From NCBI GenBank assembly GCA_020444065.1, contig JAHLLQ010000001.1, positions 558,001 to 622,000 on the forward strand: a DNA stretch of 64,000 bases. The letters run 5' to 3'. Every line of letters begins with the position of its first letter. Positions within the stretch are counted from its first letter, which is position 1. Of the stretch, positions 1-64,000 are shown in pieces. The notes beneath the pieces were generated by a model, which was not told the DNA's origin, did no database searches, and saw only the letters and a program-made list of their open reading frames with translations. This stretch comes from a bacterium. GTDB lineage: Bacteria; Sumerlaeota; Sumerlaeia; SLMS01; JAHLLQ01. The translations under genes were made by a program, and so were the position numbers.

Positions 1-2474
1 CGTGCCGCGGAACGACACCCGGCGGCGTAGAAGCCCCAGTAACCCCCGCGGACGATCCGATCTCTGGCCGCAGGCTCCGTCCACGCAGAGCCGTCGTCAG
101 GTGCGTCTTCATACGATCCATGCCACCAGTCCTGGCACCACTCGTAGACATTGCCGTGCATGTCGAACAACCCGAAGCCGTTCGGCAACTTCTCCCCCAC
201 CGGCTTTGGTCCGGCGGGCGTGTTATCGCCACAGAACCACATGAATTTCTTGCGCGTGCCATCCATCCCGCATGTGTCGTTGGCTCCAAGGGAATCGCCG
301 AACGCAAAACGAGTCGATGTGCCGGCGCGGCAGGCGTATTCCCATTCCGCTTCGCTTGGCAGTCGAACGTGAATCCCGTCCTGTCCGGTTTCCCGCAGGT
401 GGGCATTCAGAGCGGTCACGAAGTCGTGGGCCTCGTTCCAACTGATGGATTGCGCGGGATGATCGCCGGGGGCATCGAATCGCTCGCCCATCAGGGCTTC
501 CCACTGGGCGACGGTGACCTCGAATTCGCCCAGCAGGAAGTCATCCGACAGGGAGACCCAGTGCTGCGGACCTTCGGAAGGCCAGCGACCACGCTCATGC
601 ATCGGCGAGCCCATGCGAAACGACCCGGATGGGATTTGCACGAAGGCCATCTCGACATCGTCGGGCAACCTGATCCGCAAATTGCTGTCCGGCTTCGGCA
701 CGGAGTAAATGTCCAGATGATCCAGAAAAATCGAACCGCCCGGCTCCATCGGTTCCCACGAGGCATCGGCAAGCAAATCGAAGGAGACGAGCAGGTTTCC
801 TCCGATGCCGATGTTTGGCGGGAAATACACGCGATAGTGCGCCGGCGACGTCGCGGTTAGTGCGTTTGCGCCGGTTGAGACGATGCTCATGTGGCGACTG
901 GTTCGGAAGGACGATTCATTCAGGCGAAGACGAAAGGTTGGAACATGGTCGGGGTTTGCGATGTCGGTTCCAACGGTAAATGCCGCGAAGTAGATCCGAT
1001 TCGATTCCAATTCCACGTTGTTTCTTCGATCGAGCGTCGAACCCCAAAACCCAAACTGAAGGGATTCTGTTTCGGCTGTCTGGATGCCCAGGCGCCCGTG
1101 TTCTTCGTCATAGAGGGGGTGAGACTCTGCATACAATCCCGGCAGCGTGTATGGCTGCCACCCGTCTGTGCCCGTATCGAAACTGAATGATTTCTCCTTG
1201 TGCGCGTTCGCGAAAGCTGCGGCAGGAACCGGGCGGATGTCGACGGAGCCAAGCACGTCGCGCGTCGCCGCCAGTTCGAGTGGAAGGAGATTCTTCGCCT
1301 CGACCTGCGTGTGGAAGTCTGTGCTCCCTGCGGGCGGCTGGAAGTACATCGTGAGATCTTCGGGAAGCGGCACGTCGGAGGTTCCACCTGAGGCCGGCAG
1401 TTCGACCGTGAGAACGTCCATCTGCGAATTGTCCTGAGACGAAACTCGCAGTCGCACCTGCCCAACCATCAGGCGGTCGAGTTCGACAAGATTGGCCCGA
1501 TAGGTCGCCGCAAAGACGATCGAGCCATCGGTGCTGTCGATCGGGAGCGGAAGGCCTCTTCTCTCCGGTATGCGGGTGCCTCCGTCGATGGGTTCTTGTT
1601 TGGATGACAACCATTCCGCATCCTGATCTGCGAATGAGAACCCTTCGCGATCTGGAGGAACAGTGAAATCCAGCAGAACCCGAAATCCGGTCGAGGCGGA
1701 ACGCGTGTCGGGATCTTCTCTCCATCGGGATGCGGACCGGCACAGGCGCGCAGGCGAGTTCCAACTGCCACCCCGCAGAACCCGCGAGGACTCGTTGGCA
1801 GGAGAGTTAGAATCAATTTCCCAGAACGAATTCGCGCACCATTCGCCGGCGTTCCCTGCCATATCGACAAGGCCCCAGGCATTTGCCTTCTTCAGGCCAA
1901 CCGGATGCGCGTAGCGTTCGCCGGCGTCCCACGCGTTTCCTTGATACCAGGCGCAGTCATCGATCGCAGCCGCTTCTCTTCCCCAGAAGAAGGGCGAAGA
2001 TGTTCCCGCACGACAGGCATACTCCCATTCCGATTCCACGGGGAGACGTGCAGCGAGAAACGAGCGACCGGATTCCTGGAGATGCCGATTCACGGTTTCC
2101 ACAAAGCGCTGCGCGTCATCCCACGAGACGTACACCGCCGGGCTTTGCGGGTCATCGCTGACGAATTCCCGTCCTGCCCAAGGCGACGAGCGCATGACTG
2201 CGCGCCATTGGGCCTTCGTCACTTCGGATTGGCCGAGGAAGAAGTCCTCCGGGATCGTCACCGTCTCGGGAGGAAGTTCAGAAGGCATTCGTCCGAGTTC
2301 CTCTTCAGCGGATCCCATTATGTAGGTACCGGCCGGGATCCGGACCATCTGCATCGATTCATCGCCAGGAAGTTGGAGGGCAAAAGAGTCTTCTGCGGCG
2401 CCCGCTCCCGCCGCGCAGACGGCAATTGCCAGAACGAGCAATAGGAGCCCGGGTTGCATCCGTCCCTGAATCAT
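1..2474 (-). CDS. Secreted protein with two FGE-sulfatase domains (3' end off window)
   Basis: An open frame runs without a stop from the ATG at 2474 to the left edge (824 codons seen), so the C-terminus is missing. GGAGG lies 11 nt before the ATG. The N-terminus has a signal peptide (QPGLLLLVLAIAVCAAGAGA). The first formylglycine-generating-enzyme-like domain covers about residues 38-290: MVRIPAGTYIMGS, EVTKAQWRAVM, LPVESEWEYACRAGT, GLVDMAGNAGEWC, VLRGGSWN and a closing TGFRVLLD. A beta-rich middle region follows (about 310-595), then a second FGE domain from about residue 605 (MAFVQIPSGSFRMGS, LPSEAEWEYACRAGT, GLFDMHGNVYEWCQDWW) cut off by the edge. In the first domain RGGSWN is followed by a single cysteine (RLCRSASR), so the paired catalytic cysteines of true sulfatase-activating FGE look absent; a structural, binding or other oxidative role is likelier. 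The last part of the middle region matches the C-terminus of the pseudo-subtilisin at 23560-26196. Confidence 0.88.
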   Translation of the reverse strand, partial: MIQGRMQPGLLLLVLAIAVCAAGAGAAEDSFALQLPGDESMQMVRIPAGTYIMGSAEEELGRMPSELPPETVTIPEDFFLGQSEVTKAQWRAVMRSSPWAGREFVSDDPQSPAVYVSWDDAQRFVETVNRHLQESGRSFLAARLPVESEWEYACRAGTSSPFFWGREAAAIDDCAWYQGNAWDAGERYAHPVGLKKANAWGLVDMAGNAGEWCANSFWEIDSNSPANESSRVLRGGSWNSPARLCRSASRWREDPDTRSASTGFRVLLDFTVPPDREGFSFADQDAEWLSSKQEPIDGGTRIPERRGLPLPIDSTDGSIVFAATYRANLVELDRLMVGQVRLRVSSQDNSQMDVLTVELPASGGTSDVPLPEDLTMYFQPPAGSTDFHTQVEAKNLLPLELAATRDVLGSVDIRPVPAAAFANAHKEKSFSFDTGTDGWQPYTLPGLYAESHPLYDEEHGRLGIQTAETESLQFGFWGSTLDRRNNVELESNRIYFAAFTVGTDIANPDHVPTFRLRLNESSFRTSRHMSIVSTGANALTATSPAHYRVYFPPNIGIGGNLLVSFDLLADASWEPMEPGGSIFLDHLDIYSVPKPDSNLRIRLPDDVEMAFVQIPSGSFRMGSPMHERGRWPSEGPQHWVSLSDDFLLGEFEVTVAQWEALMGERFDAPGDHPAQSISWNEAHDFVTALNAHLRETGQDGIHVRLPSEAEWEYACRAGTSTRFAFGDSLGANDTCGMDGTRKKFMWFCGDNTPAGPKPVGEKLPNGFGLFDMHGNVYEWCQDWWHGSYEDAPDDGSAWTEPAARDRIVRGGYWGFYAAGCRSAA

Positions 2475-2562
2475 GCCCCGCCTTTCCTCCGCCAGAGGTT
2501 GGCAAAGGATTACGAAGAGCGAGGTGAGACGCAAGGAAAACTGGTGTCAAACACCGAATCCA

Positions 2563-2599
2563 GAAACCCGCCGGGCACAATTGGCAGTGCCCGGCGGGT
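2563..2599 (-). terminator. Rho-independent terminator after the 110-aa orphan
   Basis: A perfect 13-bp inverted repeat (2566-2578 with 2587-2599; arms ACCCGCCGGGCAC and GTGCCCGGCGGGT, 8-nt loop) is followed on the minus strand by TTTC. It sits 27 bases past the stop of the 110-aa gene and before the FGE gene, so it separates the kinase unit from the FGE gene. Confidence 0.8.
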
Positions 2600-2626
2600 G
2601 CGAATAATCCATCCCCAGTCGACCAA

Positions 2627-2959
2627 TCAGTAGCCGTTATAGGCGGCTTCCATCACTGAATCGATCTGCGCCTGCGTAAGATTGTCCCCGATCACTGCGA
2701 CGACAAACTTCTGTCCGCCCTTGCTGTAGTTCTTGACGAAATCCCCATCCTCGCCACACAGGAGCGCCGAGGCAGACATCGCCATCGAGGTTGCAGGATA
2801 GTACTTCTTCTTGGGCTTCTTGCCTGGGTTTGGCGCGACGTAGTTTGTTCCAGACGCCGAATCGCCTTCCTCGTCGGAGACGGTCACATAGACGATGATG
2901 CCATCGTCATCCGCCTTGGTCAGAGAGGAATCCAGTGCACTGCGTACTGTGTCTGACAT
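2627..2959 (-). CDS. Hypothetical small protein (110 aa) downstream of the kinase
   Basis: I do not recognise this family. The ATG at 2959 is preceded by AGGAGC about 10 nt upstream. The protein has no signal peptide or membrane segment. It has an acidic N-terminal part (DDDGIIVYVTVSDEEGDSASG), a basic patch (PGKKPKKKYYP) and a hydrophobic C-terminal part ending QIDSVMEAAYNGY. It lies 81 bases after the stop of the Ser/Thr kinase on the same strand and a strong terminator closes the unit, so the two genes are probably co-transcribed. Short Ser/Thr-rich stretches (TSMAMSAS, SALDSSLT) could be phospho-sites, but that is a guess. Confidence 0.65.
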   Translation of the reverse strand: MSDTVRSALDSSLTKADDDGIIVYVTVSDEEGDSASGTNYVAPNPGKKPKKKYYPATSMAMSASALLCGEDGDFVKNYSKGGQKFVVAVIGDNLTQAQIDSVMEAAYNGY

Positions 2960-3040
2960 GGTTTCGAGTGCTCCTATATGAGTTTTCCCGCCCTGTCTCC
3001 AGAATGCGGGTTAGTGCCATGGAATTTCCCTCCACTCAGA

Positions 3041-5752
3041 TTACGGACCGATTCGATTCTGGATGCGGTCCCAGATATCTCCTGCTCCGTCCAGTTCCGT
3101 TTTGATCTTATCCAGGTGCTGCACATCCTGCCAGGCCTTGGCGAATTCGTCGTCTGCGGCACTTGCGTCTCCCTCCGCCAATCGTGCCTCGCCCTTGGCC
3201 CAATGGGCGGTCGCGAGATACTCCCAGATTCTGAATGGAGGGTTCTCAAGTTGCTCCAGCGTGAGCAATGTCTCGATGCTCTCGTTCGCGTAGGAGATTG
3301 CGCCGTCATTGTCACCGGCACAGAGCGCAAGCTCGGCTGCCAGGGCGGTCAATTCGCCAAGCGTGTAGGAGCGGGAGAGGTTATCCTCTCGGGCGGCCGC
3401 GAGATGGCGTTGCTCTTTCAGAGCCTGGTCGACGGTATCGAGTCCTTCTGCGCAACGATTCAGCGCCAGGAGGGCTTGGGCCTTCCTCATCCTCAGACGA
3501 ACGAGATCCTGCAGTTGATAAGGATCCTGGAGAGAGGGATCCCGGCGACTGATGCTTCCGTCGATGGCTCGCTGGATTCGCGCCAGGCCGCTCGGATCAT
3601 CGAGGTACTTGACGGCGAGGACGCCGATCATGCTGTCGGCGTTCTCAAGATTCTGCGCCATGCTTTGATCGTCGGAATCCAGCTGTTCCAGCTTCTCGAA
3701 CAGCTTCTTCGCCTCGTCGTGCAGTTGGCGCCCCTGCTCCATGTTGCCTTCCTGGAAAGCCAGGTGCGATGCCATGCAGGCAAGCCAAAGCTGTCGGGAT
3801 GCGTGGTAGGGCTTGGGCGACTGTGAGGCGAGCGCCGAAGCGTAACGGTGTGCCTCGGTCAGATTCCTCTCCCACTCGCCGATGTCGCCGCGAAGGGCTT
3901 CGATGGAAACCAGCGATTCCTTTCCGATGATCAAGTCCGCCAGGTAGGTTTCCTTGTTGGTTTCGCGAAATGCTTTAACCTGCAGTTCGAGCGCATTCTT
4001 CACGGCGCTGCGCGCCTTGTCCAGATCGAGGGTTGCCGCAAAGACGTCCGAAAGCCTGAGATAGGTCCAGGCCTGCATACGCAGATCTTCGGGAGTCAGC
4101 GTCCCAACATCCTTGTTCTGGTAATACTGAAGCCCCAGTTGGGCGATACTGTGCAACGACTCCAACCGATCCACCGACCTGAGTGGAATATCGAGCTCGT
4201 AAAGCACCTCTTCGAGCGTCGTTTCCATATCGTCTCTGGCTTCCTGGGCTTCCTGCCGTCGCGCGTCGGCAATGTCACGCTGTTCGGCCAGTTGGACGTT
4301 CTTGTCCTCGATCGCCTTGCGACTCTTCTGCTGCTGATGAGCGAATCCCACGGCTCCGATGATCACGATCAGCAGGAGAAGAAACGATGCGGCCAATGCT
4401 AACCTGCGTTGGCGGGCATGGCGCTTCTGCTGAAGGTCCGCCTCCGCAATCCGTCGTTCGAGGTCGACCCGCGTTTCGTCCTCGGCTGGAAGGCCAACGC
4501 AGGCGCCGCGCGCGAATCCCAGGTCGCGCTGGCGCAACGCGTGTTCGATCTGAAGCACGACCAGTTTCCGCCGGAGCTGTTCCGCCTCAGGGTTTCCAGG
4601 CCACAGGTCCCTCGCCGCATTCGCCTGCTGGATCAATGAACCGACGGTCTTGTAGTCGTAAGCTGTCTCGTCGAGAACGGCGACCTTCCTGGCCACTTCG
4701 TCCGAGAGCTTTCTGCTGTCTTCCTGCTTCCCGATGCCGTCGATGTACTCTTCCACGGCCTTGCGAACGGCCAGGACGGATTCCGGGCGAGCTTCCGGTC
4801 TCGTGGAGAAGCATTGCTTAATGATCGCCTGCAATTCTTCCGGGGCATCCTTCGGTACAAGGCGATGTTTGTTCTCGTGAATCGCCAACATCGCCGTCGC
4901 GTAGACAGAGACTTCGCGCGGAGGGTGTCCGGTCAGAATCTCGAAGAGCACGCCTCCCAACAGGTAAATGTCAGTGTGGCGCCCGATGCGATCGTTCGAG
5001 GTGTCCACCTGCTCCGGCGCCATATAGGCGGGTGTTCCGCAGGCGACCGAGGACGACTCGCGTGTCGGCATCAGCCCACTCGCGCCCTCATCCAGCTTTC
5101 GAGTCGCCGTGAACTCGTCGACTAGCACGATCGCCATTCCCCAGTCGGTCAGGTAGACTTCACCGTATTCGCCGACGATGACCTGGCTTGGCTTGATGTC
5201 TCTGTGGATGATGCCGCGATCGTGCGCATAGGCCAATGCATTGCACATCGCGATGAAGATGCGCAGGTGGCGCGAAAGATAACTGAATGAGGGCTTTTCG
5301 CCATCGCCGGGATGCTCCTGGCGAATCAGGCGACTCCACGGCGTGCCGCGGGCAAGTTTCATCGCCAGCGCCGGCTGATCGGCACCGTATCGCTCCACGC
5401 GGCACATCTGGTGAATGGGAATGATGTTAGGGTGATCGAGGGCGCCTGCCACCATGGCTTCTTTTCGGAAGCTCTCTTCGTCGTGACCAAGCAGCACCTT
5501 CACCGCGACCATACGGTGGAGTTCTTCCTGTCGGGCCAGCCAGACTTCGCCCTGGCCGCCTGCTCCGATTCGTTTGAAGAATCGGAAGTCTCCATCACAG
5601 GAGACATCTTCAACCTTTGCAGGAAGCGTGGCTCCCTCTTCCAGGGCGCGCGTTGGCGTCTGGGAGAGAAGTGAGGCGACCTCAGCGTCGCTCATCGGCC
5701 CAAAGAGCCGGTCGTCGCCGAAGCCATCAGTCGTAGTGGTGGTATCCGTCAT
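3041..5752 (-). CDS. Transmembrane Ser/Thr protein kinase with TPR-like C-terminal half
   Basis: A PknB-type (Hanks) kinase of 903 aa. The kinase domain spans roughly residues 57-335: glycine loop RIGAGGQGEVWLA, VAVKV with the ATP-binding lysine, catalytic loop HRDIKPSQV, magnesium loop DWG in place of DFG, then GTPAYMAPEQ and the C-lobe DIYLLGGVLFEILTG. The HRD and APE signatures are intact, so it should be active; DWG variants are common in Planctomycetes-like kinases. A linker leads to one membrane helix (LALAASFLLLLIVIIGAVGF, about residues 444-463), then a coiled coil (SRKAIEDKNVQLAEQRDIADARRQ) and a long helical TPR-like region to the end. The helix would place the kinase inside the cell and the helical repeats outside. 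A tyrosine/dual-specificity phosphatase gene lies directly upstream on the same strand and a small orphan gene follows. The start is the ATG at 5752. Confidence 0.93.
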   Translation of the reverse strand: MTDTTTTTDGFGDDRLFGPMSDAEVASLLSQTPTRALEEGATLPAKVEDVSCDGDFRFFKRIGAGGQGEVWLARQEELHRMVAVKVLLGHDEESFRKEAMVAGALDHPNIIPIHQMCRVERYGADQPALAMKLARGTPWSRLIRQEHPGDGEKPSFSYLSRHLRIFIAMCNALAYAHDRGIIHRDIKPSQVIVGEYGEVYLTDWGMAIVLVDEFTATRKLDEGASGLMPTRESSSVACGTPAYMAPEQVDTSNDRIGRHTDIYLLGGVLFEILTGHPPREVSVYATAMLAIHENKHRLVPKDAPEELQAIIKQCFSTRPEARPESVLAVRKAVEEYIDGIGKQEDSRKLSDEVARKVAVLDETAYDYKTVGSLIQQANAARDLWPGNPEAEQLRRKLVVLQIEHALRQRDLGFARGACVGLPAEDETRVDLERRIAEADLQQKRHARQRRLALAASFLLLLIVIIGAVGFAHQQQKSRKAIEDKNVQLAEQRDIADARRQEAQEARDDMETTLEEVLYELDIPLRSVDRLESLHSIAQLGLQYYQNKDVGTLTPEDLRMQAWTYLRLSDVFAATLDLDKARSAVKNALELQVKAFRETNKETYLADLIIGKESLVSIEALRGDIGEWERNLTEAHRYASALASQSPKPYHASRQLWLACMASHLAFQEGNMEQGRQLHDEAKKLFEKLEQLDSDDQSMAQNLENADSMIGVLAVKYLDDPSGLARIQRAIDGSISRRDPSLQDPYQLQDLVRLRMRKAQALLALNRCAEGLDTVDQALKEQRHLAAAREDNLSRSYTLGELTALAAELALCAGDNDGAISYANESIETLLTLEQLENPPFRIWEYLATAHWAKGEARLAEGDASAADDEFAKAWQDVQHLDKIKTELDGAGDIWDRIQNRIGP

Positions 5753-5901
5753 GGTTGGATCGCTCGCAATCCTCCCAAAGGCGGTGGATGTAATACTTCT
5801 GAGTTTCTACAACAGACCTCACAGTTGCGGTTGATCCCGGAGGTGTCGATGGAAAACGGCGGTTCCCGAGCATCGTGCCGGAGGAATGTGGCCGCGGATG
5901 A

Positions 5902-6363
5902 TCAGCCGTGGATTTCCTTGTCCCACTGGCGGATCGACTGCTCTTGCTGAAAGGTTTCGATGCTGCCGGGGCGGAGGCGGCGGATCGCCTGGATGGCCTC
6001 GTCGGCCGACATTCCAGTCGTTACAAGGTAGGTGGCCAGCATCGTCCCGGTTCGTCCGATACCGGCTCGGCAATGCACCAGAACCGCCCCCGAGTCGCGG
6101 GAAAGCTGCGTCTGAACGAAACTGGTGAAGTCACGGATCTGCTCGAGGGTTGGAGGCGTAAAGTCAGCAATTGGAAGGTGGTACCCCTCCATTCCTTGTT
6201 CCTCAAGGGCCTCCGGCGGCAGCGGGTCCTCCGTCAACGTGACGACCGCGGCGAAGCCCTTGCGCCGCAGCGCGGCTAGCTCATCTTCAAGCGTGGACCA
6301 CATCCCGGGATAGGCCGACCCGGCCAGCTTGCCGTCTATGATGTAGGAGAAATTCCCAAGCAC
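5902..6363 (-). CDS. Dual-specificity / tyrosine phosphatase-like protein
   Basis: A cysteine-dependent phosphatase of about 153 aa with the P-loop HCRAGIGRTG (CX5R) and a likely general-acid aspartate in PIADFTPP. It resembles small DSP/PTP enzymes such as the CDC14-like and atypical DSP groups. I place the start at the GTG at 6363 (VLGNFSYIIDGKLAGSAYPG), which has GGGGAGGAAAGG 6-10 nt upstream; an ATG at 6489 in the same frame would add about 42 low-complexity residues and run into the divergent gene. It is followed 150 bases later by the Ser/Thr kinase, so the two probably act as a writer/eraser pair. Confidence 0.88.
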   Translation of the reverse strand: MLGNFSYIIDGKLAGSAYPGMWSTLEDELAALRRKGFAAVVTLTEDPLPPEALEEQGMEGYHLPIADFTPPTLEQIRDFTSFVQTQLSRDSGAVLVHCRAGIGRTGTMLATYLVTTGMSADEAIQAIRRLRPGSIETFQQEQSIRQWDKEIHG

Positions 6364-6613
6364 GAATTTGACCTTTCCTCCCCTTGGCGAGGGCCCGTAT
6401 TCAAGGGGGAGTCGGGTTCGCGGATCAAGGTCGAAGGCAGGGAAAAGGCAACCTCCCGCTTGCGCACCCACCCCTGCATCCAGGATCATCAGGCGTTATG
6501 TGCTGCGACTTCGATTACGACGAGGCCTGATCCCGTTGTCCGATAAGAAATCAACCAAGTACACCGATGAGGCGATCCGGCGGGCGAAACAGCTCCGCAA
6601 GGATATCATTCGC

Positions 6614-8122
6614 ATGGATCCGCGCGAATCGAATAGCTTCATCCATCGCACCATCATACGCATTTCGCGGTTCTTCATCATCCTGTGGAAGGAGATGACG
6701 ACCGAGTACATGTTCCAACGCGCAGCATCGTTGACCTACACGACGATTCTGTCGCTGTTCCCCCTGCTTGTGATGATTACGTCGCTGGCCTCGGTGTTCT
6801 ACACGCCCGAGCAGGAGGAGCAGTTGGTCTCCTTCATCGAGCAGCGACTGCTGCCGCCGACGGACGCGGGAATCCTGACGACTGCTGAGATCAAGGTGCA
6901 GGACGAGCGGGAAGAGGAAATCTCGACGATCGTTACAGATATCCGCCAGATGTCTGAGACCTATCGAAAGAGCGCCGGCCGCGTCGGTGTGATGGGTTTT
7001 GTCGGTGTTCTCATCGCGGCTATCCTGATGTACAAATCCATCGAGTCGGCTTTCGAGGCGGCGTGGGAGCTAGACATAAGACCCACCTTTGGCAGAACGA
7101 TCACAGGCTTCACCACCTTGATTGTCCTTGTGCCGCTATTCGTGGGTATATCGGTGACGGTATCTTCCTTTGTTGTGGGCTATTTGTCCGATACGAAACC
7201 GGAGGATGCTGCTGTCGAAATGACGGAGATCCGTGGCCTGAAGCACCGACCCACAGAGAAGGAACTTCAGGCGACGGTACCCAATGACGTCCCAACGACA
7301 ACGGTGGCTGCAACGCAATCCGGCTCAAATGGCGGCGACGGCGAGCCGAGCAGCCGCGTGGCCAGCATGCTGTTGAGCCTCTTCCCTCCCCTGCTGAACA
7401 GTCTCTTCCTGGCATTGGCGTACACGCTGGTGCCTCCAACTCGAGTGCGATTCAAGTATGCGCTGATCGGCGGATTCACGGCGGGCATTCTGTGGGAGTG
7501 CGCGAAGGTTGCGTTCTTCTTCTATGTCTGGATGTCCGCCACGCGCCGGGAACTCATCAAGTCGCTGGGTGCCGTACCGATCTTCCTGATCTGGATCTAC
7601 TTCACCTGGATCGTCTTCCTGCTTGGCAACATGCTGACGTTCGTTAGCCAGAACTTTCGCCAATTGCACGAAGTCTACTTTCGTCGGCGGGATCATTCGA
7701 ATCTCGATAGCCGACTGCTTGTCGGGGCGATGCTGGTGGCGGCCGACTCTTACTCGAGCGGTGAGGGTGGTGTGACGAGCGCCGACCTGGTCGAGCGCCT
7801 CGGTGTTGACTTCCGAGAGGCGAATCAGTTCATCCAGTACCTTGAGCGCAAGAAGCTGCTGGCCCGCACGAAGCTCGAACGCTACGTGCCTTCGCGCCCG
7901 CCGAACCGAATTCAACTGGGCCAGTTGCTTGTCCTCGGCGGTGATCCGTCAATGCTGTCTGCCCTGCAGGACAGCAGCGGGACTCTCTCCCCCGTGGGAG
8001 GGACCTTGAAGGCATTGGACAGGCATCTGAAGAGCTTCGGGGCGGATCGGACACTTGATGAATTGCTGATCGAGTTCGGCGCGGATGACTCTCCCCAGCC
8101 CATTATTGGGGATGACGAATAA
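6614..8122 (+). CDS. YihY/BrkB-family membrane protein with C-terminal winged-helix-like region
   Basis: This is a UPF0761 (YihY, formerly misnamed RNase BN) inner-membrane protein. Its family signatures are FQRAASLTYTTILSLFPLLVMITSL near the N-terminus and the later helices GFVGVLIAAILMY, IVLVPLFVGISVTV, LLNSLFLALAYTLVPPTRVRFKYALIGGFTAGILWE and IFLIWIYFTWIVFLLGN. A hydrophilic, Thr/Ser-rich insertion sits between helices (about 7190-7350). After the membrane part comes a soluble region (VGAMLVAADSYSSGEGGVTSADLVERLGV) that looks like a winged helix. The ATG at 6614 has AAGGA 10 nt upstream. The frame stays open upstream and GTG 6500 or TTG 6537 would add the basic helix KKSTKYTDEAIRRAKQLRKD; that stretch reads like protein, so the true start is uncertain. 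Function of the family is unsettled. Confidence 0.88.
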   Translation: MDPRESNSFIHRTIIRISRFFIILWKEMTTEYMFQRAASLTYTTILSLFPLLVMITSLASVFYTPEQEEQLVSFIEQRLLPPTDAGILTTAEIKVQDEREEEISTIVTDIRQMSETYRKSAGRVGVMGFVGVLIAAILMYKSIESAFEAAWELDIRPTFGRTITGFTTLIVLVPLFVGISVTVSSFVVGYLSDTKPEDAAVEMTEIRGLKHRPTEKELQATVPNDVPTTTVAATQSGSNGGDGEPSSRVASMLLSLFPPLLNSLFLALAYTLVPPTRVRFKYALIGGFTAGILWECAKVAFFFYVWMSATRRELIKSLGAVPIFLIWIYFTWIVFLLGNMLTFVSQNFRQLHEVYFRRRDHSNLDSRLLVGAMLVAADSYSSGEGGVTSADLVERLGVDFREANQFIQYLERKKLLARTKLERYVPSRPPNRIQLGQLLVLGGDPSMLSALQDSSGTLSPVGGTLKALDRHLKSFGADRTLDELLIEFGADDSPQPIIGDDE

Positions 8123-8247
8123 TGTGACTCGCCCAGAATCCCGTCATCAACGCCTGTCCCTGTGAGTTGAGTTGACGACAGGCGGTTCCAGACGGATGAT
8201 TGAGATGTGTCGAATCGCTATTCCGGAGTCGTAAAGGGGAAATTGAG

Positions 8248-9051
8248 ATGATTCAGGGATCACAACCCTCCGGCGAGGGCCCTCGCGTGTCGCGGGATCC
8301 GGCCACGGGAGCCGGTCGGTCGAAGACCGCTGTTCCCAGAGATCCGGCAACAGGTGCCGGGCGCTCGAAGACGAGCGTGCCGCGCGATCCAGCCACGGGA
8401 TTTGGCCGATCGGCTACAACTGTCCCCAAAAAGGGACAACCCGACCCGCCGTCGAAGACCGAGACGGTGGCACAGGTTGCGAAATCAACGGCAGTCGGGC
8501 TGAAGTCTATCCTGATGTGGGTGGTCCCCATCGCCGCGGCGGTCATTGCCCTGTACTTCATCTTCCTCGGCGACAAGGCGCCGGCTGAGGTCCGCACGCC
8601 CGATGCGACGATCATGACCTACACGGAAACGGTACAAATGTACGTACCGCCGGCCGGCCGTATGCCGTCGCAGGATGGCGTCAGTACATGGCTCAATTTC
8701 TTCGATGGTCCTTCACGGCTGTGGTTCAACGAGAACGTCGACAAACTCGCGTTCATAATGAACCAGGACAAGCCTGAGGAATTCATGGATTGGCCGGATA
8801 CGAAGAAGCGCTCGGAAGCGATGAAGTTCCTGCTCACACAACCACCGCTTGGCGGCGTTGTGAAAGTCATCTCTGTCTACAACGATGAAGACAACGGAAC
8901 CGCCCAGGTCGAGGTCAGAGCGGGCCTTGGGCAGGCCTCCTTCAGCATGGTGGAGAAGGACGATCGCTGGCAGTTCCAGGATATGATGGGCAAGAAAATC
9001 CAGATCGGCCAGATCATCGCGCCGCTGAATCCTCCCAAGAGGAATCGGTAG
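8248..9051 (+). CDS. Single-pass membrane protein with three 15-aa N-terminal repeats
   Basis: I do not recognise this protein (267 aa). The ATG at 8248 is set by AAGGGGA 7 nt upstream; an upstream start at 8200 lacks one. Residues 16-60 are three tandem copies of a 15-residue unit (RDPATGAGRSKTAVP, RDPATGAGRSKTSVP, RDPATGFGRSATTVP). A basic linker leads to one membrane helix (SILMWVVPIAAAVIALYFIFLG, about residues 90-111), then an outer domain of about 150 residues (DGPSRLWFNENVDKLAFIM ... VEVRAGLGQASFSMVEKDDRWQFQDM), perhaps NTF2-like judging by the closing beta strands. The repeats are rich in basic residues and Ser/Thr and would face the cytoplasm. Confidence 0.78.
   Translation: MIQGSQPSGEGPRVSRDPATGAGRSKTAVPRDPATGAGRSKTSVPRDPATGFGRSATTVPKKGQPDPPSKTETVAQVAKSTAVGLKSILMWVVPIAAAVIALYFIFLGDKAPAEVRTPDATIMTYTETVQMYVPPAGRMPSQDGVSTWLNFFDGPSRLWFNENVDKLAFIMNQDKPEEFMDWPDTKKRSEAMKFLLTQPPLGGVVKVISVYNDEDNGTAQVEVRAGLGQASFSMVEKDDRWQFQDMMGKKIQIGQIIAPLNPPKRNR
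8293..8427 (+). repeat. Three tandem 45-bp coding repeats
   Basis: Three in-frame 45-bp units (8293-8337, 8338-8382, 8383-8427) encode R-D-P-A-T-G-[AF]-G-R-S-[KA]-T-[AST]-V-P. Codons differ between copies at synonymous sites, so the protein repeat is being kept by selection and is not a fresh DNA duplication. Confidence 0.9.
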
Positions 9052-9162
9052 GGCCAATTTTGAGTGAGCCGCGGCGGGGGCTCGTTCTGAGGATATTCCA
9101 CTTGGTCCGCGGCACGATCAGGCTCTAACATTGCCTTGAAATCATCGGGAGAAAAAGCCCTC

Positions 9163-10773
9163 ATGCAACGTGCACTGGTGGGAGTCGTGATCGGCAGCCG
9201 GGCCGACTTCAACGTGATGCGCCGGGGCCTTGAGACCCTGCGCGTCATGGGCGTTCCATACGTTTTCGAGGTGATTGCTCCGCACCGCGGGCCGGAGAGG
9301 CTGGCGGACTTCGCGCGCGGCGCCGGCGAGAAGGGCATCGAAGTCCTGATCGCGGCCGGTGGCGGATCTTCGCTGATCGCAAATCACATCGCATCCTACA
9401 CGAACCTCCCAGTCATCGGTGTGCCGATCGATGCCTCGCCGCTGCGCGGACAGGACGCGCTGTATTCCATGGTGCAGACACCTCCGGGCGTTCCTGTTGC
9501 GACCGTGGGCATCAATAACTCGGAGAATGCGGCGATCCTTGCCGCCCAGATTCTTGCGCTGAAGTACCCCCAATTCCGGATGGTTCTCGCCCACCGCCGA
9601 ATGGCGAGCGTCCAACGACTCGATGCGATCCAGAAGGAGCTGCGCAGCGAGTATCCGGACCTCTGTTTGCCGGATCGCACGGCGCCGGTGAAGAACGCTG
9701 CGCTCAGCGGTAGCGACAGCGATACCGATTCCGAAGGCGATGGAAGTGCGAGCAGCGAGGCCGTGACGCCAGAACCTCCCGAGGATTCGGTTCGCATTCG
9801 GCCGGGTGCTGTTTTCGTGGAACGCCCCACGGGCGTGGGGGCTCAAGACCTGGTTTCAACACCAATCCCGCAGGAACCGGGGACGGGCCGTCGTGAGGCG
9901 CGCCCGGTGAGCATTCAACAATTGCTCGGGGATAAGCGCCCCCCCGCCGTCGCATCCTCGGTACATGACCTGGACACAAAGGAAGACAGCGACTCTTCGG
10001 ATGCCGAAACAGAAACTCCGACGCCGCTGCTTCCGCCCGCGGAGCACGTCCCGATTCCAGTCGCTTCCGACGAAGCGCCGCCCGAACCAGAACCCGTCGA
10101 GGAGGCGCCGGAAGAACGGCACGTTGAGACAAAGATTTTCAAGATCAACCGGAACGAACCAGACGTCGACATTCTCGAGCATGCCATGATGGTTCTGCTC
10201 GAGGGCGGTGTCCTCGCGCTGCCAACGGACACGGTCTACGGGCTGGCTGCGGATGCAACGAACAAGGACGCGTTGGAGCTTTTGTTTGCCCTCAAGGGCC
10301 AGGAGCGCCAGCGAACCTTGGGCGTGCTGATCCATCATCCGGATATGCTGGAGCGGCTCGTCCGAGAGATTCCGCCGGCCCTCGAGCCAGTCCTTGAGGC
10401 TTGCTGGCCGGGTGCATTGACGGTGATCCTGCCAAAGGCCCCTGGCGTGCTAACGGGCGTCTCTGCCTCCGACCGCGTCGGCATTCGCGTGCCCAACGAT
10501 CGCGTGTGCCTTGAAGTCATTTCCCGCGTAGGCCGGCCGGTCGCGATGCGGAATGCAACCGTGGCGAACTCCGAACCGATGACCAGTGCAGAACCTGTCG
10601 TGGAGAACTTCAACGGGCTCGTAGATTGCGTACTGGATGGCGGCGAGTGCGCGGCTTCGGCCGGTGCCTCGACCGTGCTCAGCGTCATGGGGGATCGTTT
10701 CGAGATCTTGCGCGAAGGTGGCATCAGCCGCGCGACGCTGAGGGATCTCCTCGGGGATAAACTCAAAGACTAA
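9163..10773 (+). CDS. PurE-TsaC fusion: N5-CAIR mutase-like plus threonylcarbamoyl-AMP synthase-like
   Basis: One frame of 536 aa holds two enzymes. Residues about 1-165 are PurE-like (N5-carboxyaminoimidazole ribonucleotide mutase, purine synthesis): GVVIGSRADFNVMRRGLETL, the APHRGPERL loop where typical class I PurE has SAHRTP, AAGGGSSLIANHIAS and PPGVPVATVGINNSENAAILAAQIL. A linker of about 160 residues is Ser/Asp/Pro/Glu-rich and looks disordered. From about residue 330 comes a YrdC/Sua5/TsaC domain (threonylcarbamoyl-AMP for tRNA t6A37): GGVLALPTDTVYGLAADAT, ALKGQERQRTLGVLI, CWPGALTVILP, VGIRVPNDRVCLEVI and ASTVLSVMGDRFEILREGGIS. I chose ATG 9163, with GGAG 11 nt before it, over a TTG at 9136. 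lipB starts 11 bases after the stop. Confidence 0.88.
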   Translation: MQRALVGVVIGSRADFNVMRRGLETLRVMGVPYVFEVIAPHRGPERLADFARGAGEKGIEVLIAAGGGSSLIANHIASYTNLPVIGVPIDASPLRGQDALYSMVQTPPGVPVATVGINNSENAAILAAQILALKYPQFRMVLAHRRMASVQRLDAIQKELRSEYPDLCLPDRTAPVKNAALSGSDSDTDSEGDGSASSEAVTPEPPEDSVRIRPGAVFVERPTGVGAQDLVSTPIPQEPGTGRREARPVSIQQLLGDKRPPAVASSVHDLDTKEDSDSSDAETETPTPLLPPAEHVPIPVASDEAPPEPEPVEEAPEERHVETKIFKINRNEPDVDILEHAMMVLLEGGVLALPTDTVYGLAADATNKDALELLFALKGQERQRTLGVLIHHPDMLERLVREIPPALEPVLEACWPGALTVILPKAPGVLTGVSASDRVGIRVPNDRVCLEVISRVGRPVAMRNATVANSEPMTSAEPVVENFNGLVDCVLDGGECAASAGASTVLSVMGDRFEILREGGISRATLRDLLGDKLKD

Positions 10774-10784
10774 TCGGAAGAAAA

Positions 10785-11444
10785 ATGCAGGCAACTTTTG
10801 TCGATCTGGGCAGGATGGAATACCAACGCGCCTGGGACTTGCAGCGCACACTTCAGGAAGAACAAATCGCAGGCAATCGCGAGCCGATGCTTCTGTTTGT
10901 GGAGCACCCGCCGACGATCACAATTGGTCGTCGCGGCGAGTCGGCGGATGTCGTCGCGCCAACGGCGGTTCTCCAGGCGCGAGGTATCGCCGTGACGGAA
11001 ACCGACCGCGGCGGACAAGTGACCTACCATGGTCCGGGGCAGCTCGTCGCCTATCCTCTCGTCAACTTGCAGGACATCAAGCTGGGTCTCCACGAATACA
11101 TGCGCGCTCTCGAAGAGGCCGTGATTCAGTATCTCGCGACGCTTGATATCAAGGCTGGCCGCGTGAAGGACCGCACGGGCGTTTGGGTGGGTAAGGAAAA
11201 GATCTGCGCCATGGGCATCCGCGTTCGGCGGTGGTGGACACTGCATGGCCTGGCTCTGAACGTCAGGACGGATCTCAACCACTTCGGCATGATCGTCCCC
11301 TGCGGCATCCGCGATCGCGGGGTGACCTCGCTCGGCAAACTCCTCGGTGATGATGCTCCTACGCTCGAGGACGTCAAACCCGCGATGAAGGCGTGCCTGG
11401 CGAAGGAGTTAGGGCTGGAGTTGATAGACGGATCCTTGGAGTAA
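10785..11444 (+). CDS. lipB: Octanoyltransferase LipB
   Basis: Lipoyl(octanoyl) transferase, moving octanoyl from acyl carrier protein to lipoate-dependent enzymes. The 219-aa length is normal. Visible signatures are the substrate-pocket motif RGGQVTYHGPGQLVAYPLV, the lysine motif GVWVGKEKICAMGIRVRRW and the catalytic cysteine motif NHFGMIVPCGI. The ATG at 10785 follows GGAAG closely, 11 bases after the PurE-TsaC stop, so the two are likely co-transcribed. A lipA was not seen in this window. Confidence 0.95.
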   Translation: MQATFVDLGRMEYQRAWDLQRTLQEEQIAGNREPMLLFVEHPPTITIGRRGESADVVAPTAVLQARGIAVTETDRGGQVTYHGPGQLVAYPLVNLQDIKLGLHEYMRALEEAVIQYLATLDIKAGRVKDRTGVWVGKEKICAMGIRVRRWWTLHGLALNVRTDLNHFGMIVPCGIRDRGVTSLGKLLGDDAPTLEDVKPAMKACLAKELGLELIDGSLE

Positions 11445-11470
11445 GCCGGCGAGGACGCCGGCGGTCCCAG
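11445..11470 (+). repeat. Dispersed GC-rich palindromic element, copy 1
   Basis: GCCGGCGAGGACGCCGGC is an inverted repeat followed by GGTCCCAG. A close relative lies at 45540-45564 (GCCGGCGAGACGCCGGC followed by GCTCCCGG). Each copy begins within two bases of a stop codon (lipB TAA at 11442-11444; the HD-protein stop at 45566). It looks like a small REP-type element. Confidence 0.5.
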
Positions 11471-11480
11471 AAAAGAAAAC

Positions 11481-11506
11481 GGGGCGCCTTTGCGGGCGCC
11501 CCTTTT
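11481..11506. terminator. Bidirectional rho-independent terminator between lipB and secA
   Basis: Stem GGGGCGCC/GGCGCCCC (11481-11488 with 11495-11502, 6-nt loop) is followed by TTTT on the plus strand and by GTTTTCTTTT on the minus strand. It lies between the convergent 3' ends of lipB (11444) and secA (11526) and should serve both. Confidence 0.85.
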
Positions 11507-11525
11507 GTGTCTCTGTAGTTGCCGC

Positions 11526-14500
11526 TCATTCTTCCGGCGGCGGTTCCTGCGGGGCAACCATGTGGCTGCGGCTCTCGTGACGTCCGGCAGCGCCGCAGCA
11601 GTCTTTGAACTTCTTGCCGCTTCCGCACGGACAGGGATCGTTGCGGCGTACCTTCGGCGTGTTCCGACGATAGGTCGAAAGGCCCGTCTGCGGGCGTCGG
11701 GGACGTGCCGGAGCCTGCTGCTGCTCTGCGGGTGCAGCCTGAGGCGCAGCAGAACCGGCTTCGGCCTTCTGATAGCTCATCTGCTTCACGCGCCGACGCT
11801 CCTGCTCTTCCGGTGTCACCACCTGGAAGCGGAAGAAGCGATCGAAGATCTCGCGGTGCACGGCCAGCAGCATGTCGCTGAACATATCCGTGGCGTCCTT
11901 CGTAAACTCGATCAGCGGATCGCGCTGGCCGTAGCCACGCAGGCCGACGCCTTCGCGAAGGCTATCGATGGCCAGTAAGTGATCCTGCCACTCCGCATCG
12001 ATCGTTCGCAGGGAGATATAGCGCGACAGAGAGTTCGTCATCTCGGCGCCGAGCATTTCGCCCTTCTGCTCGTATGCTTCAACGACGAACTCCATCACGG
12101 CTTCCAGAAGTTGCTCGAACGTCGTGTACTTCCGATCGCGCAATTCGCCGACGTCCATCATGAAGAGCACGCGGCTGATGTAATCGAAGAAGCCTTCTGT
12201 GTCCCACGTGGACATGTTCGCAGGCTGACCGTAGTCGGCTGAGAACACACCTTCGATCGCATCGGCAAAAACGTCCAGCATGACCTCGCGCAGTTCGGGC
12301 TCAACGAGCAGTTCGCGGCGCAACTTGTAGATCGTCTCGCGCTGCTTGTTCATGACGTCGTCGTACTCGAGCGTCTTCTTGCGACGTTCCTGGTTGATGC
12401 CTTCGACCTTCTTCTGCGCGCGTCCGATTGCCTTCGTGACCATCGGGTGGAAGATGGGTTCGCCTTCGCCCATGCCCAGTCGCCCCATCCAGGTGGAGAG
12501 TTTCTCGCTGCCGAACCAACGCATCAGGTCGTCCTCGAGACTGACGAAGAAGCGGCTGGTGCCCGGATCGCCCTGTCGGCCGGCACGACCACGCAACTGG
12601 CGGTCGATACGACGGGATTCGTGACGCTCCGTGCCGATGATCTGAAGGCCGCCGGGCCATTCGTCATCGTCGGTATCGCGCGAATCGCGAACGCCTTCGC
12701 CGAGCTTAATGTCCGTACCACGACCGGCCATGTTCGTAGCGATCGTGATCGAACCGGGCTTGCCGGCGTTTGCGACGATCTCGGCTTCTCGCTGGTGGTT
12801 CTTCGCGTTCAAAACGGCATGGCTCAGTCGTTTTGCTCTCAACATGCGCGACACGGTTTCGGAGACGGCGACAGAGGTCGTGCCGACAAGAATCGGCAGA
12901 TTCAGCCCATGAAGGCGTTCGATCTCGTCAATCACCGCCTTATACTTCTCGCGCTTTGTCTTGTAGATGATGTCGTCGAGATCCTGGCGCGCCGTCGGCA
13001 CGTTGGATGGGATGACAACAACGTCCATGCTGTATGTGTGTGCGAACTCGCTCGCTTCCGTCTCGGCCGTACCAGTCATACCGGACAGCTTCTCGTACAG
13101 GCGGAAGTAGTTCTGGATCGTGATCGTTGCGAGAGTCTGCGTTTCCTTCTCGATCGTCACGCCTTCCTTCGCTTCAACGGCGGCGTGCAGGCCGTCGCTC
13201 CAACGACGACCGGGCATCTTGCGGCCGGTGTACTCGTCGACGATGACGATCTTGCCTTCTTCGATCACGTAGTCCACGTCGCGATTCTTCAACGCGAAGG
13301 CATGCAACAACTGGCTGATCGAGTGCAGTTCCTCGGACTTCTCGTCATGCTTTTTGCGAATCTCGAGCTTCTCCGCTTCGCGGTCTTCCTTGGTCAGCGA
13401 TTCATTCTGCTCGACCTTTGCAAACTCGTCGAGCAAGTCCGGAAGAACGAAGTAGTCCGGATCCTGCGGAGAGAGCGTCATGCGCCCCTTTTCGGTCAGC
13501 TCGAGCTGGCGGTTCTTCTCCTCCACCATGAAGTAGAGTTCCTTCTCAAGCTCGCGCATCTTCTTCTCGAGCATGAGCTGGTTCTCAATCTTGTCTTGCA
13601 GCTTGTTATTGTGCGGATCTTCGCGTAGCTTCATGTAGCGGTTATGCTTCGGCATGCCCTTGCCGCAGAGAAGCAGCTTGTAGCCGCCTTCCCAACTGTC
13701 GGGATCTTCCTCGAGCAAGTCCTGGGCTTCCTTCGCCAGGCGACCGACCAGCATCTGCTGCTTGTTGACCAACTCGCGAACCATTGGCAGAAGCTTGTCG
13801 TACTGGTGGGTTGAACGATCGACCGGGCCGGCGATGATGAGCGGCGTACGCGCTTCGTCGATCAGGACCGAGTCGACCTCGTCGATGATGCAGTAGTGGT
13901 GTGGACGCTGCACGAGTTGGGCTTTGTCCAATGCCATGTTGTCGCGCAGATAGTCGAAACCGAATTCGTTGTTCGTTCCGTAAGTAATGTCGCAGCGATA
14001 GGCGTGGCGGCGTTCCGGCGTGTGCGGTTCGGACTTGTCGATACAGCCGACGGACATGCCGAGGAAATTGAAGATCGGCGTCATCCACTCGCTATCGCGC
14101 TTGGACAGGTAGTCGTTCACCGTGACCAGGTGAGCGCCACGGGCTGTGAGGGCGTTGATGTAGAGCGGAAGAATGGCGACGAGCGTCTTGCCTTCACCGG
14201 TTGCCATTTCGGAGATGTTGCCCTCATGCAGCGAGATGCCGCCGGCGAGCTGAACATCGAAGGGAACCATGTTCCACTCGATCTCCGCTCCACCGGCCAT
14301 CCACTTCTTGCCGATGTGGCGGCGACAGGCTTCCTTCACCGCGGCAAAGGCCTCGGGTAGAATCTCGTCCAGACTCAGCGTCTCATCGTCCTTCTTCTCA
14401 TCCAACTGATTGCGGACATCGCCCCACGAGAGATCCTCCCAGGGTTCGAAATCGAGTTCCTCGATCGAGCGCATCATCAGGTGGAAATCGCGATCTTTTC

Positions 14501-14942
14501 CTTCTGCGTTCTTCGGGAATTCGTCCAGGAAGATCACGCTCTTCGGCTTGTGCTCGGCGCTCATGCGTCCCATGCCTTCGCGAATCTGCGAAGCCAGGTC
14601 GCCGGTCTTCTCAACGCCTTCGTTCACAATCACAAAGGCGATCAGGTCGCCAGAGTGGAAGTCGCGGCGTGTGCCCAGGAACGTGGCGGCCGCGATGTCC
14701 GGGTGGCGCTCCAGGAATCCTTCCGCCGCTTCGTGATTGATCACGGCGTCACCAACGCGAGAAACGCGTGGGACGGCCTTCAAGAGACGGCGGAACTCCG
14801 CAGTCTTCAGGCTGAGATCTTCGTCTGAGATCTGCTCGTACTCGGCAAAGACCTCGTTGATCTCGACCGTCATCGGCATCAGCCGTTTCATGTCTCGGGC
14901 CTGCTTGTCTCCAAGCAGGACTTTCATCAGGGACTTAATCAT
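11526..14942 (-). CDS. secA: Preprotein translocase ATPase SecA with inserted ANL-C-like domain
   Basis: The motor of Sec-dependent export, 1138 aa (E. coli 901). Motifs in order: Walker A MATGEGKT (about 246-253), VTVNDYLSKRDSEWM, Walker B IDEVDSVLIDEARTP, MTGTAETEA, VGTTSVAVSETV, NMAGRGTDI, ERHESRRIDRQLRGRAGRQGDPG and a C-terminal zinc motif DPCPCGSGKKFKDCCG. A coiled-coil insertion in the preprotein cross-linking region (NKLQDKIENQLMLEKKMREL onward) is of the kind known from Bacteroidetes SecA. Unusual is residues about 58-160, between EFRRLL and LDEILPEAFAAVKEA, which normal SecA lacks: it reads like the C-terminal lid of acyl-CoA synthetases (EAAEGFLERHPDIAAATFLG, GDLIAFVIVNEG, VIFLDEFPKNAEGKDRDF). 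The start is the ATG at 14942. Confidence 0.96.
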   Translation of the reverse strand: MIKSLMKVLLGDKQARDMKRLMPMTVEINEVFAEYEQISDEDLSLKTAEFRRLLKAVPRVSRVGDAVINHEAAEGFLERHPDIAAATFLGTRRDFHSGDLIAFVIVNEGVEKTGDLASQIREGMGRMSAEHKPKSVIFLDEFPKNAEGKDRDFHLMMRSIEELDFEPWEDLSWGDVRNQLDEKKDDETLSLDEILPEAFAAVKEACRRHIGKKWMAGGAEIEWNMVPFDVQLAGGISLHEGNISEMATGEGKTLVAILPLYINALTARGAHLVTVNDYLSKRDSEWMTPIFNFLGMSVGCIDKSEPHTPERRHAYRCDITYGTNNEFGFDYLRDNMALDKAQLVQRPHHYCIIDEVDSVLIDEARTPLIIAGPVDRSTHQYDKLLPMVRELVNKQQMLVGRLAKEAQDLLEEDPDSWEGGYKLLLCGKGMPKHNRYMKLREDPHNNKLQDKIENQLMLEKKMRELEKELYFMVEEKNRQLELTEKGRMTLSPQDPDYFVLPDLLDEFAKVEQNESLTKEDREAEKLEIRKKHDEKSEELHSISQLLHAFALKNRDVDYVIEEGKIVIVDEYTGRKMPGRRWSDGLHAAVEAKEGVTIEKETQTLATITIQNYFRLYEKLSGMTGTAETEASEFAHTYSMDVVVIPSNVPTARQDLDDIIYKTKREKYKAVIDEIERLHGLNLPILVGTTSVAVSETVSRMLRAKRLSHAVLNAKNHQREAEIVANAGKPGSITIATNMAGRGTDIKLGEGVRDSRDTDDDEWPGGLQIIGTERHESRRIDRQLRGRAGRQGDPGTSRFFVSLEDDLMRWFGSEKLSTWMGRLGMGEGEPIFHPMVTKAIGRAQKKVEGINQERRKKTLEYDDVMNKQRETIYKLRRELLVEPELREVMLDVFADAIEGVFSADYGQPANMSTWDTEGFFDYISRVLFMMDVGELRDRKYTTFEQLLEAVMEFVVEAYEQKGEMLGAEMTNSLSRYISLRTIDAEWQDHLLAIDSLREGVGLRGYGQRDPLIEFTKDATDMFSDMLLAVHREIFDRFFRFQVVTPEEQERRRVKQMSYQKAEAGSAAPQAAPAEQQQAPARPRRPQTGLSTYRRNTPKVRRNDPCPCGSGKKFKDCCGAAGRHESRSHMVAPQEPPPEE

Positions 14943-15040
14943 ATTCGTTCTGACTCCGTTACGTCGATTGCTGCTGGCTTAAATGCAAAGGGGCTGGTCA
15001 GGTCGACCAGTGGAAGGCAATTCGTGTGCGGGAAAAGGAC

Positions 15041-15565
15041 TCAGGCCCGAGACGGTCCGCGGGCGCCTTCCTGCTCCAGGAGCCGACGCTTCATCTCCGG
15101 GCCGCCGCCATACTGGCCGACGGATCCATCCGAGCGCACAACACGGTGGCATGGAATCACGAGAGAGAGCGGATTCGTGGCCATCACGGTGCCGGCGGCT
15201 CGTGCGCATCCGGGATACCCCGCTTTGCGAGCGAGTTCACCGTAGCTCAGCACTTTGCCGCGGGGAATTTTCGAGCAGGCCCGGAGAACAGCCAATTGAA
15301 AAGCTGTTCCTTTCGGCCACTCGATATCCCCAAGCAATTCGCCGGCGTCGGCTTTGCCCGCCAGGACCTTGCCCAGATGGGCGGCGGCGCGCACGGCTGG
15401 CGACTTGCCAGACTTGCGCTCCTCGGCTCCTGGCGAATGGGCTGCAACTCGCTTCGCAATGGCCTTCTTCGGATGAGGAAGAAAGACATATGCGATCCGA
15501 TCGTCTTTGCAGATCACCGCCCCCGCACCATACGAGGTCTGAAATTGGCTCCACGTTGCCTTCAC
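15041..15565 (-). CDS. ogt: Methylated-DNA--protein-cysteine methyltransferase (Ogt/MGMT)
   Basis: Suicide repair enzyme that removes O6-alkylguanine damage. The acceptor motif is NPLSLVIPCHRVVRSDG, preceded by the helix-turn-helix SYGELARKAGYPGCARAAGTVM and followed by GQYGGGPEMKRRLLEQEG. I place the start at GTG 15565 (VKATWSQFQTSYGAG), giving 174 aa, the usual length; GGAG lies 8 nt upstream and the GTG overlaps the TGA of the preceding gene (GTGA), so translation is probably coupled. The frame is open further upstream but those residues do not look like the family. Confidence 0.92.
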   Translation of the reverse strand: MKATWSQFQTSYGAGAVICKDDRIAYVFLPHPKKAIAKRVAAHSPGAEERKSGKSPAVRAAAHLGKVLAGKADAGELLGDIEWPKGTAFQLAVLRACSKIPRGKVLSYGELARKAGYPGCARAAGTVMATNPLSLVIPCHRVVRSDGSVGQYGGGPEMKRRLLEQEGARGPSRA

Positions 15566-15987
15566 GATATGTCTCCAATCGCGGGGGGTCCACGCACCGC
15601 AGTCGACGGTGGGAAAGCTTTGTGAGGCAAAGATCCTCCCCAGGGACTCCCCTGAGTCGGACGTGCAAAATGGATCGGTGTGGGAGTCGCGGCATGCGCC
15701 GCAGCCGTATCGTCCTGATCCTGGCGCTGGGACTCCGACCATGTCTGGTGAGGAGGATCGTGCAGGCTACCTTCAAAGAAGGCGATCTCATTGGGTCGGC
15801 GGGTGCGCTCCAGCGCGCCCACAACCTGCTGAATCCGCACGGTTTGAGTCAGAAGCTGCTCGCGCACCGATTCCGGAGGCGCCGCCAGCACACAGCTCGC
15901 TGCCAACGGAATAACCATCGCCACGACCAGGGGCCGCGGAGTGGATCGGCGAGAAAACGCGAAGGTTGTGGCAGCGTTCTTTTTCAT
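15562..15987 (-). CDS. Small exported hypothetical protein upstream of ogt
   Basis: A 141-aa protein I do not recognise. The N-terminus is basic then hydrophobic (TPRPLVVAMVIPLAASCVLAAPP), a signal peptide with a possible but imperfect lipobox (LAASC). A helical stretch (ESVREQLLTQTVRIQQVVGALERT) follows, then a low-complexity Pro/Ala/Thr tail. Its TGA overlaps the ogt GTG by 3 bases, which supports translation of this frame. The ATG at 15987 has only a weak ribosome site, so the start is less certain. Confidence 0.55.
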   Translation of the reverse strand: MKKNAATTFAFSRRSTPRPLVVAMVIPLAASCVLAAPPESVREQLLTQTVRIQQVVGALERTRRPNEIAFFEGSLHDPPHQTWSESQRQDQDDTAAAHAATPTPIHFARPTQGSPWGGSLPHKAFPPSTAVRGPPAIGDIS

Positions 15988-16040
15988 CGTTGCCGAGCAA
16001 ACGTGCGCGGCACCGGGCTGTCAAGGGAAGGTGAGCGAAA

Positions 16041-17171
16041 TCAACGTCCTGTCAATTGTGCCAGGTTCTGGCGAGCCATCTTCGCCTCGGGGCTGTCCTG
16101 GGCCGTGGAGATGACTTTCTCGTAGAATTCGACGGCATGAGAGCGGTCGTTCAGGAAGGCATGAACCTGGGCAAGGCCGAACAGCGCCGCCGGATCATTG
16201 GGCGAGACCTCCAGAGCCTTCTGATAGGCCGTGATCGCGTCCTGAAGGTACTGGCGGCCCTTCGAGGAACTGCGGCTCTGCACGGTGCGGCCGTGTTCGC
16301 GATAAGTCCGAGCCAGATCGATCCAGTTTGAGGCATCCTGCTCATCCAGTTCCGTGGCTGCCTTGTAGGCATCCGCGGCCTTATCGTACTCCCGCTCGTC
16401 AAGCAGACGCGCCCCCATCGAGCGATGAGCCTGGACCATAGCTGCCGAAATAGCGGCGGCGTGCTGGGGGAAATCGAGCTTTAGCAGACGTAGCGCATCC
16501 AGCGCCTCCCCAGGCTTCGAGGCATAGAGGAGTTCGCTGGCCTCGTCGAGCCCGGTGGTCAGTGCAGCCGGAAGCGGCTTCTCCTCCGGGATTTCCGGCA
16601 AAGAGCTCGGGATCATCCAGCCGGTGATCATGCCGTGCAGCACCCCGGCGATGATCAGAAGGCCGGCGGCATAAATCAAAGACATCGTCAGTGCCCGCGA
16701 GTTGAAGCGTCGAGATCGGGGCGAACGACGAGGGGGCTCCGGGCGCGGTTTCCGGCGGCGGCGCGGTGCGACTGGCTCTGGCGGCTGCGCCTCTTCCTGC
16801 TCCTCGATATCCAGGAGTTCAAAGCCCTTTGGCTTGTCCTCGTCCAGCGGCCGAGGGCGAGGTCTTGGGCGCTTCGGCTTGCGAGGCGGTGATGCAGGCG
16901 GCCTCTCGCGCATCGGCACCGGATCGCGCCAGGAACTGCCCGTCCGACCGACGGAAGCGGCGAGTTCCGCACGCATGACGAGGGCTTCCGAAAGCCCCTC
17001 GCGCAAATCGCGATTCATGGGGGAGATTTCGAGGGCCGCCTGATAGTACTCGATGGCGGCCTCCGGGTCGCTGTCTTCCAACGCCTGCTCGGCGCGCAGC
17101 GCCATTCGCTCGACCGGACTCATGTCGGCGAGACTTCTTGGCTTCTTCTTTTTCCTGACCAGGGCGAACAT
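16041..17171 (-). CDS. Membrane-anchored TPR protein
   Basis: A 376-aa protein with a TPR-like pair at the N-terminus (ALEDSDPEAAIEYYQAALEISPMNRDL), a long basic/proline-rich linker (PPASPPRKPKRPRPRPRPLD ... RRSPRSRRFNSRA), one membrane helix (LTMSLIYAAGLLIIAGVLHGMI, about 165-186) and three to four more TPRs (YDKAADAYKAATELDEQDASNWIDLA, AITAYQKALEVSPNDPAALFGLAQVHA). TPRs on both sides of the membrane suggest a scaffold; the partner is not evident. The ATG at 17171 is chosen over a TTG at 17177. It is transcribed divergently from rex. Confidence 0.8.
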   Translation of the reverse strand: MFALVRKKKKPRSLADMSPVERMALRAEQALEDSDPEAAIEYYQAALEISPMNRDLREGLSEALVMRAELAASVGRTGSSWRDPVPMRERPPASPPRKPKRPRPRPRPLDEDKPKGFELLDIEEQEEAQPPEPVAPRRRRKPRPEPPRRSPRSRRFNSRALTMSLIYAAGLLIIAGVLHGMITGWMIPSSLPEIPEEKPLPAALTTGLDEASELLYASKPGEALDALRLLKLDFPQHAAAISAAMVQAHRSMGARLLDEREYDKAADAYKAATELDEQDASNWIDLARTYREHGRTVQSRSSSKGRQYLQDAITAYQKALEVSPNDPAALFGLAQVHAFLNDRSHAVEFYEKVISTAQDSPEAKMARQNLAQLTGR

Positions 17172-17472
17172 GAGCAACTCTCAACGGGAACAGGCCAACA
17201 CGCTGTGGTCGATTCGCGACCCACAGGGCAAGAGCATCAAGAAGAATCTGAGTTCGCGAGCAGCCAGAACTTCTGTGGGCGAATCACCGTAAGCCCCCCG
17301 AGGACAGACATCCAGATCGCTGGCTTGGTTCACGTGGCGGAGAGGCTGCGTTGCGACTTCTCCCGATTCTTGCGTCCGATGCCGGCGATAGCGAAAATAG
17401 TCGGTCCAATCTCTCCTTGCGTTGGAAGGCGAGATTGTGAACAGTTTCACGATCTTGCGCCAGGACGATACC
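17172..17472. other. Divergent intergenic region between the TPR gene and rex
   Basis: About 300 bases holding the 5' regions of two divergent genes. The only clear element is the Rex operator at 17435-17452. An in-frame GTG at 17422 would extend Rex through this operator, which argues against it. No convincing -35/-10 pair stood out. Confidence 0.5.
17435..17452 (+). promoter_or_regulatory. Rex operator (ROP) upstream of rex
   Basis: TTGTGAACAGTTTCACGA matches the Rex consensus TTGTGAAnnnnTTCACAA at 13 of 14 defined positions (one A-to-G change in the last arm). It lies 20 bases before the rex ATG, in the place expected for self-repression. Confidence 0.85.
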
Positions 17473-18147
17473 ATGGCAGCCCCCAAGAAACTTCCCTCCT
17501 CGAAGGAGGCTGGAACCGGTGATTCCAGCTCTTCGGAACGGAAAATCCCGAAAGCCGTGATCAAGCGGCTGTCCCTCTACTCGCGCGCCCTACAGACGCT
17601 CGAACGCGACAAGGTGGAGAAGGTCAGCTCGACCGAGCTCGGCGAGATGCTGGGGCTCAACTCCGCCCAGGTGAGGAAGGATCTCGCGTACTTCGGCCAA
17701 TTCGGCGTCCCGGGTTTCGGGTATCCGGTTGGTGAACTGCGGGAGAAGATCAAGGCGATCCTCGGCACGAACCGCGAAATCCGGGTGGCACTGATCGGTG
17801 TCGGTCACCTCGGCACCGCGCTGATGGCGTACGGCGGTTTCGGGCGCCAAGGCTTCCTGATCACGTGCGCGTTCGACGTGGCTCCCGAGAAGCTGTCCGG
17901 AGAAAGCCGCGTTCCGGTTCATTCTACCGACGAGTTGGAGCAGCGGTTGGACGAATATGAGATCGACCTTGTGATCCTGACCGTTCCGGCCGAAAGCGCC
18001 CAGGGCTTGACGAACCGAATCGTCAACGCGGGCATCAAAGCTATTCTGAACTTCGTTCCGATGCGCCTGCAAGTTCCAGACTACGTCAAGGTCCACTACG
18101 TGGATCTGGCCATTGAGATTGAGTCTCTCTCCTATTATCTGAAGTAG
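17473..18147 (+). CDS. rex: Redox-sensing transcriptional repressor Rex
   Basis: Rex binds DNA as a dimer when NADH is low and lets go when NADH/NAD+ rises, controlling respiration and fermentation genes. The N-terminal winged helix is IPKAVIKRLSLYSRALQTLE ... VSSTELGEMLGLNSAQVRKDLAYFGQFG; the Rossmann domain has the dinucleotide motif LIGVGHLGTALMAYGGF and the domain-swap helix HYVDLAIEIESLSYYL at the end. ATG 17473 has AGGA 8 nt upstream and gives 224 aa; the operator 20 bases upstream supports this start. The last 62 bases overlap the convergent permease gene. Confidence 0.95.
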   Translation: MAAPKKLPSSKEAGTGDSSSSERKIPKAVIKRLSLYSRALQTLERDKVEKVSSTELGEMLGLNSAQVRKDLAYFGQFGVPGFGYPVGELREKIKAILGTNREIRVALIGVGHLGTALMAYGGFGRQGFLITCAFDVAPEKLSGESRVPVHSTDELEQRLDEYEIDLVILTVPAESAQGLTNRIVNAGIKAILNFVPMRLQVPDYVKVHYVDLAIEIESLSYYLK

Positions 18148-19348
18148 TCCGCTGGGCGTCGGTCGTATCGACCATCGGCCAATCCTTCAACGGCACAGGA
18201 TCGTACCGGGGCAGGTTGCGTGGTTCCGAAGTTGTAGCGCCTGCAACGGGCTTTCGCTGTGCCAGGCTGCGGCGTTCCAGAGCTTCCTTGATCTGATAGT
18301 ACCGCCGTGTCCAAACACGCCGACGACCCGGCATGTCGGCGTTTTCCTCCTCAAACATCCGATAGTAAGCGATCCAATATCCCGTGTGCATCATGTAGCT
18401 CGCGGGATAACGAGCGGGCTGGCGCGATTCACCGGCACCCCACCACTGAAAGAGCAGCCAGCTCTTCATGAAACGCGTCTCGTAGCTGCGACCGATCTGG
18501 CGCTTCAACCAGGCAACCAGGATCGCGCCGGGAATACACCCGATTGCCCAGGCAGTGTAGGAACCGATCCAGAAATCCGCACTGCCGGAATTCATCGACG
18601 TCGCCGAGAGAAGCAGTCCCACGAAGATCGCACAGAACATGGTGATGAAGCTGCCCGCACCGGAAAGTAAAGCAACGATGAGAACAGTGAGAACGAAGTT
18701 CGAGACAGCGGCATTCAGCAAGGAGATTCGCGGTAACGAGTGAACCGCGAACATCCAGTGCGCCAGATGAACAGACTCGTAGTGAAACCAGGTCAGGATG
18801 ATCGGAACTAGAATCACGAATGGCAGGATGAACACAGAGGTCGTTGCGCCACCCTCCGCCACTTCCTTCACGAATATCACCGGCATGAACATGTCGACAG
18901 CCAGCAGAACGACCATCAGCCAGATCCAAACAGACAGCAGGCCGGCCATGAAGAGATGGCCGATGACTGCGGGATTCAGAGAAGTGAGGCTGAGTTCTTC
19001 CACCGTGCTGGCACTCCCCCGCCACCTTCTCGCCATGTTCCAGCCCGAGAGCCCGCCCAGAAGAAAGATCAAATAGTCGAAGATGAAAATCCGAAGCATC
19101 ATCATCGGCATCCCTGCACCAGGCGTCGGTCGATAGGCGAGCTTGTGCCAGATGAGAAGGATGAGGAACAGGAGAACGCAGAGCCCCGGCAGAACCCAAT
19201 TGATGATGGAACGGGTCTCTGAATCGCGTGCCACGTCAATGACGCGACGTTCGTCGGCGAAGCCTGGCCGAATGCCCATCAGGCGATCGCGCAAAGCTCG
19301 CATTCGGCGCTGGAAGAGAGGATCCTGCTTGCCAGTCTCATCGCTCAT
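18086..19348 (-). CDS. ABC-2-type permease-like membrane protein
   Basis: A 420-aa protein with about eight to nine membrane helices (INWVLPGLCVLLFLILLIWHK, LRIFIFDYLIFLLGGLSGWN, HLFMAGLLSVWIWLMVVLLAV, VFILPFVILVPIILTWF, NFVLTVLIVALLSGAGSFI and more). The segment TVEELSLTSLNPAVIGHLFM resembles the EELLLTPLSPREI stretch of ABC-2 exporter permeases, hence the call; no ATPase gene is adjacent. I chose ATG 19348 (MSDETGKQDP), with GGGGAAA upstream and an 11-base overlap with the end of the DUF4230 gene. The hydrophilic C-terminus overlaps rex at its 3' end. Confidence 0.7.
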   Translation of the reverse strand: MSDETGKQDPLFQRRMRALRDRLMGIRPGFADERRVIDVARDSETRSIINWVLPGLCVLLFLILLIWHKLAYRPTPGAGMPMMMLRIFIFDYLIFLLGGLSGWNMARRWRGSASTVEELSLTSLNPAVIGHLFMAGLLSVWIWLMVVLLAVDMFMPVIFVKEVAEGGATTSVFILPFVILVPIILTWFHYESVHLAHWMFAVHSLPRISLLNAAVSNFVLTVLIVALLSGAGSFITMFCAIFVGLLLSATSMNSGSADFWIGSYTAWAIGCIPGAILVAWLKRQIGRSYETRFMKSWLLFQWWGAGESRQPARYPASYMMHTGYWIAYYRMFEEENADMPGRRRVWTRRYYQIKEALERRSLAQRKPVAGATTSEPRNLPRYDPVPLKDWPMVDTTDAQRTTSDNRRETQSQWPDPRSGP

Positions 19349-20345
19349 CGATTTCCCCATCCACCTCATCGAACTCCACGGGCTCGTCATCCACTTCAAC
19401 ATCAACCTGACTGGAGAAGTCGTCGTCAGGTTCGTGATGCGCCTCCAACTGCAGGGGCTTTGGCAACTCGATCGAATACTCCTCACGCGGTCGCGCCAGC
19501 AGTTCGATCTGGCGCGGACGGGCTTCCTCCGGCACGGCGATAAACATCATCTCGATCAGTTGCATGAAGGATGAGCGCGAGAGTTCCTCCGCCATTGAGA
19601 GCGACTCGGCCGAGCGGGCGAACTGGCGCATGCGCTCGTCGAGAGAGCGCTGCGATTCGCGAAGCAGTTCATGGCTGGGCTCGCCGCCAAAGACTGCAAA
19701 GGTCGAGAAGATCTCCTTTGCGTCCCCCTTTTCCAAGGCGAGAACGCGCAGAGGCGGCAGCACGATGGTCAGGCGATTTGCCTCGGCGTCGAAGCGAATG
19801 TCCTCTGCATTGAGTCCATTCAGGTCGTAGCCGTAGCTCGCCTGCACGGGCATAACCTGGATGAGAACACTGCGACCGCGCAGCGCCTTCTTTCGCTCCA
19901 GCTTGTGATAGACGATCGACCGCATTTTGAAGGTCGTCATCTCGAGCGTCGGTTTCATCTCGGCAATTGCGGCGTACAGAACTTCCGAGTCGCGCGTCTT
20001 CACGAATTCTGAGATCGCGTGTCCGAACGCGGAGACGCCTTCGGAGACGGCTTCAGTTACTTTCTCCGCAACATCGCCGACAGTTTCCACAGTTGCAGTG
20101 ACAACCTTGCCGGTCGTCTCAATCGCCGATTGGGAAACATCGCCGGTTGTGCCGATGCCCTTCTCGACCGATTTGCCAACGAGCCTTCCGGTCAGGTACA
20201 GGAAGAGCAAGACAGCCACGATGCCCAGCAGGAGACCCAGGACAAGGAAGCCGATGCTGTACGTCAACGCGCGTGAGGCATTCCATGCCGGAGCGGAATT
20301 GGCCGTGGTGGCGAGGAGCAGGACTGGAGTGTTCAGAGCGAGCAT
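19338..20345 (-). CDS. DUF4230-family membrane-anchored protein
   Basis: A 335-aa protein with one N-terminal membrane helix (SIGFLVLGLLLGIVAVLLFLYL), an amphipathic Thr/Val/Glu-rich stretch (GDVSQSAIETTGKVVTATVE) and a domain of the DUF4230 type: TFKMRSIVYHKLER, VQASYGYDLNGLNAEDIRFD and LTIVLPPLRVLALEK, ending in an acidic tail. The family has no settled function. It overlaps the permease-like gene downstream, so the two may form one membrane complex. Confidence 0.75.
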   Translation of the reverse strand: MLALNTPVLLLATTANSAPAWNASRALTYSIGFLVLGLLLGIVAVLLFLYLTGRLVGKSVEKGIGTTGDVSQSAIETTGKVVTATVETVGDVAEKVTEAVSEGVSAFGHAISEFVKTRDSEVLYAAIAEMKPTLEMTTFKMRSIVYHKLERKKALRGRSVLIQVMPVQASYGYDLNGLNAEDIRFDAEANRLTIVLPPLRVLALEKGDAKEIFSTFAVFGGEPSHELLRESQRSLDERMRQFARSAESLSMAEELSRSSFMQLIEMMFIAVPEEARPRQIELLARPREEYSIELPKPLQLEAHHEPDDDFSSQVDVEVDDEPVEFDEVDGEIDER

Positions 20346-20380
20346 CGAGGGGATTATCTCCGCCGGTTTCTACAAGTGAA

Positions 20381-22675
20381 CTACAGCAGGTCGACCGGAT
20401 CAACGTCGATGGCGAGTCGAACGCCGGATGGCATCTTGAATTCGCGATCGGCCAGCGCGGCATGCAGGAACTTTGAGAGGGTCTTGGGCGACTTCCCGAT
20501 CAGTAGAATGCGATACCGAAAACGCCCGCCCAGGCGGGCAAGGGGCGCGATGGTCGGCCCTGTGATACCCAGGTCGCGTGTCCCCCACTGCTGGCGCTGA
20601 CGCCAGAGAATTCCAGCCAGCATGCGCGAGGCCTTGTAGGATTTTTCGCGATCGGGATCGCTGAATGTCAGCGCAATGAGGCGACCGCTCGGCGGGAATC
20701 CCAACTGGCGACGGCGGCGCAGTTCCTCTGCAAAGAAACCCTCATAGTCGTGCGCCATCGCAAAGCGGATTGCCGTGTGATTCGGCATGTAGGTCTGGAA
20801 GATCACCTCGCCCTTCGTGGCACGCCCTGCTCGGCCAGCTACCTGGGTCAGAAGCGTGAAGGTGCGTTCCTCCGCGCGGAAGTCCGGGATGAAGAGCCCG
20901 ACGTCCGCGAGGATCACTCCGACCAGCGTGACCCGCTCGAGATGATGTCCCTTCGCAACCATTTGCGTGCCGAGAATGATATCCGCCTCGCCGGAGGTCA
21001 TCTTCTTCCACGCGCGAAGGAAACCCTCTCGCCCGCCGGCGGTATCGTAGTCGAGTCGGAGAAGGTTTGCATCGGGGAAAATCTCCGAGATTTCCTCTTC
21101 GATGCGCTGCGTCCCCGATCCAACGGTCATCAGATCCTCGTTGCCACATTCGGGGCACGCGGATGGCGCGTTGTGTCGCTCGCCGCAGAAGTGACAGCGA
21201 AGGTAGGCGGAAGTCTCCGCGATTGGTTTCTCAAAGAGATCTAATGCGCTGGCCGTATCTGACTTCTTGGCCCGAGAGTCTCGTGGCTTATGGACGGTCA
21301 ATGAGACGTCATCCTGCTCGCAGCGTGCGACCCACTTACATGACGGACAGAACAGGAAATTCGAGAATCCGCGCCGATTGAGAAAGAGGAGGCTTTGTTC
21401 GCCGCGCTCAAGGCGTGTACGAATGGCCTCGATCAACTCGTTGGAGAAATTGCCCGCACCGCGGCCTTCTGCAACTTCACGAGCAAGGTCAACAATGCGC
21501 ACCGGCGGCAATTCCATACCCGATGCACGATCCGGCAGATGCAGCAGCCGGTACTTGTCCATGGCGGCATTCTGGTAGGACTCCATGCTCGGCGTGGCGC
21601 TGCCCAAAACGACCGGGATACCAAGACGTTGTCCGCGCACGATAGCAATGTCGCGCGCATGATAGCGCGGCACTTCCCCCTGCTTGTAGCTGCCATCGTG
21701 TTCTTCATCGACCACGATGAGGCCGAGGTTCGGCAGCGGGGCAAAGATCGCCGAGCGCGCTCCGATCACAATTCGGACGCGGCCGGATTCGATTTTTCGA
21801 TAGAGGAAGAGTTTATCGCGGCGCGTCATCTGGCTGTGGAACACGCCGATCTCTGTGCGGAAGCGGCTCTCGAATCGATGAACAGTCTGCGGCGTCAGCG
21901 AAATCTCCGGTACGAGGCAAAGCGCCGATTGGCCGCGATCGAGGACGCGGGCCATTGCCTGCAGGTAAATCTCTGTCTTGCCGCTGCCGGTGATTCCATG
22001 CAGCAGATACGTTCGGAACTCCTGCTTGTCGAGCGAACGGCAGATTTCGGCGAAGGCCTCCTGCTGGCCTGGGATCAGCACATGATCCGAGTCTGGCTCG
22101 GGCAATTTACGATCGGGTTCGGGAATGCTCGGAGTGGCGGAAATCAGCAGACCAGCTTGCTCCAGTTTCGCAATCGTCGGAGGCGTCGAACCGGCCAATC
22201 GCGCGAGGGATGACTTCGTTTCTATCGGCCGACTCTGCTCATCCAGCGACTCGCAAACCTGGAGCTGACGTTTCGTCAGAGCACCAGCATGCGCGCGCCA
22301 GTCCTCGCGCAGGCGGAAGACTGGCAACGAGGAACTGGCAACATGGTGGAAGCCAACAATGGAAGCAGCCGCCAGCGCTTCCCCGTAGGAGCAGAAGTAG
22401 TAATCCGCAATGAAGCGAGCGAGCTTCATCAGTGAAGTATCGATGAGATACTCAGGCGAGGCACGACGAATGATAGCCTTGATGGCGCTGGCATCAAGAC
22501 CATCGGTTTCAGAGCGTACTGAAACAACACAGCCAATCGCATTCTTTGTCCCGAGCGGAACCTCGACCAGCCAGCCGGGCGAAATCTCATCGCGAAGTTC
22601 TTCCGGCACCCGATAAGTAAGCGGATCAAGCGGCCGATTGACTGCAACGTCGACAAATTCAGGGGATGCGGTCAT
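20381..22675 (-). CDS. priA: Primosomal replication helicase PriA
   Basis: PriA restarts stalled replication forks by loading the replicative helicase. The 764-aa length is normal. Visible: the 3'-DNA-binding N-terminal domain (VNRPLDPLTYRVPEEL, VPLGTKNAIGCVVS), Walker A GITGSGKTEIYLQAM, DEEH box VVDEEHDGSYKQ, SATPSMESY, the zinc-binding cysteines (FCPSCKWVARCE, LRCHFCGERHNAPSACPECG) and helicase motif VI QVAGRAGRATKGEVIFQTY. It follows the dprA-type gene by three bases. Confidence 0.96.
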   Translation of the reverse strand: MTASPEFVDVAVNRPLDPLTYRVPEELRDEISPGWLVEVPLGTKNAIGCVVSVRSETDGLDASAIKAIIRRASPEYLIDTSLMKLARFIADYYFCSYGEALAAASIVGFHHVASSSLPVFRLREDWRAHAGALTKRQLQVCESLDEQSRPIETKSSLARLAGSTPPTIAKLEQAGLLISATPSIPEPDRKLPEPDSDHVLIPGQQEAFAEICRSLDKQEFRTYLLHGITGSGKTEIYLQAMARVLDRGQSALCLVPEISLTPQTVHRFESRFRTEIGVFHSQMTRRDKLFLYRKIESGRVRIVIGARSAIFAPLPNLGLIVVDEEHDGSYKQGEVPRYHARDIAIVRGQRLGIPVVLGSATPSMESYQNAAMDKYRLLHLPDRASGMELPPVRIVDLAREVAEGRGAGNFSNELIEAIRTRLERGEQSLLFLNRRGFSNFLFCPSCKWVARCEQDDVSLTVHKPRDSRAKKSDTASALDLFEKPIAETSAYLRCHFCGERHNAPSACPECGNEDLMTVGSGTQRIEEEISEIFPDANLLRLDYDTAGGREGFLRAWKKMTSGEADIILGTQMVAKGHHLERVTLVGVILADVGLFIPDFRAEERTFTLLTQVAGRAGRATKGEVIFQTYMPNHTAIRFAMAHDYEGFFAEELRRRRQLGFPPSGRLIALTFSDPDREKSYKASRMLAGILWRQRQQWGTRDLGITGPTIAPLARLGGRFRYRILLIGKSPKTLSKFLHAALADREFKMPSGVRLAIDVDPVDLL

Positions 22676-22678
22676 CGA

Positions 22679-23440
22679 TCAGTGTCCCCCGATCCCGTCA
22701 AACAAATCGCCGGGCAGAGCGCGGGCGCGATTGCGTTCCTCAATCTGGCCCCGTGCCTCGATTGCAATCATGTGCGCGAGGTCTCTATCGAGCGTTGCTT
22801 CCGCAGTGAACGGACGGGCGCCTCTCCGTTCGAGTTGAGCAAGCGCAGAGACAAGCGCCCCATCGTCGGTCTCGGACTTCAGGAAGTGAAGTGATGTGCC
22901 CAAAGACAGGACCTCGGAGATGAAGTGATTCGTTCCTCCCTGCAGCCCCGTCTGCCCCGCCACGGCGACGTGAGCCAGGGAAGCGATCAGGCGGTTGCGA
23001 ATGATTGGGCTGCTGCGCGTTGGGCGGAAACCCTTCGGGAAAGGCGAGAGGAAAAGCGTTCGTTCCATGTCCCAAAGATTCGCCATCGAGGGACGCCATG
23101 AGTCCAGGGAGATGTCCTCGATCGCGCAGGGCAGCACAACAATCGTCGACCCGCCGGCCTGAAGCGCACCGCGGTGCGCGGCGATGTCGGTTCCCTTTGC
23201 CCCGCCACTGACGACTGCGAGCCCCTCGTGTGCGAGGTTTCCCGCAAGGGCCTCAAGAGCAGTCAGAGCCCAGCCTTCCGCACTCCGACTGCCGGCAATC
23301 CCGACAAGCGGCTGCGTCAGCAGCTTCGGATTGCCGGCGGCGAACAGAGTCCCCTTGAGACCGGCCGAGGATTGGGCCTCTGCCAGAAGTCGCCACTGGT
23401 CCGACGAAAGCGTATCCTGGTCGGCAATGTAGACTTCCAT
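22679..23440 (-). CDS. DprA/Smf-type DNA-processing protein, short form
   Basis: A Rossmann-fold Smf-family protein of 253 aa; in other bacteria DprA loads RecA on single-stranded DNA during transformation. Motifs: VGIAGSRSAEGWALTALEAL, GLAVVSGGAKGTDIAAHRGALQAGGSTIVVLP and FSPFPKGFRPTRSSPIIRNRLIASLA. The usual N-terminal SAM-like and C-terminal winged-helix parts of full-length DprA are reduced or missing. It lies three bases upstream of priA, so it forms an operon with it. Confidence 0.8.
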   Translation of the reverse strand: MEVYIADQDTLSSDQWRLLAEAQSSAGLKGTLFAAGNPKLLTQPLVGIAGSRSAEGWALTALEALAGNLAHEGLAVVSGGAKGTDIAAHRGALQAGGSTIVVLPCAIEDISLDSWRPSMANLWDMERTLFLSPFPKGFRPTRSSPIIRNRLIASLAHVAVAGQTGLQGGTNHFISEVLSLGTSLHFLKSETDDGALVSALAQLERRGARPFTAEATLDRDLAHMIAIEARGQIEERNRARALPGDLFDGIGGH

Positions 23441-23500
23441 CAGGGGCTACTCTCCGGGTGGCTGCTCGGACGAATCCTGGTCAAGATAGCGGTGAAGCTC

Positions 23501-23530
23501 AAAGGAAAAGGCCCGCGTTCGGCGGGCCCT
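23501..23530 (-). terminator. Rho-independent terminator after the surface-protein operon
   Basis: Stem GGCCCGC/GCGGGCC (23510-23516 with 23522-23528) is followed on the minus strand by TTTTCCTTT. It lies 30-60 bases past the stop of the pseudo-subtilisin gene. Confidence 0.85.
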
Positions 23531-23559
23531 TTCTGAACTTCGCAGTGGCGGCGGGAGGG

Positions 23560-26196
23560 TTACTCCACGCCGATCCCGTCTGTGTAGAGTTCGCTGAACT
23601 TCACATCACGGAGCACAATCGTTGCATCCTGGTTGTCGCTCGGATCGATGTTCAGGACCTCGAAGGCAAGGTGTACGCCCTGCTGGGCGACCGCATCATT
23701 GGAGGGACGATAGTAGAGTCGATAGGTCTTTCCGCCAATCGTCGTCGGAGCCTGCTCGGAATCCGGAGAAAGGCCGGCCACGACGAGCGAGGCGGACTCT
23801 TCGCCAGTGTCGGTGGTCAGACGCAGACGGAAGTCGGGGACGGCCGTCGGATCGGTCTCGTCCGTACCGACACGAACCTCGGCCACATACAGACGGTCCG
23901 TCCGAAGGGTCGTGCGGGGCTGATCCTCAAATTCGGTCTGCACCTCCAGGAGCGGGCTGTACCAGTAGCCCCAGCTCTTGCCGGCGGAAGGCTTCAATTC
24001 CAGGCCCATCTCGCTGACGCGGAACTCAGGCACTTGCAGATCGAGGAGCGGCTCGCCCGGCCCGGAGGTCCAAGCGGTGGTGAGTAGACCAGACTCGGAC
24101 TGCTCGGCCAGAGGTACATTGCGCTCGGACGGGACGCTTGAGTAGGCGCTGATCAATTCGTCGCTCAGGTTTGCGTAGATGTTGATCGGTTCAGGCTTCA
24201 GGAACGTTGGAGCATTCTCGAACTTCTCGGATCCGTCCTGGTTGAAGTAGGCATCTGGAGTGATATCAACAGACATCGGGAAGACCGTCACTCCGCCAAT
24301 CCCAACGCCACTGGTATCCATGAAGATGTGGCGCATCTGCTGCGGAGGCATCTCGGGATAGCGCTGGCGCAGGAGTGCCGCGAAGCCGGCGATATGCGAA
24401 ACGGCGGCCGAGGGGCCAACGAACGCTCGATAATTCGGCGTATAGTAATCGGAGGATGCGGTGCTGACGCTGCTGTAACCCACGATATCCAGGAAGCGCT
24501 GGCCGCTGAACCAGGTGAGGAATCTGCCAGTGCTCTCCAGAAGCGGCCCGGGGCCATCGGGGGACGGCATGATGCCAAGACCGAGCTTCTCATCCTGATT
24601 GATGTGCCCAACCGTGATAACTGGAGGAAGCGCATCGGCATTGTTCAAGGCCACGCCATGCGTCAGGTAGGCCGGTTCTTCTACCATGCCCGATTCGATC
24701 ACGAGCGTGAAGAAAGTCCGTGCGTTACTATGGGAGTTCTTGCGGAGAATCACAAGAGCGTAGGGCGTATCGTCGACTGCTTCGAAAACCAGACGCTCGA
24801 CCGGATTGGCGCCGTCGCCATTCTGCAAACGACGGGAAGAGGCGACTGCTTCGCCAATGTTCAGAGAGTCGCGAGGAACCAGATAGAGATCGAGGTCGTC
24901 ATCCGCCCGAGGTGCCGTGTCGCTCCAGAAATCATCCCACACCAACGTGGCGATGATGGGACCAAAGCGGCCGCACTCGCCATACTCCTCGTTCAAACAC
25001 GAAGAACGAATGCTCAGGCCCTCGTCGCGGTCTTCTGCAATCTCAAGATTCCACGAATGGACTTTCTGCCGATTGTCACGCGGATCAGGATTGAACAGAC
25101 CGGTTACAACCATCGGCAACCGATCGGCCTGAACCGTCGGTGTATCCTCCGTCGGAAGCATGGAGCCGCCCGCGCTGATGATGAACGGAGTGTTCGTATT
25201 GCGAGCAATATCGGTCGCGGATCTGGAGATCCAACTGGAGCCATCGTAGCGCCCCGCACCGGCATAAACCATGTTCTCGACGACGATATCGGCGTCGTTG
25301 TATTGCATGAAGAGTCGCGCCAGCTCCAGGTAGACGTCAGTCCGTCCATCTGCATAAATCATCGTGGCCCCTGGGGCAACATCATGAATGACTTCCATGA
25401 TTGCCGACCCCTCAGGGAACGGATTCATCGACATATCCTTGAAGTCGGGATCGACTTCGTGACTGATCCAGGAATTGGGGAAGATGCGAATGCCGCCGTA
25501 CCAACCATTAGTGGGGATCTGACCGCAGTTGTCCCACGGGGAGAGAGGAAGCTCGTCGTCATAGTGGAAGAGGGAGTCGCAGGCCGCCCCCTCTCCATCC
25601 CAGTAGAGCCCATTCGAGACAACGCCGACGATCACGCCGTCGCCATTGACGTTTTCCTGATTACGAATCCAGACGGTGCCCTGCTGGGAATCGCCTTCGG
25701 ATTCAATGGGACCGGAGGTTGCCGTGCCGTAGTTTGGCAGAGAGATCTGGCGAACTTCGGGGTGCGCCGCAAGAAGCTCAAGCACGGACAGGTCGGCGTA
25801 TCCCTGGACGATGGGACGGCCGGGAGAGACCGCCTCCACCTCCAGACCCATGCTCTCCAGTTCTTTGATGATCGGTTCGGCCTTTGTGCGAAGGTGAACG
25901 TAGATCTGAATCTCGCTTTGTTCCGGCCCCTTCAAACGAATCACATCGCGAGGCACGCCCTGCTGGACTCGGCGCGCGAAATCCTGCCGAGCCGCACGAC
26001 TGCCTTTGGCATTCAATTGATTGACCAGATAATACAAGTCATCCGTAATGACGGGATGAGCCGGCATTTGACTCATCCGAGCCAGGGCTTCGCAGTTCAC
26101 GTGAGACTCGCCATAGGGAGTCATCGAGTCCGCCAGGACGGTGGATGTGCCGGCAGCCAGAAGGCCTACAGCGGCTATGGTCAACATTCGATGCAT
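23560..26196 (-). CDS. Secreted subtilisin-fold (S8) protein, probably inactive
   Basis: An 878-aa protein with a signal peptide (MHRMLTIAAVGLLAAGTSTVLA), an N-terminal prodomain-like region, an S8-like domain and a beta-rich C-terminal module. The S8 signatures are recognisable but altered. The aspartate motif reads VIVGVVSNGLYWDG (N where family members have D), the HGT motif region reads EGSAIMEVIHDVAPGATM (E and S where H and T are usual) and the asparagine region reads IISAGGSM; only the serine motif GPSAAVSHIAG keeps its Ser. So it is likely a pseudoprotease that binds rather than cuts. I chose ATG 26196 with AGAGG about 8 nt upstream, 38 bases after the giant protein's stop; an upstream ATG at 26256 would overlap that gene. 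The C-terminal 140 residues match the middle of the FGE protein. Confidence 0.85.
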   Translation of the reverse strand: MHRMLTIAAVGLLAAGTSTVLADSMTPYGESHVNCEALARMSQMPAHPVITDDLYYLVNQLNAKGSRAARQDFARRVQQGVPRDVIRLKGPEQSEIQIYVHLRTKAEPIIKELESMGLEVEAVSPGRPIVQGYADLSVLELLAAHPEVRQISLPNYGTATSGPIESEGDSQQGTVWIRNQENVNGDGVIVGVVSNGLYWDGEGAACDSLFHYDDELPLSPWDNCGQIPTNGWYGGIRIFPNSWISHEVDPDFKDMSMNPFPEGSAIMEVIHDVAPGATMIYADGRTDVYLELARLFMQYNDADIVVENMVYAGAGRYDGSSWISRSATDIARNTNTPFIISAGGSMLPTEDTPTVQADRLPMVVTGLFNPDPRDNRQKVHSWNLEIAEDRDEGLSIRSSCLNEEYGECGRFGPIIATLVWDDFWSDTAPRADDDLDLYLVPRDSLNIGEAVASSRRLQNGDGANPVERLVFEAVDDTPYALVILRKNSHSNARTFFTLVIESGMVEEPAYLTHGVALNNADALPPVITVGHINQDEKLGLGIMPSPDGPGPLLESTGRFLTWFSGQRFLDIVGYSSVSTASSDYYTPNYRAFVGPSAAVSHIAGFAALLRQRYPEMPPQQMRHIFMDTSGVGIGGVTVFPMSVDITPDAYFNQDGSEKFENAPTFLKPEPINIYANLSDELISAYSSVPSERNVPLAEQSESGLLTTAWTSGPGEPLLDLQVPEFRVSEMGLELKPSAGKSWGYWYSPLLEVQTEFEDQPRTTLRTDRLYVAEVRVGTDETDPTAVPDFRLRLTTDTGEESASLVVAGLSPDSEQAPTTIGGKTYRLYYRPSNDAVAQQGVHLAFEVLNIDPSDNQDATIVLRDVKFSELYTDGIGVE

Positions 26197-26234
26197 TGGA
26201 GCGCCTCTTCTGTTCGAGTCGTATCCTGTAAGGT

Positions 26235-29200
26235 TTAGTTTTCGTAGAGCATCCACTGAGAGCCCAATCCTGTGTGATCGGTGCTCGGCGGAGTTGTTTC
26301 CGATTCACCGCCCTCTGCCGCAGGCAGCACGGAGAAGGCATAATCGGCGGTCGTTGCGGTCTCGCCGGAGATGTTCATCACTCGGACGTAGCGCGGACCC
26401 GGAACGGCGTCCTCGCGACCGCGAACATCCACGTCGATGATCTGGCTAGTGCGAATGATCGGGTTGGCAAGAAGATCAACACCGTCGCCGAAGGTAACGA
26501 GTGCGCCCTCCTTGAATCCAGTCCCCAGAACTCGGATCGTCTTCCGTTCGCCGACGTGGACAAAGCTCGGCGAGACCATCGCGACGGAGAGATTGGTCTG
26601 AACCGTCTGATCTGGAAGGAGATCTTCAGGAGCACGAACGTAGCCGACGCTGCGCGGGGCATTGAATCCTGAACCAACCATCCGATTTTCGTAGACCGGG
26701 TTCAGAGAGCCGAACGCACCAACTCCGAATGTGCGCCCGAGTTCGCCAACGTAGAGGTCCAGGTCGCCATCGCCGTCGATATCGAGCAGATCGACGCCGC
26801 GGGCGTTGCCCGTGGACTGCTGGGTGCCGGCCTGGAATTGAACCGTCAACGCCAGGGGCACTTCGTTGGTCACAATCTCGAACACTCGATAGCTCTCGAA
26901 TGAGCGACTGACGGCCACGTCCACAGGTGCGTCTTCTTCACCGCGAGACAACGAGGCGGCGAAGATGAGATCCATGTAGCCGTCCATGTCGATGTCGCCG
27001 GCCACCACGCTGGTATGTGGATTGAAGGCCGGGTCCGGGAAGATGAACTCGCTCATGTCCGTGTAATTACCGGAACCATCGTTCGCCAGGTAAACATCGA
27101 TGCCGGAAGATGTCGCGATGACAATATCCAGCGACAAGTCGACTTGGCCGTTTCCATTCATGTCGACATAGCGCGGGGCGCGGTTTGTCAGGACTGTCGT
27201 GTGAATGTCATTCGGATCGCGCTGCAGGACCGTGACCGGGCGCACGTAGCTGAAATCAACGCCCTGTACGATGTCTGCGACGGGGACCTCGGCCCCACCG
27301 AACAGCTCGTCACGACGCTCCTCAAGTGCCTGGAGGAAGTTGTTGAAGTTCAGGATCTCGGTGTCGGTCACGATACCGTTGCCATCCAGATCTTCTGTAA
27401 CGTCGCTCCAGTCGGCGCGGTTGGTGCTGCCTTCCAACGGATCGAAGTTCGCCACAGCCACGGCCTCGCCCGCGATTTCGAGTGAGGGGAATTGATCGGT
27501 CGAGGCAGCGAGGAAGTGACCCAGAGCGCCACCCTGAGCGCCGCCCTGGTTGATCAGCAACTGGCAAGATTCCGCGAAGTTGGGATTCACGGATGTGCCG
27601 GTCAGAGAGCTGACCTGGCGGTTCGCCACGATGATGTCCTGATCGCCGTCTCCATCCACATCCAGGAACGCGGCGTCTCTTGAATCGTCGTTTCGGATGC
27701 CGTCGGCGGAAGTGCCGAGCAGCGGGACCTTTGGAAGACGAAGGGACGATTCATCCACGAACTTGCCGGAACCATCCGTATCGTTCCGCATCAAGACATT
27801 CGGAACGCCGAAGTCAGCCACTGCGTTGGCGAGGAACAGATCGATCATTCCATCGTTGTCGAAGTCGCCATCGGCAACGGCCCAGGCGAATTCGTGCTGA
27901 TCCTGAGCAAGTTCCGGAATCCGGGCGGTCTGATCCTCGAGGATTCCGTCGCCAAGGCCTTCAGCAGCGACGATTGCCGGATCGAAAGTGCTGTCGCGCG
28001 GATCGAGATCGTAGGCGGTCAACGAATTCACCCATTCGGGATTGAATGTAATCCCGGAGAGAACGGCATCGTCTTCAAACAGATCCGACGCATCCGCATC
28101 ACGGTTTGCGTACAGACGATTCCTGATTCCGTAGTTCGCGATAAAGAGGTCCAGATCTCCATCGTTATCGAAGTCGATGAACTTGCCATCGGTCGTCGGG
28201 CGAGCGGTGAGATCCAAGAACGGGGTCAATTCCCCGAATCCCGGCGAAATTGTCCTGCCCGCCGGATAGGCGGTATTAGCGGGAGTCAGCGTCGCCGTTC
28301 CGGCAATCGGTGCTTTCCCGCGATTCGACAGCACGAGGCTGTAGTCGCCCGTGTCCGTGTAGGAACCACCATTCAGGACTGCGACGTCGATATCTCCATC
28401 GCGATCGATATCGCCAGAGATCACTGCGTTTGTGGCGCCCGCTCCACCTGTACCAGTATAGCCTGGACGGGCAATACCAGTGGACAGCATGTCCTCCGTG
28501 AACTCACGAGTCCGGTCGAAGTACATCGGGGAGTCGTTGGCACTGAATGGCTCGGGCGGACGCTCGGTCGAATAGATGCCGTTAATATACAGGCGGGACT
28601 GGCCGCCTGCGACTGAGACAAAGACATCATCGTCGCCGTCGAGATCTGCATCGAGAACGCAGACATGGGCGCCTTCCAGCGGCGGATTGGGCCGCATGGC
28701 CGACAGACCGCCGCGCAGCCAGGAACCGGCTGCGTCGGTCCCCGTGGCGAAGACACCGAACGAATCGAGGTTGAAATACACATCCGATCGTCCACGTTCA
28801 TCTGTTTCAACGTAGTAGGCGGTCGAACTGGCATCGGCAGCACTCAGAACATCCGGCGCACCATTTCGATCAATATCTGAGGTAGTCACCGAACGATAGC
28901 GATGATCGCTCCCGTACGGCTGGAAATCTTGCGCAAACGTTGACACTGGAGCGGAGATCGTCAGCAGTGGTCCGTTGATAGCCCACATATCGGAGTCATT
29001 GAACATCCCCGAAGTCGATCCGCCGATCGAGTTTCCGTTGTTCTGAGAGCGCCCGGGTCCCGCATAATACGGTGCATCCTGGAAGTACCGCATGCGGAAG
29101 TTCGTCGGACTTCCCGCCGATTGATCGGATTCGGTAACGAACGTTGCGTAACCCTGGGCCGAGATATCAGCGGCGGCGATTCCCATGCTGGACGTGATTC

Positions 29201-32200
29201 GGACATTGAGATCGTCGTTATCGGGGGGATTTGAGCCATTGTAGACATCATCGGTGCCATCAATGGTGCCGATACGAATCACACCGAACAAGTCGTATCC
29301 AGCACCGATGGGAGCCCACGGATCGCCGGTGCGCGGCAGGCTGATCGTATCGATACCGTAGTTCATCACGCCGTAGTAGCCATCCGGTATCAAATCTCCG
29401 TCGATGTCCATGTTCACGTAGACCTTGTCATCGCCGTCAACAGTCCAGTTCAGGCTATTGGGGGGAAGGATGAGGTCTGCCGTCGAGAAGTCCGGGCCCA
29501 TGCCCGCGTTCATGAAACGGCCGAGGGCGACCTCCATGGTCATTGAATTGTCTTCCTGCATGATCGTCTGTACTGGAGTATCTTCCAGGAGATCCATGTG
29601 CAGTGGCGGCAGACGATCGAAGGTCTCCGGCGAACCGTCTTCGGACAGGAAGAGGCCGTCCTGACCAAGTGTCTCGTCCCGGAACCAGAAGCCGTTGACA
29701 TTGATCTGCTCACCCACAGGAGCATTCGGGGGGAAGACTTGCTCCACCCAGGAGGCAGGGTTGGCCTGGAACGCAATGAAGGCGTCCGGAGTCCCTCGGG
29801 GAACGGGCCTCAAGGTAGTCGGATCAATCAGATCGTTTCGGCGATTGATCAGGATTCGTTCACTAAAGGGGACGAAGGAATTAACCAGGCCGGAAGGACC
29901 GTGATAGACAGGGGCCGTCTCGCCAACATCGATGGCGAAGTCCTCTTGCAGCGTTACATCCAAGTCCGGACCGACGTCGTAATTGCTGACGATGATGTCC
30001 AAATCGCCATCGCCATCAACGTCGGCGGCCTTGCTGCGTGTCGTGATGTCTGGAATACTCCGAGTGAGTCCGCTGCCCTTCGTATTCAAGATGCCGGGCA
30101 GGGCGGAATCCGTAACATCCTGGAAGAAGCCGTCGCCGAATTCATCATCATCGGGGAACGGATTGATGTCCTTGTCGTTGATGTCGACATTCAGGAAGAG
30201 CTGATTCGGACCATCGAGATTACAGAAATAGATGTCCAGATCGCCGTCCAGATCATAGTCGAAAAGGAGTGGATAGGAGGTCGCGCGCTGGTCGGGAGGC
30301 AAGCGATCGTCATCGCTGTTCAGGATGCCGTCGGCGCCGAAGGTCGAATCCACGAAGAATCCGGGGCGACCTGCGCGTGCATCGTTGATGTAGATGCGAT
30401 TTGCGAGACCGGCACCGGGGTTCTCGCCGAGAGCCGAAACTGCCAGCACGAGGTCCGGGTAGCCATCGCCATTCAGATCGCCGGCACTTGCGCCTTCCAC
30501 AAAGAGGTCTTCTTCAGGAATCTGCGCATCCTCGGTCACCACGGATGCCGGGGACGTGTCGCGCAGCACCGAACGCTGCGTCTCGCAGACATCACCGATG
30601 CCGTCGCCATCGGAGTCGGCCTGATCTTCGTTGATCGCGTCGGGGCAATTATCCTCGACGTTGTCGATGCCATCGCCATCGCGATCCGTATCGCAGGCGT
30701 CGCCGGTGCCATCAGCATCGATGTCGCTCTGCGACGGGTTGGGCGTCGTCGGGCAGTTGTCGTTCTCGTTCGGAATGCCGTCGCCATCGATATCCTGCTC
30801 GCAGATGTCGCCAACACCGTCACCATCCAGGTCGGTCTGGTCCGGGTTGTAGTAGTACGGGCAATTGTCGAGCGAATCCTCGATGCCGTCGCCATCGATG
30901 TCATCATCGCAGACGTCGCCAATCAGGTCGCCGTCAATATCGGACTGCTCTTCATTGGGAACATAGGGGCAATTATCGAGCGCGTCGTTCACGCCGTCGC
31001 CGTCAATGTCGCCTTCACAGACGTCGCCGATGCCATCCTGATCTTCATCGGCCTGATCTGCGTTCGGAGTATAGGGGCAGTTGTCGATGTCGTTGACGAC
31101 ACCGTCCAGATCGTAGTCATCGCCAGCCACGCGCTGGCGCGTGCCGGTGTTCGTGATTATGTCAACCGGGGCCAGGAAGTCTCCTGCCCCGAGGGTGATC
31201 GGATAGGCGATGCTCGCATCGTCGGCCATAATCTCGGCCGGATCGTTCTTGGGCAGTCCATTCTCACGATCGCGCAGGTCGATGATGCGCGGATCGGCGA
31301 TGCCCGGATCCATAATATAGGTTCCGCCGTTGACGATGGTCGCGGTGTCTCCAGCCGCCACGGTCCGCGGCAGCCAGCGGCTGATGAAGCCGGTGTCGAC
31401 TGCGAACTGAGCGAATCCTGGAATCGCTTCCAGACTCTGCCCGGGCTGCATCGTCCAAAGGCTGTTGGTCCGCAGGCGGGCACGGTCTGTATCGACCGTC
31501 AGAATCTCATCCGGAGTCGTCAGACCCGGAAGATCGCCAAAGATCGAGAACTGAATCTGCGGTCCCTGCGCATTGTCGTACCAATCGACTGACATCGGGA
31601 CATCTGCCCCGGTGAAGAGCGTCGAGTGCGTCATGCGCTCGCCATTGACATACAGCTCAGGATTCGTGCGCGCGATGCTGGTCGAATCCTGGGCGGGAAG
31701 AAGTCCGACAGTCGAGTCGTACAACTGGGCGATTCCGAAACCGATCGGCTCATCCAGCCGATTCTCGAATTCCCACGAGACTTCAAAGCCACGACGCTCT
31801 GCGCCACTGATCGTCGGATACGAGACGAGGTCGATGTTCTGTGTCAAAACGCCAATCAGATTGCCGAGGCGATCCTCGATGTCGAAACGGATCTTGATTG
31901 TATCGAATGTATCGTCGATTGTCAGCACGCCATAATTGCCGCCGAAACCGCCGGAGCGGTTATCGAAGTCGAGCACGCGACCATCTGCCAGTTCCAGCCG
32001 CATAACCGCGTAGTTTCGGGCGGGAGCGGACAGGTAGCGCGGTCCGTCAATGACCGCCGCCGTGAAGGCGCCCGTCGCGCGGAATTCATCGTTGAATCCA
32101 TCCGCATTCAGATCCACCAGGGCCCCATCGAGCCCAATGTATGCGAAGCTATTGCCGATGGTGTTGAGGAATCCGTCGTCTTCGTCGATGACGCCCTGGC

Positions 32201-33662
32201 CAAAACGCGGAAGCGGGGCCTCGACGCCACCGAAGAACTCATAGGGGAAACCGGTAAACTGGGCGTCTGTATAGTCTTCTGAAACGCCGTCCCAACTGAA
32301 CTCCTGGGGACCGATGAAGATGAAGAGCGGCTCGCCAGTCGGCAGGCCGTGCATCTCGTACTCGCCGTTCAGCGGAAGAGTCAGCGCCGGCGAATTGATG
32401 GCTGGATCGCCAGTGTCTCCACCGGCTGCCAAGGCAAGGGCCTGAATGCGACCCGAAACGGTGTGGGCGATCAGTTGAATCGGACCGACGTCCGTCTCTG
32501 TCGCGTTGTTGAATCGGCCATTCAGGAAGTAGACCGTATCGAGATCGATTGCAGCGCCATCGGGCAGTTCGCGACCGAAGAAGATGATCTGTTGCGGAAG
32601 CGACGCTTCCGTTTCGCCTGCGAAAATGTCATCCTGGGAATAGTCGAACGCTGCGCCATTGAAGAGATTACCACCGAAGCCGGGAGCACCGAAATAACCG
32701 TCGGGATAATTCTGTGCGATTGTCAGTTCGTCATCAAGATCCAGGTCGCGCATCTCATAGGGGTTGACCAGGAAAATGTCGTTGTCGTCTTCGGGCACGA
32801 TGTAGAACTCGCGCATCGTTGCATTGTAGAGGTGCGAAGTACCGAGGCCGACCATTTCGCCGACACCGCGCGCGAACGCGGACTCAATGTCCAGCGTTCC
32901 GAGCGTATCCTCGGGCGAGAGCGGCGGATCCATCTGGGCGAGGTCATCCTCGTCTTCCGGATACTGGAACCACAGGGGCTCCGCGCCGTTCATTGAAATA
33001 TCGGAGTCGATCACTTCGCCGGCGTGGTACTCGCGCCACGGCAGCGAAACGTCGATGATGGAGTCGCGATTCAGGTCCAAGCCAATGTCGCCTGTCTCAA
33101 GCTCGGTCATGTAGAGATCGGCGGCGTTCAGACCGTCTTCCGTCGGGTCGAAATCACGTCCGAAGTAGAAGACGTGAGGAATGTACAAAACACCATCGCC
33201 CGGGATGATATCCGGATCCTGGAATGTGATCAGGTTATAGCGATCGAGGCGCACATCCTGCGGGCCGAATGGAAGCTGGATCGGATCGTAGATCGGCGCC
33301 TGGGTGGACAGATACGGAGCGGTGGAGAACTCGAATTTCGAGAGCGAGGCGTCATTCCAACCACTGATGACGCGCTGGAGGCCGCTCATGATATCCTGGT
33401 CTCGGACCTCATTCGTGTTCACAGCGCGAGGCAGAATGCTGAAATCCCCCATCCCGCCGAAGGGCGAGTAGACGTAGAGGGGCACAGGGAAGTCGTCCTC
33501 GGACCATTGCAGGGGCTGAGTCACAATTGTGTCGTCGCTGCTGTCTGTGGGGTCCAATGGGACTAAGGTCTCAACATGCACAACAGCCCCGGCGAAGACC
33601 GCCGAAGCCAGAGTCGAGAACAACGAAGTCCACAGAAGTTTACGAAGTTGGGACACTCGCAT
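26235..33662 (-). CDS. Giant secreted FG-GAP / thrombospondin-3 / IPT protein
   Basis: A 2475-aa exported protein, probably on the cell surface. It has a signal peptide (KLLWTSLFSTLASAVFAGA). The N-terminal 270 residues look like a degenerate matrixin-type metalloprotease: QRVISGWNDASLSKFEFST and ARGVGEMVGLGTSHLYNATM, where the HExxHxxGxxH zinc ligands are gone. A tandem run of calcium-binding thrombospondin type 3 repeats follows (30585-31125; DNCPYTPNADQADEDQDGIGDVC and relatives), then about a dozen FG-GAP/VCBS-type calcium loops (FDYDLDGDLDIYFCN, IDFDNDGDLDLFIANYG, LDVDGDGDQDIIVANRQ, LDIDGDGDLDLYVGELG) that should form one or more beta-propellers, and a final IPT/TIG domain (VSPSFVHVGERKTIRVLGTGF). 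There is no LPXTG or PEP-CTERM tail. It sits between a secreted partner gene and the pseudo-subtilisin. Confidence 0.88.
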   Translation of the reverse strand: MRVSQLRKLLWTSLFSTLASAVFAGAVVHVETLVPLDPTDSSDDTIVTQPLQWSEDDFPVPLYVYSPFGGMGDFSILPRAVNTNEVRDQDIMSGLQRVISGWNDASLSKFEFSTAPYLSTQAPIYDPIQLPFGPQDVRLDRYNLITFQDPDIIPGDGVLYIPHVFYFGRDFDPTEDGLNAADLYMTELETGDIGLDLNRDSIIDVSLPWREYHAGEVIDSDISMNGAEPLWFQYPEDEDDLAQMDPPLSPEDTLGTLDIESAFARGVGEMVGLGTSHLYNATMREFYIVPEDDNDIFLVNPYEMRDLDLDDELTIAQNYPDGYFGAPGFGGNLFNGAAFDYSQDDIFAGETEASLPQQIIFFGRELPDGAAIDLDTVYFLNGRFNNATETDVGPIQLIAHTVSGRIQALALAAGGDTGDPAINSPALTLPLNGEYEMHGLPTGEPLFIFIGPQEFSWDGVSEDYTDAQFTGFPYEFFGGVEAPLPRFGQGVIDEDDGFLNTIGNSFAYIGLDGALVDLNADGFNDEFRATGAFTAAVIDGPRYLSAPARNYAVMRLELADGRVLDFDNRSGGFGGNYGVLTIDDTFDTIKIRFDIEDRLGNLIGVLTQNIDLVSYPTISGAERRGFEVSWEFENRLDEPIGFGIAQLYDSTVGLLPAQDSTSIARTNPELYVNGERMTHSTLFTGADVPMSVDWYDNAQGPQIQFSIFGDLPGLTTPDEILTVDTDRARLRTNSLWTMQPGQSLEAIPGFAQFAVDTGFISRWLPRTVAAGDTATIVNGGTYIMDPGIADPRIIDLRDRENGLPKNDPAEIMADDASIAYPITLGAGDFLAPVDIITNTGTRQRVAGDDYDLDGVVNDIDNCPYTPNADQADEDQDGIGDVCEGDIDGDGVNDALDNCPYVPNEEQSDIDGDLIGDVCDDDIDGDGIEDSLDNCPYYYNPDQTDLDGDGVGDICEQDIDGDGIPNENDNCPTTPNPSQSDIDADGTGDACDTDRDGDGIDNVEDNCPDAINEDQADSDGDGIGDVCETQRSVLRDTSPASVVTEDAQIPEEDLFVEGASAGDLNGDGYPDLVLAVSALGENPGAGLANRIYINDARAGRPGFFVDSTFGADGILNSDDDRLPPDQRATSYPLLFDYDLDGDLDIYFCNLDGPNQLFLNVDINDKDINPFPDDDEFGDGFFQDVTDSALPGILNTKGSGLTRSIPDITTRSKAADVDGDGDLDIIVSNYDVGPDLDVTLQEDFAIDVGETAPVYHGPSGLVNSFVPFSERILINRRNDLIDPTTLRPVPRGTPDAFIAFQANPASWVEQVFPPNAPVGEQINVNGFWFRDETLGQDGLFLSEDGSPETFDRLPPLHMDLLEDTPVQTIMQEDNSMTMEVALGRFMNAGMGPDFSTADLILPPNSLNWTVDGDDKVYVNMDIDGDLIPDGYYGVMNYGIDTISLPRTGDPWAPIGAGYDLFGVIRIGTIDGTDDVYNGSNPPDNDDLNVRITSSMGIAAADISAQGYATFVTESDQSAGSPTNFRMRYFQDAPYYAGPGRSQNNGNSIGGSTSGMFNDSDMWAINGPLLTISAPVSTFAQDFQPYGSDHRYRSVTTSDIDRNGAPDVLSAADASSTAYYVETDERGRSDVYFNLDSFGVFATGTDAAGSWLRGGLSAMRPNPPLEGAHVCVLDADLDGDDDVFVSVAGGQSRLYINGIYSTERPPEPFSANDSPMYFDRTREFTEDMLSTGIARPGYTGTGGAGATNAVISGDIDRDGDIDVAVLNGGSYTDTGDYSLVLSNRGKAPIAGTATLTPANTAYPAGRTISPGFGELTPFLDLTARPTTDGKFIDFDNDGDLDLFIANYGIRNRLYANRDADASDLFEDDAVLSGITFNPEWVNSLTAYDLDPRDSTFDPAIVAAEGLGDGILEDQTARIPELAQDQHEFAWAVADGDFDNDGMIDLFLANAVADFGVPNVLMRNDTDGSGKFVDESSLRLPKVPLLGTSADGIRNDDSRDAAFLDVDGDGDQDIIVANRQVSSLTGTSVNPNFAESCQLLINQGGAQGGALGHFLAASTDQFPSLEIAGEAVAVANFDPLEGSTNRADWSDVTEDLDGNGIVTDTEILNFNNFLQALEERRDELFGGAEVPVADIVQGVDFSYVRPVTVLQRDPNDIHTTVLTNRAPRYVDMNGNGQVDLSLDIVIATSSGIDVYLANDGSGNYTDMSEFIFPDPAFNPHTSVVAGDIDMDGYMDLIFAASLSRGEEDAPVDVAVSRSFESYRVFEIVTNEVPLALTVQFQAGTQQSTGNARGVDLLDIDGDGDLDLYVGELGRTFGVGAFGSLNPVYENRMVGSGFNAPRSVGYVRAPEDLLPDQTVQTNLSVAMVSPSFVHVGERKTIRVLGTGFKEGALVTFGDGVDLLANPIIRTSQIIDVDVRGREDAVPGPRYVRVMNISGETATTADYAFSVLPAAEGGESETTPPSTDHTGLGSQWMLYEN
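30585..31125 (-). repeat. Thrombospondin type 3 repeat array (coding)
   Basis: Five to six tandem units of about 35 residues, each with D-x-D-x-D-G-[IV]-x-[DN] loops and paired cysteines in DNCP and GDVC/GDIC/GDAC. Such repeats bind calcium and form extended stalks. The DNA repeats are imperfect; they explain the periodic pattern seen here. Confidence 0.85.
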
Positions 33663-33749
33663 CGGAAACCGCTTCCTTATTTGATTCTCTCGTTCAGAAC
33701 AGCCGGCATGCCACCGCCGGGTACCGCTCTCCTCCGTCCAGTGGACGGT

Positions 33750-34610
33750 TTACTCTTCCGTCTGGACCTTGGCCTGGGTCTCATCATCGACGGCTTTGAT
33801 CTTCTTGGTTGGGACTGCCGTGCGTGGGAGGTTCTTCTGCATTTCCTGGGCACGACGCGGGAAAGGATCGAAGGCGCGCAACGCGTCGAAGGCCTTCTGC
33901 TCCTTGACCGCTTCGAACGTTCCGACGGTCGGAATCGAGCGCGTCGAACGCTTGAGCGTCTTCGCGTTCGTCAAGACCGTTGTCAGTTGCGACCGGAAGC
34001 GCTCCAGCGTCGGCGGCTGATCCTTCGAGCCGGTGCGAACGCCATGACGCACGATCCGCACATCTTCCCATGTCATCTCTTTCTCAGCGACCATTTCGGT
34101 CTTGGTGGTGCGGACAACGTTGAATTTGCCCTGCAAGCCACCAATGATCTGTGGCGACTGCACGAGGGGCGATTCCATATTGATGTTCGGATTGATCGCG
34201 CGGGCTTCCTTCTCCGTCGGAGGGTCGGAGAGGAAGAGAACGACCTCTTCCTTCGGCTCCAACGTCGGCATGCCCGGGGAAATCGACGAGATCAACTCGC
34301 CCTTTCCACCCAACGTCACTAGTTCCATCTCCTGATTGGCGCTCTTGTCGCCTTTCAGGGACTCGATGACGGTCAGGCGATGACGAGTGATCAGCTTGCC
34401 GTGATACCATTCGGTCTGGCTGTCAGCCACCTTCGCATGGACGACCTGGTCGGAGACCGCTGCCATCTCCTCGACCGTCAAGGGGACGGTGAGGGCGGCC
34501 GAAGCGCGACCGGGGACGAGGACAGCCAAAGCCAGCATCGCCACACAGAGGAATGCGCCCGCCAGCCGGCGGCCGCTCTGCACGCGAACATGCAATTCTT
34601 TTTCAGTCAC
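33750..34610 (-). CDS. Secreted protein preceding the giant matrixin-like gene
   Basis: A 286-aa exported protein with a signal peptide (AGAFLCVAMLALAVLVPGRASA). The mature part begins LTVPLTVEEMAAVSDQVVHAKVADSQTEW and continues HRLTVIESLKGDK, ELVTLGGKGELISSISPGMPTLEPKEEVVLFLSDP; this beta-rich pattern is one I associate with hypothetical proteins encoded beside matrixin-like metalloproteases in several phyla. The C-terminal third is basic and helical. It lies 88 bases upstream of the giant gene on the same strand and probably shares its transcript. Function unknown. Confidence 0.75.
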   Translation of the reverse strand: MTEKELHVRVQSGRRLAGAFLCVAMLALAVLVPGRASAALTVPLTVEEMAAVSDQVVHAKVADSQTEWYHGKLITRHRLTVIESLKGDKSANQEMELVTLGGKGELISSISPGMPTLEPKEEVVLFLSDPPTEKEARAINPNINMESPLVQSPQIIGGLQGKFNVVRTTKTEMVAEKEMTWEDVRIVRHGVRTGSKDQPPTLERFRSQLTTVLTNAKTLKRSTRSIPTVGTFEAVKEQKAFDALRAFDPFPRRAQEMQKNLPRTAVPTKKIKAVDDETQAKVQTEE

Positions 34611-34715
34611 TTGCCTTCTCCTGCCGAGGCGAGATCGCAGTTTCGGGACGGATCTCGCCGAGGGTGATTTCGCAAGTCGAAATGCCGCCGTTTCCGGCGG
34701 TTCATCGACACGTCC

Positions 34716-35393
34716 TTATCTAAAGACCTCACTTGCCTGCTGCTGCGTCTGGAAACGGTAAACGTTGCCCAGACTGATCGTTCCATTCGTCGGGTCGTAA
34801 TCCATCCGGTATGTTCCAAAGGCCGCATCTGTCGCGGACATCGTCGGCAGATGGCCCATGTTTCCCTGGTGCCCCATGGTGCTATCCGGCCCTACCGAAA
34901 CCAGCGTCCAGGCCGGCTCCGTATCCGTGGGGAGGGACTCCAGGATATCCCCGTCCCAGTAATCGATAACATTATTAGGGGGCGCAAGGGTGTTTTCGAA
35001 GATGTCGTTGGGAATCCGCCCGATATAAGAGATGGGCGTCGTGAAGCGTGACATGTCCTCGATGCGGGTGTTCGCATCGCCGATTCCGGCCTGGTTCGCC
35101 GCAGAGGGATATCGCTGCCTGGGTGGGTATTGATTGTGGTCGACCCGGTAGGATTCGATCGCGGTCGCGAGACTTCGCGAGTCCGCCTTGATCCGGGCCA
35201 CTTTGGCCCGCGTTTGAGCCTCGAGGAAGTTCGGAACAGCGATGGAGGCCAGAATCGAGATAATCGCGACGACGATGAGGAGTTCAATGAGTGTAAATCC
35301 TCGTCTGCCCGGTCTCGAAGACCAGGAAACCCGCCGCCTCAAAAGCCAACCCATTTCGCGTAAGTCCCGCCGTCCCAGTTGTTCTCCAGCCAT
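34716..35393 (-). CDS. Type II secretion / type IV prepilin-like protein
   Basis: A 225-aa pseudopilin. The prepilin peptidase site is RRG|FTLIELLIVVAIISILASIAVPNFLEAQ: cleavage after Gly, methylated Phe, Glu at +5 and a hydrophobic helix that packs the filament core. The helix is followed by RAKVARIKADSRSLATAIESYRVDHNQYPP and a globular part ending GTYRMDYDPTNGTISLGNVYRFQT. Such single pseudopilins occur in many copies in Sumerlaeota and Planctomycetes-like genomes. ATG 35393 has GAGG about 6 nt upstream; an earlier TTG/ATG would put too long a leader before the cleavage site. No other secretion genes are nearby. Confidence 0.87.
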   Translation of the reverse strand: MAGEQLGRRDLREMGWLLRRRVSWSSRPGRRGFTLIELLIVVAIISILASIAVPNFLEAQTRAKVARIKADSRSLATAIESYRVDHNQYPPRQRYPSAANQAGIGDANTRIEDMSRFTTPISYIGRIPNDIFENTLAPPNNVIDYWDGDILESLPTDTEPAWTLVSVGPDSTMGHQGNMGHLPTMSATDAAFGTYRMDYDPTNGTISLGNVYRFQTQQQASEVFR

Positions 35394-35796
35394 CTGTTCC
35401 TCAGTGCGTCGTTTTTCGTGGTGTCTGGTGTAGTTCGGTTGGGCGATGCTTTGACCCCTGACCGTTGAGGTCAAGTGCAATTGGCGTCTCTGCCCTGCCG
35501 ACCTGGTTTCTAAGCCTCCTTGAGACCTGAATTGGTGTCAATGGATGATGCTGATAATCCGTGTCTGAACATGGTTCATTTTGCCCTCGATTGTCACAGA
35601 AATCCGGGCCAAAAACCACTTGGACGGCTCGTCCATCCGAAATGGAGCGGGATAACAGGCGTCCGCCTTGTATGATGCTTGCGCCGGGAGTTCCGTTGTC
35701 GGAATGTTTCCACGTGTCCGGGAGCCCCCGGGATTCGGGGTCAGTTATCGACCTGGGCACTGTGATCAAGACACTCCTGGGGAGGAGCGGATTCCA
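35394..35796. other. Divergent intergenic region between prepilin gene and ackA
   Basis: About 400 bases without a gene. Seen in it: TTGACC at 35469-35474 on the minus strand, inside an inverted repeat with 35451-35456, a possible -35 or operator for the prepilin gene; a short palindrome TGAACATGGTTCA at 35566-35578; and TATGAT at 35671-35676, a possible -10 for ackA without a good -35. No RNA structure or known riboswitch was recognised. Confidence 0.4.
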
Positions 35797-37026
35797 ATGA
35801 ATGTTCTTGTGCTGAACTGCGGGTCGTCATCTGTAAAATTCCAGGTGATCGATACTTCTCTGAAGAAAATCGATGCTGGGGGCGAGGAGTGCCTCGGCCG
35901 CGGGCTGGTTGAGCGGATTGGCCTGGGCGACACGTTGCTGCGCTTCGAGCCAAAGGGCGGCAAGGTCATCCGACAGGGCGGACACCTGACCGATCATCGC
36001 CAGGCGATCGAAGAAATCCTGAAGATCCTGACGAAGAGCGAGTACGCTATCATCGGGGACCTGTCGGAAATTGGCGCCGTGGGACACCGAGTCGTCCACG
36101 GCGGGGAACGTTTCGCCCGAAGTATGGTCGTTGACGATGAGGTTGAGGCCGGCATCGAGGAGTGTATCGACCTGGCGCCGCTGCATAATCCGGCAAACCT
36201 GCGCGGCTACCGGATGGCGAAGCAGTTGCTGCCGGAGATCCCCCACTGCGCCGTGTTCGACACCTCATTCCACCAGTCCATGCCCCCACACGCGTTCATG
36301 TATGGCCTGCCGTACAGCCAATACACCAAGCACGGCATTCGCCGCTACGGCTTCCATGGCACCAGCCACCGATTCATGGCCTTCCGGCTGCACAAAATCT
36401 ACAACGTTCCGCGGTTCGGGGTGCATTGCATCAGTTGCCACCTGGGCAACGGCTGCAGCATCACGGCGATCAGCGAGGGCCGCAGCCTGGACACGAGCAT
36501 GGGCTTCACCCCTCTGGAAGGCCTGATGATGGGAACCCGCACGGGCGATTTGGACCCGAGCGCGATCTTCTATATGATGGGCCGCGAGGAAATGGCCCTG
36601 CACGAGGTCAACACGCTGCTGAACAAACACAGCGGCCTGATTGGTGTCTCGGGCGTTTCCAACGACATGCGCGAGCTGCTGCGGCACGAGTATCAGGGCA
36701 ACGAGCGCGCGTCGCTCGCGATCAAGATGTTCTGCTACCGGGCGGCGAAGTACATCGCCTCGTACCTGCCCGTCGTCGGACCGAAGATCCAGGCGATCAC
36801 GTTCACCGGCGGGATCGGCGAGAACAGCCCCGAAATCCGGAAGCGCATCATCGAGCAGTTGAATGTCCTCGGGATTTTCCTGGACGATGAGTTGAACGGC
36901 GAGTGCATCGGTCGGGAGTGCATGATTTCCTCGGAGAAGTCGCGCACGCCGGTCTATGCGATTCCGACAAATGAGGAACTTGTGATCGCACGGGACACCA
37001 TCCGGGCTATCGAAGGCGTTCTGTAG
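35797..37026 (+). CDS. ackA: Acetate kinase AckA
   Basis: Converts acetyl phosphate and ADP to acetate and ATP (overflow/fermentation). The 409-aa length is normal. Motifs: NCGSSSVKFQVID at the N-terminus, GHRVVHGGE, the catalytic segment FDTSFHQSMP, YGFHGTSHRF, HLGNGCSITAI, RSLDTSMGFTPLEGLMMGTR, FTGGIGENSPEIR and IPTNEELVIARDT. The ATG at 35797 follows GGGGAGGAG by 9 nt. No phosphotransacetylase gene is adjacent. Confidence 0.97.
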   Translation: MNVLVLNCGSSSVKFQVIDTSLKKIDAGGEECLGRGLVERIGLGDTLLRFEPKGGKVIRQGGHLTDHRQAIEEILKILTKSEYAIIGDLSEIGAVGHRVVHGGERFARSMVVDDEVEAGIEECIDLAPLHNPANLRGYRMAKQLLPEIPHCAVFDTSFHQSMPPHAFMYGLPYSQYTKHGIRRYGFHGTSHRFMAFRLHKIYNVPRFGVHCISCHLGNGCSITAISEGRSLDTSMGFTPLEGLMMGTRTGDLDPSAIFYMMGREEMALHEVNTLLNKHSGLIGVSGVSNDMRELLRHEYQGNERASLAIKMFCYRAAKYIASYLPVVGPKIQAITFTGGIGENSPEIRKRIIEQLNVLGIFLDDELNGECIGRECMISSEKSRTPVYAIPTNEELVIARDTIRAIEGVL

Positions 37027-37109
37027 ACCGATTCGGCTTGGCGCAAGCCAGCAGAACCCGTACAAGGCGAGAACATACGCAAGAGCCACTTACGACGGAG
37101 ATTTCTTTC

Positions 37110-37913
37110 ATGGCGAAGAAAGCACACGAAATCGAATATCAGATCATCGGCGACGATATGCAGTTCGTGGAGATCATTCTGGATCCCAACGAAACCGTCG
37201 TCTCCGAAGCCGGCGCGATGATGTTCATGCGCACTGGAATCGATATGGATACGCGGTTTGGATCGGCCAGCGGCGACGACAGCGGCGGTTTCATGGGCAA
37301 GCTGATGTCCGCGGGCAAACGAATGATCACTGGCGAAAGCCTTTTCCTGACGACCTTCACGAATGAAGGCCAGGGGAAGAGTTCCGTCGCGTTCGCCGCA
37401 CCGTATCCCGGAAAGATCATCGCTCTGAACCTGGAAGAGCACGGGACGATGCTCTGCCAGAAGGACAGCTACCTGTGCTCTGCGCTGGGCGTGGATGTGA
37501 ATGTGGCCTTCAACAAGCGATTCGGTGCGGGTCTGTTCGGCGGTGAAGGTTTCATCCTGCAGAAGCTTTCCGGCGATGGGCTTGCATTCTGTCACGCCGG
37601 CGGAACGATTCACTGGATGGACCTGGGGCCGGGCGAAGAACTTCGCGTCGATACGGGCTGCCTGGTCGCATTCCAGGAGCAGGTCACCTACGACATTCGG
37701 TTCGTCAAGAACGTCAAGACGGCGCTCTTCGGAGGCGAAGGAATGGTCTACGCCTACATGACGGGCCCTGGCCGTGTTTACCTGCAATCGCTGCCGTTCA
37801 GTCGTCTGGCCAGCCGCATCTATCGCGCTGCGCCACAGACCGGCGGCCGGCGCCAGGGCGAAGGCTCGATCCTCGGCGGCCTTGGCAATCTGCTGGATGG
37901 TGACGGCCTGTAA
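37110..37913 (+). CDS. AIM24 / TIGR00266-family protein
   Basis: A 267-aa beta-helix/TRAP-like protein of the family named after yeast mitochondrial AIM24. Signatures: ILDPNETVVSEAGAMMFMRTGIDMDTRFG, SLFLTTFTNEGQGKSSVAFAAPYPGKIIAL, GEGFILQKLSGDGLAFCHAGGTI, ELRVDTGCLVAFQEQVTYDIRFV and MTGPGRVYLQSLPFSRLASRI. Bacterial members have no agreed function. The ATG at 37110 has GGAG about 10 nt upstream. It follows ackA on the same strand. Confidence 0.88.
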   Translation: MAKKAHEIEYQIIGDDMQFVEIILDPNETVVSEAGAMMFMRTGIDMDTRFGSASGDDSGGFMGKLMSAGKRMITGESLFLTTFTNEGQGKSSVAFAAPYPGKIIALNLEEHGTMLCQKDSYLCSALGVDVNVAFNKRFGAGLFGGEGFILQKLSGDGLAFCHAGGTIHWMDLGPGEELRVDTGCLVAFQEQVTYDIRFVKNVKTALFGGEGMVYAYMTGPGRVYLQSLPFSRLASRIYRAAPQTGGRRQGEGSILGGLGNLLDGDGL

Positions 37914-37931
37914 GAAACCGGGGACGGACTC

Positions 37932-38603
37932 ATGCCGAAGTACTACCCCGTGATGTTGAATATCGAAGATCGGCCCGCCCTGGTTGTCGGTGGCGGGCCG
38001 ATTGCCGTTCGTAAAGCGCGCGGTCTGGCCGAATACGGTGCGCGCGTTCGTATGGTGGCGCTGGACTTCTGTGACGAAGCCTCGCAAGTTCCCGGCGTTG
38101 AACTGATTGAATCCGCATTTCGTCTCGATCATCTCGATCATACAACGATCGTCTTTGCCGCGACGAACGATCCCGCCCTTCATCATCGCATCAAACACGA
38201 ATGCGACAAGCGCGGCATCCTCTGCAACATTGTGGACGTGCCTGACTTGTGCAGCTTCATCGTGCCGTCAATCATCCGACGCGGCGAACTGATGATCACG
38301 ATCTCGACCGACGGTACGTGCCCGGCCTACTCGAAATTCCAACGCAAGCGCATGGAGTTGTGCTGCTTCCCGCAAGGCGCGGAGCAAATGCTGCACGTCA
38401 TCGCAGCCGCACGCGAAGAGCTCAAAGGTCCGCTCGGAAAAGGACTGACCGACGAGCAGAAGTTTGAGTTATTGCGCAGTCTCGCCGAAAGCGATCTCGT
38501 CGAAGTCCTTGCAAACGCCGGCGAAGATGAGGCCAAGGCCGAGGCGGTTCGACGCATTCGAGAGCATGCAAAGGAGAACAAGAGTGAAGATTCCCGCGAG
38601 TGA
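37932..38603 (+). CDS. Precorrin-2 dehydrogenase / sirohydrochlorin ferrochelatase-like protein
   Basis: A 223-aa protein matching the N-terminal part of CysG (Met8/SirC family), which oxidises precorrin-2 with NAD+ on the path to siroheme or haem. Motifs: YYPVMLNIEDRPALVVGGGPIAVRKARGL (NAD-binding), FAATNDPALHHRIKHECD, CNIVDVPDLCSFIVPSIIRRGELMITISTDGTCPAYS, then the C-terminal helical part (RKRMELCCF). The methyltransferase half of CysG is absent, so uroporphyrinogen methylation must be encoded elsewhere. The start is the ATG at 37932, 18 bases after the AIM24-type gene. Confidence 0.9.
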   Translation: MPKYYPVMLNIEDRPALVVGGGPIAVRKARGLAEYGARVRMVALDFCDEASQVPGVELIESAFRLDHLDHTTIVFAATNDPALHHRIKHECDKRGILCNIVDVPDLCSFIVPSIIRRGELMITISTDGTCPAYSKFQRKRMELCCFPQGAEQMLHVIAAAREELKGPLGKGLTDEQKFELLRSLAESDLVEVLANAGEDEAKAEAVRRIREHAKENKSEDSRE

Positions 38604-38901
38604 TCGAGACTATCCATTCCGGCACATTCGGCGCCCCGATGGGGCGAATGGCCTCTTTTTCGCCGCATTGTTTGTCTTCGTCGCCATCGTGTTCGCAGTT
38701 TCCCACAAGTGGGGCATGTTTCAGACCTGTCTTCTCCTTGCCATCGTGAGTTTCATCGTCGGAGTCCTGCTGGATGCCGCGGCGAACTGCTACGACGCCA
38801 CGGTCGCCAGCTACCGTGCCCAGGCGAAAATGCTCCAGGAAATTCGCAAGGAATCAGATTCCGCTCCCGTGCGAGACGAGCTCCCATCCTCCGGTAATTG
38901 A
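38584..38901 (+). CDS. Small two-helix membrane protein
   Basis: A 105-aa protein with two adjacent membrane helices (GLFFAALFVFVAIVFAV and TCLLLAIVSFIVGVLLDAAA) and a helical C-terminal tail (SYRAQAKMLQEIRKESD). I do not recognise it. The GTG at 38584 has AGGAG 7 nt upstream and overlaps the end of the siroheme-type gene by 20 bases, so it is probably translationally coupled to it. Confidence 0.68.
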   Translation: MKIPASDRDYPFRHIRRPDGANGLFFAALFVFVAIVFAVSHKWGMFQTCLLLAIVSFIVGVLLDAAANCYDATVASYRAQAKMLQEIRKESDSAPVRDELPSSGN

Positions 38902-39032
38902 CGTTATCGCGGCGATTGACGGGGATTCCCCTTGCATCCTGCCAAAATTCCCAGCCATATGCGCGCATTGGAATAATCTGATAGGCCACTTGCCTCCGAC
39001 CCGAGCGCAGCGGCCGGAGTGGGAGGGGGTCG

Positions 39033-41267
39033 ATGTGGTTTCGTCCTAGTAGTCCCTTCATGGTGCTGTGCACCCTGATCCTGGCCGGTTCCTTGGCCGG
39101 CGCACCCGCGGAGCCTTTCCCCCGTGACCATCGCCCGGACGGGCCGCATCCGCGGCTGTGGCTGACCGCAGAGCGTCTCGCGACTCTCCAGGCAGCACGC
39201 ACGGCCGATACTCCGGAGTGGCAGCGTTTCCAGGCAGACTGCGACACCTACATGGTGGAGGAGCCGTGGAATGGCCCGCAATACGCCGTGCCCCACCTCC
39301 TGCTGATCTACAAACTGACAGGAAACGCAGCCTACGGGCAGAAGGCCATCGACTACACGCTGGCAACGCGAACCATTCCGCTCGAAGGCAACGATCCGGC
39401 CCACGGTGGATACCATGCGATCGCCATGACATACGATTGGCTGCATGACGATCCTCTTCTCACAACCGAAACACGCGATGCGCTCGCATCGAAGATGGTT
39501 CAGTGGAGCGATCATGTCTGGGCCACAGATAATGAGAGCGGCCTCGGCGGAAATGCTGCCGACACGGATCATGTGATCATGACGGGTGCCGTGCACTTAA
39601 TGATGGGATGCGCGATGGATGGGGAATCGAGCGCCTCGTTGGTTCTGCTGGATCGCGCATGGTGGTTATGGTCGCGAGGCCAGGGCGCAGACGAAGCAGA
39701 ACCGGGCGCGGGGCCACAATCGATTCGTGACTGGGTTCGCGAGACGAGCGGGGGCCATTTCCCAACCGGCTACTCGTACTTCAGCGGCACAGATGCCGTT
39801 GGTTTGTCGGAGTATTGGCTGACGATGAAGACTGCGTGCGACTACGACATCAATGTGCAGGAACCTGATCTCGCCGGATTCTGGCCCGGGGTGGCTCGCA
39901 CAATGGTTGATGCGACGAATCCTCCGATGGACCTCATCCATCATACGGGCGATTGGGAGGACCCGCCAACGCTTGCTGTGTTGCCCTGGATGTATCAACT
40001 GGCGGCGTTTGCGCAGTACCTTTCGCTCGATGCCGGCAATTCGAACATGGCCTCCCTCGCACAATGGTACTACGATACGATCACAAGCGACCACTACTCG
40101 ACGTTCATCGAGTTCTTCCTCTCCAATCCAGTTGCTGTCGTCGCGAAATCACCGACCGATCTGAATTTGAATCCGATCCAATTCTGCAACGGGCCGGATT
40201 GGCTTTTCTTCCGATCCGATTGGAGTACGAGCGCGACATGGGGAATGTTCGCAGGAGATGGGAATCTGCCGGTCGACCACCAATCGCCTGACCATGGGCA
40301 CTTCACGCTGTGGCGAGACGGCGAGTACCTGACCAAAGATGCGCGCGCTTACATTGGTCTCCCCTACCAGGCCGGGATCTTCTTCAGCAACCTCTCGATT
40401 CAAAATGCGAGCCCGAACGGCACGGCGGCCTGGGGCGATCGAGCGGCACCGGCTGCGATCGATCGCACGCTGATCGGGTCCGGCGCGACGCCGTTTGCCT
40501 ATGCACGAATGCAGGCGGACGGACAGTGGAACCAGCACCCGGACGTCTGGGAGGCCGTCAGTCGCGTCCAGACCTATCGCCGTCACTTCTTCTGGGCAGG
40601 CGACTATGTTGTTGTCTTCGATCGATTGCGCACATCGGATGCCGGGTGGAGTTCCTATCGACTGCGCACGCTCACGCAGCCCCAGGTGAACGGTAAGGAC
40701 TTCACGGCACTGAGCCCCAGTGGGAATCAGCGTCTTCTGCACCGGACGATGGAACCGAGCATTGCAACGCTGAGCGTCGTTGATGAGACGGCGGAATGGA
40801 ATGGCGTGTACGAGGACTGGGAGGTGGCGCTCGATGAGCGCAAATGGCAGGTGGAGGTACGTCCTGCTGATTCGGCGAGCGTAGACTATCTGAACGTCAT
40901 TCAGATGGGCCCGGCGGCAATGACGGATTTCGACACAATCGAACATCTCACAGGAAACGGTAACAGTGGCGCTCGAATTGGCTCGTGGTGCGTCGTTTTT
41001 GCCTCGGATGAAACAACCCGCACGCTGGCGACCTACTCAGTCGCCAATCCTTCGACGGCGATGGATCACCTTGTGGCGGATCTGGCGCCTGGAACTTACA
41101 GTCTGAAAGTCGATGATCAGGCCTCCGGGAAGATCGCCGTGACGGCCGCCTCTGAATCGGCTCACTTCGCGACGACCGCCGCCTCGGGGGCGCCCAGTCA
41201 ATCCATCCGGCTGGAACTCGATCAGCCCGGCCCGAGCACTCCTCTGGGAGGCTGGCTGCTGAGGTAG
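39033..41267 (+). CDS. Secreted heparinase II/III-like polysaccharide lyase
   Basis: A 744-aa exported protein (signal peptide FMVLCTLILAGSLAGAPA). The fold pattern is that of heparinase-type lyases: a helical toroid (HPRLWLTAERLATLQAA, YQHAIAMTYDWLHDD-like segment HAIAMTYDWLHDD, WATDNESGLGGNAADTDH) followed by a beta-sandwich domain containing VDHQSPDHGHFTLWRDGEYLTKDARAY, the region that holds catalytic Tyr/His in this family, and RHFFWAGDYVVVFDRLRT. The likely role is cutting a uronic-acid polysaccharide by beta-elimination, but substrate cannot be told. The ATG at 39033 has GGGAGG about 9 nt upstream. It is surrounded by housekeeping genes, not by a polysaccharide locus. Confidence 0.75.
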   Translation: MWFRPSSPFMVLCTLILAGSLAGAPAEPFPRDHRPDGPHPRLWLTAERLATLQAARTADTPEWQRFQADCDTYMVEEPWNGPQYAVPHLLLIYKLTGNAAYGQKAIDYTLATRTIPLEGNDPAHGGYHAIAMTYDWLHDDPLLTTETRDALASKMVQWSDHVWATDNESGLGGNAADTDHVIMTGAVHLMMGCAMDGESSASLVLLDRAWWLWSRGQGADEAEPGAGPQSIRDWVRETSGGHFPTGYSYFSGTDAVGLSEYWLTMKTACDYDINVQEPDLAGFWPGVARTMVDATNPPMDLIHHTGDWEDPPTLAVLPWMYQLAAFAQYLSLDAGNSNMASLAQWYYDTITSDHYSTFIEFFLSNPVAVVAKSPTDLNLNPIQFCNGPDWLFFRSDWSTSATWGMFAGDGNLPVDHQSPDHGHFTLWRDGEYLTKDARAYIGLPYQAGIFFSNLSIQNASPNGTAAWGDRAAPAAIDRTLIGSGATPFAYARMQADGQWNQHPDVWEAVSRVQTYRRHFFWAGDYVVVFDRLRTSDAGWSSYRLRTLTQPQVNGKDFTALSPSGNQRLLHRTMEPSIATLSVVDETAEWNGVYEDWEVALDERKWQVEVRPADSASVDYLNVIQMGPAAMTDFDTIEHLTGNGNSGARIGSWCVVFASDETTRTLATYSVANPSTAMDHLVADLAPGTYSLKVDDQASGKIAVTAASESAHFATTAASGAPSQSIRLELDQPGPSTPLGGWLLR

Positions 41268-41308
41268 CCCTCGAACCGAATCGCCCACAATATCGAAATC
41301 CTGCTTTC

Positions 41309-41348
41309 CCCCTTCCTCTCTTCCTCATAGAAGAAAGAGAGGAAGGGG
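41309..41348 (+). promoter_or_regulatory. Hairpin that would hide the ribosome-binding site of the RadC fusion
   Basis: A perfect 14-bp inverted repeat: CCCCTTCCTCTCTT (41309-41322) pairs with AAGAGAGGAAGGGG (41335-41348), 12-nt loop. The right arm is the Shine-Dalgarno region of the gene whose ATG is at 41353. No U tract follows, so it is not a normal terminator. Confidence 0.6.
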
Positions 41349-41352
41349 AATA

Positions 41353-42798
41353 ATGATTCCATACAAGCAAGTCGACATCTGGGAAACGTTGAAGGCCTTT
41401 GCGGTGGACCGCGCGCCGGGTCTCGCGCCGCTGATCGATGAAGCGCGCTGCCCCTCCTGGCAGTCGATTGAAGTGCTTGAGGCGCAAGTTCTGGCGCTGA
41501 TGGCGTACCTGGATTGGGATCCGCACAGTTCCCCGGCGCGCCGCAAAGCTCGACGTCTCGTGCGTGAAATCGCCCCTCCCCCACCGGATGAAAACGCTTC
41601 CTCCATTCGCGAAACATCGCCCGAGCCCATGGTGGAATTGGACGGGAAGCAGCGAGCGAAGCTGGCCGCGACGTTCGAGTGGATTCGCAATGACCCGCCC
41701 ATCGAATGGCTATCGCGAATCTCCGGGCCACAAGCCGCCGCGGCTTACGCGGCGCGCAACGCGAAAGCGCTGGATGGGCTGCGTGCGCATCGCTGGTTGG
41801 CACACGTCGGGTATCCGATGGCCGTTCCGGATCAGGCTCGCCAACGCTTTCTGATGCGCATGGGATGGCTGGAGCAAACTCGCCAGACCAAAGAGGGGCG
41901 GAGTCGTGCGCTGGCGGCGATGGAGGAATTGGCACGCGCCGTCGAAACGCCCCTTCCTGAAATCAACACCGTGCTGGGTGCATTCACGGGGGCCGACCCC
42001 GAGGCCGCGCGCGATGCTGAAGTTTGCGCCGTGAAACCGCGCTGCCAGCAATGTCCCGTGAATTCGCACTGCGCGTATTTCCGATATACCGCCAAGGACC
42101 AGAATGGCGAATCCCGAAATTTGATCGCCACGACGCGCAAGGAAGATCGTCCGCGCGAGAAGTTTGAACGCGAAGGCGGCGATGCGCTCGGCGAGGCGGA
42201 ATTGCTGGCGATCTTGCTGCGTACCGGCTCGGGTCGCGAGAACGCCGTCGACTTGGCGGCGCGACTTCTGCGCGAAGCGGGAACGCTCGATCGCCTTGCC
42301 GCCATGTCGATTGCAGAGATCTCGCGCATCCACGGGCTCGGCCGCGTGAAGGCCATTACGATTAAGGCCGCGCTGGAATTGGCTCGCCGTCTGCGCGAAA
42401 CCTCCGGCGCAGAAGACGGCGCGATTCGCAGTGCCGCCGACGTGTTTGCGCGACTCCGTCCCCGCTTTGTCGGCGCGAAGAAGGAGGAGTTCCTGGCGCT
42501 CCTGCTGAACACCAAGAATGAAATCACGCGCATTGTCCCGATCTCGAAGGGGACATTGAATCAGAGCCTCGTACACCCACGCGAAGCCTTCACCGAAGCC
42601 GTCCGCGACACGGCCCACGCCGTCATATTCGCGCACAACCACCCGAGCGGCGATCCAACCCCCAGCCGCGACGACTTCGCCGTCACGAATCGCCTCGTCA
42701 AAGCCGGCGACATCGTCGGCGTCCGCGTTCTCGACCACATCGTGATCGGAGCAGAAACGTACTATTCGTTCGCAGACGAAGGAAAGTTGCGGGAGTAG
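41353..42798 (+). CDS. Endonuclease III-like Fe-S domain fused to RadC (JAMM) protein
   Basis: A 481-aa protein about twice the length of RadC. Residues about 265-481 are a standard RadC: REKFEREGGDALGEAELLAILLRTG and IHGLGRVKAITIKAALELARRL (helix-hairpin-helix part), then the JAMM metal motif HNHPSGDPTPSRDD after AHAVIFA. The N-terminal 250 residues are not RadC. They look like the HhH-GPD glycosylase family: VPDQARQRFLMRMGWLE resembles the catalytic-Asp segment of Nth/MutY, and CAVKPRCQQCPVNSHC is an Fe-S cluster loop (C-x5-C-x2-C-x5-C; Nth has C-x6-C-x2-C-x5-C). The first 110 residues I do not recognise. The catalytic Lys of Nth is not evident, so the domain may bind DNA without being a glycosylase. 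Confidence 0.82.
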   Translation: MIPYKQVDIWETLKAFAVDRAPGLAPLIDEARCPSWQSIEVLEAQVLALMAYLDWDPHSSPARRKARRLVREIAPPPPDENASSIRETSPEPMVELDGKQRAKLAATFEWIRNDPPIEWLSRISGPQAAAAYAARNAKALDGLRAHRWLAHVGYPMAVPDQARQRFLMRMGWLEQTRQTKEGRSRALAAMEELARAVETPLPEINTVLGAFTGADPEAARDAEVCAVKPRCQQCPVNSHCAYFRYTAKDQNGESRNLIATTRKEDRPREKFEREGGDALGEAELLAILLRTGSGRENAVDLAARLLREAGTLDRLAAMSIAEISRIHGLGRVKAITIKAALELARRLRETSGAEDGAIRSAADVFARLRPRFVGAKKEEFLALLLNTKNEITRIVPISKGTLNQSLVHPREAFTEAVRDTAHAVIFAHNHPSGDPTPSRDDFAVTNRLVKAGDIVGVRVLDHIVIGAETYYSFADEGKLRE

Positions 42799-42823
42799 TC
42801 TCTCAAAAACAGTGGAGGCGGAA

Positions 42824-43942
42824 TTGACAAACAAACAACAGGCAGAGCCCCCGAATAGGAGCGGCCCATCGAAGTCCTTCCTACTTCTGATCACGGTCAT
42901 CTCGCTCATCGTGCTCATCGTGCTTTCACTTGGCGTGGGTCTTCCCATCTACTGGAATTTCCGTGTCGCAGTGCAGGAATTCGACGATCTGGAGTCTCCG
43001 ATCCACAAGATCTCTGGGAACAAGTACTACGCCAAGAAGTTCGACATCTCCTTCAGCCGTCCCAGCGCGGACTGGGGATTTTCTGCCCCATACACGCAAA
43101 CGCCGAATAGCAAACTCGGAACCGTTATGGCCGGCTCACTGCATTGGGGAGCTTCCGGTGACTCGCCTGCGAAGAGAGTCTCGATCCTTGTTTCAGTAGA
43201 GCCAGACACTGAGGACACTCCGTCTGAACTATTAGATGGGCAATTGAAGTTAGTAGAAGAGAACACTGTTGAGCGCATCCGTTTCGGCACATTGGGTGGC
43301 GAGGATTGCGTCGAGGTCATGCTCTCCGCTCCAGGCAACCTGAACGTCGATTTCCAGGCCTTCATGGCTTTTCGCCACGAAAGTGATCTTGTGCTCTCCT
43401 CGCTCGTGTCGATGGAGCGCATCGCCGATCCACAGTTTCCAGGTGCCGAGTGGGACAGGTTCCTGCAGTCTATCGAGCCTGGTAATGCGCCCGCTGAATT
43501 GATTTGGACGCACGAGATCATTCGCGAAGTCGAAGGCAGCCGCGTCTTCTACCGTTCGGTCACCGAAGGCTGGTCGTATGAGTGGCCAGGAGACGAGTGG
43601 CAAGTAAGCCTCAGCGGCGCCAAGGGGTATATCAGCTTCGCTAATGATTGCCAGTTTCTCAGTGTCGGAATGCTTGATCGTGAGGAGGCAGATGCCCCGG
43701 AAGGAATAATCGGAAAGTACTCGCACGCCGGAATAACATGGATCATCGATCGCTTCGAGGAGCCTATCGAAGAACGTACGGCCATCCTGAACACCGGCAT
43801 TGCGGAGCAGTCGGGCAATGCGCCCTTCATCCTTCTTCTGCATACTACGCCAATGAAGGATGGTTGTACGACGCCCACTCTTGAGCCACTTCTTGATCTG
43901 TGGCGGCCTGCACCAGAAGAACGAGAGTCGGCCCCACGATGA
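42824..43942 (+). CDS. Hypothetical single-pass membrane protein
   Basis: A 372-aa protein I do not recognise. One N-terminal membrane helix (SFLLLITVISLIVLIVLSLGVGLPIYW) anchors a large outer domain (FDISFSRPSADWGFSAPYT, GGEDCVEVMLSAPGNLNVDFQAF, WTHEIIREVEGSRVFYRSVTEGWSYEWPG). The TTG at 42824 has GGAGG six nt upstream; a GTG at 42812 overlaps that site. It opens a run of poorly conserved membrane genes (42.8-44.9 kb). Confidence 0.65.
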   Translation: MTNKQQAEPPNRSGPSKSFLLLITVISLIVLIVLSLGVGLPIYWNFRVAVQEFDDLESPIHKISGNKYYAKKFDISFSRPSADWGFSAPYTQTPNSKLGTVMAGSLHWGASGDSPAKRVSILVSVEPDTEDTPSELLDGQLKLVEENTVERIRFGTLGGEDCVEVMLSAPGNLNVDFQAFMAFRHESDLVLSSLVSMERIADPQFPGAEWDRFLQSIEPGNAPAELIWTHEIIREVEGSRVFYRSVTEGWSYEWPGDEWQVSLSGAKGYISFANDCQFLSVGMLDREEADAPEGIIGKYSHAGITWIIDRFEEPIEERTAILNTGIAEQSGNAPFILLLHTTPMKDGCTTPTLEPLLDLWRPAPEERESAPR

Positions 43943-44027
43943 GCGCAAGAGCCAGGAGGATGAATAGGTAGTCTTCCAGCGAAGTACATTCACCGTGGTG
44001 TGAACTTCCGCACAGGAGCCTGAGCAG

Positions 44028-44545
44028 ATGACAGATCGCTTAGGAATCAAGACTGCAAAGCGCAAGGCGCTTCACTTGCTGACTTCGCTCTCGTTCTTTG
44101 CTGCCCTCGTCTATTGCTCAGCCTGGGGCCTGGCAATCCATTTGGGAGTTCAAGACTCTCTTACCCTGACGGCCAAGTTCGCTTTCCTGCCACCGTCATC
44201 TTCATAGTCATCGAGATGGTGGCTCTGCTGGCGCTCCTCCTTCAGGATACTCTTCACCGTCGAGCATGGGAGAGTGCTGCCATTCTGATCAGTGCGGCCG
44301 GCTATACCTTGTTTCTGCCTTTCCTACTGCAGGTCCGAGGGATTCCGGGAGGAGAGTTTACATTAACGATCCCAGAGGTTTTCTTGTCGATCCCGGATGC
44401 ACCCGCCTGGCACTTCTGGAGCATCTTTGTACTTATCTGGATCGGGCTCTTGATTGCTGCATTTCGATGGGACACGTTGTCTTCGATCTTCCGCCAACTC
44501 TGCAAGTTAACTAAGACGCAACCGCACGAATCTGGAGAAACGTAA
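44028..44545 (+). pseudogene. Frameshifted multi-helix membrane protein gene
   Basis: The ATG at 44028 (AGGAG 9 nt upstream) starts a frame MTDRLGIKTAKRKALHLLTSL with one membrane helix (FFAALVYCSAWGLAIHLGV) that stops at 44205-44207. The continuing reading frame is open from before 44114 to the TAA at 44543-44545 and carries three more helices (TVIFIVIEMVALLALLL, SAAILISAAGYTLFLPFLL, FWSIFVLIWIGLLIAAF). A -1 shift near 44190-44200 (FAFLP to ATVIFIV) would give one four-helix protein of about 172 aa. No classic slippery heptamer is visible, so a mutation or a sequencing error is likelier than programmed shifting. Confidence 0.55.
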
Positions 44546-44887
44546 ATGAGACGGACAAGACTCCGCATTGCAGTGGCCGTGCTCCTCCTCTCGCTCCTCT
44601 TTGCGATCGCATTCTTATGGGTGCGCCATACGCACCAGGCAGCGTTTCCGATTCCACCTGCTGAGTTTCTTGCTCAGGCAGAGAGGATCCGTGTTGGCAT
44701 GACCAAGGAGGTTGCCCGCAATCAAGTTGCGGTCTTCAGCGAAGTCTCGGAGGAAGATGGAGTACTGATCTTCGCCATGCGCCCGAAGGACGAAGACGAG
44801 GCATTGATGGGGAGTCTGTCCTACTTCATCTTTGTGGCGCTCGACGACGAGGGCGGCGTGGCTGAGGTGCGGACGGGAGATGGCTGA
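44546..44887 (+). CDS. Small exported protein with BamE/SmpA-like motif
   Basis: A 113-aa protein with an N-terminal signal or anchor helix (RIAVAVLLLSLLFAIAFLWV) and a short outer domain: ERIRVGMTKEVARNQVAVFSE resembles the VGMTKEEV turn of BamE/SmpA-type domains, followed by strands VLIFAMRPKD and SYFIFVALDDEGGVAEVR. The ATG directly follows the TAA of the frameshifted gene, so the two were one operon. Function unknown. Confidence 0.62.
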   Translation: MRRTRLRIAVAVLLLSLLFAIAFLWVRHTHQAAFPIPPAEFLAQAERIRVGMTKEVARNQVAVFSEVSEEDGVLIFAMRPKDEDEALMGSLSYFIFVALDDEGGVAEVRTGDG

Positions 44888-44927
44888 GTGAGAGACAACT
44901 GCTTCCCCTGGGGCATTCCAGCATCAG

Positions 44928-45422
44928 CTATTCAAATGGATGCGCTGCTACTTGTTTTGTTATAACATGCTCGATTTTGTCGGATTTGGAATCCAGCATG
45001 GTTTTGAAGAATTCCGGATACAAGTATGTACCTGAGACTTCTTCCAGAGGAATCCAATGCAGACTAACTTCCACTCCTGCTTCCGCAAATGATGTGAATT
45101 TGGGTTTCACATCACCTCTGTTTTTCATGTAGTAGAAGAAGGTAATCTCATGAAATTGTTCTTCAGTAAGATCTTCCTTGAAGAGATTCTCATGGATAAA
45201 CCCAAGCCTATCAATCTCCAGTTCGAGACCTGTCTCTTCAAGAACCTCTCTAACTACTGCCTCTTCCGATGTTTCATTTATCCTGACTCGTCCACCAACA
45301 GAATAGAAGTATGGTGAAGTATCCTTAACCATGAGCAACTTGCCGTCATCAATTATAATTGCTCCAACCCTAATATTGAGATTTCCTTTTCCTGTTTTGA
45401 AGGTCAAGTCAACCTGTTCCAC
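44928..45422 (-). CDS. Nudix hydrolase, AT-rich and probably acquired
   Basis: A 164-aa Nudix enzyme, hydrolysing a nucleoside diphosphate linked to another group. The Nudix box GGRVRINETSEEAVVREVLEETG matches G-x5-E-x7-REUxEExG. It has an N-terminal strand pair (LNIRVGAIIIDDGKLLMVKD) and C-terminal EITFFYYMKNRG. Base use is unlike its neighbours: bases 45121-45180 hold 19 G+C of 60, while adjacent genes are strongly GC-rich. Codons such as ATA, TTA and AGA are common here. This points to recent transfer from a low-GC donor. Substrate unknown. Confidence 0.88.
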   Translation of the reverse strand: MEQVDLTFKTGKGNLNIRVGAIIIDDGKLLMVKDTSPYFYSVGGRVRINETSEEAVVREVLEETGLELEIDRLGFIHENLFKEDLTEEQFHEITFFYYMKNRGDVKPKFTSFAEAGVEVSLHWIPLEEVSGTYLYPEFFKTMLDSKSDKIEHVITKQVAAHPFE

Positions 45423-45539
45423 TCTTGCACCCTGCCTTTCAATTGCATACCAACGACAGGCCCTTACTAGGCCTCATAATCAAATGCGTCACCACAACTT
45501 CCTTCATCTGCAAATCCAATCGGCTTATAGGGAAGCAGT

Positions 45540-45564
45540 GCCGGCGAGACGCCGGCGCTCCCGG
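45540..45564 (-). repeat. Dispersed GC-rich palindromic element, copy 2
   Basis: GCCGGCGAGACGCCGGC followed by GCTCCCGG, the relative of the element at 11445-11470. It abuts the stop codon of the HD-domain gene (45566), on that gene's 3' side. Confidence 0.5.
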
Positions 45565-45565
45565 G

Positions 45566-46117
45566 CTAGAGGCCTAGTCGTTCCTTCTCGGCGCGCATGG
45601 CGTCGATGCAGGTCTGGATGTGTTCGGTGATGTCGACGCCGAGGGCTTCGGCGCCGTGCTGGATCGAGGCGCGGTCGACGGCAGCGGCGAAGCTCTTGTC
45701 CTTCAGCTTCTTCTTCACGCTCTTTGGCGCGAGCGATTCGATGCCGTCGGGGCGGACTTTGCAGCAGGCCACGATGAAGCCGGCGAGTTCATCGACGGCG
45801 TAAAGCGACTGGGCCATCAGCGATTCGCGCTGCACACCGGTGTATTCTGCATGCCCCAGGATGGCATCGAGCGTTTCGCGATCCATCCCGATCGATTCGA
45901 GGTGCTTGACGCCGACGAAGGGATGTTCCGCGGCGGTCGGGTGTTTTTCGTAGTCGAAATCGTGCAGCAGTCCGCAGACGATCCAGCGATCGCGCTCCTC
46001 GGGGTTCATGCGATTGGCGTAGGCAGCCATGCAGGCGGCGACGCTCTCCATGTGAACGCGAAGGGCTTCGCTTTCGGTCCATTCGTGCATCAACTGGCGG
46101 GCTTCTTCGGGCGTCAT
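45566..46117 (-). CDS. HD-domain hydrolase
   Basis: A 183-aa HD-superfamily metal-dependent phosphohydrolase. The signature is RWIVCGLLHDFDYEKHPT with an earlier histidine in RVHMESVAACMAAYA and later HPFVGVKHLE and DAILGHAEYTG, the usual order H...HD...H...D (the last D in AVDELAGFIVAC). Members remove phosphates from nucleotides, but the substrate is not evident. The start is the ATG at 46117. Confidence 0.85.
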   Translation of the reverse strand: MTPEEARQLMHEWTESEALRVHMESVAACMAAYANRMNPEERDRWIVCGLLHDFDYEKHPTAAEHPFVGVKHLESIGMDRETLDAILGHAEYTGVQRESLMAQSLYAVDELAGFIVACCKVRPDGIESLAPKSVKKKLKDKSFAAAVDRASIQHGAEALGVDITEHIQTCIDAMRAEKERLGL

Positions 46118-46211
46118 GGCGCAACCTCCGTCGAGAATCGCGAGGAGTAAGCCACGCCGAAAGGCAGAGCGTCAATCAGGAGGGAGAAGATTCCTTGTGC
46201 TACGTACTACT

Positions 46212-46260
46212 CGCCACTCGCCACCCGCCACTCGCCACTTGCCACTAGCCACTAGCCACT
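46212..46260. repeat. Seven tandem 7-bp repeats overlapping the carA stop
   Basis: Seven head-to-tail units of [CAT]GCCAC[TC] (CGCCACT x3, CGCCACC, TGCCACT, AGCCACT x2). The carA stop codon (46245-46247) lies inside units 5-6, so the last residues of CarA (LVASG) are encoded by the repeat. Slippage here would change the C-terminus. Confidence 0.85.
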
Positions 46261-47372
46261 AGCTTCTCCCGGAAGCGCTCGAACAAATACCAACTGTCGT
46301 GCGGGCCGGGGGCGGCTTCGGGGTGGTACTGGATCGCGAAGATCGGCAGACGGCGGTGTGCGAAGCCTTCGAGCGAATCGTCATTCAGGTTCACGTGCGT
46401 GATCTCGATGTCGCTTTCGTCGAGGCTCTTTGGATCGACAACGTAGTTGTGGTTCTGCGAAGTGATCTCGATCGCGCCGGTTCGCATGTCTTTCACGGGA
46501 TGATTCGCGCCGTGATGGCCGAAGCGCAGCCGTTCGCTGCGTCCTCCGAGCGCGAGACCGAGAATCTGGTGACCGAGGCAGATGCCGAAGGTAGGGAGCT
46601 TCTGCTCCACGGCGAGCTCACGCACGGTGGCGATTCCGCCCGTCACGGCGGCCGGATCGCCGGGACCGTTTGAAACGAACAAGCCGTCGGGCTTCGTCGC
46701 CATCACATCCGCGGCCGTCGCCGTCGCGGGTAGCACTGTGACCTTGAAATTCTGGCGCTGCAGCATTCGGCGGATGTTCTCCTTCATGCCGAAGTCGATC
46801 GCTGCAACGTGTCGAACAGGACGGTCGCGATTAGCATCGTCGGGCTCCGGTTCGTACTCGGCCACCGCGGAACGCGTGACCAATTGCGTCAGGTCCGTGC
46901 CATCGATCGAGGGATGTGCCTGCGCGCGGCGCTGCAGCTCTTCGGTGTCCTTGCACGTCGTGGAAATGCATCCGCGCAGCGCACCATGCTCGCGCAGATG
47001 AAAGACGAGTGCCCGCGTATCGACTCCGTCAATGGCGGGAATGCCGGCTTCCCGGAGGTACGCGTCCAGCGATTGGTTCATGCGCCAGTTGGACGCCAGC
47101 GGGGTGAGTTCGCGCATCACGAATCCCGATACCCACGGCCGTGCGGCCGAGCTCTCGATGTCCTCGCGGTTCACGCCCGTGTTGCCGATCAACGGATAGG
47201 TCATCACAACCGCCTGACCGTAGTACGACGGATCGGTCAGGATTTCCTGGTAGCCGGTCATGGCGGTGTTGAAGACGAACTCGGCGCAGGCGTCGATGTC
47301 GCCGGTGACGCTGCGGGCGTTGAAGACGGTTCCATCCTCGAGGACGAGAAGTGCGGGCTGGCGTGCAATCAC
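46245..47372 (-). CDS. carA: Carbamoyl-phosphate synthase small subunit CarA
   Basis: Glutaminase subunit that hands ammonia to CarB for carbamoyl phosphate (arginine and pyrimidine synthesis). The N-terminal domain has LEDGTVFNARSVTGD and FNTAMTGYQEILTDPSYYGQAVVMTYPLIGN; the class I amidotransferase domain has VSNGPGDPAAVTGG, the nucleophile FGICLGHQILGLALGG and the His-Glu pair IQYHPEAAPGPHDS. The length of 375 aa is normal. The start is a GTG at 47372 with only a weak ribosome site. carB is not in the window. Confidence 0.95.
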   Translation of the reverse strand: MIARQPALLVLEDGTVFNARSVTGDIDACAEFVFNTAMTGYQEILTDPSYYGQAVVMTYPLIGNTGVNREDIESSAARPWVSGFVMRELTPLASNWRMNQSLDAYLREAGIPAIDGVDTRALVFHLREHGALRGCISTTCKDTEELQRRAQAHPSIDGTDLTQLVTRSAVAEYEPEPDDANRDRPVRHVAAIDFGMKENIRRMLQRQNFKVTVLPATATAADVMATKPDGLFVSNGPGDPAAVTGGIATVRELAVEQKLPTFGICLGHQILGLALGGRSERLRFGHHGANHPVKDMRTGAIEITSQNHNYVVDPKSLDESDIEITHVNLNDDSLEGFAHRRLPIFAIQYHPEAAPGPHDSWYLFERFREKLVASG

Positions 47373-47477
47373 GATGCGGTCGTACCCCCATTCGTCAAGT
47401 CGGGCGGATTGTGGGAATCCGCCTGCGGTCAGGCAAGGAGAGGAGCGGGGATGACAGGAAAAACCGTGGGAGAGGCG

Positions 47478-48545
47478 TCAGGCCTTCAGCCGGCGAAGGA
47501 TTTCCCGCGCGGCGGCTACGCCGGACTGGGCGGCGAATTCAGCGCGCGGACCGGCTGTGAAGTCGCCCGCCAGGGCAATCGGCAGCCCAAGGGGCTCCGT
47601 CGGAATGCCGCCGCGACCAATACGAACGTCGGCATCCTTCACGGGCACGGCGTGATTCCAGCGCACCAAGATGCTCTCCAACGGCTGCGCGGCAAGATCG
47701 GGAAGAATCCGGCGGCAGGTGGCGTAGATGCGCTCCAAAGCGTCGGTGTCGCTCGCTGCAAAAACATCTTCGAGCAGTTTCTGGCCGGGGCGCGCGAGCA
47801 GAACGGAGGAATCGCCCATGGTACGGCCGCCGACTTTGCGCTCCTCGAACGCCATCCAGGCCAACGGGGCGCCTTCCTCCCCCGCTAACGCGTAGAACCC
47901 TGGATCGATGCGCGGAATGCGGAAGATCGCCGACAGCGCGCGCATGTATCGGACATGTTCGAGATACGGAGCCAGCGGCGCCAACACGCGACTGTTTTCG
48001 GAAATGCGGCGCGCTTCGGGCCCGGGCACGGCCAGAACAACGCCGCCCGCTTCCAGTCGCTCGAAGGTCTTTGGCTCGCGCACGACGCGCCCGGTGCGCA
48101 CGTCGCGGAGCAAGAACGCGTGGCTCGACGTGGACCAGCGAATGGCTCCGACGTCGACGCCGCCGATGAACGGGACTTCGCGCTCCCAGCGGCGGAAGAG
48201 GCTGATCATGCCGTCCCGCAGTGCGACGCGGTTCCCGCCGAAGCCCTCTGCAGAGCGCTCGATCTTGCCCTCCGCGGTCAAGCGACCGACGGCATCCTGC
48301 AGCGCCAACGTCTCCGTCCCCATGCCAATACGTCGGATGATCTGAAGCAGCGTGTGGTCGCTGAGCCGAAAGAACGGACAGCCGGTATCGACCGTCCAAC
48401 CGTCGCCCCTGTAACTCGTCATGCGCCCGCCGGGCACGCGATCGCGATCGATCATGAGGGCGCGCAGACCCGCGCGGCCCAACTCCACAGCCGCCGCCAG
48501 TCCGGCAATGCCGGCGCCAATAATCGCAATGGGTTTCGACGTCAC
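47478..48545 (-). CDS. FAD-dependent amine oxidase/renalase-like oxidoreductase
   Basis: A 355-aa flavoprotein. The FAD-binding Rossmann motif is IAIIGAGIAGLAAAVELGRAG with the acidic residue in LMIDRD and the GG-doublet VPGGRMTSYR. A C-terminal FAD motif reads LPIALAGDFTAGPRAEFAAQSG. The pattern fits NAD(P)-binding amine-oxidase relatives such as renalase-like proteins and not a full protoporphyrinogen oxidase. Substrate unknown. It is divergent from the rtcB gene. Confidence 0.85.
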   Translation of the reverse strand: MTSKPIAIIGAGIAGLAAAVELGRAGLRALMIDRDRVPGGRMTSYRGDGWTVDTGCPFFRLSDHTLLQIIRRIGMGTETLALQDAVGRLTAEGKIERSAEGFGGNRVALRDGMISLFRRWEREVPFIGGVDVGAIRWSTSSHAFLLRDVRTGRVVREPKTFERLEAGGVVLAVPGPEARRISENSRVLAPLAPYLEHVRYMRALSAIFRIPRIDPGFYALAGEEGAPLAWMAFEERKVGGRTMGDSSVLLARPGQKLLEDVFAASDTDALERIYATCRRILPDLAAQPLESILVRWNHAVPVKDADVRIGRGGIPTEPLGLPIALAGDFTAGPRAEFAAQSGVAAAREILRRLKA

Positions 48546-48714
48546 GATGCTCCTCCGATCAACCGGCCAACTCCTTGCCCGCGGGCCCGACGGGCTTCAA
48601 TGGAAAAGCCCATTCGTGTCGGGGGCGCGATTCCTTCGTGACAAACGGATTCCACTTCGACTACTGTCCCTGCCGTCCCAAACAGGACAAAGATTCCAGC
48701 ATTCGGTAAGTGAA

Positions 48715-50145
48715 ATGGCAGTAAAGGGCAAAGATATCAAACGACTGGGTTGGGAGCCCGGACCGGCGTTCAGTGCGGCGCTGAAGGCGGCGGGGGCGGC
48801 GAAGCAGGAGGGCTTTCCGAAGAGCCGCATCCTGACGGCGCTGCAGTCCGTGCGCAGCGATCCGCAATCGTGGCAGGGCGATCCGATCTACGGCGAGTTG
48901 GCGGACATCTTTCTGCAAATGGCGGAAGAGGCGGAGGAATCGGCGGCGCTCGCGGGCGGGCATCAACTTGTCGATCCGGTGCCGTGTGCTTATTGGGGAC
49001 GCAGTGGGCTGGACGACCAGACGTTGCAGCAGATGAACCGGGCGTGCCGTTTGCCCGTCGCTGTGGCCGGCGCGCAGATGCCGGACGGGCATGTGGGCTA
49101 TGGTCTGCCGATCGGCGGAGTCCTTGCGACGCGTGGCGCTGTAATTCCATACGCCGTCGGGGTGGACATTGCGTGCCGCATGAAGCTATCGGTCGTGGAT
49201 GTTTCGTCCGATCGCATCGGTGGCTGGCGCGAAAAGCTGAAGCGGGCACTCTCTGCGGAAACGCGTTTCGGAATCGGCGCTGCGTTCCGTCGGGATGACC
49301 GGCGCAACCATGCGGTGATGGATGAAGATGATTGGAAGAACGTTCCGCCATTCATTCGCGCGATGAAGGACAAGGCGTGGGAGCAACTCGGCACATCCGG
49401 CTCGGGCAATCACTTCGTCGAGTGGGGCGAATTGAGCCTCGACCATTCCGATCTGGGTCTTGAGGCCGGGCGTTACCTGGCGCTGCTGTCGCACTCCGGT
49501 TCGCGCGGGTTCGGAGCAGAGATCGCACGCAACTACACGCGGATCGCGATGGAGAAGTGCCCGCTGCCAAAGGAAGCGAAGCACCTGGCGTGGCTGGCGC
49601 TGCGTTCGCCTGCGGGCGAAGAGTACTGGAAGTGCATGGAGTTGGCCGGCAAGTACGCGTCGGCAAATCACGACCTGATCCATCGGTTCGTGCTGCAGGC
49701 CGCGGGGCTGAAGCCTATCGTGCAGATCGAAAACCACCACAACTTCGCGTGGCTTGAGGAACATCGCGGCGAATCGCTGGTCGTGCATCGAAAGGGCGCG
49801 ACGCCGGCGGGCGCGGGTGTGCTGGGCGTGATTCCGGGATCGATGGCGGATGCGGGCTATGTAGTGCGGGGTCGCGGAAACGCGAAGAGCCTGAATTCGG
49901 CCGCGCATGGTGCTGGGCGTCGGATGAGTCGGAAGGCCGCGAAGAACAGCATCAGCGGCGCGGACATGCGGCGATACCTCGCCGATCGGGGAGTGGAGCT
50001 GATGGCTGCAGGGATCGACGAATCGCCACAGGCCTACAAGTCGATCGACGAAGTCATGGCTGCACAGAAGGATCTCGTGGAGATCGTGGCGAAGTTCCAG
50101 CCGAGGATCGTCCTGATGGCAAAGGGCGGCAAGGCGGAGGATTAG
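48715..50145 (+). CDS. rtcB: RtcB-family RNA ligase
   Basis: RtcB joins RNA 2',3'-cyclic phosphate (or 3'-phosphate) to 5'-OH ends using GTP and manganese, in tRNA splicing or RNA repair. The 476-aa protein keeps the metal and substrate motifs DGHVGYGLPIGGVLAT and VGVDIACRM (metal-binding Asp/Cys), GTSGSGNHFVEWG, LLSHSGSRGFG, ENHHNF and the guanylated histidine in SAAHGAGRRMSR. The ATG at 48715 starts MAVKGKDIKRLGW. No RtcR regulator or archease is adjacent. Confidence 0.93.
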   Translation: MAVKGKDIKRLGWEPGPAFSAALKAAGAAKQEGFPKSRILTALQSVRSDPQSWQGDPIYGELADIFLQMAEEAEESAALAGGHQLVDPVPCAYWGRSGLDDQTLQQMNRACRLPVAVAGAQMPDGHVGYGLPIGGVLATRGAVIPYAVGVDIACRMKLSVVDVSSDRIGGWREKLKRALSAETRFGIGAAFRRDDRRNHAVMDEDDWKNVPPFIRAMKDKAWEQLGTSGSGNHFVEWGELSLDHSDLGLEAGRYLALLSHSGSRGFGAEIARNYTRIAMEKCPLPKEAKHLAWLALRSPAGEEYWKCMELAGKYASANHDLIHRFVLQAAGLKPIVQIENHHNFAWLEEHRGESLVVHRKGATPAGAGVLGVIPGSMADAGYVVRGRGNAKSLNSAAHGAGRRMSRKAAKNSISGADMRRYLADRGVELMAAGIDESPQAYKSIDEVMAAQKDLVEIVAKFQPRIVLMAKGGKAED

Positions 50146-50147
50146 GC

Positions 50148-50165
50148 GAGACGCGCTTTCGTCTC
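50148..50165. terminator. Possible shared hairpin between rtcB and coxC
   Basis: GAGACG (50148-50153) pairs with CGTCTC (50160-50165) across a 6-nt loop, three bases after the rtcB stop and 19 before the coxC stop of the convergent operon. There is no U tract on either strand, so termination is uncertain. Confidence 0.35.
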
Positions 50166-50183
50166 ACCTGCAGTCCCCGGAAA

Positions 50184-51077
50184 TCAGATCAAATAAACAG
50201 TGAAGAACAGGAACACCCACACGACGTCGACGAGGTGCCAGTACCACGACGCCGCGTTGATGGAGAAGTGGCGTTTCTTCGAGTAGTGTCCCATCTCCAG
50301 CCGCGCATAGACGAGCAACAGCATCACGATGCCGACCATAACGTGCATCGCGTGGAAGCCGGTCAGGATGTAGAAGATCGTGCCAAAGGTGTTCGTCGAG
50401 ACGGTGAAGCCGTCGAAGTTGATCATCCAGCCCCACTCGTAGCCTTGCATGCCAAGGAAGACAACGCCCAGGCCGAGGGTGAGGAGGAACCAACTCTTCG
50501 AGAGGCCGCGGCGTCCGCGGATGAGGGACTTGTGCGCGAACTCTGCCGTGATGGAACTGGTCATCAGGATCAAAGTCGCGATCGCGGGCAACGCAAGGTG
50601 GTGCTTGATGTCAGGCGTCCCAGGGAGCGGCCATTCCTTGGCGACCTGGAGGCGATAGGTGAAATAGTAGGCGAAGATGGACCCGAAGATCGCGAGCTCC
50701 GAAATGAAGAAGAGCAGCGTACCCGTTGCCAGATCGGCGAACTGCGCCTCCTGGATGAAGTGACCGTGCCACTTGTCGCGAATCACGGCGTGGCACCATC
50801 CCATCAGCGGGACGCCCGCCAACGCCAGACCGCCGATCAACATCGCCCAGGCGATCATCTGCGTTCCCGGACCGCCCCACAGGAAAAGGACGGCACTGCC
50901 CGGCAGGAGTCCCATCGCAAGAGCCAGGAAGATCGGCCAGTAGCTGGGAGCCGGCGAGTGCGCTTCCGGTGGCACGTCGTGGTGAGCCTCGACGTGATGC
51001 AGTTCGCTCGGGGTCAGCTTCTCATTCTTCGGAACATCGCCGATAACCGGGGCATGTGCGGTATCAATCGTCATCAT
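50184..51077 (-). CDS. coxC: Cytochrome c oxidase subunit III
   Basis: The 297-aa, seven-helix subunit III of a haem-copper oxidase. Family segments include FADLATGTLLFFISELAIFGSIFAYYF, LILMTSSITAEFAHKSLIRG, TLGLGVVFLGMQGYEW, TNTFGTIFYILTGFHAMHVMVGIVMLLLVYAR and WYWHLVDVVWVFLFFTVYL. The N-terminal 40 residues are His/Glu-rich. It is the last gene of the respiratory operon. Confidence 0.95.
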   Translation of the reverse strand: MMTIDTAHAPVIGDVPKNEKLTPSELHHVEAHHDVPPEAHSPAPSYWPIFLALAMGLLPGSAVLFLWGGPGTQMIAWAMLIGGLALAGVPLMGWCHAVIRDKWHGHFIQEAQFADLATGTLLFFISELAIFGSIFAYYFTYRLQVAKEWPLPGTPDIKHHLALPAIATLILMTSSITAEFAHKSLIRGRRGLSKSWFLLTLGLGVVFLGMQGYEWGWMINFDGFTVSTNTFGTIFYILTGFHAMHVMVGIVMLLLVYARLEMGHYSKKRHFSINAASWYWHLVDVVWVFLFFTVYLI

Positions 51078-51109
51078 TCAGTCCTGGATCGTGTTTGCTC
51101 CGTCCCTGC

Positions 51110-51310
51110 TCAATGTACGCGCGAGCGCGACGCAAGGTAGGGATCGTAATAGTTGTTCATCAGCCAGTAAGAAGAAATCGCCAGGACCAGCACGAGCACA
51201 ACAAGACCGATCAAGAAGATCCGGTTGCGCCTGCGCTGGCGCTCCTCGATTTCCGCCGTGCGCCGATCCTGCTCCGGCGCGTTTCCCTTTTCTCCCTCCA
51301 GGTAAGTCAT
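51110..51310 (-). CDS. Small single-helix protein in the oxidase operon
   Basis: A 66-aa protein with a charged N-terminus (EGEKGNAPEQDRRTAEIEERQRRRNR) and one membrane helix (IFLIGLVVLVLVLAISSYWLM), ending NNYYDPYLASRSRVH. Its ATG overlaps the ctaG stop (ATGA), which strongly supports translation. Position between ctaG and coxC suggests a small oxidase subunit or assembly factor; I do not recognise the family. Confidence 0.72.
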   Translation of the reverse strand: MTYLEGEKGNAPEQDRRTAEIEERQRRRNRIFLIGLVVLVLVLAISSYWLMNNYYDPYLASRSRVH

Positions 51311-51930
51311 TCTTTACTCCCCCCGCCGGGGTTGTAGTCCTTCTCGTCGATCTCGAAGAGCGTGTAATTCAGCGTCACTGTGTCGACGTCCTCCGGCAGT
51401 TCAGTCGAAAGCTTGAAGACTACCGGCAGCGAAACTCGCTGCCGCGGTTCCAGCTTCTGATCGTCGAAGCAGAAGCACTTGCTCAGGCTGAACTTCACCG
51501 CGGCCTCGGTAGGTCGAATGCTGTGAACCGGGCGGAAGTATACCGTGCGGTCCGCCATGTTGGTGAAGTAATAATCGTTCAGACTCTGCTCGCCCAGTTG
51601 GACCTTCATGGTTCGGCTGTCCGGGCGGAAAGTCACTGGCAACGTCCCCATCACATTCCCCATGAAGAGCACTTGAACGTCGCGGTCCGAGGTGCCTTCT
51701 TCCATTCCGACGGCCGCCGAGTTGGGGTTCTGCGAGAATCCCAGTTTCTCGCAAACCAATCCGAACAGCGGGATATTCGCGAAGGCGAATCCGAACATTC
51801 CAATGCCCAGTACGGCCAGAATGAGCAACATCTTGCCATTGCTCATCGAACGCATGCGTTCAGCGCGCGCTTCGGCCTCATCCCAGTTGTAGGATTCGAC
51901 GCGCTCTTCTGATCTGTCATGAACGCTCAT
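51307..51930 (-). CDS. ctaG: Cytochrome c oxidase assembly protein CtaG/Cox11
   Basis: A 207-aa copper chaperone that delivers copper to the CuB site of subunit I. One membrane helix (MLLILAVLGIGMFGFAFANIPLFGLVCEKLG) leads to the immunoglobulin-like copper domain with the CFCF motif (SLSKCFCFDDQKLEP) and preceding FRPDSRTMKVQLGE and YYFTNMADRTVYFRPVHSI. It lies between ctaB and the 66-aa gene. Confidence 0.94.
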   Translation of the reverse strand: MSVHDRSEERVESYNWDEAEARAERMRSMSNGKMLLILAVLGIGMFGFAFANIPLFGLVCEKLGFSQNPNSAAVGMEEGTSDRDVQVLFMGNVMGTLPVTFRPDSRTMKVQLGEQSLNDYYFTNMADRTVYFRPVHSIRPTEAAVKFSLSKCFCFDDQKLEPRQRVSLPVVFKLSTELPEDVDTVTLNYTLFEIDEKDYNPGGGSKE

Positions 51931-51939
51931 CGCAGTCTC

Positions 51940-52821
51940 CTACTGATTCATCCACGGGCGAACGGTCCACGCGGCATCGACCATCATGACCACAAACAGC
52001 AGCAGCAGATAGACGATCGAGTAGCCGAACAGGCCCCAGGCTTCGCGACGCTCGCGGCGGCGCATCACCCGGACTGCCTTCCACAGGAAGAAGCCGCCGA
52101 GTACAATCGCTGCGCCGATGTAGAGCAAACCAACGCCGCTGAACCACAGCAGCAGCGTGATCCCAATCATCAGAACGGTGTAGATGAAGATTTGACGAAG
52201 AGTCTCCGTGTCGCCTTTCACGTTCGGCAACATTGGGTACTGGACCTTAGTGTACTCTTCCTTCAGGCAATAGGCCAGCGCCCAGAAATGCGGCGGTGTC
52301 CAGAAGAAGATCACGAGGAACAGAAGCCAGGGTGTCAGGTGCAGTCCATCCGTCGCGGCGGCCCATGCAATCACGGGCCCCATGGCTCCGGCGGCTCCGC
52401 CGATAACGATGTTCAAGTGCGTGCGAGGCTTGAGGTAGAGCGTGTAGAAGAGGCCGTAGAAAAGGATCGTCGCCAGGGCGAGGGCGGCGCTGAGCCAGTT
52501 GAAGAAAATCGCGAAGAGCGCCACGCCCAGGATGCCAATGCCAACGGCGAAGGCCAGCGCCTGGCCGGGTTTCAGTCGTCCCGATGGCAGCGGGCGCTTC
52601 TTTGCGGTCCGCGGCATCTGCGCGTCGATCTCGCGCTCGAAGTACTGGTTCAAGGCGTTGGCGCAGCCCGCTGTTGCGAACAACGCCACCATGACGATCA
52701 GGAACGGGATGGGCTGAGAGACGAGGGAACCCTCCATCACCAGACCCGTCGCGCCGGTGATCAGAACCAAGAGCACAATCGTGGGCTTGGTCAGCTTCAG
52801 ATAATCACGCAGGCTGCTCAA
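51940..52821 (-). CDS. ctaB: Protohaem IX farnesyltransferase CtaB/CyoE
   Basis: Adds a farnesyl group to haem B to give haem O. The 293-aa, multi-helix UbiA-type enzyme has the first Asp/Asn-rich motif NQYFEREIDAQMPRTAKKRPLPSG (here N and E replace some of the usual D residues) and the second loop EYTKVQYPMLPNVKGD. It overlaps ctaA by 17 bases, and the two work in sequence: haem B to O to A. Confidence 0.94.
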   Translation of the reverse strand: MSSLRDYLKLTKPTIVLLVLITGATGLVMEGSLVSQPIPFLIVMVALFATAGCANALNQYFEREIDAQMPRTAKKRPLPSGRLKPGQALAFAVGIGILGVALFAIFFNWLSAALALATILFYGLFYTLYLKPRTHLNIVIGGAAGAMGPVIAWAAATDGLHLTPWLLFLVIFFWTPPHFWALAYCLKEEYTKVQYPMLPNVKGDTETLRQIFIYTVLMIGITLLLWFSGVGLLYIGAAIVLGGFFLWKAVRVMRRRERREAWGLFGYSIVYLLLLFVVMMVDAAWTVRPWMNQ

Positions 52822-53989
52822 TGTTTACTCCTGCCTTCCCGGTCTCCTGAGCCTTCTCCGTTTCAAACGCCAGAATGGCGTGGTTGTGCCGAATTTCGAA
52901 GACCATGACTACAAGGAGCAGGAAGAGTACCAGTCCGGTCCCTAAATGAAGGATGCCGAGCCTATAGGGAACGGCCTCCAACAAAGTGAAGATTCCGATC
53001 AAGATCTGCAGTACGGTGACCGTCGCGAGAGCCCTGGTGACCCATCGGCCGCTTCTAGTCAGCGGCTGGCCAAGCGACTTCGTTACGAGCACAGCCACAC
53101 CGATAAGCACCAGGAATGCGAACCAGCGGTGGAAAAACTGAATGAGGACGATGTTCTCGGTGAGATTTCGGATGGGTTGATCGAATTCCGTGTCCCACAG
53201 TGCGTGCACCGGCACAAGCTGCTCACCCATCATAGGCCACGTGTTGTAGTGCTTTCCGGCATGAGTCTTCGCAACGATGCCGCCGGAGAATATCTGCAGG
53301 AAGGCAAGTGCAAGGACGATCCACGCCAGTTTGGTCAGTCGTGGCGCCACGGCGGGTTTCTTCTCCCCCGGCGCCAAGTGCAGACGAAGCTGTGCCCAAA
53401 GGATCAAGGCCACAAAGACAAATGCCGTGCTGAGGTGGAACGCCACCATTAGCGCCGGCGTGTGCGTCCTCACGACGGTCCCGCCGAGAATGATCTGGAG
53501 GATCAGCACGACAATCGCCCCGATGAACAAACCACCCACTCGATGGCGCAGCGTTGGATTGGTAAACGTCCAGATCAACGTGCCCAGGAACAGGAATCCA
53601 AAGAACGCGGCGATGGCGCGATGCGTGTACTCGGTCCAGAACTCACGCTTGAACTGCCCCATGGAGATCCATTCCCCGGGGCGGTGCTTGTGAATGACCT
53701 CGTGATGGTACGTCTCGTAGGCGGTCTGCCAGGCAGCGTCGCTATGCGGCGGTAAGACGCTGCCGTCCGTCTTGTTCTCACCGTAGTAGATAATCGGCCA
53801 TTCGGGGATGGACAGTCCGGAGCCGGTCAGGCGAACGGTGCCGCCGGCCAGGACCAACAGGAAGAGCAAGGCAAGAAGCCCCCACAAAGCATAGGTCAGG
53901 CGCCGCTCCGCTTTCGAGGGAACGCCTGAGGCCCCTCCATCGGGAGAGGCCTGAGATTTGGTGCTGTTGAGGGGTGCTTCGTTTGTCAC
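52805..53989 (-). CDS. ctaA: Haem A synthase CtaA
   Basis: Oxidises haem O to haem A. A 394-aa membrane protein with the family motif RLTGSGLSIPEWPI and four conserved histidines in helices: EYTHRAIAAFFGF, VAFHLSTAFVFV, QFFHRWFAFLVL and ILHLGTGLVLFL. It lies directly after coxA and overlaps ctaB. Confidence 0.94.
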   Translation of the reverse strand: MTNEAPLNSTKSQASPDGGASGVPSKAERRLTYALWGLLALLFLLVLAGGTVRLTGSGLSIPEWPIIYYGENKTDGSVLPPHSDAAWQTAYETYHHEVIHKHRPGEWISMGQFKREFWTEYTHRAIAAFFGFLFLGTLIWTFTNPTLRHRVGGLFIGAIVVLILQIILGGTVVRTHTPALMVAFHLSTAFVFVALILWAQLRLHLAPGEKKPAVAPRLTKLAWIVLALAFLQIFSGGIVAKTHAGKHYNTWPMMGEQLVPVHALWDTEFDQPIRNLTENIVLIQFFHRWFAFLVLIGVAVLVTKSLGQPLTRSGRWVTRALATVTVLQILIGIFTLLEAVPYRLGILHLGTGLVLFLLLVVMVFEIRHNHAILAFETEKAQETGKAGVNIEQPA

Positions 53990-53990
53990 T

Positions 53991-55631
53991 TCAGTGTACC
54001 TCGGGAATCTTCGCGAAGTTATACGGAGGCGGCGGACTCTCGATATCCCACACCAGCGACTTCTGAATGTCGTTGATGTTCCAGGGATCGTTCGAGCAGT
54101 CGCGCGGCCGGCGCAGCGCTTCGAAGATGGAATATAGGAAAAGCATGCCCGCCGCCAGCATCAGCAAGTAGCCCATGGAGGAGATCATGTTGATCGTCTC
54201 GAATTCGGGGCGGTACTGCCAGATGCGGCGTGCCATGCCCTGCAAACCAACCAGGTGAAGAGGCAGGAACGTGATGTTCATGCCGAAGAAGAACAGCCAG
54301 AAGATGGCCGTGCCGAGTTTCTCACTCAGCATGCGACCGCTCATCTTCGGGAACCAGAAGTACGACCCGGCGAACAGGGCCATCGTGGCTCCGCCGACCA
54401 GGACGTAATGGAAGTGCGCGACGACGAAGTAGGTGTCGTGCACCTGAACGTCGAACGGAACGTTGGCGAGGAAGACACCGCTGATACCGCCAATCACGAA
54501 GAGACTGATGAACCCGAGGGCGAACTTCATCGCGGTCGTGAACCGGATGGTTCCGCCCCAGATAGTCGCCAGCCAGGACCAGATCTTCACGCCTGTGGGT
54601 AACGCGATCAGCATCGTCATGAAGGAGAAGTACAAACGGATCTCGGGAGAGATGCCGGCCGTGAACATGTGATGTCCCCAGACCAGGAAACCGATGATCC
54701 CGATCGCGCCAAGCGCCCAGACCATGCCGGTGTAGCCAAAGATCTGCTTGCGAGAGAAACTCGCCAGCACATGGCTGATAATGCCGAAGCCGGGCAGAAC
54801 CATGATGTACACGGCGGGGTGCGAATAGAACCAGAAGAGGTGCTGGTAGAGAACGGGATCGCCCTCAAGACCGGGCTTGAAGAATCCCGTTCCGAAAGCG
54901 CGATCGGTCAGAACCATGGTCACAGCACCGGAGAGAACCGGCGTACCGACCAGGATCAGCCACGCGTTTACCAGCCAGGCCCAGCAGAACAGTGGCATCT
55001 TCATCATGTTCATGCCGGGGGCGCGCATGTTCAGGATCGTCACGATGAAGTTGATCGCACCGGTGATGGACGAAAGACCTGCCAGGTGCACGCCGAGGAT
55101 CCACATGTCGACGCCGGCCGTGCCGGAGTATTCCTTCAGCGAGAGCGGCGGATAGGCCGTCCAGCCCGCGGCGTTGGCTCCGCCGTCGACGGCGAAGCTG
55201 GTGAACATCAAAACAGCCGCAGGAATCAGAACCCAGAAACTGAACGCATTCAGTCGCGGGAAAGCCATATCGCGGGCGCCGATCATAATTGGAACCAGGT
55301 AATTGCCAAAACCGGCCAGAGCCGGAATGATCACGAAGAAGATCATCACGGAGCCGTGCATCGTGATGAGCTGATTGAAGAGCTCTGGCTTGAGGAGTTC
55401 AAGATTCGCGGCGGAGAGCTGCGCGCGAATCGCCCCGGCAAAGGACCCACCGATGAAGGCGGAAGCCAGAGCGAGAATCAGATACATCATGCCGATCACT
55501 TTGTGATCCGTGGAACCAAGGACGTTCAGGATCCCGGTCGGCCGCGTGACGGGAAGCTGCGGCTCATCGGGGAAATGACGAGTCGGTTTGCGCTCTTCGT
55601 TTTGTTGCGGTGAATCGATCGTTACGCTCAT
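53991..55631 (-). CDS. coxA: Cytochrome c oxidase subunit I (A2-type)
   Basis: The 546-aa catalytic subunit of an aa3/caa3-type oxidase, 12 helices. Haem a ligand region is ITMHGSVMIFFVI; the CuB/Tyr region is FWFYSHPAVYIMVLPGFG; later HHMFTAGISPE, the K-channel region SFMTMLIALPTGVKIWSWL and haem a3 ligand VAHFHYVLVGGATMALF. The usual Glu of HPEVY (end of the D-channel) is Ala and the YS pair precedes the motif, which is the A2-type signature. The start codon at 55631 lies 57 bases past the coxB stop. Confidence 0.96.
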   Translation of the reverse strand: MSVTIDSPQQNEERKPTRHFPDEPQLPVTRPTGILNVLGSTDHKVIGMMYLILALASAFIGGSFAGAIRAQLSAANLELLKPELFNQLITMHGSVMIFFVIIPALAGFGNYLVPIMIGARDMAFPRLNAFSFWVLIPAAVLMFTSFAVDGGANAAGWTAYPPLSLKEYSGTAGVDMWILGVHLAGLSSITGAINFIVTILNMRAPGMNMMKMPLFCWAWLVNAWLILVGTPVLSGAVTMVLTDRAFGTGFFKPGLEGDPVLYQHLFWFYSHPAVYIMVLPGFGIISHVLASFSRKQIFGYTGMVWALGAIGIIGFLVWGHHMFTAGISPEIRLYFSFMTMLIALPTGVKIWSWLATIWGGTIRFTTAMKFALGFISLFVIGGISGVFLANVPFDVQVHDTYFVVAHFHYVLVGGATMALFAGSYFWFPKMSGRMLSEKLGTAIFWLFFFGMNITFLPLHLVGLQGMARRIWQYRPEFETINMISSMGYLLMLAAGMLFLYSIFEALRRPRDCSNDPWNINDIQKSLVWDIESPPPPYNFAKIPEVH

Positions 55632-55688
55632 TCGCGCACTGGCTCCTTGCTCATCTCACCCTCTTGAACTCCTCAGTAACTCCTGCAC

Positions 55689-56468
55689 TCACTCGGCGGA
55701 TGCGACTTCAGCCTCCTCGGCCTCATCGTCCGCCGGGATTTCCAGTTCCTTCATCTTCTCACCCAACCAGAAGTTGAACTCTTTCTCGGAAACGGCCTCA
55801 ACATCGATCAGCATCTGCGAGTGCAACGACCCGCAAAGCTCAGCACACTGGCCTTCGTACCAGCCCGGCTCATCGATGTGGAACCAGAGCTGGGTCAGGC
55901 GCCCCGGAACGGCGTCGATCTTCACGCCAAAAGCCGGGACCCACCACGCGTGGTTCACGTCCACGCTGGTCACGTCTGCGGTAATGTTCTTGCCGGCCGG
56001 GACGTACAGCGGCTCGTCGGAGATCACGACGCCATACTCGGGATATCGGTACTCCCAGAAGAATTGGTGGCCGATGATCTCAATCCGAAGATCAGCAGGG
56101 GGCGGATTCTCGATGTTCTTGATAACTTTATACGAGGGAATCGCCAGCGCCACGAGCGTCAGCGCCGGGACGACCGTCCAGAAGACCTCCAGCTTCACAT
56201 TGTCGTGGAAAGTCGCCGGCTGCCGGCCCGGGCGAGCGCGGAACTTCACGATCGCGTAGACCAACAGAATCTGCGGAAGCAGGAGATACGGGAGCGTCAT
56301 CCCGAGGATGTAGAGCGCGTTGCCGCGGATCTCTCGGGCAAGCGGTGTGGCCGGATTCGTCATCCAGTTCGTGATCGGGGGATTGTCGCCGCTGATCTCG
56401 GCGTAGGCTCCCCCGGCCAGCGCCATGAGCGCCACGGCCAACAAGATTTTCACGGATCGGTTCTTCAT
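55689..56468 (-). CDS. coxB: Cytochrome c oxidase subunit II
   Basis: The 259-aa electron-entry subunit. A signal peptide (MKNRSVKILLAVALMALAGGAYA), two membrane helices (ALYILGMTLPYLLLPQILLVYAIV; LEVFWTVVPALTLVALAIPSYKVI) and a cupredoxin domain with the CuA ligands H in DVNHAWWVPAFGVK and C, C, H, M in CAELCGSLHSQM. There is no C-terminal cytochrome c domain, so the separate diheme cytochrome upstream may do that job. It ends in an acidic tail. Confidence 0.95.
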   Translation of the reverse strand: MKNRSVKILLAVALMALAGGAYAEISGDNPPITNWMTNPATPLAREIRGNALYILGMTLPYLLLPQILLVYAIVKFRARPGRQPATFHDNVKLEVFWTVVPALTLVALAIPSYKVIKNIENPPPADLRIEIIGHQFFWEYRYPEYGVVISDEPLYVPAGKNITADVTSVDVNHAWWVPAFGVKIDAVPGRLTQLWFHIDEPGWYEGQCAELCGSLHSQMLIDVEAVSEKEFNFWLGEKMKELEIPADDEAEEAEVASAE

Positions 56469-56475
56469 AAGCTCC

Positions 56476-57432
56476 TCACCAGCTCCCGTCAGTCATCTTT
56501 CGGCAAAAATCGTGCAACATTTCGATATCCTCGTCGGAAAGAGTACCGAAACCGTGCCAGACGTTCCCGGGCTCGGCATTCGTCACGATTTCCTCGAATT
56601 CCTGCGCATTTTCAGTCCAGGAGGCGTCTGATCCGGCAATTGCGGGGGCATCCAGGCGAACAAACGGCGCGGTGGTGAGAACTTCGACAGCTTTGCCGCC
56701 TTCTCCATGCACTCCATGGCATGAAGCGCAATTTGCTGCAAAAATCTCGGCACCGGCGGATTTGCTCTCAGCGGCGTGCGCTGAGACGCTCTCGACGCGA
56801 GGTGCCGGGGGCTGGACGAGCTGGCGCATGGCCAGTTCAATCGGAATGCGATTCCCGGAGTCGGCCGTCTGGACGGGCTGGATCGTGCCGCCGCCTCCAC
56901 CGGAGTTCCCACCAGGGAGCTCGGCGATCATCTCAGGGGTCATCTCCGGCTGATCGGGCACCCACTGAGAGACGTAGTGGATCATCGCCATCCGATCTTC
57001 GGCGGGAAGAAGCTGGTATGAGGACATCGACGTACCGGGTACGCCCTTCTCGAGCGTGTGCCACATATCCAGAACCGACTTGCCGTTCGTCCAACCGTCG
57101 GCATCATGGAAGTTCCGTGGCGGCGGGTTCAGGCTCTTGCCCTTGTCGCCATCGCCGAGACCTTCGGCGCCGTGGCAGGAGGCGCAGTTGACCTGGAACT
57201 TCTGGCGACCGATTGCGATCAGTTCCTTTGTCGGCTCGGCCAACGCCTGAACGTTGACGGCTTCCTTCTCCACCGGCTCGGCTTCTTTGACGAGGTCCGT
57301 CGTCTTGGCGGAGTAGCTGCCACGCATCAGACCGGAGACAAAGATGTAAGCGACCAGGAAGACGCCGATCAGCAGAACCGGCCAATAGGCAAAGGGATTT
57401 GTTTTCTCAGGCTTGCCGTTTCCGTGAGCCAT
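56476..57432 (-). CDS. Membrane-anchored diheme cytochrome c
   Basis: A 318-aa protein with one N-terminal helix (YWPVLLIGVFLVAYIFVSGLM) and two class I cytochrome c domains, each with a CASCH haem site: CASCHGAEGLGDG at about residue 80 and CASCHGVHGEGG at about 240, with Met ligands likely in PGTSMSSYQL and a later Met. The linker is Gly-rich (PGGNSGGGGGTIQPVQ). Its ATG overlaps the actF stop (TAATG). Position between ACIII and the oxidase genes suggests it carries electrons from the one to the other. Confidence 0.9.
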   Translation of the reverse strand: MAHGNGKPEKTNPFAYWPVLLIGVFLVAYIFVSGLMRGSYSAKTTDLVKEAEPVEKEAVNVQALAEPTKELIAIGRQKFQVNCASCHGAEGLGDGDKGKSLNPPPRNFHDADGWTNGKSVLDMWHTLEKGVPGTSMSSYQLLPAEDRMAMIHYVSQWVPDQPEMTPEMIAELPGGNSGGGGGTIQPVQTADSGNRIPIELAMRQLVQPPAPRVESVSAHAAESKSAGAEIFAANCASCHGVHGEGGKAVEVLTTAPFVRLDAPAIAGSDASWTENAQEFEEIVTNAEPGNVWHGFGTLSDEDIEMLHDFCRKMTDGSW

Positions 57433-58631
57433 TACAGGTAACTCCCATTGACGCTGGAGACGAGATTCGGATCGCCAATCGGCAGCACCGAGTGGCGGCG
57501 ATAGAACCAGTCGATGCTCCAGCCGAATACGCCCAGGATCGCCAGGAAGGCTCCGATCTCGGCGACGCCCGGAATCACGGGCGACTCACGCGAGAACACC
57601 GGGTAGATCATCCAGTAGATGTCGATCCACTGGCCCACCAGGACAGCAATGCAGACGAGCGTCAGCACGACCGGATTGCCGCGGAAGGGCTGGGGCATCA
57701 GAACGAGGAAAGGGATGATCCACTTCAGCAGCGGCAGGAGAATCGTCACGAACTCCCAGCCGTTCTGCGTGCGGGCGATCATGTAGAAGGTTTCTTCCGG
57801 CAGGTTTGCGTACCAGATCAGCATGTACTGCGAAAAGCCGATGTAGACCATGAAACAGGAGAACGCCATGATCCAGGTGCCAAGGTCGTAGAGCTGGCGG
57901 GATTGGATCGCGCCTCGGACCGTATCGCGCCGACGCATGGCCAACGTGATCAGCGTAATCACGCACATGGTCGACAGGAACAGGCCAGCGAAGCAGTAGA
58001 CACCGAACATGGTCGAGAACCACTTCGGCTCCAGCGCCATCAGCAGATCAACGACGTGCAGCGAGAATGAGGCTGCGAAGACGATCAGGAAGAGGATCGA
58101 GAGGCGGATGTTCTTCTGGGAGAGCTCTGCATCGCGATTCTTGTCCTGCGTCAGCGAGTTCTTCATAATCACATAAATGAACACGCACCAAGCGGCGAAG
58201 AAGAGCAGTCCCTTCACGATCACGCCACCTTGGCTGATGTAAACGGCCTTGGCGGCGCTGAGGTGAACGCCCTCGCGCATGCCGCCGTACAAGTCGCCCC
58301 AACCGAACAGTACGATGATCAGGAAGAACGCGAAGGCGACCGGAACGAAGACTGACATTCCCTCCGCGATGCGACGGACCGCCACGGACCAGCGGGCGCT
58401 GGCAACGTATTGAATCGCCGTGAAGACAATCCCGCCGAGGCCAAGCATCAGGAAGAAAAGGTAATTGAGAAGAAGCGCCTGCCAGGCCTGCGACGCGTTC
58501 GAGGCGGCCGAAGCCAGCCATCCGAGCGCACCAAGAATCGAAACCACCAGGAGCCCCATACGAAGCCCTGCCGGCAACCCGACCGGGCCCGGATCTTCAA
58601 CGTGTGCGATGTAGCGACTGTGTGCTTGCAT
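57432..58631 (-). CDS. actF: Alternative Complex III subunit ActF (NrfD-like)
   Basis: A 399-aa protein with about ten membrane helices, the second quinol-binding-type subunit of ACIII. Segments: NYLFFLMLGLGGIVFTAIQYV, VPVAFAFFLIIVLFGW, LFFAAWCVFIYVIMKNSLTQDK, IMAFSCFMVYIGFSQYMLIWYANLPEET and WEFVTILLPLLKWIIPFLVLM. It matches ActF in helix order and in position, directly downstream of actE. Confidence 0.92.
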   Translation of the reverse strand: MQAHSRYIAHVEDPGPVGLPAGLRMGLLVVSILGALGWLASAASNASQAWQALLLNYLFFLMLGLGGIVFTAIQYVASARWSVAVRRIAEGMSVFVPVAFAFFLIIVLFGWGDLYGGMREGVHLSAAKAVYISQGGVIVKGLLFFAAWCVFIYVIMKNSLTQDKNRDAELSQKNIRLSILFLIVFAASFSLHVVDLLMALEPKWFSTMFGVYCFAGLFLSTMCVITLITLAMRRRDTVRGAIQSRQLYDLGTWIMAFSCFMVYIGFSQYMLIWYANLPEETFYMIARTQNGWEFVTILLPLLKWIIPFLVLMPQPFRGNPVVLTLVCIAVLVGQWIDIYWMIYPVFSRESPVIPGVAEIGAFLAILGVFGWSIDWFYRRHSVLPIGDPNLVSSVNGSYL

Positions 58632-58654
58632 GGGTCGTTTCGCTGTATCCTTAC

Positions 58655-59305
58655 TCAGTGAGCTGCCGCGGCCGGCTCGGTGCCGCCCGCCGGCTCTTTC
58701 GGTTCAAGGGCTTCCGCCTGGGCCAGATCTTCTTCCGTCGGATGGGCCGCACGCTGCAGAGCCCGCACATAGTGAATCACTGCCCATCGGCGATCCGCAG
58801 AGAGTCGCGACGCGTACGGAGGCATGTTGCCCTGTCCGCGCGTAATCACGTGGAAGATGCGGCCATCGGTCCACTCGTCGACGAGCTTATCGCTGAACAG
58901 CGACGGCGGCATTGGCATGCCGGCCTGGGCCGTAATCACGGTGCCCATGCCGTCGCCCGTTTCGCCGTGGCAGGGCGTGCAGTAGATGTTGAAGTACTTC
59001 TCGCCGGCCTTCATGACTTCCCATGTGCGCGGCAGCGGATTCTGCAACTTCGAAGCAAGTTCATCGGCCTCTGCGTCAGTGATCGTGTAGGGCTCGAAGC
59101 CCTGGGGCACAGTGCCTTCCGGCGGCATCCGCATGGAACTGCCGGTCGGCGAGAAGGGATCCGCTTCCTGCGCCTTCATCGCGGGCGAGAAATGCATGTC
59201 GGGCGTGAAGAGAACCTCGCGGGTCTCCCGACGTCCGTCGCAACCGACGACCAGCAACACAAGCGCGGCCAGCGCCAGCCCATTAATGTAGTTTCCGAAT
59301 TTCAT
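58655..59305 (-). CDS. actE: Alternative Complex III monohaem cytochrome c lipoprotein ActE
   Basis: A 216-aa lipoprotein (lipobox LLVVGC at residues 17-22 or so) with one haem site CTPCHGETGDG and a Met ligand probably in GNMPPYASRLS. ActE is the mobile-face cytochrome subunit of ACIII. I chose ATG 59305, which places the lipobox properly and overlaps the actD end by 23 bases; the open frame upstream reads as unrelated residues. It ends in a Pro/Ala/Glu-rich tail. Confidence 0.92.
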   Translation of the reverse strand: MKFGNYINGLALAALVLLVVGCDGRRETREVLFTPDMHFSPAMKAQEADPFSPTGSSMRMPPEGTVPQGFEPYTITDAEADELASKLQNPLPRTWEVMKAGEKYFNIYCTPCHGETGDGMGTVITAQAGMPMPPSLFSDKLVDEWTDGRIFHVITRGQGNMPPYASRLSADRRWAVIHYVRALQRAAHPTEEDLAQAEALEPKEPAGGTEPAAAAH

Positions 59306-59804
59306 CGGCACCCATTCTCTGCAGGAGTTTGACGACTTCATCGTCGTTTGCGATTTTCTTCGTTGGTACGACCAGCGCAAACCGGTCGTTGGTGATCTCT
59401 TCGCAAAGCGTCTTCACAAAGGGATTCGGAAAAAGACGGCACGAGATGAAGATACACGCAAAGGTTGTCAGGCCGGCCACGAGCACGGCACTTTCAAAGG
59501 TCACAGGCACGTATGCGGGCCAGGCGTTGTAGGGCTTGCCGCCAACATTGATCGGCCAATCGATCGAATGGGTCCAGTACTGCAGCAGGAAACCCAGCGT
59601 TGCGCCAGTGAACAACGCCCCCAGCGCCACCTTCGGAATCCACGAGCGACGAATGCCCATGACTTCTTCGAGTCCATGCACCGGGTACGGCGTGTAGGCA
59701 TCCAGGTTGCGCCAGCCGTTGCCAGAGCACTCGGCCGCCGCCTCCATCAGGCTGTCCGGATCGTCGAAGAATCCAACAATTGCGGGAAGGACCAGCTTTG
59801 CCAT
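59283..59804 (-). CDS. actD: Alternative Complex III subunit ActD (DUF3341)
   Basis: A 173-aa subunit with two membrane helices (IPKVALGALFTGATLGFLLQYW; FESAVLVAGLTTFACIFISCRLF) and the DUF3341 signatures LVLPAIVGFFDDPDSLMEAA, YPVHGLEEVMGIRRSW and GGKPYNAWPAYVPVTFE. The ATG at 59804 has GGAGG 10 nt upstream and lies two bases past the actC stop. Confidence 0.93.
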   Translation of the reverse strand: MAKLVLPAIVGFFDDPDSLMEAAAECSGNGWRNLDAYTPYPVHGLEEVMGIRRSWIPKVALGALFTGATLGFLLQYWTHSIDWPINVGGKPYNAWPAYVPVTFESAVLVAGLTTFACIFISCRLFPNPFVKTLCEEITNDRFALVVPTKKIANDDEVVKLLQRMGADEIRKLH

Positions 59805-59806
59805 GA

Positions 59807-61312
59807 TCAACTGCCCTCCTTGTTGCCCGGCTCGGTGCGTCGCGGCCAGGACAGAACCTGGAAGCGTCGGTCGGCACCGCCTGCATTCGGTTTATGAAGA
59901 ACGGTCTTCAACTCGGCCATCGCCAGAGTCGGCAACGTGCGGCTGAAGGCCAGGAAGAGCGTGAAGAACAAGCCAAAGGAGCCAAGCGTCATGCCGATGT
60001 CGAACATCGTCGGCTTGAAGTAGGCCCAACTGACCGGCAGGAAGTCCTTCTCGAGCGAAAGGATGAAGATATTGAAACGTTCGAACCACATCCCGACGTT
60101 TACGAAAATCGAGATGATGAACATGGCCACCAGACTCCGTCGAATTCGCCTCGACCAGAAGAGCTGTGGAATGAAGACATTGCAGCTGAACATGATCCAG
60201 AACGCCCAGGCGTGGGCTCCAAAGGCTCGGTACAGGAACTGGGCCTGCTCGTAGGGGTTTTCCGAATACCATGCGATGAAGAACTCGCTGATATAGGCAT
60301 ACCCGACGAGGCAACTGGTTGTCAGGATGACCTTGTTACAGATATCCAGGTGGTTCATTGTGATGTAGTGCTCCAGTTTGAGGAGCTTGCGCATCGGGAC
60401 CAGCAGCGTGATCACCATGCCGAAACCGGAGAAGATCGCGCCCGCAACGAAGTACGGTGGGAAAATCGTCGTGTGCCAGCCGGGAATCATCGAGGTCGCG
60501 AAGTCGAACGAAACGACCGAGTGCACCGAGAGCACCAGCGGCGTCGCCAACCACGCGAACTGTGCATAGGCGCGTTCATAGTGCGCCCAGTCGCGTGTCG
60601 AACCCGTCCATCCCATCGCGAACGTGCCGTAGAGCACCTTTTGGATTTTGTTCTTCGCCTGATCGCGAGCCGTCGCCAGATCGGGAATCAATCCCGTGTA
60701 CCAGAACAGCATCGAAATCGTCGCGTAAGTCGAAACCGCGAACACGTCCCAGACAAGCGGTGACCGGAAGTTTACCCAGAGCAGACGTTCGTTCGGATAC
60801 GGGATCAGCCAGAAGGCCTTCCACGTACGGCCGACGTGCAGGAGTGGAAAGAGGCCCGCGCACATGACCGCAAAAATCGTCATGGCTTCGGCGGAACGGT
60901 TGATCGCCGTACGCCACTTCTGGCGGAACAGGAACAGAATCGCCGAGATTAGCGTTCCGGCGTGACCGATACCGACCCAGAAAACGAAGTCGGTGATGTA
61001 GATACCCCAACCGACGGGGTTATTGATGCCGAGAATACCAAGGCCTCGCCGCATCTGAATAACGACGACGATGAGGCCGATCATGAAGACCATCTGGGCA
61101 AAACCAAAGGCAAGGTGCCACCCAAGCGGCGGGAATTTGAACATCGGCGCGAGAACGTCCTTTGTGACGTCGCGCATGGAGTACTTCGGATCGACAAGCG
61201 GCGCCGTGCCATCCGGCGTCATGCCGCCGTGCGAGTGCTCGTGGCCGCCGTGATCGTGCTGGCTGGGGACCAGGATCGGCTCTTCGCGAGGGGCTGTTTC
61301 CAACTGGCTCAA
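59807..61312 (-). CDS. actC: Alternative Complex III NrfD-family subunit ActC
   Basis: A 501-aa protein with about ten helices; ActC binds quinol next to the ActB iron-sulfur chain. Segments: [95 protein letters not shown] and [22 protein letters not shown]. The N-terminus carries a His cluster ([17 protein letters not shown]). Its TTG start overlaps the actB TGA (TTGA). Confidence 0.94.
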
Positions 61313-64000
61313 GAGATCACTCCTCTAGCGGAATCGATCAGGCTGCTGTGTTGCTCTTCTCCCCCGCCGTGCTGCTCGATAGCGGGAGCTTCCTCGTGAC
61401 CGCCTCCGTGGTCCTCGCCGTGATCGGCACCGTGTTCCTCACCATGACCGCCGCCGTGATGGCCGGCCGCCTGCTGCACATCGTATTCGCGTGGCTCGCG
61501 ATTGCGCACACTGGCCAGGTACATGATGTTTGGCTGAACATTGAAGTCGTGGAGAACGCCATAGCCGCGCTTGCCGCCATTTTCGTCGCGCACCTGATTC
61601 ACTTCGTGATCCGGGTTCAGTGCATCGCCGAATGTAATCGCCTTGGTGGGGCACGTCTGCTGACATGCCGTCAGGAGCGAACCGGGGGGGATGTCGCGAC
61701 CCTTCTCGCGAGCTTCTTCCTTTGCCGTGCGAATGCGCTGCGAACAGAAGGAGCACTTCTCCATAATGCCCTTGGTGCGTACGGTGATATCCGGATTCAG
61801 GTGCAACTCGAGAGGCGTCTCGGGAACCTTCTGATCCGGGTTGTGCGGCCCCTTGCGGAACTTCGAGTACTCGTAGAAATTGAAGCGCCGGACCTTGTAC
61901 GGGCAGTTGTTTGCGCAGTAACGCGTGCCGACGCAGCGATTGTAAACCTGCTGGTTGAGCCCTTCATGGCTATGCACCGTGGCAAGCACCGGACAGACGG
62001 TTTCGCAGGGCGCGTTGTCGCAATGCTGGCAGAGCATCGGCTGCTTCACGACTTCCGGATTGTCCGGATCTCCCTTGTAGTAGCGGTCGATACGAATCCA
62101 GTGCATCTCGCGGCCGACGAGAATCTCGCGCTTGCCGACGATGGGAACGTTGTTCTCCATCTGGCAGGCGACCATGCACGCGTTGCATCCCGTGCAGGAG
62201 TTCAGGTCGATCGACATAACCCACTTGTGTTGCTTGTACTTGTGATCGGCTTTCCAGATGTCATGCAGCGGCTGGCCAGGCTCCCATTCGGGAACGTGAT
62301 GCGGCGGCTGCGGGGCCTTCGGGTCCTTGTTCAGGTACTCGAGGTTCGTCTCCTGAACGATGGGCCGATCTTCCATGTAGTTGTGGCCCTGGACATCCGC
62401 GAGCTTGATGCGATCGCCGGTCTTCTCGATCGTCACTGAAGCGCCGGAGTAGGCCGCGCCGAAGTCGCCAACGGAACCGAGGCGGAAGGCATTGAAGCCC
62501 TCGTTGCTTCCGACTGCGCCGGCGTGAGTGCGTCCCCATCCACCGCCGATGGAAAGCACTTCCGGATGAGCGCCGGGGTGAATGCGAACCGGACCTTCGA
62601 CGATTGCGTTGTTTGCCTTCAAACGAACGATATCGCCGTCTTTCAGCTTCATCTTACGAGCCGTTTGCGGAGCCACGGCAACGAAGTTGTCCCAACTGAC
62701 CTTCGCAACAGGATCGGGAAGTTCGAGGAGGAAGGGATTGTTCTGATCCCGACCGTCGTACGTATTCGCCGATGTGAATACGGCCAGCGTGTAACCCGTG
62801 GCCGACTTCGCCTCTGCGCGACGCAGCACGCGATAGGCGGCATCTGCCTGGAAACGACGACCCGTGGACTTGGTCTTCGGCTGCGTCTCCAGAACGCCGC
62901 GCCGAAGCGTTGCGAACCAGAAGTCTTCGAACGAGCCGGGGTACTTGCCTTTTGCAAACACCTCGGTCTCCCAGTGCCGCATCAGATACTCGTACCAGGA
63001 GAGGGTCTGCGTTTCCGACTCCTCTTCGGTGATGGGCTTCAGGAAACGGCGCCCATCCTGGCGTGAAGCCAGTGCGATGAGCGAGTCTTCAAACGAACGA
63101 TTCTCCCAGATCGGACGAATCGTGGGCTGCTGGATGCTGAGAAGTCCTTCGTACGGCTCCGCATCGCCCCATCCTTCCAGGAAGTGGAGCCCGGGCAGAA
63201 TCAGATCGCACAGTGCGCCCGTTTCATCCTTGTGAGTTCCGAAGGAAACCTTCAGGCCGACGCGCTTCATCGCGTCATCGAAGCCCGCAGCCACGGGCAA
63301 CGTGTGCGCCGGGTTCGTGCCTTCGATCAGAAGTACATCCACGTCGCCATTCTTCATGTCGGCGACGAGTTGGGTCATCTCTTTCGTGGAACCCTGCGAC
63401 TGGTTGCTGGGACGGGACGCATCGACCGTGTGACCTTCATTGCCGAGCATCGAATTCAGCAAATTGACCGTCAGGTGCAGATCGGTGAGCGATTCGGTGC
63501 TGCTCATCATGCCGCCGGCGTAAACGAGGCTCTTGCCGCGGGCCGCCCAAAGGTCGTCGGCCACGCGCTTCACGGTGCCGGAGGGAAGGCCGACGGCCTT
63601 CTCCAACACGCTCGGCTTCACATTCCCGAAGGACAGGCCGGAAATCTCCGTGTGCCCATCGGCGGCAAGTTGCGCTGCAATGGCCAATGCCAGCGAAGCG
63701 AAGTGTTGGGGCCGTACCGAGAAGCGATAGTCGGCATTCATGCCGCTCATCGACATCACAGGCTCGAACGCATACAGGCGACCCATCCTCTTGTGGCCGT
63801 CCTCGCCGGTCACTCGGCGGGAGGCCCCGATGCCGGCCATGTGCTCGACAGGTGAATGGCTCTCCGACATCGGGTCCGCGCCGAGAAGCACAGTGACTTC
63901 AGACTTGTCGAAGTGATACCGCGGCACGACCGGCTGGCCATACGCCAGCACAGCGGCCTCGCGACGAGCCTCGTCCGCGAACGCGTCGTACGTTACGTGA
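61309..64000 (-). CDS. actB: Alternative Complex III iron-sulfur subunit ActB (5' end off window)
   Basis: The frame is open through the right edge (896 codons seen before the stop), so the N-terminus is missing. The first part seen is the molybdopterin-oxidoreductase-like domain that carries no cofactor in known ACIII ([64 protein letters not shown]). The C-terminal part is a four-cluster ferredoxin: [57 protein letters not shown] and [20 protein letters not shown]. The extreme C-terminus is His/Gly-rich ([20 protein letters not shown]). actA should lie just upstream, outside the window. Confidence 0.95.

Follow-up and report, generated by a model that had tools for sequence, protein, structure and literature searches.

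A class-wide PurE–TsaC fusion and its putative retention as a pseudoenzyme or regulator

The fusion locus

The window (the whole stretch of 64,000 nucleotides analysed here) carries a gene in which PurE, an enzyme of purine synthesis, is joined in one frame to TsaC, an enzyme of tRNA t6A modification. The frame is open from a TTG at 9136, or from an ATG at 9163, up to the stop at 10773, and comprises the following features:

9163–10773, plus strand: purE–tsaC fusion open reading frame (536 amino acids plus stop), conserved in relatives
9178–9603, plus strand: PurE (AIRC) domain, class I-like (PF00731); closest solved structure T. maritima PurE (1o4v, E 1.3e-39)
9277–9288, plus strand: APHR in place of SAHR; Ala-Pro stands for Ser-Ala, with the catalytic His and Arg unchanged
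9355–9378, plus strand: AGGGSSLI in place of the GAGGAAHL pocket loop; loop His gone
9664–10134, plus strand: acidic linker rich in Pro, Ser and Thr, poorly conserved apart from short motifs
9796–9810, plus strand: IRPGA-type linker motif; I[RQ]PGA in 9 of 10 members of the order, IGARA in the remaining one (G006)
9850–9879, plus strand: linker motif LVSTPIPQEP; L[VI]xTPxP[QH]EP in 10 of 10 members of the order
10192–10719, plus strand: TsaC/YrdC domain (PF01300); closest solved structures are archaeal Sua5
10294–10302, plus strand: KGQ in place of the ATP-site KxR motif; Arg lost
10552–10560, plus strand: NAT in place of the ATP-site SxN motif; neither conserved residue retained

Pfam places an AIRC match (PF00731) at residues 6–147 of the protein (E 1.2e-46) and a Sua5_yciO_yrdC match (PF01300) at residues 344–519 (E 1.1e-40), and the fusion exceeds the cut-offs of two NCBIfam equivalog models (TIGR01162 purE, 154.0 against 149.6; TIGR00057, 154.9 against 123.2). 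These matches confirm the initial annotation, made from the letters alone, which had described a single frame with a PurE-like domain, a linker of about 160 residues and a YrdC/Sua5 domain; the motifs that it quoted, APHRGPERL and AAGGGSS, are present as quoted. The linker has a net charge of -21, with Asp and Glu abundant alongside Pro, Ser and Thr, and the core pattern TPxP[QH]EP has a single match in the window's genome, which is the fusion linker. AlphaFold2 was run on three sequences (the window's, L135 and L136) with a mean pLDDT of 38, and the model was not used. Plasmid records held no place matching at least 80% of the fusion length.

Distribution and origin of the fusion

The same two-domain open frame is present in nine other members of the window's order (G001–G008 and G010), seven of which match end to end at 51–61% identity, with G005 and G006 matching half by half. 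A frameshift, a chance join or an assembly join is ruled out by this shared frame. The initial annotation had proposed to look for conservation in relatives and to count an interruption of the linker by a stop or a frameshift against a true fusion; the fusion proves to be conserved across both the order and the class, and no such interruption was seen.

More distant fusions were found across the class. The 30 TsaC halves in the fusion lineage, including those of two genomes whose PurE half has since been lost (G013 and G016), all fall in one clade (99*). The separate Sua5 genes of the class group in a second clade, apart from the fused halves, which means that the separate Sua5 did not come from copying the fused domain; recent duplication of the fusion as the source of the separate genes is ruled out on the same ground. 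Among the strongest matches listed from a search of 193 genomes, none outside the class covered both halves.

Separate but neighbouring purE and tsaC genes occur in the sister class (G039), and matches to the two lie no more than 150 bases apart in five of 21 genomes from outside the phylum (G044, G045, G050, G058 and G059). YrdC also adjoins PurE at four of 18 further loci (G183, G167, G126 and G170) that were not picked for adjacency, and several of these neighbouring pairs have frames that overlap. In one relative (G014) the fusion begins 62 bases after purH. Given this adjacency in other bacteria as well as the sister class, together with the purH–fusion order, the fusion most likely arose by the merging of a purE–tsaC operon pair. 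Descent from a bifunctional PurE–TsaC enzyme that such a merger would have made before the class radiated is well supported.

Adjacent purE and tsaC, often with overlapping frames, were observed in many phyla (L146, L149, L158, L169, L170, L171 and others), and no explanation for the adjacency was found in the literature searched. A literature search for a PurE–YrdC fusion, a purE–tsaC operon or a PurE pseudoenzyme returned nothing relevant, though it was a weak search in which 'PurE' also matches 'pure'. A separate arrangement is seen in fusions of family f6 (L106, L120 and L122), where a Clp_N domain separates a degenerate PurE half from the YrdC domain.

Separate genes and the fate of each half

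The second, canonical purE and tsaC for which the initial annotation had suggested a search are both present in the window's genome: a class I-like PurE with all motifs at C3:311368 (L001) and a full-length Sua5, complete with its C-terminal domain, at C1:166925. The genome also encodes TsaD and a LarB, the latter assigned from a low AIRC score and its sequence length and not from a curated LarB match. No PurK over the cut-off was found in this genome or in those where the fusion is the sole copy; the window genome's separate purE groups with other PurK-less copies, and in sister genera purE adjoins purK.

Across the class the state of each fused half is correlated with the presence of its separate counterpart. 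Neither a separate PurE nor a separate non-HypF TsaC was found in seven genomes (G014, G017, G018, G023, G028, G032 and G034), and the fused halves of these keep SAHR, KxR and SxN, although the His of the GGAAHL loop is absent in four (G018, G023, G032 and G034). The two halves of the G018 fusion lie on different contigs, with one in-frame TAG in the TsaC half. With their near-intact active sites, these sole-copy fusions are presumptive bifunctional enzymes. Where a separate PurE but no Sua5 was found (G012, G015, G019, G020, G026, G029 and G037) the PurE half is altered or degenerate and the TsaC half intact, and where both separate genes are present (the window's order, G024, G033 and G036) SxN has been lost from the TsaC half.

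The KxR/SxN tetrad is broken in 12 of 12 fusions accompanied by a separate Sua5 and kept in 17 of 17 that are not (Fisher p 2e-8). A complete SAHR is found in one of 20 fusions with a separate PurE against seven of eight without (p 5e-5). Because the relatives share history, both associations come down to few independent events, about three losses for TsaC and only one or two pairs on well-supported branches; an independent-pairs test is without power. Some of the absences of separate genes behind these counts come from incomplete metagenome-assembled genomes. The one fusion to retain a complete SAHR alongside a separate PurE is that of G010, which has lost SxN with no Sua5 found (80% complete) and does not enter the Sua5 test. 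In G021 (82% complete) the PurE half is degenerate and no separate PurE was found. The correlation is consistent with the release of a fused half from catalysis once a separate purE or sua5 is present.

Active sites of the fused domains

The TsaC half belongs to the same fold family as the TsaC/Sua5 threonylcarbamoyl-AMP synthases (TIGR00057, PF01300; P. abyssi Sua5, 6f87), and the fused copies of relatives carry TSAN as TsaC does. The window's copy differs from those enzymes in its KGQ and NAT segments, in having no Sua5_C domain and in sitting behind PurE. Three of the four residues of the ATP-site tetrad are missing, and the Ser-to-Asn change at the SxN position is fixed in all ten members of the order, all of which keep the threonine-binding triad Thr/Ser/Arg. 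In yeast Sua5 both KxR/SxN and the threonine triad are required, and mutating the KxR/SxN residues abolishes TC-AMP synthesis (PMC10321239). With this ATP-binding tetrad broken, the fused TsaC half of the window's order has very probably lost the ability to form threonylcarbamoyl-AMP, and the published mutants argue strongly for a loss of TsaC activity.

The PurE half aligns over its whole length with class I PurE (N5-CAIR mutase; TIGR01162, PF00731; T. maritima 1o4v), keeping both catalytic residues, His and Arg, and GSxxD for the most part. It differs from that enzyme in having AP for SA, in its altered pocket loop, in the attached TsaC and in the lack of a detected PurK in the genome; the initial annotation was right to call this pocket unusual. 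Identity as a class II PurE is ruled out, since Arg and not Lys follows the His and the class I model scores over its cut-off. The His is essential for PurE function (PMC9376930), and within the order it is kept in five fused copies and lost in five, with the remaining domain still in place. Pocket columns of the fused PurE are less conserved within the order than its core (identity 0.53 against 0.66), which inverts the constraint seen in separate PurEs (1.00 against 0.71). Taken together, these features argue with moderate force that the PurE half of the window's order is at best impaired, and the catalytic His, Arg and GSxxD residues that are retained leave room for residual activity in the window's protein.

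It might be expected from the family cut-offs, the retained His-Arg pair and threonine triad, and the seven genomes whose only PurE and TsaC is the fusion, that the window's protein is a working bifunctional enzyme whose kinetics or substrate may have changed, and that the separate genes are isozymes. This is unlikely given the broken KxR and SxN, the latter in every member of the order, at residues needed in the yeast enzyme, and the loss of the PurE His from half of the order while the rest of the domain is kept. The regulated bifunctional link between purine or ATP status and t6A that the initial annotation had imagined likewise does not fit the window's organism, which has a separate full-motif PurE and full-length Sua5 and a TsaC half short of most of its tetrad, but it may fit the sole-copy relatives. 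The outcome that the same annotation had held up against itself, a pseudo-enzyme, is largely what was found, cleanly for the TsaC half and in part for the PurE half.

A neofunctionalised enzyme, with one or both pockets turned to a different substrate, is somewhat more doubtful. Lineage-specific invariant residues, including the Asn at the SxN serine and a Cys in the DCxL segment, and a long stem branch with constraint after it would suit such a history. However, a PurE pocket more variable than its core is the opposite of what conserved new chemistry would produce, and the columns of the TsaC tetrad vary within the order (0.54) though the Asn is fixed.

Selection and present role

Both halves of the fusion are still under purifying selection. 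Estimates of dN/dS are 0.03–0.24 for the PurE half, 0.05–0.16 for the TsaC half and 0.30–0.38 for the linker where finite, comparable in the two halves to the separate PurE and Sua5 (0.08–0.15), and all are approximate because dS within the order is 0.8–1.6, near saturation. The invariant Asn and linker motif and the low dN/dS, set beside the residue losses, tell against a working TsaC and against a mere relic alike. That the gene is decaying towards loss is very improbable: catalytic residues have gone, G013 and G016 have lost the whole PurE half, and G035 and G011 yielded no fusion, but the frame is intact in ten members of the order at up to order-level divergence, dN/dS is far below 1 in both halves and the linker motif does not vary.

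There is reason to think, from this pattern of sequence change, that the fusion of the window is a retained pseudoenzyme or regulator and not the cell's working PurE or TsaC, a putative role that we regard as probable. From the merged ancestral enzyme, lineages that possess separate purE and sua5 genes may have seen the matching half of the fusion freed from catalysis. In the window's order each function now has a separate copy, the fused TsaC half is very probably inactive and the PurE half impaired at best, and the protein has been kept nonetheless, with newly invariant residues and a new linker motif. Its most likely present role would be non-catalytic, as a pseudoenzyme scaffold or regulator, for which oligomerisation of the PurE type, the threonine-binding triad that it still has and the linker motif may be the means. 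Support for such a scaffold or sensor role is weak. It is conceivable, if unlikely, that the fusion of this order acts as a regulatory sensor, binding threonine and perhaps also a ribonucleotide of the purine pathway without catalysis, and couples purine synthesis to t6A or to translation by mixed assembly with the separate PurE or by docking through TPxPQEP.

In this bacterial group the PurE–TsaC fusion is a class-wide innovation. HypF and TobZ also carry a YrdC-type domain within a larger polypeptide, but with a Kae1-like partner and carbamoyl-phosphate chemistry, whereas the partner here is PurE. PAICS and other PurE-containing purine fusions likewise place a PurE-type domain in a bifunctional protein, but PAICS joins two consecutive purine steps, whereas the present fusion pairs PurE with a tRNA-modification enzyme. 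The class offers a natural series of fused enzymes from two unrelated pathways in which the fate of each half can be read: some lineages appear dependent on the fusion for both reactions, some for TsaC only, and some for neither and yet keep the protein. Such a series makes it testable how an enzyme that has gained a replacement becomes a conserved pseudoenzyme, and why so many bacteria place purE and tsaC side by side.

Neighbouring genes

Directly upstream of the fusion (8200–9051, plus strand) lies a gene whose hypothetical product has a single apparent membrane segment and repeats of RDPATGxGRS; it has no Pfam match, and in G001 and G003 homologues likewise lie upstream of the fusion. Downstream, lipB (10785–11444, plus strand) starts 11 bases past the fusion and is the same neighbour in G001, G002 and G004. 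A coupling of the fusion to lipB was considered and dropped, as lipB adjoins it in only these three other family members and at none of the other loci checked. On the minus strand (11529–14942) the window encodes a SecA with an AMP-binding_C domain (PF13193) inserted near its N-terminus (residues 74–149, E 7.5e-6, over the cut-off), and the same insertion occurs in the SecA of a related genome (L095:2246-5833), where it scores just under the cut-off.
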